A DNA stretch of 39,177 nucleotides from Ignavibacteriales bacterium. Lineage in GTDB: Bacteria > Bacteroidota > Ignavibacteria > Ignavibacteriales > Ignavibacteriaceae. The position numbers and the translations under genes are program-made. How positions within the stretch are numbered: the first letter of the stretch is position 1; each line of letters opens with the position of its first letter. The stretch covers positions 74,556 through 113,732 of the forward strand of contig JAAYVN010000041.1 of NCBI GenBank assembly GCA_012517155.1, in the 5' to 3' direction. The notes beneath the pieces are model-generated. The model had not been told where the DNA came from and searched no databases. It worked only from the letters and a program-made list of their open reading frames with translations. Below, piece by piece: positions 1 through 39,177 of this stretch.

Positions 1-625
1 TAAATCGTTTTACACCTCTTAGGAACCATTGCCCCTTTTCGTTCTGATAGGCCTGAAGTTTTACCGCCTGCAGATCACTTCCGGCATCAGGTTCGGTAAG
101 TGCCATGGCACCGGTATATTCCCCGGTACAGAATCCGGGAAGATATTTTTCCCGCTGTTCTTCATTCCCAAATTTTTTAATAGTATCACCGATGTCCTGC
201 AGTCCGAATATATTCATCAGACTTGCATCAGCGCGGGATATCATTTCAACAGCGACCATATAAATTGTAAACGGAATATTTAAGCCGCCATACTTCCGGG
301 GAATTATCATGCCGCTTAAATCCGCCAGGGAGAGTTGCTTCAGGTTTTCCTGAGTTCCCTTTGCATAATGAACTTTGCCATCCCGGAACTGGGCTTCTTC
401 CAGGTCAACATCGGTCGCTCTTTCCGATATGAAGTTACCGGCAATATCTCCCACCATTTCCAGTACCTTACGATAGCTTTCCATAGCGTCTTCATAATTA
501 ACAGGAGCATAGTTGTACTTCTTACTCTCTTCATAATTATCCTCCGCCATACGGACTATTTCTTTCAAGTCTAAGTTATTGAAATGAAAGAGGATATCTT
601 TATTATCTAAAAAATAGTTAGGCAT
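1..625 (-). CDS. Acyl-CoA dehydrogenase, N-terminal part (cut by the window edge)
   Basis: This flavoprotein would oxidise an acyl-CoA to the 2,3-enoyl-CoA and pass electrons to the ETF encoded just upstream. About 208 residues are visible. An N-terminal helical stretch of about 80 residues, longer than in short-chain enzymes, is followed by the conserved region. That region includes the flavin-side motif AMALTEPDAGSDLQAVKL near residues 170-190, typical of the family. The start is the ATG at 625. Its ribosome binding site TAGGAG overlaps the stop codon of etfA, so translation is coupled. The catalytic base and C-terminal domain lie outside the window, so substrate chain length cannot be judged. 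The N-terminal extension suggests one of the longer members of the family, but this is inference. Confidence 0.9.
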   Translation of the reverse strand, partial: MPNYFLDNKDILFHFNNLDLKEIVRMAEDNYEESKKYNYAPVNYEDAMESYRKVLEMVGDIAGNFISERATDVDLEEAQFRDGKVHYAKGTQENLKQLSLADLSGMIIPRKYGGLNIPFTIYMVAVEMISRADASLMNIFGLQDIGDTIKKFGNEEQREKYLPGFCTGEYTGAMALTEPDAGSDLQAVKLQAYQNEKGQWFLRGVKRF

Positions 626-633
626 ACCGGCTC

Positions 634-1644
634 CTATTTCAGTTTGTGTTTATAAGTTTCAATGAATTTGGGAATCACTTCAGTGGCATCCCCCACTATT
701 GCATAATGCGCAACATCAAAAATGGGCGCATCCGGGTCACTGTTGATTGCAATAATTTTGTTCGAATCCTGCATACCTGCCCTGTGCTGAATTGCTCCGG
801 AAATACCTACCGCTATGTATAGCTTCGGTCTGACAGTCACCCCGGTTTGTCCTACTTGCCTCTCAGGAGAAATAAAACCCGCATCAACTGCTGCACGGCT
901 GCCGGCAACCTCGCCGCCAAGAACATCCGCAAGTTCATGTATAAGCCGGAAATTTTCTTTTGAGCCTAAGCCATACCCGCCTGCAACGATTATGGAACTT
1001 CCCTTCAGGTTAACCTTGCTTTCCTGCGTATGCCTTTCTATAATCTCCACTAGTTTGTCCTCCGGGGCAGGATGATATTTAACAGTCTTTATTTTGATTG
1101 GTTTAGAATTGGGTACCTTAACCAGTTCCATCACTCCTTCACGGACAGTAGCCATCTGGGTCGCAGTTTCCGGAGTTATAATTGTGGCTATGATGTTCCC
1201 GCCGAATGCCGGTCTGATCTGGAGAAGCAGATTCGGGTAATCTTTCCCCAGATAGTTCACATTTTCAATCTTCAGGTCCACGCAGTCAGCTGTCAGTCCG
1301 CTCATGGTTTTTGAAGCAACTCTTGGAGCAAGATCCCTTCCGGTGATTGAAGCACCAAAAAGCACAATGCGCGGTTGTTCTCTTTCTATGAGTTCGTTGA
1401 AAATTCTGGAATAAGGGAGGGATAAATAATCTTTCAGGAAAGCATCTTCAATCAGGTATGCTTCATCGGCACCAAACTCAGCGGTTTGCCCGGCAATATT
1501 TTTAACATTATGCCCGATTACAATGCTCTTTAACAAGCCGTTAAGGCTGTCGGCTAGTTTTCTCCCTTTGGAGAGTAATTCAAGACTCACCTCAGCAGCT
1601 TTACCGTTCCGTTGTTCTATAAAAACCCAAACTTCATTATTCAT
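634..1644 (-). CDS. etfA: Electron transfer flavoprotein, alpha subunit
   Basis: This is the FAD-binding subunit of the soluble heterodimeric ETF, which accepts electrons from acyl-CoA dehydrogenases and passes them towards the quinone pool. It has 336 residues, normal for the family. The C-terminal third carries the ETF-alpha FAD signature: GSRAAVDAGFIS near residue 245, then VGQTGVTVRPKLYIAVGISG, then an INSDPDAPIF segment that closes the flavin site. The ATG at 1644 is preceded by AAGGAAG at good spacing. It lies 17 bp downstream of etfB and 8 bp upstream of the acyl-CoA dehydrogenase, forming an etfB-etfA-acd operon. Electron bifurcation is possible in some ETFs, but nothing here shows it. 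Confidence 0.96.
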   Translation of the reverse strand: MNNEVWVFIEQRNGKAAEVSLELLSKGRKLADSLNGLLKSIVIGHNVKNIAGQTAEFGADEAYLIEDAFLKDYLSLPYSRIFNELIEREQPRIVLFGASITGRDLAPRVASKTMSGLTADCVDLKIENVNYLGKDYPNLLLQIRPAFGGNIIATIITPETATQMATVREGVMELVKVPNSKPIKIKTVKYHPAPEDKLVEIIERHTQESKVNLKGSSIIVAGGYGLGSKENFRLIHELADVLGGEVAGSRAAVDAGFISPERQVGQTGVTVRPKLYIAVGISGAIQHRAGMQDSNKIIAINSDPDAPIFDVAHYAIVGDATEVIPKFIETYKHKLK

Positions 1645-1661
1645 AATTTTTCTTCCTTCGC

Positions 1662-2549
1662 TTATCCAAAAATGTGGTCTTGAGTTAACTGATCTATCAA
1701 AGCACCTAAACCGGCGGTTGTCGGTTCGATTCTGTTGTAGCTGTTCCCTGCCAGCACTACCGATTCAACTTTATGAACTTTAGTTGGAGATCCTTTTAAA
1801 CCGCAGCGGTCCTGATTCAGTTGTAGATCATCCATGGTGAGGGTGTTGATGAACAGACCTCTTTCCTGGTACTCATGAACAAGTTTATCAATATATAACA
1901 GCGAATTGCCTTCGGTAAGTTTTTCAAGTTCTATCAGGGATTTGGCATTCTTATAAGCCATCATCCGTTTGGCACTGAATGGACGGGGCTGGGCTGCATC
2001 CTTCAGTACTGTGATAAGTACCGGCAATTTGCTTTTCTGGATTTCATAACCACCGTCAATTTGCTTTTTAGCAGTTACGGTGTCCTCCGTAACATCCAGA
2101 ATTTCCCGGGCAAATGTGATCTGGGGTATCCCTAACTTTTCGGCTGTCTGAGGACCCACCTGTGCAGTATCCCCGTCAATAGCCTGTCTTCCCGCAAATA
2201 CAAAATCATAGTTCCCAATATGTTTTATTACCTCGCTAAGCACATAAGAAGTAGCAAGCGTATCGGCACCGGCAAATTTCCTGTCACTAACCAGATAAAC
2301 CTCATCTGCCCCCATGAAGAAACATTCCCTTAATATATCGGAAGCCCTTTGCGGACCCATAGTAATAGCGGTTACCTTGCCGCCATATTTCTCCTTGACT
2401 TGCAGGGCAAATTCAAGCGCTATCTTGTCTTCATAGTTAAAGATAGCAGGAAGTTTTGAACGATTCACAGTTCCATCCTCCCTCATAACCTTGCCTGAGA
2501 TATTTGCAGTATCCGGAACTTGTTTGACCATCACGATTGAATTGAGCAT
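1662..2549 (-). CDS. etfB: Electron transfer flavoprotein, beta subunit
   Basis: This is the partner subunit of EtfA, which binds AMP (or a second flavin in bifurcating types). The start is set at the ATG at 2549 because AGAGGA sits 5 nt before it. An in-frame ATG at 2582 has no such site. This gives 295 residues beginning MLNSIVMVKQVPDT, the usual EtfB N-terminus. The family signatures VFAGRQAIDGDTAQVGPQ near residue 125 and the MMAYKNAK region near 200 are present. The protein is somewhat longer than classical EtfB of about 255 residues, with an extended C-terminus ending in a helix. It is the first gene of the etfB-etfA-acd operon. Confidence 0.95.
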   Translation of the reverse strand: MLNSIVMVKQVPDTANISGKVMREDGTVNRSKLPAIFNYEDKIALEFALQVKEKYGGKVTAITMGPQRASDILRECFFMGADEVYLVSDRKFAGADTLATSYVLSEVIKHIGNYDFVFAGRQAIDGDTAQVGPQTAEKLGIPQITFAREILDVTEDTVTAKKQIDGGYEIQKSKLPVLITVLKDAAQPRPFSAKRMMAYKNAKSLIELEKLTEGNSLLYIDKLVHEYQERGLFINTLTMDDLQLNQDRCGLKGSPTKVHKVESVVLAGNSYNRIEPTTAGLGALIDQLTQDHIFG

Positions 2550-2594
2550 TCTATCCTCTTTAAGATTGCTGAATATTTTCAAAAAAATTATTTT

Positions 2595-2602
2595 GAAATA
2601 TA
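2595..2602 (-). promoter_or_regulatory. Candidate Bacteroidetes-type -7 element upstream of etfB
   Basis: Read on the minus strand the octamer is TATATTTC, seven of eight bases matching the TAnnTTTG element used by Bacteroidetes sigma factors. It lies 45 bp before the etfB start. No clear -33 TTG element is seen at the expected distance, so this is a weak prediction. Confidence 0.25.
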
Positions 2603-2669
2603 CGAATTTATGGGATTTTTCTTAAACGGAATGGTAAGGAACAATAAGGGAAAAATTCTGCGCTTATCC

Positions 2670-2714
2670 GGGTAGAGAGAAATCTTAATAATTTTACTCA
2701 GACTCTCTCTACCC
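2670..2714. repeat. 11-bp perfect inverted repeat between the PorV-like gene and etfB
   Basis: The arm GGGTAGAGAGA (2670-2680) is the exact reverse complement of TCTCTCTACCC (2704-2714), with a 23-nt AT-rich loop. It lies in the spacer after the PorV-like gene and before the candidate etfB promoter. No run of T follows the stem directly on either strand, so it is not a standard intrinsic terminator. It may be a transcript-end hairpin or a protein-binding site. Confidence 0.5.
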
Positions 2715-2750
2715 TCAGAATTATTTTAGCTTAACAGATAGAAATCTGTT

Positions 2751-3662
2751 TCAGAAAGCATTAAATCCTAAACTGATGAGATGAACTGCTCCGAAATCGC
2801 CGTATAAATTATACGCATAATTGAGCATGAAGTTTTTATAGAATAATCCGAATCCGGCCGTTAATCCACCTAATCCTTCAATGTCTTTTTGACCGGTATT
2901 ATATCCCAACCTTAATGCAAAATATTCAATTATTCTATATTCTCCGCCAAGATTAAACTTGATATCGCTGTCATTTGGTAAATCTCCGGAAGCTGTAAAC
3001 AATAATCCTTCCATAGCATGGTAAGCCAAACCCGCTGAAATAATCATTGGCAGAGAGCTGGAAACAGAATCATACTTTAATCCGGTACCGATATTCCTAA
3101 CAGCCAAACCAAAATCTATTCCGTCATAAGTATAGAATCCGCCAATATCGAGTGCAAATGCAGAGGCGGATTTTTCGGCGAGAGTTTCAAAAACTCCCTT
3201 AAAAGTAACTCCGGCACTCAATTCAGGCATAAATTTTCTGCTGTAACTTAGATGAAATCCAATATCTGAATTTGTAAAAGTTCCGGTTTTTATAAACCCT
3301 ACCGGTGCGGCTTCTGTTCTTGTCATCTCTCCGGAATTGAAGTAGGAAACACCTGCTCCGATTACACCAATTCCGTAAGGAATAGCAATACCAATATATC
3401 CTGTTTTCATCTCCTCATAAATGGATGAAAAAGTTAATACCATATCTGTAGATTTAATTCCAATAACAGAAGCGGGATTATAATATATGCAGCTTGCATC
3501 TCCCGAAAGAGCAACTCCAGAATGTCCTAAAGCAGCAGTTCTTGCATTTGTGCTCAATTTCAAGAATGTACCTGAGGAAGTTCCTGCATTATCATTTTGT
3601 GCAAACACAAAACCATAAAATAGGAATGTCATTAAAACAATTATTACTGATATCGTTTTCAT
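2751..3662 (-). CDS. PorV/PorQ-family outer-membrane beta-barrel protein
   Basis: The protein has 303 residues. A signal peptide (1-21, ending VFAQ) is followed by a repeated amphipathic beta-strand pattern. The N-terminal signature of the PorV/PorQ (UPF0164) family is visible: FLKLSTNARTAALGHSGVA near residues 33-51, then CIYYNPASV near 59. The chain ends NAF, an aromatic C-terminus typical of outer-membrane barrels. In type 9 secretion PorV works as an outer-membrane shuttle that receives cargo through its C-terminal domain. The start ATG has AGGAG six bases upstream, just after the stop of a large secreted protein with such a C-terminal domain. That placement suggests, but does not prove, a cargo-specific partner. 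It is not necessarily the main PorV of the genome. Confidence 0.85.
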   Translation of the reverse strand: MKTISVIIVLMTFLFYGFVFAQNDNAGTSSGTFLKLSTNARTAALGHSGVALSGDASCIYYNPASVIGIKSTDMVLTFSSIYEEMKTGYIGIAIPYGIGVIGAGVSYFNSGEMTRTEAAPVGFIKTGTFTNSDIGFHLSYSRKFMPELSAGVTFKGVFETLAEKSASAFALDIGGFYTYDGIDFGLAVRNIGTGLKYDSVSSSLPMIISAGLAYHAMEGLLFTASGDLPNDSDIKFNLGGEYRIIEYFALRLGYNTGQKDIEGLGGLTAGFGLFYKNFMLNYAYNLYGDFGAVHLISLGFNAF

Positions 3663-3676
3663 TTTAAACTCCTAAT

Positions 3677-6600
3677 TTATCGTATAACTGTAAACTTACC
3701 AATTGATTTATGCTCTTCACCGTCAGGATCAGTATAGTAAATAATATACAGATATGTTCCGCTTGCAATTTCCTTACCTGCGTTATTTTTTCCGTCCCAT
3801 GAAACTTCATTATAACCTTCCTGCGTTACCGTTTTTTCGGGAGGTATTTCAATTATGAAATCTCCGGCAATGTTAAATACTTTTATTGAGAGATTACCCC
3901 CCGTTGTACCTAATACATAAGTAAATCTCATTCCTCCGGTAGGTAATGAAGAATGTGGGAATGGGTTCGGATAAGTAAACAGTTCTTTTATTGAGCCTTC
4001 TGTGGGTGGCTTAATACCAACGTTAAACGTCCAGTTATAAAACTTCAATAATGCCTGTCCTGCAGAATCCTTTACGCTGGTAGTAATTGTTACTGTATAG
4101 AATGAATCAATAGCTAACGGTTTATTTGGAGTAAGAGTAGCCATCTTCTTTGTATCATCATAAGCTACAGTTGCACTGATTTTCTGATTACTGCTTTCTG
4201 TTATGTAAAATGTTGTAGAGTCAATTGTATTTTTTCGCATTTGATTAGAGAATACGACACTTACGACAACCTCAGGCGGAATGTATTTCTCGCCATCCTC
4301 AGGATACATCGATAAAACCACAGGAATAGTGCTTGTTTCAAAGTCAGTAAAAAGATAATCAGTAGTCGTTGTATAAGCATGTGATAGATAATCGTTTATG
4401 GATGTATTTGACGTATTATAAACCTGCAAATCTTCTAACTTATATGGACTATTCATTCTATAAGCATATATTATTTTTCCGTCAAATCTTAACTCAACTC
4501 TATTAGTCCCAACTTGAAAAGTCCTTGTATTTGATGCCCAGGTCAGTTCGTTTCCCAGTGAATCTGTTAGCTTTCCGTTAATTGCATAGCTGCCTGCTGT
4601 TTTTGTATCAATTTCAATAGTAATACCTAAGTAATCATATTTACCATTGTTGTTCCCGTCAATACCGGAGTCCGAATACGAACCCGTATAACTGATGGCA
4701 CCAATTGAATCACTTCCCGAAATAAAAACTCCCTCATATGTACTTGCAAGTTTCATATTATCAACTGAGGTTAAACCGGTAGTAATAACAATATTATAAA
4801 CCGTTTCTTTTTTCAAAGAACTGTTTGGAGTAAAGGTAATGCCTTTATTTGTAGAATTATACTTATATACTCCGGGAACCTGTGTTTGAGATTGATTTTC
4901 AATAAGTTTAATATTTGTTAAATTCATAGTGGACGTATTTATACTCTTATTAAACCTTATTTCAATATCGTCGTTAATCGGAAAATTGCTTGAACCTCCG
5001 TCAGGATGTATTGAATTTATTTCCAAATCCGCACTATCATTTTCAGTCGTAAAACTCCAGCTAAAGTCAGAAGAGAGAGTATTACCAAGTACATCTGTAA
5101 TTCCACTCTTTATAACAACATTATATGTTTTATTCGATTCAAGAAAACTATACGGAACAAATCTGATTGTTCTCGAAATCGGGAAATAAACTACATTTCC
5201 AGGAATATTAGTACTTGAATTACTTACCCTGACATACATACTGTTATTATTTATAACGCCGGAATTTAATGCAGTTGGGAACGTTGCTTCAATATTGGTT
5301 TTTACTGAAACATTTAGCTCATTTTTTGCAGGGACAAGAAATTGTAACCCAATACCGTTATTAACTACAATACTAACTTCTTTATGAACCGTAGTCAGAC
5401 CGTCGGTAGCAGAAAGTTTTATCTTGTAATTCTTACTTGAAGTTAGTTGATTACTTTTAACGGAAATTGATGTTCCTTCATAATTGGCTAACAATGATTG
5501 CCAGGTTGTGCCGTTATCGCTTGACAATGATACCCTGTACAATAACTTATCACCATCCCCATCTGAACCCGTCCAACTTAAGGTTTTGACAGAGCTGCCG
5601 CTCCATGTTGTACCGTTTGTTGGAGCAGTTATATTAATTACCGGAGCCTGACTTGATTTTTTCACTTCTTTAAGAAGAGTGGAACCTTTGTAAATCCTAA
5701 GCATACCGAAATTATTTGGAGTTGGAACTACAATTGAAAAAGAGTATATAGTGTCATCTGTTGCATCCTCGGTAACTAAAGTGTAGGATTTGAAATCATA
5801 AGACAAAAGCTCCGTACCGGTTGGAGTATATAGCTTTAAAGTAAGATCCCCCCCATTAGGGTATGAATTTGCTTCATAATTATCATTCTCCCAAACAGGA
5901 GTAAGATAAAACTTATTATTCAAATCATATCCACCGGAGATTATAAGGTGAGGCCCTGCTGCATAATTAATCTTATTAAGTGCTGCTGCAAGTACGTTAT
6001 CGTACAACTCATTATAATCATAATCGCAAATCCATCTCTCCTTTTCAGGTTTAATAGTAATCGACATCAAACTAAGTAATTTATCAGCCTCCTCATTTCC
6101 TTCATCAGTGGATTTGTTTTTCTTCTTAGTTACCCAAAATCCCTGAGTAGCCATTTCATCGGTAGTATGTTTGTTACCTCCGTGCATCTTTGAACTAATG
6201 CTGAAATTATGCCCAAATTCATGAATAACGGTTGTAGAATTTGCCCCCATACCTTCAACACCACCGTCATCTCTAAGTAAAATCATCTTCCTTCCGTCAG
6301 AGAAAGTACTTGAAACCCCGGTATAACTCCTTTCACCGGTCCAGCCATCTTCTACACTTCTTTGTCCAAAATCATCAGAAATCAGTCCGATAAAAGCAAC
6401 TCCTTCGCCCTTATTAGTGAAAGCATCGCTGTTTACTAAAATATATTTAACAGTGTCACGAAATGGTCTAACACTCTCAATAGGTTGACTACCCGTATAA
6501 TCAGCCGCTTTAGGCCATGAATAGTTTTGCAGAGGTGTTTTAACATCAATATCTGCTCCTTTAGTAAACTCAATATCCTTCACCGGAAACATATCTCTGA

Positions 6601-8005
6601 ACAACTCTTTACATCTGGTCATCAGATTTTCCATTCTAGTTTTAGCTACATAATTAACACTATCAGCCCAGCTTTCAGCAAGAATAAAATGATAAACGAT
6701 TTTAAGAGTCTTTTGATTTTCTCTTAAATCAATATTTGCTGTTTCTTTAAATGTAACGGGAGTTGAACCCCCCTGGTTTTCAGGCTCAAGGGAAAGTTCA
6801 ACTGTCTTATTTCCCGTTGCAATAGTTGACCAGTTCGTATAGAGATTAGTAGTATTTGTTCCGTTTTTCTTATTCTCGGCTGTTTCTCTTTTATCTTTTC
6901 GGAAATATGTTTCGCTCTCTTCCAAAACAGCTGTAGTTCCCTCTTTAAGAGTTGTTTTTACATCTATATTTTCGAATTGGGCACTTGGATGTACATTTGC
7001 TTTTTTATCCCACTTATCGGTGTAAACCCTGATTACTGCATCCTTTTCTTTAATCTGCTTTTTATTCCTAACTACCTGAATAGGAACCAGTTTATCTTTA
7101 TTAATTTCCAGATCAGGAACAGTTGAGAAATTAAAGCTCCTTGAACTCTCCATTATTCCGCCTTCCGCACTCTGAACACCGCTCAAACCACCGGTAACCC
7201 AAAGCGAATATTTAACTCCATCCATTAAATCTGCATTCGGCTTAATTGTTACCTCCTTTTTATTTGCACTCAGAGCAAATGTACAGGGAACAATTGAATA
7301 ACCGCTATTATTGTTGAAATACTTTATAGCAAAATTTGCGGAGGATACGGAAGCTGGATTAAGTTCGGCATTAAACTTAACTCGTATATCAGGGTTTTTG
7401 AAATTAATCAGTTTAAACTGACCTGGTATAAATTCGGTAATTTCAAGTTCTCCATCAGCTCTGATAGATCCCCAATCAACTGTTACACACCATCCGGCAA
7501 GATTTACATCTATATATACAACCACTTCGTTTTTTCCAGGTGATTGTTTTGTACCCCCAATTATATCAGCAGGAGAAAGTGTGAAGCTATTAATGCTCCA
7601 TTGATTGTTTGCACCATGAAGTGTACCGACTACCTTACCATTAAACCTTACTACATCCACTTCACCGCTTGATTCATCAACATCCCAAACGCTCATAATC
7701 AGTTTCAGATTTTTTAGTTTCAGCGGGTCAACATCAATAAAAATCGGGAATCTGATTTCGGATTTTTTATTCGTACATAAAGGACCATAATAAACATCCA
7801 AATCATAACCCGAAGAAGTTTTCCACTCAATAAAGTTATCATTTAGTTTGTCAGGTTGCTCCGGTCTGATTAAGTATGAGGGTATATCCTCAGGTCGATA
7901 ATTAGAAAATCTTTCTAATTCTGCGTCCGATTGGTTAGACTGAGGGAAAATATTGATTGAAATATACAGTAGAATAAAGATTAGAAGTTTGAAATATCTA
8001 TTCAT
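3677..8005 (-). CDS. Very large secreted protein: HExxH metalloprotease-like domain, four Ig-like modules and a C-terminal sorting-type domain
   Basis: The start is placed at the ATG at 8005 because GGAG lies 6 nt upstream; ATGs at 8017 and 8008 are alternatives. This gives 1442 residues. Order of parts: signal peptide 1-22 (ending NIFPQ); a beta-sandwich module about 60-190; a Big_5-type Ig-like module about 190-296; a putative zinc protease region about 440-690 with HEFGH at 595-599; an Ig-like module about 786-880; Big_5 modules about 889-990 and 991-1096; a DSGIDGNNNGKYDYLG module about 1102-1222; a fourth Big_5 module about 1228-1333; and a C-terminal domain starting YPNPF at 1344 and ending KSIGKFTVIR, like FlgD-Ig/type 9 sorting domains. 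The metzincin spacing HExxHxxGxxH is not met. The nearest downstream histidines are H608 and H613, so the third zinc ligand is unclear. Substrate unknown. Confidence 0.85.
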   Translation of the reverse strand: MNRYFKLLIFILLYISINIFPQSNQSDAELERFSNYRPEDIPSYLIRPEQPDKLNDNFIEWKTSSGYDLDVYYGPLCTNKKSEIRFPIFIDVDPLKLKNLKLIMSVWDVDESSGEVDVVRFNGKVVGTLHGANNQWSINSFTLSPADIIGGTKQSPGKNEVVVYIDVNLAGWCVTVDWGSIRADGELEITEFIPGQFKLINFKNPDIRVKFNAELNPASVSSANFAIKYFNNNSGYSIVPCTFALSANKKEVTIKPNADLMDGVKYSLWVTGGLSGVQSAEGGIMESSRSFNFSTVPDLEINKDKLVPIQVVRNKKQIKEKDAVIRVYTDKWDKKANVHPSAQFENIDVKTTLKEGTTAVLEESETYFRKDKRETAENKKNGTNTTNLYTNWSTIATGNKTVELSLEPENQGGSTPVTFKETANIDLRENQKTLKIVYHFILAESWADSVNYVAKTRMENLMTRCKELFRDMFPVKDIEFTKGADIDVKTPLQNYSWPKAADYTGSQPIESVRPFRDTVKYILVNSDAFTNKGEGVAFIGLISDDFGQRSVEDGWTGERSYTGVSSTFSDGRKMILLRDDGGVEGMGANSTTVIHEFGHNFSISSKMHGGNKHTTDEMATQGFWVTKKKNKSTDEGNEEADKLLSLMSITIKPEKERWICDYDYNELYDNVLAAALNKINYAAGPHLIISGGYDLNNKFYLTPVWENDNYEANSYPNGGDLTLKLYTPTGTELLSYDFKSYTLVTEDATDDTIYSFSIVVPTPNNFGMLRIYKGSTLLKEVKKSSQAPVINITAPTNGTTWSGSSVKTLSWTGSDGDGDKLLYRVSLSSDNGTTWQSLLANYEGTSISVKSNQLTSSKNYKIKLSATDGLTTVHKEVSIVVNNGIGLQFLVPAKNELNVSVKTNIEATFPTALNSGVINNNSMYVRVSNSSTNIPGNVVYFPISRTIRFVPYSFLESNKTYNVVIKSGITDVLGNTLSSDFSWSFTTENDSADLEINSIHPDGGSSNFPINDDIEIRFNKSINTSTMNLTNIKLIENQSQTQVPGVYKYNSTNKGITFTPNSSLKKETVYNIVITTGLTSVDNMKLASTYEGVFISGSDSIGAISYTGSYSDSGIDGNNNGKYDYLGITIEIDTKTAGSYAINGKLTDSLGNELTWASNTRTFQVGTNRVELRFDGKIIYAYRMNSPYKLEDLQVYNTSNTSINDYLSHAYTTTTDYLFTDFETSTIPVVLSMYPEDGEKYIPPEVVVSVVFSNQMRKNTIDSTTFYITESSNQKISATVAYDDTKKMATLTPNKPLAIDSFYTVTITTSVKDSAGQALLKFYNWTFNVGIKPPTEGSIKELFTYPNPFPHSSLPTGGMRFTYVLGTTGGNLSIKVFNIAGDFIIEIPPEKTVTQEGYNEVSWDGKNNAGKEIASGTYLYIIYYTDPDGEEHKSIGKFTVIR

Positions 8006-8072
8006 CATCGACTCCATTTCTCAGATAATATCCCGGATTCCGGAAAAATCTGAATTTAATGATAAAAGAATG

Positions 8073-8101
8073 ATTATAAGAGAACAAAAACTTACAAACA
8101 A
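8073..8101 (-). promoter_or_regulatory. Candidate sigma-70-like promoter for the large secreted protein
   Basis: On the minus strand TTGTTT (8101-8096) is separated by exactly 17 bases from TATAAT (8078-8073). The -10 box is perfect, while the -35 box keeps only TTG. A start site near 8066 would give a leader of about 60 nt before the ATG at 8005. Confidence 0.4.
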
Positions 8102-8355
8102 ACTTAAATTGTTAAACTTGCTGAAATGTAATTAATATTTTTCTTAAATCCAAGATATTTCCACATATTAATCTGAATTATTAATAATTATCGCCATATA
8201 TGTGTTTATTATCACAAATTATATCTTCTTTTACATCAGTCCGTCCCGGGAAAGGTAATTATCTTGGATTAGATTTATAATTAGAATTATTTTTTTCAAA
8301 GCTTATAAATAGAATAAACTTAGATAAAAGATTAGTAAAAAAAGTATATTTTATT

Positions 8356-8371
8356 TATATTTGGTTATAAT
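8356..8371 (+). promoter_or_regulatory. Candidate promoter elements for tRNA-Arg and tadA
   Basis: TATATTTG at 8356-8363 fits the Bacteroidetes TAnnTTTG element exactly, and a perfect TATAAT lies at 8366-8371. Either would place the transcript start 10-20 nt before the tRNA at 8389. No convincing upstream element was found for either, so which one is used is open. Confidence 0.4.
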
Positions 8372-8388
8372 TTTTTATCAGTATATCT

Positions 8389-8462
8389 GCACCCGTAGCT
8401 CAACTGGACAGAGCATCTGACTTCGGATCAGAGGGTTGAGGGTTCGAATCCTTCCGGGTGTA
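8389..8462 (+). tRNA. tRNA-Arg, anticodon TCG
   Basis: A full cloverleaf can be folded. The acceptor stem GCACCCG (8389-8395) pairs with CGGGTGT (8455-8461), including one G-U pair at the first position. The D arm is GCTC/GAGC. The anticodon stem TCTGA/TCAGA encloses the loop CTTCGGA, with anticodon TCG at 8423-8425. The T arm GAGGG/CCTTC encloses TTCGAAT. The discriminator base is A8462, and CCA is not encoded. UCG reads CGA and possibly other CGN codons. tadA begins 8 nt after the tRNA, so the two probably share a transcript. Confidence 0.95.
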
Positions 8463-8470
8463 CAATATCT

Positions 8471-8944
8471 ATGCTTTTTGAACCAAATCATTACGCCGCT
8501 ATGAGTTCCGCATTAAAACTTGCGGAAACCGCATACAGTATGGACGAGGTGCCCGTCGGTGCCGTAATCACATACAATAAAAAAATAATTGGAAAAGGTT
8601 ATAATCAGATTGAATTGCTAAAGGACTGCACAGCACATGCTGAAATTCTGGCAATCACCGCAGCGGAACAATACCTGCAGACAAAAGTACTTGCCGGCTG
8701 CGAACTATTTGTTACTCTCGAACCTTGTATTATGTGTATTGGCGCGGCGATTCTAGCAAAACTTGACTCGGTGTATTTTGCAGCATTTGATACGAAATCA
8801 GGAGCCTGTGGTTCCGTTTATAATATCCCCGGAGACCAAAAGTTAAATCACACGATTAAGATTTACAGCGGACTTTTTGAGGATGAAGCGAAAAGACTTT
8901 TAAGCAGCTTCTTTTCGGAAAAAAGAAAAAAGAAAGAAGATTAG
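8471..8944 (+). CDS. tadA: tRNA-specific adenosine deaminase TadA
   Basis: TadA deaminates adenosine 34 to inosine in the wobble position, chiefly of tRNA-Arg(ACG). The product has 157 residues, close to the usual length. Zinc and catalytic residues line up with the family: DEVPVGAVI at 25-33, H56-A-E58 (His ligand and proton-shuttle Glu), and C86-x2-C89 in LEPCIMCIGAAI. The TadA-type GACGSVYNI segment follows. These favour TadA over guanine or cytosine deaminases. The ATG is 8 nt after the tRNA-Arg and has no visible ribosome binding site. A second ATG at 8501 is also without one. The stop overlaps the stop of the convergent TPR gene by 4 bp. Confidence 0.93.
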   Translation: MLFEPNHYAAMSSALKLAETAYSMDEVPVGAVITYNKKIIGKGYNQIELLKDCTAHAEILAITAAEQYLQTKVLAGCELFVTLEPCIMCIGAAILAKLDSVYFAAFDTKSGACGSVYNIPGDQKLNHTIKIYSGLFEDEAKRLLSSFFSEKRKKKED

Positions 8945-10647
8945 CTTAGAGAATTAAGCAATTCCTCGGCTTTCCAACTCCCAAGTTCCTTTGCCTTGTT
9001 CAGACATTCCAACCCCTTCTCTTTTTGATCATTGTCCAGATACAACTTGCCCAGTTCGAAAAATCCGAGACTGTATGTTGGATTGATCTGAACAGCAATC
9101 AGCAAATCCCCTATTGCCTCATCTGGTTTATCCATTTTGAGATATGATTTTGCCCTGTTTTTATAAGCCTCGAAATAATCCGCTTTAAGTTTTATAGCTT
9201 CAGAAAAGTCCGTAACAGCCCCTTCGTAATCTTCCATATCAATTTTTGCATAAGCGCGGTTATAATAAGCAACGGGATTATCTCCCGTCAATTCAATCAC
9301 TTTTGAGTATGCCGAAACCGCACCGCTGAACTCGGATTTATTCTGTTTAGCATATCCAAGCATAAAGTAGCCGTCGGTAAACTCAGGATTTAATTCCACT
9401 GCTTTTTCGAAGTGGGGAATTGCATCCTCAACTTCTCCAATCGAAAAGAGGGCAATGCCGATATTAAAGTGAGTTGTACCATTTTCAGGGTCAAAGGTTA
9501 GCGACTGAAGGTAATCCTGAATAGCTGAGTTCGTATCCCCTAAAGCGTATTTTGCATTTCCCCTGTTAATAAGGGCATCGGAATAATCAGGAGACAACTC
9601 AATAGCCAGATCATAGTTCTCAATTGCCCGTTCGTGCTGTTTAAGATTGTAGTATGCATTACCTCTGTTATAATATAATAGCGGGTTTGAATTATCGATC
9701 TGACAAACTTTGTCATAATCCTCAATAGCCTGCTCGTTATTTCCAAGACTGAAATGAAGATTCCCTCTGGCAAAAAGCGCAAGTAGATTGTTTGGATTCT
9801 GAGTCAGAGCTTCGCTAAAATCGCCCATGGCTCCGTCAAAATCACCAGTGTTATACTTACTGTTGCCAAGATAATAAAAAATATCTGAAAAATCGCCGGA
9901 TATGGAGAGAGCCTTGTTAAACGCTTCTATTGCGTGAGTATAGTCTTCCATAGAGTAGTAAGACAGTCCGATATTATAGTATATTGAGATATTTTCAGGA
10001 TCATTACTTAATGCTTTTTCAAAATCAGCAATTGATTCCTGAAATTGCTTCAGCGCAAATTTAGCATTCCCACGATTAAGGTAAAGCACCGACATGTCAG
10101 ATCGCAAATCTATTGCCCTGTTAAAAACCTCGATTGCTTCTTCGAATTTATCGGTGTTATAAAGCAAATCAGCTCTTTTTTTGACCGCTTCAAAGTAGTC
10201 AGGATCAATATTAACTGCAGATGTGAAACAACTAATTGCTTCCGATTCCATATTATTATCCGAGTAAATTATACCCAGACTGTAGTATACATCTTTTTCG
10301 GATGGATTAAGTTCAAGAACCTTCTTGAAGTCATTTATTGCCTTATCAGTTTTGTCCATGTTGTAATAAGTGACTGCTCTAAGATGGTAGAATTCCGGGA
10401 CAGCTGGATCAATAATTATTGCTTTTGAAAAGTCGTCGAGAGCATTTTCATTTTTACCAAGTAATGAATAAGTGCTTCCCCTGCCTACATAGGCATTTGC
10501 TAGTTTTGGATCCTCGGCAATAGCATTATTATAAATAACAAGCGCTGCTTCGAGATCTCCCTCAAGGCGTAGCTTTTCTGCTTTTTCCAGCAGTTTAACT
10601 GCTTTAGATTTGAATACTGTTGATTTTAAAAATTCTGCAAAACTCAT
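8941..10647 (-). CDS. Protein made of 16 tandem tetratricopeptide repeats
   Basis: From about residue 15 to 558 the 568-residue protein is a continuous run of 34-residue TPR units. Each has the W/Y-x-LG-x2-Y and A-x3-F-x2-A-x2-L/I-x-P spacing, and I count 16. Typical units contain YYNRGNAYYNLKQHERAIENY and YLNRGNAKFALKQFQESIADF. There is no signal peptide, transmembrane segment or catalytic domain, so it is probably a cytoplasmic scaffold or adaptor. Sixteen units would form more than one superhelical turn. It follows hprK after a 114-bp spacer that could contain its own promoter. Its partner cannot be predicted from sequence. Confidence 0.9.
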   Translation of the reverse strand: MSFAEFLKSTVFKSKAVKLLEKAEKLRLEGDLEAALVIYNNAIAEDPKLANAYVGRGSTYSLLGKNENALDDFSKAIIIDPAVPEFYHLRAVTYYNMDKTDKAINDFKKVLELNPSEKDVYYSLGIIYSDNNMESEAISCFTSAVNIDPDYFEAVKKRADLLYNTDKFEEAIEVFNRAIDLRSDMSVLYLNRGNAKFALKQFQESIADFEKALSNDPENISIYYNIGLSYYSMEDYTHAIEAFNKALSISGDFSDIFYYLGNSKYNTGDFDGAMGDFSEALTQNPNNLLALFARGNLHFSLGNNEQAIEDYDKVCQIDNSNPLLYYNRGNAYYNLKQHERAIENYDLAIELSPDYSDALINRGNAKYALGDTNSAIQDYLQSLTFDPENGTTHFNIGIALFSIGEVEDAIPHFEKAVELNPEFTDGYFMLGYAKQNKSEFSGAVSAYSKVIELTGDNPVAYYNRAYAKIDMEDYEGAVTDFSEAIKLKADYFEAYKNRAKSYLKMDKPDEAIGDLLIAVQINPTYSLGFFELGKLYLDNDQKEKGLECLNKAKELGSWKAEELLNSLS

Positions 10648-10761
10648 ATAGAAGCTGTTGAAATCCGGAGTTACAAATTTCCTATTCTTTAATTATATAA
10701 TTTACAACTTATAAACCAGATTTTCTAAAAAAATTTTCATTTTGCTAAATATGACGTGATT

Positions 10762-11766
10762 TTACTCAAAATCATGTTCAAAATAATCGATATTCCTTTC
10801 ATATTTTCGATTTATAGCCTCTTTTAGTCTATTCTGGAAAACCTTTGCCGCATCATAATCATAGTGTTTCAGGAGGTAATGGAGAGCGATTACTTCCGAA
10901 ATCACGGTAATATTTTTTCCGGGAACTATTGGAAGCCTGACGTAAGGAAGATCTACTCCCAGAATATTAAATGACGCATCCTCCAGACCAGTTCTGGTAT
11001 AATCCGAATCCTTACTCCACACTTCGAGTTCCACAATTACTTCTAGCCTTTTCTGGTATCTAATAGCCCGGACACCGAACATTTTTTCCACATCGATAAA
11101 TCCGATCCCTCTGATTTCCATGAAGTGTTTTACCAGTTCTGTTCCGGCTCCAAGTATTATGCTCTCTGCTTTTTTAGTTAAAATTACCACATCATCAGCG
11201 ACCAGCCTATGCCCTCTCTCTATAAGGTCAAGTGCAATCTCGCTTTTGCCAATACCGGAATTACCTACAAACAATATTCCCACTCCGTAGACATCAACAA
11301 ACGAACCATGGATTGAGAGTCGTGGGGCAAACTGATCATCAAGAAAATCACTGATAAGATTAGAAAGTTTGGTGGTTGAGAGTTTTGATCCAAAAACAGG
11401 AGTGTTGAATTTATTAGCTAGTTCGAGCAGCTCATCAGAAGGTCTATGATCATTAGTGAGAATAATACAGGGGATTTCAAATTTCAGAATTTTTTCAAGT
11501 GCAACTCTTCTTTCCTTTAATGAAAGAGCTCCCAGATACTTGATTTCAGTATTCCCAAATACTTGTACTCGGCTATAAGCAAATAAATCAACAAACCCGG
11601 CTAAAGCTAAGCCGGGTCTGTGAAGATTTTGATCTTTAATTTTTCTGTCGAGTCCCCCTTCACCGGTTAATAGATGAATGCCAAATTTTTTTTCGGTGAT
11701 TTTATGAAAGAATCTGACATCAATGGATTCTTTCCGGGTCATCGCATTATTATCGATACTAATCAT
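10762..11766 (-). CDS. hprK: HPr kinase/phosphorylase
   Basis: HprK phosphorylates, and dephosphorylates, a serine of the phosphocarrier protein HPr. The 334-residue protein has the expected two-domain plan. An N-terminal domain (about 1-145) is followed by a kinase core with the P-loop GNSGIGKSE (K174), the nearby RGHRLVADDVV segment, and the HprK signature EIRGIGFIDVEKMFG near residue 217. The ATG abuts the hpf stop (TAAATG), so translation is coupled. An alternative in-frame ATG lies eight codons later. In Gram-negative and FCB bacteria the kinase usually serves regulation rather than sugar uptake. No HPr or other PTS gene is in this window. Confidence 0.95.
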   Translation of the reverse strand: MISIDNNAMTRKESIDVRFFHKITEKKFGIHLLTGEGGLDRKIKDQNLHRPGLALAGFVDLFAYSRVQVFGNTEIKYLGALSLKERRVALEKILKFEIPCIILTNDHRPSDELLELANKFNTPVFGSKLSTTKLSNLISDFLDDQFAPRLSIHGSFVDVYGVGILFVGNSGIGKSEIALDLIERGHRLVADDVVILTKKAESIILGAGTELVKHFMEIRGIGFIDVEKMFGVRAIRYQKRLEVIVELEVWSKDSDYTRTGLEDASFNILGVDLPYVRLPIVPGKNITVISEVIALHYLLKHYDYDAAKVFQNRLKEAINRKYERNIDYFEHDFE

Positions 11767-12066
11767 TTAAATATGAGCTATCCTTTTTGTTTTAAGTTTT
11801 TTCAACATACGTTTAAGTTTTTCAACTGCACCGGCAACCGAGACTTTAAAATCTTCCGAAACCTGCTCTGCTTTTAATAATTGCCCCGGAACTTTGATAA
11901 CTATTTCGGCAATTTTATCACTTTCTTTTTGATTCTGATAGCTGAGCACAATGTCCGCGTCCATTATTTCATCACTAAATCGTTCGAGTGATTTGACTTC
12001 ATCTTTCACATACGATTTTAATGTGTCGTGTGCTCTGAATTTGCGGGCTGTGATTTTTATGTTCAT
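11767..12066 (-). CDS. hpf: Ribosome hibernation promoting factor, short form
   Basis: HPF/YfiA proteins bind the 30S subunit at the tRNA and mRNA channel and help inactivate ribosomes in stationary phase. At 99 residues this is a short form without the C-terminal dimerisation domain of long HPF. The family N-terminus MNIKITARKFRAHDTLKSYV is clear, as are the beta-strand ADIVLSYQN region and a lysine-rich C-terminus (KLKRMLKKLKTKR). The ATG at 12066 has a strong GGAGG six bases upstream. It lies between xerC/D (18 bp) and hprK (adjoining). Confidence 0.93.
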   Translation of the reverse strand: MNIKITARKFRAHDTLKSYVKDEVKSLERFSDEIMDADIVLSYQNQKESDKIAEIVIKVPGQLLKAEQVSEDFKVSVAGAVEKLKRMLKKLKTKRIAHI

Positions 12067-12084
12067 TTGATACCTCCGGTATTT

Positions 12085-12990
12085 TTATGATTTTGGATGT
12101 GTTTTCTTATAGACACTCTTTATTCTTTCAATACTTGTATGAGTATAAATCTGAGTTGTAGAAAGTTTAGAGTGACCTAAAATCTCTTTAACTGCTAGAA
12201 TGTCGGCACCATTATCCAATAAGTGGGTTGCAGAACTGTGCCTCAGGACATGTGGACTCTTTTTCTTGATGTCCGTTACCAGTCCTAAATATTTGTTAAT
12301 AATTGAATAAACAACTCTCGTCGATAATCTACCTTCGTTTGTGTTAAAAAATAAATAATTATTGTCTTTCTTTCTTTTAATCGTACCAAGATATTCTTCT
12401 AGTACTTTTATGGTTTTTTCACCAACAGGAACAACTCTGAGTTTGTTCCCTTTTCCGAGAATTCTGAGACGGTTCTTTTCGAATTCCAGATCAGACATTT
12501 TTAAGTCGCACAGCTCGGAAACGCGCAAAGAACAACCATATAGCATTTCAAAAATGGCTTTATATTTTAAATACCTGATTTTCCCTGTTTCGTTAAATCT
12601 TTTATGAAGATATTCCTGAAGATCCTCATAATTGCGAACACTTATAACCTCAGGCAAAACTTGTACTGTCTTAGGATTTCTGAGTAATTTAACTCTGTTT
12701 GTTTCTACAAGATCATTTTTATAAGCGAAATCAATCAACCCTCTGATCGATGCAAGTTTCCTTGCTATTGATTTCATTGAATACCGGTTTTCATTAAGTT
12801 CAAACAGAAATCTTTTAACAATTTTTTCATCTATCTGTTTAATTACTGTTTTTTCCAGTTTCCTGCAAAATACTCCGAATTGACTTAAATCCTCATTATA
12901 AGACTTGATGGTATTATTCGAATACCTCTTAATATGCTTAAGGGAATCTAAATAATCAGCAATTACAGAGTAAAGCGAAACATCACTCAT
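12085..12990 (-). CDS. xerC: Tyrosine recombinase of the XerC/XerD family
   Basis: Xer recombinases resolve chromosome dimers at dif during division. The protein has 301 residues, with an N-terminal SAM-like core-binding domain (about 1-100) and a C-terminal catalytic domain. The catalytic set is complete: R156 in CSLRVSEL, the beta-hairpin lysine in LGKGNKLRVVP (about 178), H247-x2-R250, H273 in LGHSKLSTTQ, and the nucleophile Y282. The length and housekeeping setting (topA, hpf, hprK) point to the core Xer enzyme rather than a phage integrase. XerC and XerD cannot be told apart with confidence, so the symbol is provisional. Its start overlaps the topA stop by 8 bp. Confidence 0.88.
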   Translation of the reverse strand: MSDVSLYSVIADYLDSLKHIKRYSNNTIKSYNEDLSQFGVFCRKLEKTVIKQIDEKIVKRFLFELNENRYSMKSIARKLASIRGLIDFAYKNDLVETNRVKLLRNPKTVQVLPEVISVRNYEDLQEYLHKRFNETGKIRYLKYKAIFEMLYGCSLRVSELCDLKMSDLEFEKNRLRILGKGNKLRVVPVGEKTIKVLEEYLGTIKRKKDNNYLFFNTNEGRLSTRVVYSIINKYLGLVTDIKKKSPHVLRHSSATHLLDNGADILAVKEILGHSKLSTTQIYTHTSIERIKSVYKKTHPKS

Positions 12991-15307
12991 CTGATTCTTC
13001 CGGATTTTCTGGTATTAATTCATATTTGCACTTCGGGCAAGCAATATAATTTCCTTTTTTAGCTGAGTATTTTCCCTCCATATAACTGTTTCCACACTCA
13101 GGGCATTCTTTATTTACAAGCTTATTCCAGCTTACAAAATCACAATCGGGATACGAAGAGCAGCCATAGAAGGTTTTGTTCTTTTTAGACCTTCTCTCCA
13201 CTATGTCTCCTTTGGAACATTTAGGACATTTTACATCCAGAGTAATGTTCTTTACAAAATCACATTCAGGATATTTTTCGCAACCAATGAACTTACCAAA
13301 TTTGCCTTGTCTGAAAACAGTCCTGTTACCGCATTTTTCACATACCTCTCCTGTGAACTCAACTTCATTATTAACCTTAATTAATTCGCGCATTGATTTG
13401 ATATTATTGCAGTCTGGATAGTTGCTGCAGGCAAGAAATTTACCAAATCTGCCGTACTTAAATAACATCTCATGACCGCATTTATCGCAAATGATTTTTT
13501 CTATTTCAGATTCAACTTTCTCGAGCGATTTTATAAACGGCAAATAAAAATCGTTCATTACCTGCAAGAAATCGGCATCGCCTTGAGCAATCTGATCAAG
13601 TTCAGCCTCCATTCGAGAGGTAAATCTCACCTCAAAAATGTCAGGAAAATTTTTAACCAGGATCCCATTAACCTTGTGTCCTAATTCCGTGGGGAAGAGC
13701 TTTCTTTCTTTCAGATAGACATAGGAGCGGTCGATTATTGTACTCACGATTGATGAATATGTACTTGGGCGCCCTATTCCCTGACTTTCAAGTTCTTTTA
13801 TCAGACTTGCCTCGCTGTACCTTGGTGGCGGTTTAGTGAAATGCTGAGTATGCTCAAGTTCATCCAGTTTCAAGTTTTGATTCTTCTCCAACCCAAGCGG
13901 AATGCTTTCATTCTTAGCCTCGGATTTATCATCAAAGTCATCCTTCGCTTCGGTCTGCTCGGAGTATATCTTCATGAAACCATCAAATCTGAGTGCCTGA
14001 CCATAAGCTCGAAAAGTGTATTTCCCTTCTGAAATATCAACTATAGTTGTTTCAAGAATAGCCTGACTCATCTGTGAGGCAATGAAGCGCTTCCATATTA
14101 GTTGATAGAGTTTGAATGATTTATCGTCCAGATAAGGTTTTACAAACTCAGGGGTATATTTCATTGATGTGGGTCGTATTGCTTCATGGGCATCCTGAAC
14201 TTTTCCGGATGATTTCTTTTCGTAAGTGTTTCCGGTTGATGGCAAGTAATTCTCACCAAAGTTTTGAGCGATAAAACCTCTGGCTTCAGAAATTATTTCC
14301 GCACTAATACGCGTAGAGTCAGTTCGCATATAAGTTATAAGACCAACGATACCTTCATCCGGTGACAGTTCCACGCCTTCATAAAGCTTCTGAGCAATAC
14401 CCATGGTTTGCTTGGATCTGAATCTTAAAACACGGGATGCTTCTGCCTGTAAAGCACTCGTAATGAAAGGGGGAGAAGGATTTCTTCTGATTGTCTTTTT
14501 GACAACATTGGAAATCTTAAAAAGCTTATTTTTTTCTATATCATCATAAATCCTGTATGCAGTTTCCTTGTCCGGAATAACCGAATGTCTTTTAAGGAAT
14601 TCCTGCATCTCTGCTTCACTCATTTTGGATTTCGGAAGAGTTTTGATTTCCTTTCCGTCAATACTGTGAAGCTTTGCCTTGATTTTTATTTCCTCGGCAG
14701 TAAGGAAATACCCCCAGATGGACCAATACTCGATTGGAACATAGTTAAGAATTTCAGCGTCCCTTTCACAGATTAGTCTGAGTGCGACGCTTTGCACCCT
14801 GCCTGCAGAAAGAGTGTTCCCCGACTCTTCAATAGCCGCTTTCCAAAGGAAAGGACTGATTTTGTATCCGATAATCCTATCCATCATCCTTCGCGCACGC
14901 TGTGAGGCAACCAGAGCAGTATCAATCTGACGGGGTGAATTCATACCTCTGTCAATTCCGGATTTTGTTATCTCGGTGAATAACACACGTTCAATATCAA
15001 TTTTTTTTCCGTTTGTTATCACTTCAGCGATATCCTGCGCTATTGCCTCCCCTTCCCGGTCAGGGTCAGTTGCAATGAACACTTTTTTACTTTTCGCTGC
15101 AAGATCCTTAATTTTTTTTACAACTTCGGCTTTCCCTCTAATCGTTAAAAATTTCGGTAGAAAACCATTGGAAACATCAATCCCAAGGCTGCTTTTGGGC
15201 AGATTACGAATATGTCCGATTGTAGCTTCTACATGAAATTTTTTACCCAGATATTTATTTATTGTTTTCGCTTTTGAAGGCGACTCAACTATGAGCAGAT
15301 TTTTCAT
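12983..15307 (-). CDS. topA: DNA topoisomerase I (type IA)
   Basis: This enzyme relaxes negative supercoils by cutting one strand. The 774-residue chain starts with the Toprim domain: MKNLLIVESPSKAKTINKYL, with acidic metal-binding residues in FIATDPDREGEAIA near 84-97. The gate domains follow, with active-site Y326 in LITYMRTDSTRIS. The C-terminus carries four Cys4 zinc ribbons (starting CDKCGHEM, CEKCGNRT, CPKCSKGD and CPECGNSY), the first three also with the SNYPDCN-type second half. The start lies 7 bp after smg, and the stop overlaps xerC/D. Length and architecture are standard. Confidence 0.97.
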   Translation of the reverse strand: MKNLLIVESPSKAKTINKYLGKKFHVEATIGHIRNLPKSSLGIDVSNGFLPKFLTIRGKAEVVKKIKDLAAKSKKVFIATDPDREGEAIAQDIAEVITNGKKIDIERVLFTEITKSGIDRGMNSPRQIDTALVASQRARRMMDRIIGYKISPFLWKAAIEESGNTLSAGRVQSVALRLICERDAEILNYVPIEYWSIWGYFLTAEEIKIKAKLHSIDGKEIKTLPKSKMSEAEMQEFLKRHSVIPDKETAYRIYDDIEKNKLFKISNVVKKTIRRNPSPPFITSALQAEASRVLRFRSKQTMGIAQKLYEGVELSPDEGIVGLITYMRTDSTRISAEIISEARGFIAQNFGENYLPSTGNTYEKKSSGKVQDAHEAIRPTSMKYTPEFVKPYLDDKSFKLYQLIWKRFIASQMSQAILETTIVDISEGKYTFRAYGQALRFDGFMKIYSEQTEAKDDFDDKSEAKNESIPLGLEKNQNLKLDELEHTQHFTKPPPRYSEASLIKELESQGIGRPSTYSSIVSTIIDRSYVYLKERKLFPTELGHKVNGILVKNFPDIFEVRFTSRMEAELDQIAQGDADFLQVMNDFYLPFIKSLEKVESEIEKIICDKCGHEMLFKYGRFGKFLACSNYPDCNNIKSMRELIKVNNEVEFTGEVCEKCGNRTVFRQGKFGKFIGCEKYPECDFVKNITLDVKCPKCSKGDIVERRSKKNKTFYGCSSYPDCDFVSWNKLVNKECPECGNSYMEGKYSAKKGNYIACPKCKYELIPENPEESDE

Positions 15308-15314
15308 CGTTCTT

Positions 15315-15770
15315 TCAGTTTATTTGATCGTATATATATAATAACAGACGGCTACCCGCACTTGAGTGTCGATCTGCTTCAAACAATGAACTCAACAAGA
15401 ATATGTTAAATTCAAGATTACTTAAAGGTTTGTCGGTAATTAGCGTCAGCCTGTCAAGCAGGGTGTTAACGTCTTCAGTTGTCAGAACCTCAAGATTCCA
15501 TAATCTTAATAATTTGGAATAATTTTCAATTCCTATCAGACGTAATTCATCTTCAGATAAAATCCTACTGCTAAGTGACTTTGACTTCAATTCTTTTTCC
15601 AGAGCAAGTTCTGAGAGGAGCTTGTCAAAAATCCAACTATATATGGTTGGAACAACTGATTTTTTGTACCCTGGTTTTGATTTTAACTCATCATCTATTT
15701 GCTTAATACTTTTTCCTCTCACAATGCCGTCTATAACATTGGAGATTATTATTTGCAGATTTTGTTCCAT
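15315..15770 (-). CDS. smg: Smg/DUF494 family protein
   Basis: The 151-residue protein resembles the E. coli Smg family (DUF494). The best match is the central block SLSSRILSEDELRLIGIEN (about 66-84), the position of the SMRIYTPEECE-type block of the family, followed by a helical LWNLEVLTTEDVNTLLDRL segment. No catalytic residues or membrane segments are visible, and the molecular function of the family is not established. In proteobacteria smg neighbours dprA/smf and a topA-like gene. Here too it sits directly ahead of topA (7 bp) and after ybeY (5 bp), which supports the assignment. Confidence 0.8.
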   Translation of the reverse strand: MEQNLQIIISNVIDGIVRGKSIKQIDDELKSKPGYKKSVVPTIYSWIFDKLLSELALEKELKSKSLSSRILSEDELRLIGIENYSKLLRLWNLEVLTTEDVNTLLDRLTLITDKPLSNLEFNIFLLSSLFEADRHSSAGSRLLLYIYDQIN

Positions 15771-15775
15771 AAATG

Positions 15776-16201
15776 CTAATTTTTTGTGAATTTTCTCAAA
15801 AAATAATTTTCTTTTCTTTTCATTAATCCCCTTTCACTTGAATTTCCATCATTAAATCCCAGCAGATGTAAAATCCCGTGTATTACTAATCTGAATAACT
15901 CCTCATCTAAAGATACTTTATACAAGGCAGCATTTTTTTCGGCATCCTGGGTCGAAATAACAATCAGTCCTTCTAAAACCAAATCCTGATCACTGAAATT
16001 TAGGGATATTACATCTGTGCTGTAGTTATGTTTGAGATATTTGCAATTATAATCAATCATTTCCTCTGAACTAACGAAGATGATATCAAGAAAAGCAACT
16101 CTGAAATTAAATTCCTTTTTCATAACCGCCACTAAATCATGCACATTGCGGGCAGAAATTACGGTTTTATTGTTAAATCTGACTGTTAAATTTCTGATCA
16201 A
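15776..16201 (-). CDS. ybeY: Endoribonuclease YbeY (rRNA maturation factor)
   Basis: YbeY is a metal-dependent RNase acting in 16S rRNA 3'-end maturation and ribosome quality control. The protein has 141 residues. The metal motif is HGILHLLGFND near the C-terminus. The first two histidines are kept, but Asp stands where the common HGxLHLxGYDH motif has its third His, a variation I recall from Bacteroidota YbeY. The downstream MKRKENYFL segment also fits the family. The only possible start at the right length is TTG at 16201, directly after an in-frame TGA. No Shine-Dalgarno sequence is visible there, so the N-terminus is the weak point. Confidence 0.9.
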   Translation of the reverse strand: MIRNLTVRFNNKTVISARNVHDLVAVMKKEFNFRVAFLDIIFVSSEEMIDYNCKYLKHNYSTDVISLNFSDQDLVLEGLIVISTQDAEKNAALYKVSLDEELFRLVIHGILHLLGFNDGNSSERGLMKRKENYFLRKFTKN

Positions 16202-16280
16202 TCAAAAAATCTTTTTTCTATAGTGCATTTAATAACAAAAAAAAATGATAAATGCAAGTCATTAATTGAAAACATTGGAC

Positions 16281-16862
16281 TTATTTTTGATATTGCTTGA
16301 TGCTGTCCATGGTTATTTCCATGTACTTTTTATATCTAAGCGCGGATTCCTCAAATTCAGCGATCTCTTTATCAGTCAAATCCCTTATTACTTTGCCCGG
16401 CACTCCTCCAACAAGTTTCCCGGAAGGAACTACAAATCCCGGCCTTACCACAGTTCCGGCTGCAACCATACTATTTGACTCTACAACCGCTCCATCAAGT
16501 ACTATTGCACCCATACCAATTAAAGTTAGATCCTGAACTGTGCATCCGTGTAAGGTAACGCTGTGTCCCACCGTTACCTTATTTCCAATATTCAGGGGAA
16601 ATAGCTTATTGGTAACATGAAGCATACTGCAATCCTGAATATTAGACATTTCTCCAATTCGAATGTAATTCACATCACCCCGGATTACTGTGTTATACCA
16701 GACACTTGCGTATTTACAAATTTTAACATCTCCTATGATTTTCGATCCTGATGCAAGAAATACCGTATCGTCAATTTCCGGAATTATTCCTTCATAAGGG
16801 AAGATTATTTCCGAATCAATTAATTTTTGAATTTTGGTGGTATCCATCCTGTTTTTTTCCAT
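16281..16862 (-). CDS. Gamma-carbonic-anhydrase-like hexapeptide-repeat protein (YrdA/PaaY type)
   Basis: This left-handed beta-helix protein has 193 residues with hexapeptide repeats from about 28 to 160. The three histidines that bind metal at the trimer interface are present: one in SMLHVT and two in VGHSVTLHGC. The family segment GGVPGKVIRDL follows and a C-terminal helix ends the chain. Such proteins trimerise and bind Zn or Fe. Some hydrate CO2, others have different or unknown activity, so the reaction is not certain. The ATG at 16862 overlaps the DUF3108 gene by 43 nt; an ATG at 16847 is equally possible. Confidence 0.87.
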   Translation of the reverse strand: MEKNRMDTTKIQKLIDSEIIFPYEGIIPEIDDTVFLASGSKIIGDVKICKYASVWYNTVIRGDVNYIRIGEMSNIQDCSMLHVTNKLFPLNIGNKVTVGHSVTLHGCTVQDLTLIGMGAIVLDGAVVESNSMVAAGTVVRPGFVVPSGKLVGGVPGKVIRDLTDKEIAEFEESALRYKKYMEITMDSIKQYQK

Positions 16863-17650
16863 TTTATTAATTCCAATGTCACATTACCAATAATTACTTT
16901 CATATGGGCTTTGATAGGGATAGCGGCTTCATCATTTGAAAACCAACCTTCAAACCTGCCCGTAAGCCCATAAACACTCACAAAATCCGTTTCTCCGTCC
17001 AGATAAACGCATTCAACCGGATAATCTATCGATTCAATCTCGACGGGAGAAATTCTATCATAAAAGTTAATTTTTGTATAAACTTTCTCTTCATTCACGA
17101 AACAGGGCAAATTCACACTTTTATTATTTCCAGTGTTCATCCTTGCATAATAAAATATAGACAACCCATCCTGATACATTCTTTCTGCGGTCGTAGTTGA
17201 ATCTGTCCATATCTCAAATGGATTGACTTTGCCTTTTTTTACAGAAAGGTTTTTCTTTGAATAATCGAATTTATACTCGGTAAAAGTAGTAAATTCTGAG
17301 TGCCGCACAATACCCTTAAAGAAATCACTAAAATAGTGATTATTAACTTTGCTTTCGTAGACTTGATGAAGACTCACAAAAGGGATCCCCGAATAAGAGT
17401 CGATATTGGCAATCGCATTATAATACTCCCTGCCTTCAATCTGAACTTTGTTGATAACTCTAAGTCTTACTTCACCAAGTTTAATAAATGTATACTTAAC
17501 TACGTATGTTATGTCCTCACCAATTTGCATTTTCCTGTCTTCAGCGGGAAAAAGGAAGAAAAATTCTTCCTTATCTTTTGAAGGAATTCTATCTCCGTTC
17601 ATTCCTAAAAAAAACGGAAAAAGTATAAGGACCAGAATTAACCTTTTCAT
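16820..17650 (-). CDS. DUF3108 family exported protein
   Basis: The protein has 276 residues with an N-terminal signal sequence (about 1-17, MKRLILVLILFPFFLGM). The body is rich in beta strands. DUF3108 hallmarks are MYQDGLSIFYYARM near residue 165 and, towards the end, GLTGRFEGWFSNDEAAIPI followed by AHMKVIIGNVTLEL. Members are periplasmic proteins of unknown function often encoded near envelope genes. The gene lies 36 bp downstream of an S41 protease and overlaps the following hexapeptide-repeat gene. No catalytic motif is visible. Confidence 0.85.
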   Translation of the reverse strand: MKRLILVLILFPFFLGMNGDRIPSKDKEEFFFLFPAEDRKMQIGEDITYVVKYTFIKLGEVRLRVINKVQIEGREYYNAIANIDSYSGIPFVSLHQVYESKVNNHYFSDFFKGIVRHSEFTTFTEYKFDYSKKNLSVKKGKVNPFEIWTDSTTTAERMYQDGLSIFYYARMNTGNNKSVNLPCFVNEEKVYTKINFYDRISPVEIESIDYPVECVYLDGETDFVSVYGLTGRFEGWFSNDEAAIPIKAHMKVIIGNVTLELIKWKKTGWIPPKFKN

Positions 17651-17686
17651 GTTTTAAACATGCTATAAATTAACAACGACCAATAA

Positions 17687-19285
17687 TTAATTATTTACCA
17701 TCTGTTTTGCTTTGGAGAACAATCCAAGACTTTTTTCTATTTGCTTATCAAATCCCAGGAGTACCAAATACCAGCCCTCATTCTTCCAATAATTTCTTGC
17801 TATTTGAGCCTTGATTCTTGCTAGTATATAGTCCTTATCCTTTTTAAAGTCCTCCTCCTTCATTTCAACCCCCTTTTCTTTAGCGAATTCAGTGAACTCT
17901 TTCAACTCTTTATCTGAAATCTTGAATTTCTCAGCAAATTCCGATAAATCATTATAATTGTTTTTGATTGATTCTCCCTTGGAATCAAGGTATTTCAGAG
18001 TATAAAGATAGAATACATTTTTTCTGAGAAGCGATGTTGAATACTCAGTTAATTTATCTGATTTCGAGATATAATCGGGAGTTATTCCACCACCACCATA
18101 AACATTCCTTCCTTTATTCGTCTTGAAAACAGGTCGTCCGGAATCACTTTCCGCAACATGCGTAAGATTTTCCCCCTCTTCCTCTTCCCTTTCGGCCAAA
18201 TCCTCGTAATATTCTTTTTTATTATCGTATTTCCTCTGAATAAATCTCCCCATCGGAGTATAATACTCAGAAATAGTCAATCTTAGCGCACTTCCATCCT
18301 GCAGAGGATATTGTCTCTGCACTAAACCTTTACCAAAAGAAGTTTCGCCGACAATCAGGCCTCTGTCCCAATCCTGAATTGCTCCGGATACAATTTCACT
18401 TGCTGAAGCACTTCCTCTGTTTATCAAAACGATTACAGGTGTCTTTTCAAACGGAAAGGTCTTACCTGCATAAAAATCTTCATTAAAATCCTTTTTCCTA
18501 CCTCGAGTATAAACAATTTTTTTATCCCCCGCTATAAATAAGTCGGCAATCTGAACTGCCTGATTTAAGTAACCACCTGGGTTATTTCTAAGATCCAGGA
18601 TTAATTGCTTCATACCCTGTTCCTGAAGATCATATAGTGCGGTTTTAAGTTCGTCAGTAGTCTTTTCCCCAAATCGTGTTACGCTTATATAACCAGTTTC
18701 TTTATCAAGCATTATATGAGTATCTACAGAATAAAGAGGGATCTTGTCACGGGTTATTTCGTACTCAAGAGTTTCTTTAAGACCCGGTCGGACAATTATT
18801 ACTTTAACTTTTGTACCTTTAGGCCCCCTCAACTGTTTTCGTACATCATCATTAGTGATTCCTATGGCATCCTTCCCATCAATTTTAATAATCCTGTCGC
18901 CCGCCAGAATTCCGAGTGCCTCGCTTGGTCCACCTGTAATCGGAGATACAACTGTAAGTGTATCATTAACAATCTGAAACTCAACTCCTATTCCTTCAAA
19001 ATCACCGCGAAATTCTTCTTCTACAGTTTGCATCTGTTTTACGGGTATATAAACCGAATGTGGATCAAGTTTTGCGAGCATTCCGTTTATAGCATTTTCA
19101 ACCATCTTGTCCACTTCCACTTCCTCAAGATAATACTTTTGTGTAAGAGAAATTACATCATTGAATTTCTTCAAATTTTCAAACAGACCGTCTGTTGAGA
19201 AGACTTTTTGTATTTGTGTCCCAAGTAAAATCCCTAAAGTTAAAATAATTATAATTAAGGGATATTTTATTTTTGTTTTGTCCAT
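17687..19285 (-). CDS. ctpA: S41-family C-terminal processing peptidase (CtpA/Prc-like)
   Basis: This periplasmic serine protease cleaves near protein C-termini. The 532-residue chain has one N-terminal membrane anchor or signal (about 7-29), a PDZ domain at about 85-170 (LGILAGDRIIKIDG), and the S41 catalytic core. The catalytic pair is Ser294 in GSASASEI and Lys319 in SFGKGLVQ, 25 residues apart as in the family. The IDLRNNPGG-like motif LDLRNNPGGYLNQA precedes them. A C-terminal region of about 130 residues beyond the core carries many lysines. It follows the Wzi-like gene by 7 bp. Its substrate is unknown. Confidence 0.95.
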   Translation of the reverse strand: MDKTKIKYPLIIIILTLGILLGTQIQKVFSTDGLFENLKKFNDVISLTQKYYLEEVEVDKMVENAINGMLAKLDPHSVYIPVKQMQTVEEEFRGDFEGIGVEFQIVNDTLTVVSPITGGPSEALGILAGDRIIKIDGKDAIGITNDDVRKQLRGPKGTKVKVIIVRPGLKETLEYEITRDKIPLYSVDTHIMLDKETGYISVTRFGEKTTDELKTALYDLQEQGMKQLILDLRNNPGGYLNQAVQIADLFIAGDKKIVYTRGRKKDFNEDFYAGKTFPFEKTPVIVLINRGSASASEIVSGAIQDWDRGLIVGETSFGKGLVQRQYPLQDGSALRLTISEYYTPMGRFIQRKYDNKKEYYEDLAEREEEEGENLTHVAESDSGRPVFKTNKGRNVYGGGGITPDYISKSDKLTEYSTSLLRKNVFYLYTLKYLDSKGESIKNNYNDLSEFAEKFKISDKELKEFTEFAKEKGVEMKEEDFKKDKDYILARIKAQIARNYWKNEGWYLVLLGFDKQIEKSLGLFSKAKQMVNN

Positions 19286-19292
19286 AAGAACC

Positions 19293-20966
19293 CTATATTT
19301 TAATTGTTATTGTACCCAATATATATGAATTATCGTCTCTTCCAAGAATATCATAATTACCCGAACTGAAAAATAACTCTCCACTTAGAGTAACATTTCT
19401 AATCGGCTCATAGTTTAATTTCGCACAAAACTCTCTGGAGTACTCTTTAAAGCCTGATAGAAAAACTGATTCTTCAGAATCACCCGTGCGGTGGCCCAAA
19501 TCCAGATCCCCTCCTACATTTACGAGCTCACCGTTATCAGCTGAATAATAATTAGCTCCATGCTCCAAATATCTGAATTCCATATTTAAGGAAATCCTAG
19601 GTGTAAATCTATAATTTATTTTGAAAAAAAGCAGTTCACTATTTGGTGCCACATCTCCATTTATTCCAAATTCCCCATTTGAATAGTTATTTCGGTTTAT
19701 CCTGTGGGTATAAGTATAAGGAGAAACTCTGAGATATTCAAATTCTAAATCCATAGGAATATGCTTATTTAAAAGATAAAAATGTATACCTGCATGAAGC
19801 ATAGACTGATTTCCCCACCATTTTGTTCCAATTTTACCATAATTAAGATCATCGATCATATATGTTCCAAAAAATCTTATTCCTTTAATACTTCTGTTTT
19901 CTAAGTCGATAAACAGCAGAGCGTTATCACGGTCTCCGTTCTGATGTTCCAGAGTTTTATAGAATGATAATGGATTCATATAACTCAGGTCCATCCCCCT
20001 GGCGGAATAAATAATCATCTCTCCCAGTCCAAAACTAAGGTGCTCATTGATCCTGAAGCCAATTCTGTGATATGCCAGATATTTATCCTCTATTTGGTTA
20101 ATATTTCCGGCAATCGAGTCGCTAATCACGGACATTGGTCCTGACAATTTTGAGTGACTGAAAGTAAAATTGAAAAATGCATAATTGAGATTGATATCAA
20201 AATAACTTTGCCGGACATATGGATCATTAATTATCGGGAATAAATTACCATATCCGATTCTCCTTGTATCATTACCTATTTTGAATCTGACCACATTAAA
20301 ATCAAGATTTAAATACCCGGAAGTTTTGTCAAAAAATTTCTCTTCCTCTTTTTCATTGAATTTATAGTTATGTTTGAGAAATCCTAAACTCATTCCTACT
20401 TCTTTATCACCGAATGCAACCCCGTTATCTCCGTAAAGTTGAAATCCAAGTCTGTTGAGAAAGGTTCCTCTGATTTCACCACCATATGAAGCGAGAGTAG
20501 CAAAATAATTATTCTTATTATCGCGAGAAGAAATAATACTCAACCCGGTTATAAGATTTACAAAAATATTAAATGTGTCTTTTTTATTATAAAAGAAGAG
20601 ATACTTTTCATTATCATCAAAAAAGTTATATTTAGGAATTTCTACGTTTGGTGTGCTTATCAGAGATTCATAACAAGTCAGCTCTCCGGTAGTATCAAAA
20701 CAGTACTCGCCTAAAAGGTCTTCCAGGGTTTCCCTATCCATTAAACTAAGTTCAATAATTCTAGATTGGACTTGTTTAAGTAAGTCACCGATTTTTTTTC
20801 GCGTCAACGGTTTTTCAAAAGAGTTGTAATCGTCAATAAACCTATCAGCATACATCCTGTCGAGAAATTGATAAACAAGATTATCAACTTCAACAAATTC
20901 AGCTTGTGCAATTAATGTACTGTTAATAAAAACAAACAGATAAAGGACTAAAATTATTCTAATCAT
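19293..20966 (-). CDS. Wzi-like outer-membrane beta-barrel protein
   Basis: The start is taken as the ATG at 20966, which overlaps the glycosyltransferase stop as ATGA and has GGGAG 8 nt upstream. An ATG at 20981 would be longer. The 557-residue product has a signal peptide (1-20, ending LIAQ). An alpha-helical segment with KKIGDLLKQVQ follows, then about 400 residues of alternating beta strands. Segments such as HLSFGLGEMIIYSARG followed by LSYMNPLSFYKTLEHQN resemble capsule assembly Wzi proteins, outer-membrane lectins that hold surface polysaccharide. The match is by pattern only. Placement after a GT2 gene fits a role in surface glycan. Confidence 0.65.
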   Translation of the reverse strand: MIRIILVLYLFVFINSTLIAQAEFVEVDNLVYQFLDRMYADRFIDDYNSFEKPLTRKKIGDLLKQVQSRIIELSLMDRETLEDLLGEYCFDTTGELTCYESLISTPNVEIPKYNFFDDNEKYLFFYNKKDTFNIFVNLITGLSIISSRDNKNNYFATLASYGGEIRGTFLNRLGFQLYGDNGVAFGDKEVGMSLGFLKHNYKFNEKEEEKFFDKTSGYLNLDFNVVRFKIGNDTRRIGYGNLFPIINDPYVRQSYFDINLNYAFFNFTFSHSKLSGPMSVISDSIAGNINQIEDKYLAYHRIGFRINEHLSFGLGEMIIYSARGMDLSYMNPLSFYKTLEHQNGDRDNALLFIDLENRSIKGIRFFGTYMIDDLNYGKIGTKWWGNQSMLHAGIHFYLLNKHIPMDLEFEYLRVSPYTYTHRINRNNYSNGEFGINGDVAPNSELLFFKINYRFTPRISLNMEFRYLEHGANYYSADNGELVNVGGDLDLGHRTGDSEESVFLSGFKEYSREFCAKLNYEPIRNVTLSGELFFSSGNYDILGRDDNSYILGTITIKI

Positions 20967-21688
20967 CGTACCTGCTCCCATTCTCTTGATAATGACTTTT
21001 TCTTAAGAACAACAGAAACCGAATTTTTCAACCAGGAAAGAGTAACATTAAAGTACCCAAGTTTCCTGTATCTGCGCGGAGATTCATATACGCAAATTTC
21101 ATCAACAAACAAAATTTTTCCGGTTTTTTTTATCCGTCTGTATAAATCAAAATCTTCACCGGCCGTCAAATGTTCAAGATTGCCTCCTACTTTCTCAAAA
21201 ACCTCCTTCCGGATAACCTGACATTCACCACGCCCCATACCCATACCGAGTTTATTCAGGCACTTAAAGTAATTATTATAAAAGCCGTGGAATATTTTGT
21301 CGCCCTGCGTTTCTTCTTCAGGAAATACTTTAACTCTGCAGGTCATTGCGGAAAATTCTGATGGAACAAATTTCTCATGAACGAAAGAGAAAAATCTTAA
21401 TGGATCTTCGAAAAGGATATCGCCATTTATGAATATCAAGATACTTCCCTTAGCGACTCTAGCACCTTCATTTCTTCCAATTGCGATTGTTCTGAAGTTT
21501 CCCTCATTGTAAACTATTTTATCAGCATACTTTGATGCAATTTGAAAAGTCTTATCCGTACTTCCACCATCGGATATTATTATCTCATAGCCGAATTTTT
21601 CCTTTAGATTTGCTTCCGTTAACTGATTTAAAATATTCGGCAAAAGTTTTTCTTCATTCAGTGTCGGGATTATTATACTATAATTCAA
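20963..21688 (-). CDS. Family 2 glycosyltransferase
   Basis: The protein has 241 residues and a GT-A fold start, YSIIIPTLNEEKLLPNIL. The nucleotide-sugar segment is IIISDGGSTDKTFQIA (about 36-51), and INGDI (about 87) stands for the DxD motif. A later LTAGEDFDLYRRIKKTG provides the acceptor-side ED motif. The C-terminus carries a short hydrophobic helix near 215-230, suggesting peripheral membrane attachment. The start is TTG at 21688; no clear binding site is seen. The next gene is coupled through a 4-bp ATGA overlap. The donor sugar and product are unknown, but an envelope or lipid-linked glycan is the likely target. Confidence 0.88.
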   Translation of the reverse strand: MNYSIIIPTLNEEKLLPNILNQLTEANLKEKFGYEIIISDGGSTDKTFQIASKYADKIVYNEGNFRTIAIGRNEGARVAKGSILIFINGDILFEDPLRFFSFVHEKFVPSEFSAMTCRVKVFPEEETQGDKIFHGFYNNYFKCLNKLGMGMGRGECQVIRKEVFEKVGGNLEHLTAGEDFDLYRRIKKTGKILFVDEICVYESPRRYRKLGYFNVTLSWLKNSVSVVLKKKSLSREWEQVR

Positions 21689-21718
21689 GATTAATTACCA
21701 TAATTTTCAAAAAATATT

Positions 21719-22663
21719 TCAATAACACAATCCAAAGAAGGCCACACCGTTATTTATTCGGATCCCGGGCATAGGCAGGTGAAGATAGTTTAGTGTTGAT
21801 TTTATAAATTGCCATCCAGCACCATAAAGGGGTATCTGTTCAGTGTCTATATCAAAAGCAATATAAAAATCTGTCTTCCCTCCCCCTGAACCATCTAACT
21901 CACGAACACCCATACCACCTGCTATACAAAGAAATGATGGCCAGTATTTAGCCAAATCATCGGGAAGAAGGTTTTTGGGTTTAATACTTAACCAAAATTT
22001 CTGTCCTTCATAGTCATCAATAATTATATGTTTTTGTCCGGTTTTGGGATTAACTCCAGTCAAATGCTTCGGATAGTAACTTGCTTTTAACTGAAAATTG
22101 GTTAAAATCGGCCAATAGTATTGCATAACAGGGTAAGCTGCCCCTAAACAATCGAATAAAGCATCGCCAGGACTGAATCCCCAATCAGGACCAAAACCAT
22201 CCTCATATTCAACAAATAACTGAAAAGCCAGAGCACCTACCGAACCCCAAATTATGCTTTCTTTCAAAGGTATATTGCTTGCTTCCAAACCCCCAGCCAA
22301 TCCATGAGCAATTAATGAAGTACCATACCAATGACCAATTTTATCTATCCAGCGAGCGTATTCCCAGTCATTCTCAAAACGAAAAGACCGTTTATCTTTG
22401 GTCCACCAGGCATTTGCCTGGTAGAAATGAACAGCTAGACCAACACCCAAAGTAACTCCTGATAACATACCAAGAGTGGTATAATTAACATTCCGTTTTA
22501 AGGGATTAAAACTTGTAAAGTAAACGGACTCTTGAACACTCATGTTTCTTGCTGTTAAGGATAAGGGGATTTTTACTGGTTCTATTTCCTTAATCGCTAA
22601 AGAATCAACTTGAGAAAAAGTCAGAGATTGTAAAAGTAACAATAGAATTAGCCAAGTTTTCAA
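21719..22663 (-). CDS. DUF2279 family exported protein, copy A
   Basis: The protein has 314 residues with a signal peptide (about 1-17, ending TFSQ). DUF2279 features are visible: WEYARWIDKIGHWYGTSL near residue 98, an LEASNIPL segment, and EYEDGFGPDWGFSPGDALFD near 152. The C-terminal half contains IIIDDYEGQKFW and DFYIAFDIDTEQIPLYG and ends FFGLCY. The start is TTG at 22663 with AAGGA 9 nt before it. Function is not known; the family is envelope-associated. It is a tandem paralogue of the preceding gene. Confidence 0.8.
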   Translation of the reverse strand: MKTWLILLLLLQSLTFSQVDSLAIKEIEPVKIPLSLTARNMSVQESVYFTSFNPLKRNVNYTTLGMLSGVTLGVGLAVHFYQANAWWTKDKRSFRFENDWEYARWIDKIGHWYGTSLIAHGLAGGLEASNIPLKESIIWGSVGALAFQLFVEYEDGFGPDWGFSPGDALFDCLGAAYPVMQYYWPILTNFQLKASYYPKHLTGVNPKTGQKHIIIDDYEGQKFWLSIKPKNLLPDDLAKYWPSFLCIAGGMGVRELDGSGGGKTDFYIAFDIDTEQIPLYGAGWQFIKSTLNYLHLPMPGIRINNGVAFFGLCY

Positions 22664-22688
22664 CAGCGTATTTCCTTAAATGCAAAAA

Positions 22689-23645
22689 TCAAAAACATAA
22701 GCCAAAAAAAGCTACTCCGTTAGTCAATCTTACACCAGGCATAGGTAAATGAATAAAATTCAGGGTTCTCTTTACAAATTGCCAAAACTCTCCATAGAGG
22801 GGCAGTTCTTCAGTGTCAATATCCAGTGCCAGATAAAAGTCTCTTTGCCCATGAGACCAACGGACATTGCTAACTCCCATTCCAAAAGCAATCCCAAGCA
22901 GTTTGGGCCAGTAATTAGCGATTGGCTCAGGTAAAAGATTATAAAGTTTAGCAGCCACCCAGTATTTCTGTCCCTCATAATCGTCAATAACTATTTGAGG
23001 TTTATTAGTCATTGGATTATTTTGATTTAAGTATTTAGGATAATAACTTAATTTCATTCTAAAATTATTCATAAATGGTTCATAGTATTGTAGTATTGGT
23101 AATGAAGCCCCAAATACATTACAAGCCATATCAGGAGGACTAAATCCCCATTCCGGAGCAAAACCATCCTCAATTTCAACATATGTATGAAATAATAAAG
23201 CAAGTCCTGAAGCCAGCCAAATACGATCACTTACTTCCATATTAGAGGCTTCCAATCCAGCTCCGAAAGCATGTGCTAGAAGTGTACCTGCATAAAAGTG
23301 TCCCACTTTGTCCATTTCAAGTGAGTAATCCATATCCCAGTAGATGTGAAACGGAACTTTTTCATTAGCCCACCAGGATTTCTGTTTAAAATAGTGTATT
23401 ACCCCCCACCCAGCAGAATAAATAATGCCCATCTTAAGCAGCATATCTGTATCTGTTTTTCTTACTAACGGATCTATTTCAAATGATTTAGGTAAATTAT
23501 TGTTCAGTAAAAAGTTATTCTTTTTTATTTCGTTAATTATACTATTCTTGCTTGACGAAATTGGAGTATCCAGTTCACCTTGTGCAAAGAGGATAACTCC
23601 CTTACCAAACAAAAGCAAAATACAAAACAAAACATTTTTTTTCAA
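22689..23645 (-). CDS. DUF2279 family exported protein, copy B
   Basis: The protein has 318 residues and is a clear paralogue of its neighbour, with the same order of blocks. MDYSLEMDKVGHFYAGTLLA lies near residue 105, EIEDGFAPEWGFSPPDMACN near 158, VIDDYEGQKYW and DFYLALDIDTEELPLYG follow, and the end is FFGLCF. Roughly half of the residues agree over the C-terminal 200. An N-terminal signal sequence (about 1-22, ending LFAQ) is followed by a longer linker than in copy A. The start is TTG at 23645 with only a weak purine-rich stretch upstream. It follows lysS by 66 bp. Confidence 0.8.
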   Translation of the reverse strand: MKKNVLFCILLLFGKGVILFAQGELDTPISSSKNSIINEIKKNNFLLNNNLPKSFEIDPLVRKTDTDMLLKMGIIYSAGWGVIHYFKQKSWWANEKVPFHIYWDMDYSLEMDKVGHFYAGTLLAHAFGAGLEASNMEVSDRIWLASGLALLFHTYVEIEDGFAPEWGFSPPDMACNVFGASLPILQYYEPFMNNFRMKLSYYPKYLNQNNPMTNKPQIVIDDYEGQKYWVAAKLYNLLPEPIANYWPKLLGIAFGMGVSNVRWSHGQRDFYLALDIDTEELPLYGEFWQFVKRTLNFIHLPMPGVRLTNGVAFFGLCF

Positions 23646-23711
23646 AATCTTTTCTACTTCTAAATATATCTAATTAAGAACGTCCGGTTATTCAAACTGT
23701 GCTTAAAATCA

Positions 23712-25214
23712 TTATTCAGGTTTCATCTGTGGAAATAACAGAACATCTCGAATAGAAGTTTGACCGGTAAGCAACATTACTAGTCTGTCAATACCTATTC
23801 CCAGTCCGGCAGTCGGAGGCATACCATATTCAAGAGCTCTTACATAATCCTCATCAAAAGTTTGTGCTTCTTCATCCCCCTTATCCCTTGCCTTTACCTG
23901 ATCCTCGAATCTTGCTTTCTGATCGAAAGGATCATTGAGTTCACTGAAAGCATTACATATTTCTTTCCCGGCTACAAAGCCTTCAAATCTTTCAACTAAC
24001 CCTGGGAATGTTCTATGCTTTTTTGCCAATGGCGAAGTTTCAACCGGATATTCATACAAAAAAGTAGGTTGGCGAAGTTCATCCTGAACAGTAAGTTCAA
24101 AAATCTCATCTATAAGTTTTCCTCTACTTTTATATCCACTTAAATCAGCACCAATTTTCTTAGCAACAGTTTTGATTTCATCATCTGAGGCTGATACTAT
24201 ATCCAATCCGGTCTTTTCTTTTATTGCTTCGACCATAGACACTCTTCTCCATGGCTTACTGAAGCTTATTGTTTCTCCTTCGAGAGTAAAGTCTGTCGTA
24301 CCAAATACACTAACGCAAAGGTCATATATCATATCTTCTACAAACTTCATCATCCAATTGTAATCTTTGTAAGCCACGTAAAGCTCAAGCATAGTGAATT
24401 CAGGATTGTGAGTTTTATCCATACCCTCATTTCTAAAATCTTTTGATATTTCATAAACCCCATCAAATCCGCCAATAATTAGTCTTTTAAGGTATAATTC
24501 ATCTGCAATCCTCAGATATAGAGGAATATCAAGGGCATTGTGATGTGTTATAAAAGGTTTTGCGGAAGCACCTCCATATAATGGTTGCAACACAGGTGTT
24601 TCAACTTCGAGAAGATCATTTTTATCAAGATAACTTCTGATGGCTGTAATTATTTTACTCCTTTTTCGAAACACCTCTCTAACTTCCGGATTTACGATCA
24701 AATCAACATAACGCTGTCTGAATCTTAATTCTTTATCAACAAATTGATCGTGTATTGTTTTTTTTCCGCTTTCATCAATTACTTCCTTGGGGATTGGAAT
24801 AGGTCGAACTGATTTTGCCAATAGTTTTAATTCCTTCAAGTGTACTGAGATTTCGCCGGTTTTTGTTTTAAATACAAATCCTTTTCCTCCAATTATATCA
24901 CCAATATCGAAAAGTTTGAAGGCTTCGTAACTTTCAGCAAGATCGTCTTTTTTCAGATAAATTTGAATCCTTCCTTTAGAATCCTGAATAGTAGCAAATG
25001 AGGCTTTCCCCATCCTTCGAAGTGTCATTATACGTCCAGCTACCGAAACGTTTTGGTTCTCAAGTTCACTAAAATTCCGCTTTATATCTTCAGAATATGA
25101 ATCAACCGGGTAATCATAAGCATACGGTTCAATGCCCATCGATTTTAGTTCTCCAAGCTCTTCAATTCTCCTCTTGATTAAAACATTTACATCTTCAATT
25201 AAATTATTCTCCAC
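23712..25214 (-). CDS. lysS: Lysyl-tRNA synthetase, class II
   Basis: The 500-residue enzyme charges tRNA-Lys. An N-terminal anticodon-binding OB fold (about 60-155, with [17 protein letters not shown]) precedes the class II core. Motif 2 is seen as [20 protein letters not shown] near residue 255. Motif 3 is seen as [15 protein letters not shown] near 475, and the C-terminal [14 protein letters not shown] is typical of LysS. The start is GTG at 25214, supported by GGAG five bases upstream at the end of dacB. The two genes are separated by only 2 bp. Confidence 0.97.
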
Positions 25215-25216
25215 AT

Positions 25217-26731
25217 TTACTCCGTTTGTTTTCTCTTAAAATTAGCAAGTCTCAAGCAAACAAGGTCCTGTAATGCATCAGCTAGTACCGATGGGACGGT
25301 AAAATTGTTTACTATCATTGAAAAAGCAACAAGTTCTCTGTCACCTGTATAGACATATCCCGACAGACTTCTGACTCCTCCAATGAAACCCGTTTTAGCT
25401 CTTACGTTATTCTGTGTTCGGGCTTTTCTCATTCTGTTAGCAAGAGTACCGTCAACTCCGGCTACCGGTAAACTATTATAATAATCTGTAAAGTTATCAC
25501 CATTATACATGCTCCTGAGCAGATTTACAACTTGAGTCGGAGTAACAAGATTTAGTCGTGATAGTCCGGATCCATCAGCGAGGTTCATACCGTCAACATT
25601 AATCCCCATACTTTCAAGAATTCTGCTCTCCGTATTAATCCCGAGCGATGCACTGCCATATCCTCTTTTCTCATAAGCCATAACTTTCAGTAGCTGTTCA
25701 GCAAAGAAATTTTGGCTGCTTTTATTTATTACCCGAATAATATCTTTTAAGGGGGGCGAAAGATGAGTAAAAAGAAGTTTTCCCTGTTCATAATCAACGA
25801 TATCTCCTCCATCATCATTATCTGCAGCAAAACCCGAAATTTTAATCCCTTCTTTAATTAGAACTTCTTTAAGAACTACCATAAAAAACTGAGTGGGATT
25901 ATTAACCGTGACAAATCTTTTTACTTGTGAACTATTTTCGGTTATAGTACCACTGATTTTGATAATATTAGTTCCCCTTTCCCGGGTTGTATAAATTGAT
26001 GTTACGGAATCTCTCTTAACTGTATATACATTATTGACTATTACTACATATTTATTCTCCGGAATTATACTAATATTTGCAACATTACCGATCTTTGAAG
26101 GAGATATTTGAAGATCTACACAATTATCATTCAGGGATAGTGCACCAGAGGGAGCTGCATACCAATCAGATTCATAATCCCACGACCACCCAGTTCCCAA
26201 TCCTCTGTCTTCAAAAGCATTATCATCTCCCAGCAAATTACCCTTGACCTCATCTATGCCCAACTCAATAAGTGAATCGGCCCAGTCTCGGAAGATCGCT
26301 ATTGCATCATCATTATAAAATCTTCCCGAGATAGTTGGATCACCAAATCCTTTAACAATCAAATTTCCAGTTAATACAGTCCCATCAATCTTTCCGTTTG
26401 CATATATTTCAGTTTTGAATTTATAATCACTTCCAAGAACAGCCAACCCGGCAGCAGTAGTAAACAGTTTCAAATTGGATGCAGGCATAAAAAGTTTGTT
26501 TTCATTCCTTTTGTAAAAATATTCACCTGTTGAGAGTGACTGGATAACAACACCCCAGTTTGCATTATTAAAATTAGGATCATTAAAAATATCATCCAAT
26601 TGTTCTCTGAATTCAGGGATGGAAGAATAAGTGTACTTAGGAATTGTATCAAACTTGACGTCCTGAGAGTATCCGACTGAGATCATGCAAAATGAAAAGA
26701 TAATTAAAAACAATTTCATGTGATTAACCAT
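25217..26731 (-). CDS. dacB: D-alanyl-D-alanine carboxypeptidase/endopeptidase, PBP4 (DacB) family
   Basis: This class C penicillin-binding protein trims or cleaves peptidoglycan cross-links in the periplasm. The 504-residue chain has a signal peptide (about 1-26). The three penicillin-binding motifs are S85-N-L-K88 in [15 protein letters not shown]339-Q-N341, and K446-T-G in [16 protein letters not shown]. The long insertion between the first and second motifs is characteristic of PBP4 rather than PBP5. The start may be the ATG at 26731 or an ATG at 26719 with a tidier signal sequence. It follows rluB by 6 bp. Confidence 0.94.
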
Positions 26732-26737
26732 TTTCTG

Positions 26738-27481
26738 TCATCTCTTATTATTTAATATTCTGTTTACAAGTTTTAATTCACGTTGTGTTAGTTCTCTATA
26801 TGACCCCTCAGGAAGATCTTTAACTGTTAAAAATCCAAAACTCCTTCTGTGTAGCGCAGTGACTGTATAACCCAAAGCCTTGAACATATTTTTAACAAAA
26901 TGATTTCTTCCTTCAGAAGAAACAACTGTTGGTGCTTTCTTGTTATTAGTAGGATAAGTTACAGTAAGAAATGTCCCTCTGCCCCCTTCTATAAATACGC
27001 CTTTTAGTAATTTTTCCTCATCATCCTGAGAAAGAATCTTATCAAGTTTGACATCATACTCCCTTTTAATGTTATTGGAAGGATGTGTCATAGCCTGATT
27101 GAAGTCACCATTATTTGTTAATAATAGGACACCTGTTGTATCATAATCAAGTCTTCCAACGGGAAATATTTTTATATGTGTTCTAATAAGTTCTATAACG
27201 GTTGGTCTTCCCTTATCATCGCTTACGGTGCTAACATAACCTTTAGGTTTATTTAAAAGATAGTACACAGGTTGGGAAAGATTTATTCTTTCGCCATCAA
27301 CAAAGACTTTATCTTTAAATGAATTTATTTTGTAACCCATGCTTGTTATTACTTTATTATTCACCATAACCCGGCCCTGCTGAATTAATTCATCTGCTTT
27401 ACGTCTTGAAGTAACTCCACAGTCTGCAATATAACTATTCAGACGTATTGCTGTTGTTCTGGGTTTCTCTGGAATTTTCAA
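26738..27481 (-). CDS. rluB: rRNA pseudouridine synthase with S4 domain (RluB/RsuA family)
   Basis: The enzyme isomerises a uridine to pseudouridine in ribosomal RNA. The 247-residue chain has an S4 RNA-binding domain (about 12-60, SYIADCGVTSRRKADELIQ) and a catalytic domain with D112 in PVGRLDYDTTGVLLLTNNGD. RluB (23S) is the likelier type. RluE, RluF and RsuA share the fold, so the exact target is uncertain. The start is TTG at 27481, because no ATG exists before the S4 domain and GGAGG lies 9 nt upstream within scpB. This gives a 47-bp overlap with scpB. Confidence 0.9.
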   Translation of the reverse strand: MKIPEKPRTTAIRLNSYIADCGVTSRRKADELIQQGRVMVNNKVITSMGYKINSFKDKVFVDGERINLSQPVYYLLNKPKGYVSTVSDDKGRPTVIELIRTHIKIFPVGRLDYDTTGVLLLTNNGDFNQAMTHPSNNIKREYDVKLDKILSQDDEEKLLKGVFIEGGRGTFLTVTYPTNNKKAPTVVSSEGRNHFVKNMFKALGYTVTALHRRSFGFLTVKDLPEGSYRELTQRELKLVNRILNNKR

Positions 27482-28100
27482 TCAGCTCTTCCTCCATTTT
27501 TTCTTCAAATAGGTTCATCATTATTTTCTTTCGCTGCTCAATAAAATCCTCATCTTGCATAATCTCCTCAATTTCCCTGGGTTTTGGAAGATCAGATATT
27601 TTATAAAGCCCAAAGTACTTTAAAAATTCTGCTGTAGTGCCATACAAAAGGGGCCTGCCCACGGTTTCAGCTCTACCTGAGATAGTAATTAACTTCTTCT
27701 CCAGAAGAGCAGTAAGTATGTAATCAGAATTAACTCCTCTGATAGCTTCAAGTTCCGGTTTAGTAATAGGTTGCTTGTACGCAATTATCGCTAATGTTTC
27801 CAGAGAAGCTTGACTTAGTCTTCTCTTACTTTTTTCAGTTGAGAGGTAACCCAAGTACTTGGAATACTCATCTCTAGTAGCAAATACAAATCCTTCGGCG
27901 ACCTTCTTAATACGAAAGGAGAGACTCTTTTCTGTATATAATAGATTCAGGTTTTCGATAACCTTCTCTATATCATTATCGTTTACATCAATTTCATCTC
28001 CGTCAATTCCTCTAATTGCACGTATAATATCCGAATTGGAAATTGGTTCGTCAGATGCAAAAATAAGTGCTTCAATAACCTGGTTATAAATACTATCCAT
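27435..28100 (-). CDS. scpB: Segregation and condensation protein B
   Basis: ScpB is the winged-helix kite subunit of the bacterial SMC condensin, together with ScpA. The 221-residue chain has the two winged-helix domains. The family core SQASLETLAIIAYKQPITKP (about 96-115) is clear, followed by EAIRGVNSDYILTALLEKKL and GRPLLYGTTAEFLKYFGL. A charged, probably disordered tail of about 45 residues follows, whose DNA also encodes the start of rluB in another frame. It lies 11 bp after scpA. No smc gene is in the window. Confidence 0.96.
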   Translation of the reverse strand: MDSIYNQVIEALIFASDEPISNSDIIRAIRGIDGDEIDVNDNDIEKVIENLNLLYTEKSLSFRIKKVAEGFVFATRDEYSKYLGYLSTEKSKRRLSQASLETLAIIAYKQPITKPELEAIRGVNSDYILTALLEKKLITISGRAETVGRPLLYGTTAEFLKYFGLYKISDLPKPREIEEIMQDEDFIEQRKKIMMNLFEEKMEEELIENSRETQNNSNTSE

Positions 28101-28111
28101 TTTTCGTCTTT

Positions 28112-28828
28112 TTATTCTGTTTTTTTATACAGCACAAAATCATTCAAATTTTCTGATGTTCTTACCCCAATTTTTTGCATTTTAATCATCTCCAATAGCG
28201 CAATAAAAGTAACAATCACCCTAATTTTTTCTCTTATTTCATCAATCAAGGAAAGGAAATGGATTTCTCCATACAGATTGATTTTCTCCGCAATAAAAGT
28301 AATCTGTTCATCTATCGTAACAGGAATTTTTACCACTTGATGCACAGGTTCACTTTTTCTTGATTCAATAACTCGCTTGAATGCTTTTGCCAGATCGTAA
28401 ACGGAAACATTTTTTAACAGTATGTCAAATTCCTCGGGTGCTTCTTTAGGATCTTCTTCATAATTACCGCGATAAGATATTTTCCTCTCCGAAGACTCAA
28501 AGAAAGACAATTCTTCTGCCATTTCTTTGTAACGTTTGTACTCAAGGAGTGCTTTCACCAGGTCCGCTCTGGGATCTATCAACTCTCCCTTTTCATCCAC
28601 TTCCTTGGGAAGCAGCATTTTAACCTTAATGTACATTAGAGTAGATGCCATAAAAATGAAATCACCTGCAGTCTCAAGGTCAAGCATTTTTATATAATTA
28701 ACATATTCCATGTATTCTTTCGTAATTCGCGAAATCGGGATATCATAAATATTAAGTTCATCTCTTTTAATAAAAAAAAGAAGTAAATCCAGCGGACCTT
28801 CAAACTGATCTAGTCTTATCTTAAACAT
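28112..28828 (-). CDS. scpA: Segregation and condensation protein A
   Basis: ScpA is the kleisin subunit that bridges the SMC heads in chromosome condensation. The 238-residue protein shows the N-terminal kleisin signature FEGPLDLLLFFIKRDELNIY at about 9-28. The ITKEYMEYVN helix and the ATLMYIKVKMLLP segment near 68-80 follow. The C-terminal winged helix has VTFIALLEMIKMQKI. It precedes scpB in the usual order and follows trpS by 21 bp. The ATG at 28828 lacks a strong binding site; an in-frame-independent ATG lies 6 nt upstream. Confidence 0.95.
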   Translation of the reverse strand: MFKIRLDQFEGPLDLLLFFIKRDELNIYDIPISRITKEYMEYVNYIKMLDLETAGDFIFMASTLMYIKVKMLLPKEVDEKGELIDPRADLVKALLEYKRYKEMAEELSFFESSERKISYRGNYEEDPKEAPEEFDILLKNVSVYDLAKAFKRVIESRKSEPVHQVVKIPVTIDEQITFIAEKINLYGEIHFLSLIDEIREKIRVIVTFIALLEMIKMQKIGVRTSENLNDFVLYKKTE

Positions 28829-28849
28829 TATGCATTATTACCCGGTATT

Positions 28850-29824
28850 CTAACCCATACCAATCAAGTTATGTACTTCATCCATTGTCTTTTGGGCAAC
28901 CTTTCGTGCACATTCTTCACCATGACAAAGAATCGATATTACCTCATCCTTGTTTGCTTCGTAGTGCTTTCTACGCTCAATAATCGGGTCCAGGAATTCA
29001 GAAATCCTTGATGCACATCTTAATTTGCAATCCACACATCCAAGTTTACCACTCTTACAATCAGCAGAAATCTCTTGACACTCATCCTGATTATACTTAC
29101 GATGATAGGAGAATACCAAACAGATTTCAGGTCGTCCGGGGTCACCTTTTCGCATTTTTTGGGGATCGGTTACAGCTTTTCGAAGTTTCAATTTAACAGT
29201 TTCAGGATCGTCGCTTAAAAGGAGCGCATTTCCCAAGGATTTACTCATTTTAGCGTTTCCATCCAGACCTACTAATCTCGAAAACTGGGTTAGTTTGGGT
29301 TCCGGTTCAGGAAAAACCGGCCCAAAAGTTTGGTTAAACCTGCGTGCTAATTCTCTTGCGATTTCGATATGAGGAACCTGATCCTCCCCTACGGGAACAA
29401 AATCACCTTTGTAAAGAAGTATATCAGCCGCTTGCAGGACAGGATAACCTAAATGACCGTAAGTAATGTTCTCAATATTTAAATCACGTATCTGATCCTT
29501 AACAGTCGGATTTCGTTCAAGCCGGTTTACTGTGATGAGCATGGATAAAATAAGATGGAGTTCAGTATGCTCTTTTACCCTGGATTGACGGAACATCGGA
29601 CTTTTTATGGGATCAAGGCCTGCAGCTAACCAGTCAATAACCATATCAATTGTATCCTCATATACGCTTGATGTGTTTAGTGATGTAGTGAGGACGTGCC
29701 AATCAGCTACCAGATGATAATTCTCAAAATCATGTTGAAGAGCAATCCAGTTTTCTAATGCGCCAGTATAATGACCAAGATGCAGCTTGCCGGTTGGTCT
29801 CATTCCGCTTAAAATTCTTTTCAT
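28850..29824 (-). CDS. trpS: Tryptophanyl-tRNA synthetase with a four-cysteine iron-sulfur-type motif
   Basis: This class I synthetase charges tRNA-Trp. The 324-residue chain has the HIGH-type motif KLHLGH (13-18), KMSKSLGN in the catalytic loop, and a helical anticodon-binding C-terminus. An unusual feature is the cysteine series C235, C256, C263 and C266 (C-x20-C-x6-C-x2-C). It occurs where Thermotoga maritima TrpRS has C-x22-C-x6-C-x2-C binding a 4Fe-4S cluster near the anticodon site. Additional cysteines lie at 249 and 270. The ATG at 29824 has AGG seven bases upstream. Confidence 0.96.
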   Translation of the reverse strand: MKRILSGMRPTGKLHLGHYTGALENWIALQHDFENYHLVADWHVLTTSLNTSSVYEDTIDMVIDWLAAGLDPIKSPMFRQSRVKEHTELHLILSMLITVNRLERNPTVKDQIRDLNIENITYGHLGYPVLQAADILLYKGDFVPVGEDQVPHIEIARELARRFNQTFGPVFPEPEPKLTQFSRLVGLDGNAKMSKSLGNALLLSDDPETVKLKLRKAVTDPQKMRKGDPGRPEICLVFSYHRKYNQDECQEISADCKSGKLGCVDCKLRCASRISEFLDPIIERRKHYEANKDEVISILCHGEECARKVAQKTMDEVHNLIGMG

Positions 29825-29845
29825 TATTTACCTAATTCCTTCAAA

Positions 29846-30055
29846 TCATTTATTTTTTTGCTCTTTTCTACTTTTCCAATCTTTAGTCAAAAAATATGTC
29901 CTGCCACCAAAACGAAGTAGAAGTAGGACGATACTAAAGGCGAGGAAGTAGATATTCATATATTCAGGAACAAGCTTAGCAATCATCATTAAAAGAAGAA
30001 GAGCCACAATCCCAATAGCGATGTAACTAAGTTTTTCAAATGTTTCTTTGTTCAT
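29846..30055 (-). CDS. Small membrane protein of unknown function
   Basis: The 69-residue protein has two predicted membrane helices (about 9-27 and 32-49) and a positively charged C-terminus (KDWKSRKEQKNK) that should face the cytoplasm. It is the first gene of the long minus-strand run and lies 21 bp ahead of trpS. I do not recognise a family. Its position and coding-like composition make it a probable real gene. Confidence 0.6.
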   Translation of the reverse strand: MNKETFEKLSYIAIGIVALLLLMMIAKLVPEYMNIYFLAFSIVLLLLRFGGRTYFLTKDWKSRKEQKNK

Positions 30056-30314
30056 AATACCTAAATAATTCTAAATTACAAAAATAGCTAGTAATTCGCA
30101 ATTATTCAAAATAATTGGGTATTTATTACTACTTTCTTCAATTAGTTGATTATCATCTGTGAAACCCTTATTTATTGTCTATTTTTCAGTACACAATGAA
30201 TAGTTTTTAATTCGCTATGAGATATCAGTTTACAAAAATTAATTGCATAAATGACCTTTTATTATTGGCACATCAATTGATTAGTTACTAGTGAACCTTA
30301 TAGGAGATACAAAA
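30056..30314. other. Divergent intergenic region between the small membrane protein and the DUF6600 gene
   Basis: This 259-bp AT-rich spacer must hold promoters for both sides. Visible symmetric elements are an 8-bp inverted repeat (CAATTATT at 30099-30106, AATAATTG at 30110-30117, 3-nt loop) and the palindrome ATCAATTGAT near 30274-30283. I find no clean -35/-10 pair and no small gene. Confidence 0.4.
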
Positions 30315-31553
30315 ATGAAAAAGTTAATATATATATCGTTAATAATACTGCTATCCTCAGGATTTCATGGTGGACTAAATGCAAGTCCCCTCAATCACTA
30401 TGGAGGATATGCATCCTTTTACCATGAATTAAGCCCTTATGGTCGATGGATAGAGTTGGCACCTGATGTTATTGTATGGCGTCCGAACATCGGTATTAGA
30501 TGGAGTCCCTACACTTCAGGAAGATGGATCTGGTCTAACTATGGTTGGTACTGGGATTCTTATGAACCATTTGGTTATGTCGTTTTCCATTACGGCAGAT
30601 GGTTTTATGACGATTATTATGGATGGATTTGGTTGCCGGATACTCAGTGGGGTCCTGCTTGGGTTGAATGGAGATATGACGATTTCTATATTGGCTGGTC
30701 TCCACTACCTCCTTACGCGATGTTTTCGATAAATGTTGGTTTTTATTACTCTCATAATTATGTGATTCCTTACAATCACTGGAATTTTGTGAAATTCAAA
30801 CATTTTTCACATAGACATGTTAATAACTATTTCATTGGTAACAGTGTAAAGTACAGGACATACAATCAGACTAAACCTCGCACAAATTACGAAATCAGAA
30901 ATAATTCAGTCTTCAATAGAGGTGTAGAACCTTCTGATTTCGAAAGAGTCACACGAACTAAACTTCAAGAGAATAGTGTTGTATTCAGAGATAGAAGTGG
31001 AAATAGTGATCCTATAGTGCGACGTGAAAATACGATCGAAATTAACTATCGCCCTGATTTAACTCGTGAAGTTAAAGAGAGAAATATAGAAAAGAACAAT
31101 CGTAAAACAAGTCTTGATGTAGAAAAGATCAGAGAAAGACAAAATAATGATAAAGATGTTGTAAATCGTGACCAGAATGTTCAGAACAGAACTCAGGAAA
31201 TGAATACAGAGCGTAAAATTAAAGTTCCAGAACAGGAACGTCAGTCAAGAGAAAAAAATGATAATATCAGAGAACAAAATAATTTAACAAAAGAAATCGA
31301 AAGAAAGGAACAAGACAAGGAGATCAGACAACGTGAGCAAAACACGCAACCTAGAATCGATTCACAAAATAGAGATGTAAAAGTTCAACCAAAGATTGAG
31401 ATTCGTCCAAAGCAAGAAAACAACAACTCAACAATCGAGAGAAGACAGAATAACAACACTAATCAGCCCGAATTACGTAATAGAGAAAATAATACTCAGG
31501 AAAGGAAGAATTCATCCACTCGAACTACCGAAACAACTACTCGAAGAAGATAA
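30315..31553 (+). CDS. Secreted DUF6600-type protein with a long charged, disordered tail
   Basis: The start is the ATG at 30315, with AGGAG 9 nt upstream; an in-frame ATG at 30291 lacks this. The 412-residue product has a signal peptide (about 1-24). A Trp/Tyr/Gly-rich domain follows (about 30-150) with the DUF6600 pattern: ELSPYGRWIEL, VWRPNIGIRWSPYTSGRWIW, GYVVFHYGRWFYDDYYGWIW and WGPAWVEWRYDDF. From about residue 170 to the end the chain is low-complexity, rich in Arg, Asn, Gln, Glu and Lys, and ends TTTRRR. No catalytic motif is visible. It is the only plus-strand gene between tadA and surE and ends in its own terminator. Confidence 0.8.
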   Translation: MKKLIYISLIILLSSGFHGGLNASPLNHYGGYASFYHELSPYGRWIELAPDVIVWRPNIGIRWSPYTSGRWIWSNYGWYWDSYEPFGYVVFHYGRWFYDDYYGWIWLPDTQWGPAWVEWRYDDFYIGWSPLPPYAMFSINVGFYYSHNYVIPYNHWNFVKFKHFSHRHVNNYFIGNSVKYRTYNQTKPRTNYEIRNNSVFNRGVEPSDFERVTRTKLQENSVVFRDRSGNSDPIVRRENTIEINYRPDLTREVKERNIEKNNRKTSLDVEKIRERQNNDKDVVNRDQNVQNRTQEMNTERKIKVPEQERQSREKNDNIREQNNLTKEIERKEQDKEIRQREQNTQPRIDSQNRDVKVQPKIEIRPKQENNNSTIERRQNNNTNQPELRNRENNTQERKNSSTRTTETTTRRR

Positions 31554-31581
31554 TTTCCCCAATCATCTCCGCGACAACCTC

Positions 31582-31614
31582 ACTCCCCCGAAAGGGGGAG
31601 TTTTTATTTATTTA
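31582..31614 (+). terminator. Intrinsic terminator after the DUF6600 gene
   Basis: An 8-bp perfect stem, ACTCCCCC (31582-31589) with GGGGGAGT (31594-31601), encloses the stable GAAA tetraloop. It is followed by the T-rich TTTTATTTATTT. It lies 28 bp after the DUF6600 stop. The stop of the convergent glycosyltransferase is only a few bases away, and on that strand no T-tract follows the stem. Confidence 0.9.
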
Positions 31615-32653
31615 GCACAGTAAATGAAGTATTAAGTACTTCTTCCACACTAACATCGTCGATTAAATCACTATTCCTCAGGAAGTAAACTTTTTCTCTT
31701 AACGGTGCCCAGTTAAAAGGACTAGTTGGTCCAAAAATAATTATTAGCGGAACTTCGGTCGTTCCGGCTACATGCATTATTCCAGTGTCTGTCGAAATGA
31801 AGAGATCTGACACTGCAGCTAAAGCTGCAATTTCTGGAATTGTTGTGTTGTAGAACAGGTTAACCGGTTTTGAAAGTGATGTGTTTATGTAATCAAGTAT
31901 TTCTTTATCACTTCCACCTCCGGTCATATATATCGTTACAGGATATGTTTTTTGAAGTTCACTTATCAACCGGATAAAATTATTTGCACTCCACCTGTTT
32001 TGTGGTTTACCAGCACCCGGATGTATTCCGATAAGTAAATCGTTTGGCTTTTTACCTGAAAGTTTAATAAAATCTTCAGCATACTTTTGTTCAGTACTCG
32101 TATATATAATAATACCGGTGTAACTGCTTGTTTTAACACCGAGAGGTTTTACTATCTCTAGCGATTTTTCATATGTGTTTACATCAGGATTTTTACGCCA
32201 GTCCAGATCTACTCTTAAATTAAAAAAACAGTTCTCTTTATTTTCTTGACCGTTAAGAGAGGCAGGTCCTACTCTGTATTTTCCCTTTGCAAGCCTGGAG
32301 AGGAAGTTACTTGTGAAAGAGATAGAAACAGTTGCTGGAACTAATACCAAATCATAATCTCGTCTTAAAACTCTGTAAAGTGATTTGATGTATGAAGGAC
32401 TCATTAATTTTTTCTTATCATAAGAAAACGTTTCCGAAATGAAAGGATTATTAACAACTCCGTTTATATTTTGAGGTGAGGCAATTAGAGTGATTTCACA
32501 GTTCGGAAATGTCTCTTTTAGTCCGCGGAACAAGGGGATTAAAGTAATCATATCCCCGAGTTGATTATGCTGTCTGACAATAAGAATACTTTTTATTTCT
32601 GTTGCATTAAATGGTTGTTCTTTAACAGACAAAAAATACTTAAGAAGACCCAT
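31604..32653 (-). CDS. Family 9 glycosyltransferase (heptosyltransferase-like)
   Basis: GT9 enzymes transfer heptose or related sugars to lipopolysaccharide cores. The start is set at the ATG at 32653 because GGAG lies 7 nt upstream; an ATG at 32668 is an alternative. The 349-residue product has the N-terminal IRQHNQLGDMITLIPLFRGL-like segment (KSILIVRQHNQLGD). Further on are the C-terminal GT-B signatures IGIHPGAGKPQNRWSANNF and STDTGIMHVAGTTEVPLIII, then FGPTSPFNWAPL. It probably acts at the inner face of the cytoplasmic membrane. The exact sugar is unknown. It is the last gene of the minus-strand run. Confidence 0.92.
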   Translation of the reverse strand: MGLLKYFLSVKEQPFNATEIKSILIVRQHNQLGDMITLIPLFRGLKETFPNCEITLIASPQNINGVVNNPFISETFSYDKKKLMSPSYIKSLYRVLRRDYDLVLVPATVSISFTSNFLSRLAKGKYRVGPASLNGQENKENCFFNLRVDLDWRKNPDVNTYEKSLEIVKPLGVKTSSYTGIIIYTSTEQKYAEDFIKLSGKKPNDLLIGIHPGAGKPQNRWSANNFIRLISELQKTYPVTIYMTGGGSDKEILDYINTSLSKPVNLFYNTTIPEIAALAAVSDLFISTDTGIMHVAGTTEVPLIIIFGPTSPFNWAPLREKVYFLRNSDLIDDVSVEEVLNTSFTVLNK

Positions 32654-32705
32654 CAGGCATCTCCACATTTATGATAAATACGAAAAATAGATCGTAACAG
32701 AATTT

Positions 32706-32915
32706 TCACTTTCCTTGCCTGTTTTTATCAGATTCTCTAATTTCGGTATAATCAGCATCTTGAATATCCTTATAATCAGTTTGCTTCATTTTGTAATTCC
32801 GAATATTCGATTCTTTTCGCGAAATTGATTTATATCCTTTGATAATAGTTCTGACGAATTTTATCAGAAAAAATATCACAATACCCCATAATACAATACT
32901 TATTACTCTTATCAT
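32706..32915 (-). CDS. Small single-span membrane protein
   Basis: The 69-residue protein has one N-terminal membrane helix (about 3-24). A basic stretch (KGYKSISRKE) and an acidic tail containing YKDIQDADYTEIRESDK follow. Similar short proteins with a DADF/Y-E-I-like tail occur in Bacteroidota, without known function. The ATG overlaps the kinase stop as ATGA, and GGAG lies five bases upstream, so it is translationally coupled to the kinase gene. Confidence 0.7.
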   Translation of the reverse strand: MIRVISIVLWGIVIFFLIKFVRTIIKGYKSISRKESNIRNYKMKQTDYKDIQDADYTEIRESDKNRQGK

Positions 32916-33565
32916 TTAATCTCCGGTTGAAAGTATTCTATCATTCCGCGCTCTTTTCTGAAAATAGCTTTTTCAAGTTCCAAATAGTGATTTGGATTTT
33001 TTACAAAGTCGATTTCAGCTGCATTTACAATAAGTAAAGGTGTAGAATTATACCTAAAGAAGAAATGATTGTATGCCTCGTTAAGTTCCGCAATATAATT
33101 TTTGGAAATGTTCTTTTCAAAACTGCGGTTTCTGCTCCTAATGTTCTGCATTAATCTCTCGACAGTAGACTGTAGATAAACTACTAAATCAGGTTGCCTC
33201 AAATTTTTCTGCAATAATGGAAAAACTGATTCATAAAGTTTTAATTCTTCTCCGGTTAGGTTCATATATGCAAAAATTCGATCCTTCTCAAGGATATAAT
33301 CTGCCACAATAAACTCAACAAAGAGGTTTTCCTGACCTAAATCTTGTTGTTGCTTGAATCTGTTAACTAAAAAGAACATTTGAGTTTGAAAAGCATATCT
33401 TTTTCTGTCAGTGTAAAAATTTCCAAGAAAAGGGTTATTTTCAAATTGCTCAAGAATAAGATTTGCATTAAGTTTTTCTGCTAACATTTCTGCCAAAGAG
33501 GTCTTTCCCGCCCCAATAACACCTTCAATTGCAATATATTTAATTTCTTTTTCCAATTTTATCAA
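32912..33565 (-). CDS. Deoxynucleoside kinase
   Basis: The enzyme phosphorylates deoxynucleosides with ATP for salvage. The 217-residue chain has the P-loop IAIEGVIGAGKTSLAEMLAE near residues 12-31. The DNK-family segments FQTQMFFLVNRFKQQQD and ADYILEKDRIFA follow. The lid region IRSRNRSFEKNIS near 143-155 supplies arginines. Specificity (dA/dG versus dT/dC) cannot be read safely. The start is TTG at 33565, close after GGAG, overlapping folK by 26 bp; another TTG lies at 33556. The folB-folK-kinase order is common in the Bacteroidota/Chlorobi group. Confidence 0.9.
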   Translation of the reverse strand: MIKLEKEIKYIAIEGVIGAGKTSLAEMLAEKLNANLILEQFENNPFLGNFYTDRKRYAFQTQMFFLVNRFKQQQDLGQENLFVEFIVADYILEKDRIFAYMNLTGEELKLYESVFPLLQKNLRQPDLVVYLQSTVERLMQNIRSRNRSFEKNISKNYIAELNEAYNHFFFRYNSTPLLIVNAAEIDFVKNPNHYLELEKAIFRKERGMIEYFQPEIK

Positions 33566-34166
33566 TTTCTCCGTTTTTCAGTTCTATCTGACATTTATGT
33601 AACCCCAGTATGTATGTCTTAATGTTTTCATCTCTATTTTCCCATAATTCAGAGATTTTCTTTTTATGAATGGGATGAATAATTTCAGGTTCAATTTGAA
33701 GAAGCGGAATTATAACAAAATCCCTCTCCAGCATTGATCTGTGGGGAATTGAAAGAAATGAAGTATCTATTACATCACTCTCGTAAAGAAGAATATCAAG
33801 GTCAACTTCTCTCTCATGCCATTTTTCTCTGGTTTGTCTGTTTAACCTTTTCTCAATTTGCTTGATCAAAACAAATAGTTCCAATTTTGTGAGAAAAGTT
33901 CTTATTTTAACCACACAGTTAAGAAAATCACTTTGGTTTTCAAATCCCCAGGCTTTTGATTCATAAACTCCTGATATCTGAACAACATCGGTAGTATTCA
34001 AGTGGTCAAGCATCTTAACAGCATTAAGAATGGATGTGAAACGGTCATCAATATTACTACCTAAACCAATAAAAGCGTTCTTTTTCTGTCTCTCCGGGAA
34101 CTGAATATTTGGCTTATCTTTTCCTGTCGAAAATAAATATTTTATCTTATTCGGATCCTCACTCAT
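33540..34166 (-). CDS. folK: 2-amino-4-hydroxy-6-hydroxymethyldihydropteridine pyrophosphokinase
   Basis: FolK transfers pyrophosphate to 6-hydroxymethyl-dihydropterin in folate synthesis. The 208-residue protein has a 28-residue N-terminal extension before the family start AFIGLGSNIDDRF. The VYESKAWGFENQSDFLN segment follows, then the catalytic motif REKWHEREVDLDILLY with the metal-binding DxD. The PHRSMLERDFVIIPLLQIEP end is typical. The ATG overlaps the folB stop by one base (TAATG). The N-terminal extension has no obvious role. Confidence 0.95.
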   Translation of the reverse strand: MSEDPNKIKYLFSTGKDKPNIQFPERQKKNAFIGLGSNIDDRFTSILNAVKMLDHLNTTDVVQISGVYESKAWGFENQSDFLNCVVKIRTFLTKLELFVLIKQIEKRLNRQTREKWHEREVDLDILLYESDVIDTSFLSIPHRSMLERDFVIIPLLQIEPEIIHPIHKKKISELWENRDENIKTYILGLHKCQIELKNGEIDKIGKRN

Positions 34167-34537
34167 TAAAAATCCTGCTTACCCATTTCAACCTCCACCT
34201 CCACATTGTCAACCACCCCTCCTATTGGTGGGTTATTCTTTCGTACTCGAACAATTATTTTGTCAATATTTGAAAATCTGTCATATATAGTTATAACAAT
34301 CGTTGACGCAAGAGATTCAATCAGATAAAACTTCTTTGACATTGCTAGTTCATAGATTACCTTGTATACAGATTCATAGTCAATAGTCTTTTTTAAGCTA
34401 TCTGACTCTGCAGCTTTAGAAAAATTAGTGTGTATTTCTATATCCGCTTCAAACTTGCCACCGATGTTTTGTTCACTTCTGAATACACCATGATAGGCAT
34501 AGAAAGTTGCTTTATTTATTCTAATTATATTCTTCAA
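34166..34537 (-). CDS. folB: Dihydroneopterin aldolase
   Basis: FolB cleaves 7,8-dihydroneopterin to 6-hydroxymethyl-dihydropterin, the substrate of FolK encoded next. The 123-residue chain is normal in length. Family motifs include FYAYHGVFRSEQNIGGKF near residues 12-29, with the active-site Tyr/His/Gly-Val/Glu set. The IDYESVYKVI segment and the C-terminal VRKNNPPIGGVVDNVEVEVE also match. It lies 38 bp after the EamA transporter. Confidence 0.94.
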   Translation of the reverse strand: MKNIIRINKATFYAYHGVFRSEQNIGGKFEADIEIHTNFSKAAESDSLKKTIDYESVYKVIYELAMSKKFYLIESLASTIVITIYDRFSNIDKIIVRVRKNNPPIGGVVDNVEVEVEMGKQDF

Positions 34538-34575
34538 AATTATCCTTTCGTTAACTTTTCGGTCAACTGTTTATA

Positions 34576-35469
34576 TCATTTTGAATTTATTAAACTGTTA
34601 CCCTTTGCTGCTAAAAGCAGACTTGCAAGTATAATGATAGTTCCGGTAAACTGCAAATAATTTAAAGACTCTTTGTAAGCAATCCATCCTGCAATCAGTG
34701 CAATTATAGGAGTAATAAAAGCGATTAATGAGAGGAGAATGAGATTGATCCTTTTTAAGAGCCAATAATAAGTAACAAAAGTTATTATCGTTCCAAAAAT
34801 TGCCAGATAAGCAATAGATAAAACAGAAGGAAGTGTAAAGACAATTTTTTCAGTATTTTCTGTAAGAATTCCCACGGGAATCATGACGGCTGCCGACAGA
34901 GTCAACGGAATAAGATTCATACTAACAACATTAAGATTTCCGCCATATTTTTTAATAATAATGACGACAAAAGCCTGGGAAATACCTGCAAAGACAATAG
35001 CAAGCATACCATAAATTGAACGAATTTCGCCAATACCTAATTTTTCAAAAAGCAGGAGAAAAACTCCTATAAACCCAAAAACAAGTGCAATTATTCTATA
35101 GGTTCCAATTTTTTGCTCCCTGAATGCTATCTTTGAAAATATTGCAACCAGGAATGGATAAATTGAAAATAAAAGTGATGCAAGCCCTGAGGGTACAAAC
35201 TGTTGCCCCCAGTAGATTAATCCAAAGGGTAGCATAAATGTAAAGAGTGCCTGGATAAAATATATCATTATCGCGATTTTGTCTATTTGAAGCGGTATAC
35301 CTTTTATCCTTACTATTACAAATAATCCAATTGCAGCAACTAAAAAACGAAGTCCGGAAGAATATACTGGTGTTAATTCCTCAAGTCCGATTCTAATTGC
35401 CAACCAAGTGGTTCCCCATATTAAACATACCAATAAGTATCCAAAGACTATTTTCATCCCAGGGTTCAA
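34576..35469 (-). CDS. EamA-family (drug/metabolite transporter superfamily) membrane protein
   Basis: The protein has about 298 residues with ten hydrophobic segments in two EamA halves (about 10-145 and 160-290). The first half begins YLLVCLIWGTTWLAIRIGLE, a common EamA opening. The second half ends in FITPIIALIAGWIAYKESLN, a typical closing motif. Substrates in this family range from amino acids to nucleosides and cannot be deduced. The start is uncertain: TTG at 35469 has AAAGGTGAT seven bases upstream, while the ATG at 35457 has none. TTG at 35487 is also in frame. Confidence 0.9.
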   Translation of the reverse strand: MNPGMKIVFGYLLVCLIWGTTWLAIRIGLEELTPVYSSGLRFLVAAIGLFVIVRIKGIPLQIDKIAIMIYFIQALFTFMLPFGLIYWGQQFVPSGLASLLFSIYPFLVAIFSKIAFREQKIGTYRIIALVFGFIGVFLLLFEKLGIGEIRSIYGMLAIVFAGISQAFVVIIIKKYGGNLNVVSMNLIPLTLSAAVMIPVGILTENTEKIVFTLPSVLSIAYLAIFGTIITFVTYYWLLKRINLILLSLIAFITPIIALIAGWIAYKESLNYLQFTGTIIILASLLLAAKGNSLINSK

Positions 35470-35521
35470 AAAATCACCTTTCCACAATTAACTTAATAAC
35501 TAATTCTTACTCTCTCTGTAT

Positions 35522-36256
35522 TTAATTTCTGAGGCATATAACTCCTAAAGATCGTCCGCTTTTTATTCCATCTCTGCGGTAACTGTGTAAAAGAGTGTTG
35601 TTATCAAATGAGCAAAGCCTACTTACTTGTATTTTCTTTTCATGAACTCCGGCTCTCAATAACTGGTCAAAGTTATCTCTCACTAAATCCAGATAGAATT
35701 TGCCATTCGTGTTTACTATATACTTGTTGTCGAAACATTCAACAACTTCACTCCCAACTTCATAATTTAATGCCGAAATGGAAGGTGCCATATAAGCGAC
35801 TATATCCTCTGCCCTAGAATTGAATTCCTCTTTCATAACACCGAGTGTTTTATATAGAATCTGTTTCATAGTTCCACGCCAACCGGCATGTATTCCTGCA
35901 ATCAATTGCTTATTACTGTCATATAAAAATATTGCATTGCAATCAGCAGTGCTAATGGCCAAGCAGATCCCCTTTTCACTTGTAATCATTGCATCACTCT
36001 CCTTTGCATCTCCCAGTTTCGTGATCACATGAATTTCGTCTCCATGAACCTGCTTTTGAAACTGAATTTTTTTTGGTGAGTTGTAAATGCAATCAAAAAA
36101 TTCGGTCCTATTCCTTTCAACAGAATCAGGATTATCTCCAACACTTTTAGACATATTGAAAAAAAACGGGGGAATCGTTTTTGCTGATATCTTTGTGCTA
36201 AATCCAAAGGCAATCCCGGGATATTTAGAGAAAATTGCCGCTCTTATAATGACCAT
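35522..36256 (-). CDS. pgeF: PgeF/YfiH/LACC1-family protein (multicopper-oxidase-like, purine nucleoside phosphorylase activity in the family)
   Basis: The start is the ATG at 36256 with AAGGTGG five bases upstream; an upstream GTG at 36271 is an alternative. The 244-residue protein has the family metal-binding set: a His in KQVHGDEIHV (near 61), a Cys in STADCNAIFLYDS (near 105), and a His in AGIHAGWRGT (near 122). Family members act on purine nucleosides and have been linked to peptidoglycan-precursor editing (PgeF). The older label polyphenol oxidase is probably misleading. It is divergent from surE, another nucleotide-linked enzyme. Confidence 0.9.
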   Translation of the reverse strand: MVIIRAAIFSKYPGIAFGFSTKISAKTIPPFFFNMSKSVGDNPDSVERNRTEFFDCIYNSPKKIQFQKQVHGDEIHVITKLGDAKESDAMITSEKGICLAISTADCNAIFLYDSNKQLIAGIHAGWRGTMKQILYKTLGVMKEEFNSRAEDIVAYMAPSISALNYEVGSEVVECFDNKYIVNTNGKFYLDLVRDNFDQLLRAGVHEKKIQVSRLCSFDNNTLLHSYRRDGIKSGRSLGVICLRN

Positions 36257-36301
36257 AATTCCACCTTCCACCCATTTTACAGTTTTAAGTATGAAAATAT
36301 T

Positions 36302-36350
36302 TTAATTAAACAATCCAAACTTAATTAAATTTCAATTTCTTTTGAAATTT
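36302..36350. promoter_or_regulatory. Symmetric elements in the pgeF-surE divergent promoter region
   Basis: A 9-bp perfect inverted repeat with a 6-nt spacer is present: AAATTTCAA at 36327-36335 and TTGAAATTT at 36342-36350. Beside it the 9-mer TTAATTAAA occurs twice, at 36302-36310 and 36321-36329, a 19-bp period. The region is very AT-rich, so part of this could be chance. The location between divergent genes makes an operator plausible. Confidence 0.35.
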
Positions 36351-36410
36351 TATATCTTAGTACTTAAAAGATTTTATATTTTGCAGATAATTTTTTTAAT
36401 CGGAGAAAAA

Positions 36411-37163
36411 TTGAAAATTTTAGTTAGTAACGATGATGGAATTGACTCTTTAGGCATTCAAGTGCTTGTTGAAACTCTTAAGACTATAGCAGATGTGACG
36501 GTTGTTGCACCACTGAAAGAGCAAAGTGCAATGGGACATGCAATAACAATGAAAACCCCATTAAGAGTAATTAAATACTATAAGAATGGTGAGTTCTTTG
36601 GGTATGCAGTAGATGGCACACCTGCTGATTGTGTGAAGATGGGAATAAGAAACATTATGGAAACTCCACCTAATATTGTGATTTCGGGAATCAATCACGG
36701 TTCTAATACTGCCGTTAATACCGTCTATTCCGGAACAGTATCAGCTGCGAGAGAAGCTGCAATAATGGATGTTCAGGCAATAGCAGTATCTGTAACTAGT
36801 CACACAGCAACAAAATTTGAGTATGCTGCAAAAATATGCAAACTCCTTGCCTATAAACTCTTATCCGAACCTCTTGTTCGAGGGACTTTCCTTAATGTCA
36901 ATGTTCCAGATTTAGACGAAAAAGATGTAAAAGGAATTGTTTTTACAAAACAAGGTAAGTCCAAGTGGGATGATATTTACGAAAAGCGTCAAGATCCTTA
37001 CGGTAGGGATTATTATTGGTTAACAGGTAATCTTGTAGTGTCGGATGTTGAACCGGATACCGACCAAGGAGCGATTAATAATAATTATGTATCTATTACG
37101 CCACATCATTTCGACTCAACAGATTATAAAACATATGAAGTTATCCGTAACTGGAAGATCTAA
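36411..37163 (+). CDS. surE: 5'-nucleotidase SurE
   Basis: SurE is a metal-dependent phosphatase of nucleoside 5'- and 3'-monophosphates and exopolyphosphate. The start is TTG at 36411, with GGAG six bases upstream. It gives the family N-terminus KILVSNDDGIDSLGIQVL, with metal-binding D8 and D9. A TTG at 36342 would add an unrelated 23-residue lead. The 250-residue chain also shows APLKEQSAMGHAIT, YAVDGTPADCVKMGI and VISGINHGSNTAVNTVYSGT, where the Ser and Asn metal ligands lie. Length is normal. The VWA gene starts 28 bp later and is probably co-transcribed. Confidence 0.96.
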   Translation: MKILVSNDDGIDSLGIQVLVETLKTIADVTVVAPLKEQSAMGHAITMKTPLRVIKYYKNGEFFGYAVDGTPADCVKMGIRNIMETPPNIVISGINHGSNTAVNTVYSGTVSAAREAAIMDVQAIAVSVTSHTATKFEYAAKICKLLAYKLLSEPLVRGTFLNVNVPDLDEKDVKGIVFTKQGKSKWDDIYEKRQDPYGRDYYWLTGNLVVSDVEPDTDQGAINNNYVSITPHHFDSTDYKTYEVIRNWKI

Positions 37164-37191
37164 TTTTGTGCAGTTCAAATTCTCAAAGTAA

Positions 37192-39177
37192 ATGATTGAT
37201 TCAATATCTTTAAATATTAACGGTTCATGGTATATTTTAATCCCATTAATTCTTATGTCGGGATTATTTACTTATTATCTTTATAAAATTACTATTCCCA
37301 AAATCAATCGCAGGATAAAATGGCTTCTAATATCTTTACGAACTCTATCATTAATAATAATATTATTCCTTTTTTTTGAACCTATTTTGGCAATCAATTC
37401 AAAAAGAGAAGTAAACCCTACAACACTGGTATTTATTGACAATTCAGGATCAATGTCGGCCGCATCTAATACTAAGATATTAACTGAGGATTTTCTAAAA
37501 AAGTGGACAAATCTAAGATCTACCGATGATTTAAGTATATTTCTTTTTGGTGATTCTACAAGAGAATTAACAGAAACCTCCAGAATTAACTTCTCAGACA
37601 AGACAAGTAACTTCACTAAAATTATTGATAAAGTTCGTGAAAGTGAAGAGAACATCACGAGTGTATTACTGGTTAGCGATGGAATAATTACTGACGGAGT
37701 AAATCCGATAAATGGAGCCGAAAAACTAGGTATTCCATTTTATACTATAGGATTAGGAGATACAACAAAAAATAAAGACTTAATTTTAAGGAACATAGTT
37801 TATGATAAGAATATACTGTCCAACTCTTATGCACCTATAATAGTATCCCTGGAACAAAGAGGTTTTAACGGATCAAAAGTCACAGCTTCACTTCTCGAGG
37901 ATAACCGTTTGATTGAACAAAAGGATATTCTACTTGATGACAATAATTCACAAACTTTTCTATTTAATTACACAGCAAAAATTCCCGGAGAAAAAAAGTT
38001 AACACTTAAATTATCCACTGTGGAAAATGAGAAAAATCCGAATAATAACTCCAAGACTTTCTTTGTAACTGTACTGGAGAACAGAAAAAATATTGTACTG
38101 ATTTCATCTTCTCCTTCTTCCGACCTTACATTCATAAAAAATTCACTTTTTCTTGATTCGACTTTAAGTGTGAAAACGATTACTGAAATTGGTGCAGGAA
38201 GATTTCTTGAAGGTAATAATATTGACAAAGTCCTTGACAGTGCGGGGATAATATTTTTACTTGGATTTCCATCAAGAAATACGTCTAATGATATAGTTAA
38301 CAAAGTTACCAGTTTAATAAACAAGAACAAGATACCTTACTTTATTTTGTTCAATAACCTTACTGATTTAAATAAAGTCAAAAGTATTGAAAACGAACTA
38401 CCATTTACAATAGTCAGCAGCAATATTGAAGCAGTAAAATTAGTACAACCTTCTGTTCCAGTTAATCAGCTGCGAAATCCAATTCTTCAAAGTAACAGCA
38501 TAAATACAGAAGATGGATGGAATTCACTTCCACCAATATTCAGGACTAATATAGAAATACGTCCAAAACCTGAAAGTGAAGTTGTCTCGAACGTGAGTAT
38601 AAACAATGTGCCACTTAATTTACCACTAATACTTACAAGAGATGTATCATCAAAAAAATCAATTGCAGTATTAGGTTTTGATATTTGGCGTTGGAAGTTA
38701 ATGAAACCCGGAACTGATATCTTTGATCGATTTATATTGAACAGTCAGAGATGGTTATCAGTAAAGGCAGATAACAAGCAAGTAAAACTAGAAACTTCGA
38801 AGCAGGTTTATTCTTCCGGAGAAGAGATAACATTACTAGGAGAAGTAAGGGATAAATCACAAAACGCTGTAGAAAATGCAAACGTAAAGGTTGATATTAC
38901 AAGTCCCACCGGATTAAGGCTATCAATAAATTTGGTGTCACTTGGCAATGGATTATATCAAAGTAATTTTATAAGCCGAGAGTCCGGTGATTATAGTTTT
39001 ACAGGAGAAGCTCATGATGATGGTTTGTTGCTTGGCAAAGACGGAGGTAGATTCACGGTATCTGACCAGGAGTTGGAATTATTAAATACTGCGGCAGATA
39101 TAGATTTTCTGAGATTGTTAGCGAATAGAACGAACGGAGAATTTTTTATGAACGAGGATTATGATAAAGCACTACCA
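37192..39177 (+). CDS. VWA-domain membrane protein, C-terminus beyond the window
   Basis: The 662 visible residues open with two membrane helices (about 13-31 and 44-66). A von Willebrand factor A domain follows from about residue 77, with the metal-ion-dependent adhesion motif D83-N-S-G-S in TTLVFIDNSGSMS and a later LLVSDGIITDG. A beta-rich region comes next, then a segment with FDIWRWKLMKPG, and an Ig-like stretch near 550-630. This layout recalls the large VWA/glutamine-amidotransferase-like membrane proteins of Bacteroidota, whose role is not known. The ATG at 37192 has no obvious binding site. The gene continues past 39177. Confidence 0.8.
   Translation, partial: MIDSISLNINGSWYILIPLILMSGLFTYYLYKITIPKINRRIKWLLISLRTLSLIIILFLFFEPILAINSKREVNPTTLVFIDNSGSMSAASNTKILTEDFLKKWTNLRSTDDLSIFLFGDSTRELTETSRINFSDKTSNFTKIIDKVRESEENITSVLLVSDGIITDGVNPINGAEKLGIPFYTIGLGDTTKNKDLILRNIVYDKNILSNSYAPIIVSLEQRGFNGSKVTASLLEDNRLIEQKDILLDDNNSQTFLFNYTAKIPGEKKLTLKLSTVENEKNPNNNSKTFFVTVLENRKNIVLISSSPSSDLTFIKNSLFLDSTLSVKTITEIGAGRFLEGNNIDKVLDSAGIIFLLGFPSRNTSNDIVNKVTSLINKNKIPYFILFNNLTDLNKVKSIENELPFTIVSSNIEAVKLVQPSVPVNQLRNPILQSNSINTEDGWNSLPPIFRTNIEIRPKPESEVVSNVSINNVPLNLPLILTRDVSSKKSIAVLGFDIWRWKLMKPGTDIFDRFILNSQRWLSVKADNKQVKLETSKQVYSSGEEITLLGEVRDKSQNAVENANVKVDITSPTGLRLSINLVSLGNGLYQSNFISRESGDYSFTGEAHDDGLLLGKDGGRFTVSDQELELLNTAADIDFLRLLANRTNGEFFMNEDYDKALP

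Follow-up and report, generated by a model that had tools for sequence, protein, structure and literature searches.

The type IX secretion system offers the closest described parallels to the gene pair analysed here. PorV is described as the surface anchor of PorU, and PorQ as that of PorZ, with the tails of both anchored proteins remaining uncut (PMC5562754, PMC10202324), and cognate PorV-like barrels have been hypothesized to shield tails from cleavage (PMC10202324). In P. gingivalis, RgpB given the PorZ hairpin was reported to be cleaved still (PMC11285876). As presented in PMC12618676, PorV recognises every type A tail, while type B cargo has private shuttles of the PorP/SprF family, encoded directly downstream as cognate barrels in SprB/SprF and Fjoh_3952/3951. 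NCBIfam already includes curated models, labelled "putative", of PorU2, a second protein of the sortase type, and PorV2, a second one of the PorV type (NF052324, NF052325). For the enzymatic part, leishmanolysin (M8) is described with HExxH, a Met-turn and an insertion of 62 residues that separates the turn from the third His (PMC9321319).

The window, that is the whole 39,177-nt stretch of DNA that was analysed, carries on its minus strand the gene of a large secreted protein (the cargo) and, directly downstream, that of a PorV/PorQ-family barrel (Table 1). Both genes of the preliminary description were confirmed, as was their adjacency, albeit with a gap of 14 rather than 15 nt. The cargo reading frame spans 3677-8017, and the ATG at 8005 was taken as its start; the signal peptide was judged by eye. 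Whole-length homologs were found in genomes G239 and G548. The G+C content is 0.34-0.37 along the large gene and 0.36 for the window. A look for signs of a mobile-element origin gave no direct repeats beyond short imperfect ones (≤ 27 nt, 70-88% identical), and one A+T-rich inverted pair (2582-2602 and 8356-8376, 81%) happens to bracket both genes. A tRNA-Arg (8389-8463) adjoins the cargo gene.

Table 1. Features of the gene pair, in window coordinates
Feature	Position	Strand	Basis or remark
PorV/PorQ-family outer-membrane barrel (partner), 303 aa	2751..3662	-	NF033709; clade with G239 and G548 partners
Gap of 14 nt with AGGAG before barrel gene	3663..3676	-	
Large secreted protein (cargo), 1442 aa	3677..8005	-	Open reading frame; homologs over the whole length in G239 and G548
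C-terminal sorting domain, residues 1339-1442, end GKFTVIR	3680..3991	-	FlgD_ig; paired-tail class score
12-residue stretch, W1403 to G1416	3761..3796	-	Longer than the usual 7 residues of type A
Metzincin-like region, residues 432-687	5945..6712	-	Homolog alignments; bounds set by eye
M647, Met-turn (SLM)	6065..6067	-	Invariant in homolog alignments
H613, candidate third zinc ligand (HT motif)	6167..6169	-	Invariant in window, L017, G239, G548
H608, earlier candidate ligand	6182..6184	-	Unconserved; F in L017
HEFGH, residues 595-599	6209..6223	-	H, E, G, H invariant; putative two zinc His and catalytic Glu

The barrel scored well above the cut-off of the PorV family model NF033709 (161 bits, cut-off 90) and above that of Pfam PorV (35.3, cut-off 27). 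Its scores fell below the cut-offs of the equivalog models of PorV (NF033710, 81.5 vs 250 bits) and PorQ (NF033711, 112.8 vs 220 bits), and the match to PorV2 was weak (NF052325, 49.7 bits, far under the cut-off of 325); as a further difference from these models, the cargo gave no C25 peptidase match in Pfam. In a tree of 40 PorV-family proteins from four genomes, the barrels of the window, G239 and G548 formed a 100/100 clade apart from the 37 others, and the window barrel fell outside the PorU-linked PorV clade. By this tree the three partner barrels are orthologs that stand apart from the sampled paralogs.

Whole-length relatives of the cargo are rare, as they were found in only four of 391 genomes drawn from the class, its own included. 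Four further genomes (G453, G457, G486 and G494) were left out because they match only the region after the zinc motif, and G014 and G028 were retained as a related subgroup; a search of 149 relatives of G239 gave three matches, namely G239 itself, G453 and G457. The barrel gene lies directly downstream of the cargo gene in all three genomes with a readable 3' neighbour (window, G239 and G548, from three families), and the pairing is thus not unique to this genome.

The cargo tail, called a sorting-type C-terminal domain in the preliminary description, indeed matched FlgD_ig (29 bits, cut-off 27), and its YPNPFPH and FTVIR motifs are conserved in homologs. The match to CHU_C (PF13585) stayed under the cut-off (24.5 bits vs 27), and no match to the type A model TIGR04183 (class cut-off 23 bits) or the type B model TIGR04131 was listed at E ≤ 1. 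The pair resembles the type B systems in having the gene of a barrel directly downstream but differs from them in its tail and in its barrel, which is of the PorV/PorQ and not the PorP/SprF family. PorU and PorZ models gave no match to the window tail at E ≤ 1 or to the G239 tail at E ≤ 0.01. The tail of the G548 ortholog matched the C-terminal end of the PorU model (positions 995-1094, E 1.2e-5), and at E ≤ 0.01 seven such matches came from paired tails of the window's own genome, four to the end of the PorZ model and three to the corresponding end of the PorU model.

These tails belong to a set that extends across the genome, and the window pair looks like one of about ten tail-plus-barrel pairs. 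In ten cases a PorV-family gene immediately follows one for a protein whose tail is similar, and these cases comprise nine of the 13 above-cut-off PorV loci and one sub-cut-off locus; one of the ten is the standard PorU-PorV pair, whose genes also adjoin each other. At loci C33, C156 and C154, the position directly upstream is not taken by a protein with a tail of this kind. In three other genomes, 16 of 27 PorV-family loci gave a usable tail of the paired class, while the tail upstream of locus L086 in G239 is type A-like. A paired-tail model, trained on 14 tails from these three genomes, outscored the type A model for 10/10 own tails and 0/40 sampled type A tails; 4/20 other FlgD-type tails also scored with the paired class. 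Similarly, the 12-residue stretch was present in 10/10 own paired tails and 0/40 type A tails, in 34 of which the W-to-G stretch has 7 residues, and it occurs in 8/16 other FlgD-type tails without a PorV neighbour. Among the 16 paired tails from other genomes it was counted in 11; the remaining five gave 5, 6, 9, 9 and 11 by rule, because the rule halted at another aromatic residue, and 12 by eye, a re-reading confined to these 16 tails and kept out of the count. Going by sequence, the stretch may correspond to the extra hairpin described after strand 5 of the PorU and PorZ tails (PMC11285876). Judged from these comparisons, the paired tails differ from common type A tails, and several resemble those of PorU and PorZ.

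Tail similarity and barrel similarity agree across the 26 pairs (rho 0.55, reached in 0 of 5000 within-genome shuffles), albeit the best cross-genome match was the same for tail and barrel in only 15 of them. Together with the 3/3 recurrence and the orthologous barrels, this supports the earlier proposal that the cargo has an outer-membrane partner of its own, to which it presumably binds. The genes, their recurrence, barrel orthology, tail class and residue conservation are read directly from the sequences; the two genes are interpreted as a co-inherited module, and the best reading of the barrel is that of a dedicated partner that would keep the cargo on the surface. The alternative that it is a mere neighbour, such as a FadL-type channel, perhaps for protease products, with the cargo using the standard PorV, is very improbable: a weak similarity to Toluene_X/FadL (12.6 bits vs 29.7) and the TonB-receptor-type protein in six other cassettes, like uptake loci, speak for it, but the barrel scores far higher as a PorV/PorQ-family protein, tail and barrel covary across genomes, and the window pair adjoins electron-transfer flavoprotein genes downstream rather than a TonB receptor. 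It is also unlikely, though less so, that the barrel is a dedicated shuttle, which collects the cargo at SprA and hands it to PorU for tail cutting and release or attachment. PorV is described as acting in this way for type A cargo (PMC5562754), and the PorZ hairpin alone was reported to give RgpB no protection from cleavage (PMC11285876). Conversely, the genome encodes at least 150 type A tails against only 13 above-cut-off PorV-family loci, and directly upstream of these loci no type A tail is encoded, bar that of PorU, which clears the type A cut-off at the borderline; private barrels therefore accompany the other tail class. Moreover, the tails of PorU and PorZ, to which several paired tails are similar, remain uncut.

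The peptidase region matched no Pfam peptidase family above cut-off (best Reprolysin_3, E 0.044), and no Pfam M8 match was found at E ≤ 1. A single-sequence search of the PDB gave two matches (best E 0.47), neither a metallopeptidase, and a pattern scan (A1) of viral contigs gave 180 pattern matches but no relative. Two AlphaFold2 runs with the single homolog L017 reached mean pLDDT values of 37.4 and 36.5, too low for a reading of the fold. Searching the PDB with a homolog profile (A2) returned proteins that, among the best 60 of 66 matches, were metzincins by name in all cases but one (best E 0.043), and homologs of the cargo carry the metzincin HExxHxxxxxH with an LM or IM Met-turn. The preliminary view that the peptidase family is unclear and may be new was hence correct only in part: Pfam gave no assignment, but a new fold is not supported, because the homologs retain metzincin landmarks.

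In the window protein, where HEFGH is the sole HExxH, the exact HExxHxxGxxH/D spacing is absent, and the canonical third-His position is S, with S, T or I across the window, L017 and G239. The whole-length homolog in G548 keeps the metzincin spacing (HEMGHAWTLGH). Relative to it, insertions of 8 (window, L017) and 20 (G239) residues are present, located as in leishmanolysin but shorter than the 62 residues reported there. The Met-turn, as read from the alignments, is SLM in the window, L017, G239, G548 and G237, and LM or IM in G291 and G451. The conserved His (H613 in the window protein) lies 33, 33, 34 and 33 residues before it in the window, L017, G239 and G548, respectively, so that H613 resembles the normal third His of the G548 protein in its spacing. 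Since H613 is conserved and placed in this way, the zinc motif is probably stretched to HExxH-x13-H. H608, proposed earlier as ligand in an HExxH-x8-H motif, has that spacing but is F in the nearest homolog L017 and has no aligned His in G239 or G548.

The loss of the canonical third His and the lack of a Pfam peptidase match could also reflect an inactive domain that works as a binding module. This is doubtful, as the HExxH His pair and Glu are retained, H613 and the Met-turn are invariant at near-constant spacing, and leishmanolysin is described with an insertion at the same place (PMC9321319). It is less probable still that a conserved acidic residue replaces H613 as third ligand: E635 of the EGN motif, for example, is conserved in the window, L017, G239 and G237, but it is lost in G548, whose third His is normal, and the spacing between the HT-motif His and the Met-turn is retained in the window, L017, G239 and G548. 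The stretched motif thus remains the preferred reading, in which the peptidase is metzincin-like and tied to known metzincins, with zinc binding and activity predicted from sequence.

In combination, these results are best accounted for, with a probability of roughly 60%, by a co-inherited module in which an uncut, PorU/PorZ-like tail on a barrel anchor displays a metzincin-like protease with a stretched motif. The cargo would be exported by Sec and then pass through the type IX system, of which the genome encodes SprA (1025 bits), PorU (1017.7 bits) and the PorU-PorV pair. The barrel encoded directly downstream would take up the C-terminal domain of the cargo. The tail is probably uncut, and the barrel would therefore anchor the cargo to the surface permanently, the role that PorV has for PorU and PorQ has for PorZ. 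On display would be a metzincin-like zinc protease in which H595, H599 and the displaced H613 are the ligands, E596 is the catalytic base and M647 lies in the Met-turn. The module would share with PorU-PorV and PorZ-PorQ the combination of a C-terminal-domain protein with a PorV/PorQ-family barrel, the longer tail stretch and, presumably, the retention, while its cargo is metalloprotease-like rather than a sortase or LPS carrier.

More tentatively, deep-branching Bacteroidota may possess a third arm of type IX cargo, in which proteins with uncut PorU/PorZ-like tails, about ten per genome, would each stay displayed for good on a private PorV-family barrel. PorU-PorV would be a specialised member of this older arrangement. 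If true, this arm would stand beside type A/PorV and type B/PorP-SprF. With about ten natural PorV-family pairs in one genome and more in three others, the hypothesis of protection by cognate barrels becomes directly testable, and the matched sets of tails and barrels could help to read the code by which they recognise each other. Through its stretched zinc motif, a peptidase that otherwise has no name is tied to the metzincins.

The preliminary description's pairing of a large cargo protein with a PorV-family barrel was borne out by the gene models, save that the barrel gene lies 14 nt, not 15 nt, beyond the cargo gene; the gap contains AGGAG. Pfam assigns four stretches of the cargo to Big_5 and its tail to the FlgD_ig type; the sole HExxH of the protein is HEFGH at residues 595-599. 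The cargo start is preceded by a tRNA-Arg gene about 380 nt upstream, a possible insertion site for the gene pair, and next after the tRNA comes a deaminase-fold gene that we take to be tadA-like.

Features of the cargo-barrel locus (positions in the window)
Feature	Position	Strand	Basis
Cargo ORF (1442 residues from the ATG at 8005)	3677-8017	-	ORF reading
PorV/PorQ-family barrel gene (303 residues)	2751-3662	-	NF033709, 161 bits vs cut-off 90
tRNA-Arg (tcg)	8389-8463	+	

Matches to the cargo were obtained in five of 395 genomes of the phylum (its own genome; G239, strong; G237, G291 and G451, weak) and in ten of 391 of the class (its own genome, G239, G548 and G700; more weakly G014, G028, G453, G457, G486 and G494). 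Over the whole length, the G239 (1492 aa) and G548 (1387 aa) homologs are 37% and 36% identical to it. The sole relative found in named genomes, L017 (JAVBYH010000415.1, Bacteroidota bacterium), shares 51% identity with the cargo over the region compared, its gene being broken off at the contig end; G700 is apparently the same genome, since the two have the contig number and the open frame in common. A single-sequence search of 97 family and order genomes, the source genome included, returned only the cargo itself, but a later profile detected a related domain in G014 and G028, both of the window's own family and both carrying HExxHxxGLRD. The G014 tail matches Por_Secre_tail above cut-off (41.8 vs 27); that of G028 falls slightly under it (26.7 vs 27) and passes FlgD_ig (34.7 vs 27). 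By the ORF lists, neither protein is directly followed by a barrel gene. In other phylum members (L034:4706-8629, L035, L036, L037 and L038), distantly related metzincin-like proteins carry PKD regions or repeated Ig-like ones.

The gene pair is not unique to the window, as it occurs in all three genomes readable at this place (window, G239 and G548; L017 is not readable there). The PorV-family gene begins 8 nt behind the cargo homolog in G239 and, given the ORF start used, 35 nt behind it in G548, and both partners pass NF033709 (149.9 and 149.6 bits, respectively). When 40 PorV-family proteins of four genomes were placed in a tree, the three partners formed one clade with 100/100 support, separate from the other 37; long branches leave some positions elsewhere in the tree unsure. 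The tree set combined 14 loci of the source genome (one sub-cut-off) with 26 from G239, G548 and G700. These last three genomes have 31 loci above cut-off, of which a misassigned row (G700_L076) and four others were omitted; the G239 partner was trimmed to 340 residues. This partner (L033:3567-4844) is extended at its C-terminus by some 100 residues that by eye resemble SPOR and could link the barrel to peptidoglycan.

H608, previously suggested as third ligand of the putative zinc site (HExxH-x8-H), is replaced by F in L017; the His, followed by T, that is invariant across window, L017, G239 and G548 is instead H613. The distance from this His to the Met-turn methionine (M647 in the window) is nearly constant at 33, 33, 34 and 33 residues, respectively, whereas that from HExxH varies (13, 13, 25 and 5). 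G548 combines a canonical HEMGHAWTLGH with SLM, and the canonical third-ligand position is occupied by S, T and I in window, L017 and G239. The simplest reading of these sequences is that 8 or 20 inserted residues would precede the same third ligand; leishmanolysin, in the available text of PMC9321319, has a 62-residue insertion at the corresponding place. The earlier view that the peptidase family is unclear and may be new stands insofar as no Pfam peptidase family exceeds its cut-off in the cargo (Reprolysin_3, E 0.044), but HExxHxxxxxH with an LM or IM Met-turn occurs in distant relatives from G291 (three copies), G451 and G237. An eight-member family profile gave 66 matches to PDB sequences at E<=1 (best E 0.043), the best 60 of which are metzincins by name, except one M3B peptidase. 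The G451 protein reaches Peptidase_M66 slightly under cut-off (19.6 vs 20.6).

Thirteen PorV-family loci of the source genome score above cut-off, one only together with its in-frame neighbour, and nine have a paired-tail protein directly upstream. A tenth paired-tail protein is followed first by a PorV-like gene under the cut-off and then by another one above it; a tandem pair of PorV-like genes behind one 537-aa tail protein was noted at L048:10387-12352. The exceptions are C33 (upstream TonB receptor), C156 (upstream ferrochelatase) and C154 (250 nt upstream without an ORF). Standard PorU-PorV is one of the ten pairs (PorU, 1017.7 bits). In G239, G548 and G700, the examination covered 27 of the 31 loci above cut-off: 16 have a paired-class tail upstream, L086 has a type A-like one, and nine yielded no usable tail, some lying at contig ends. 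L093 carries a 17th such tail, which the overlap limit in the script passed over and which was left unused.

A paired-tail model built from 14 tails of other genomes, excluding the window tail's two orthologs, outscored the type A model for all ten paired tails of the source genome (by 12.9 to 78.5 bits) and likewise for the two orthologs. None of 40 type A tails, sampled from 150 listed places (at least 150 exist in this genome) and including 20 on which the type A model had not been built, favoured the paired-tail model, nor did the upstream proteins of C33 and C156, which lack a paired-class tail. Four of 20 FlgD_ig tails, sampled from 92 places and including four duplicates of sampled type A tails, score with the paired class though they have no PorV neighbour. 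L102 (C120) and L103 (C98) of the source genome, on contigs that carry none of the PorV-family loci counted above, score with this class, their tails closely resembling that of PorU by eye. The strand-5 aromatic and the GxY motif are spaced by 12 residues in 10/10 own paired tails, 11/16 others by the rule used, and 8/16 non-duplicate FlgD_ig tails; in type A tails the spacing is 7 residues in 34/40 and 12 in 0/40. The available text of PMC11285876 reports that the PorU and PorZ tails, which are uncut, have an additional hairpin following strand 5, not found in four other tails compared there, and that RgpB given such a hairpin was still cleaved. At E<=0.01, the PorZ model was matched at its C-terminal end by four own paired tails and the PorU model likewise by three, one tail counting in both sets; the C91a and C15 tails matched neither. 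The window tail matched neither model at E<=1, its G548 ortholog matched the PorU end (E 1.2e-5), and the G239 ortholog matched, at E<=0.01, FlgD models only. The division between paired and type A tails is not absolute, since PorU passes TIGR04183 (27.7 vs 23) and three others reach it below cut-off.

Tail and barrel similarity are correlated over 26 pairs (rho 0.55, reached by 0/5000 within-genome re-pairings), and still over the 20 left without metzincin and PorU-type pairs (rho 0.548; 3/5000); the best cross-genome match is the same for tail and barrel in 15 of the 26. The most economical reading, by analogy with PorU:PorV and PorZ:PorQ as presented in the available text of PMC5562754 and PMC10202324, is that the cargo would be exported by Sec and then SprA (encoded in the source genome; 1025 bits), that the adjoining barrel would capture its tail, and that the cargo would be kept there with the tail uncut. 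The main rival to retention makes the barrel a dedicated transient shuttle rather than an anchor.

Type B cargo with a PorP/SprF barrel gene immediately 3' is established, according to the available parts of PMC12618676 and PMC9143113; here, in contrast, a PorV-family barrel takes that place, and no description of such PorV-family pairs was found in searches of open-licence papers. The notion that more PorU/PorV-type pairs exist has some precedent, as NCBIfam includes 'putative' PorU2 and PorV2 models. Six of the ten pairs of the source genome (L040, L042, L043, L044, L046 and L047) are cassettes of a TonB-receptor-type protein, a tail protein and a barrel. The product of the first gene has TonB-receptor plug and/or outer-membrane barrel and carboxypeptidase-regulatory domains, and the tail proteins (683-1207 aa) show no Pfam domain except weak FlgD_ig. 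These six three-gene cassettes look like a recurring type of surface complex.
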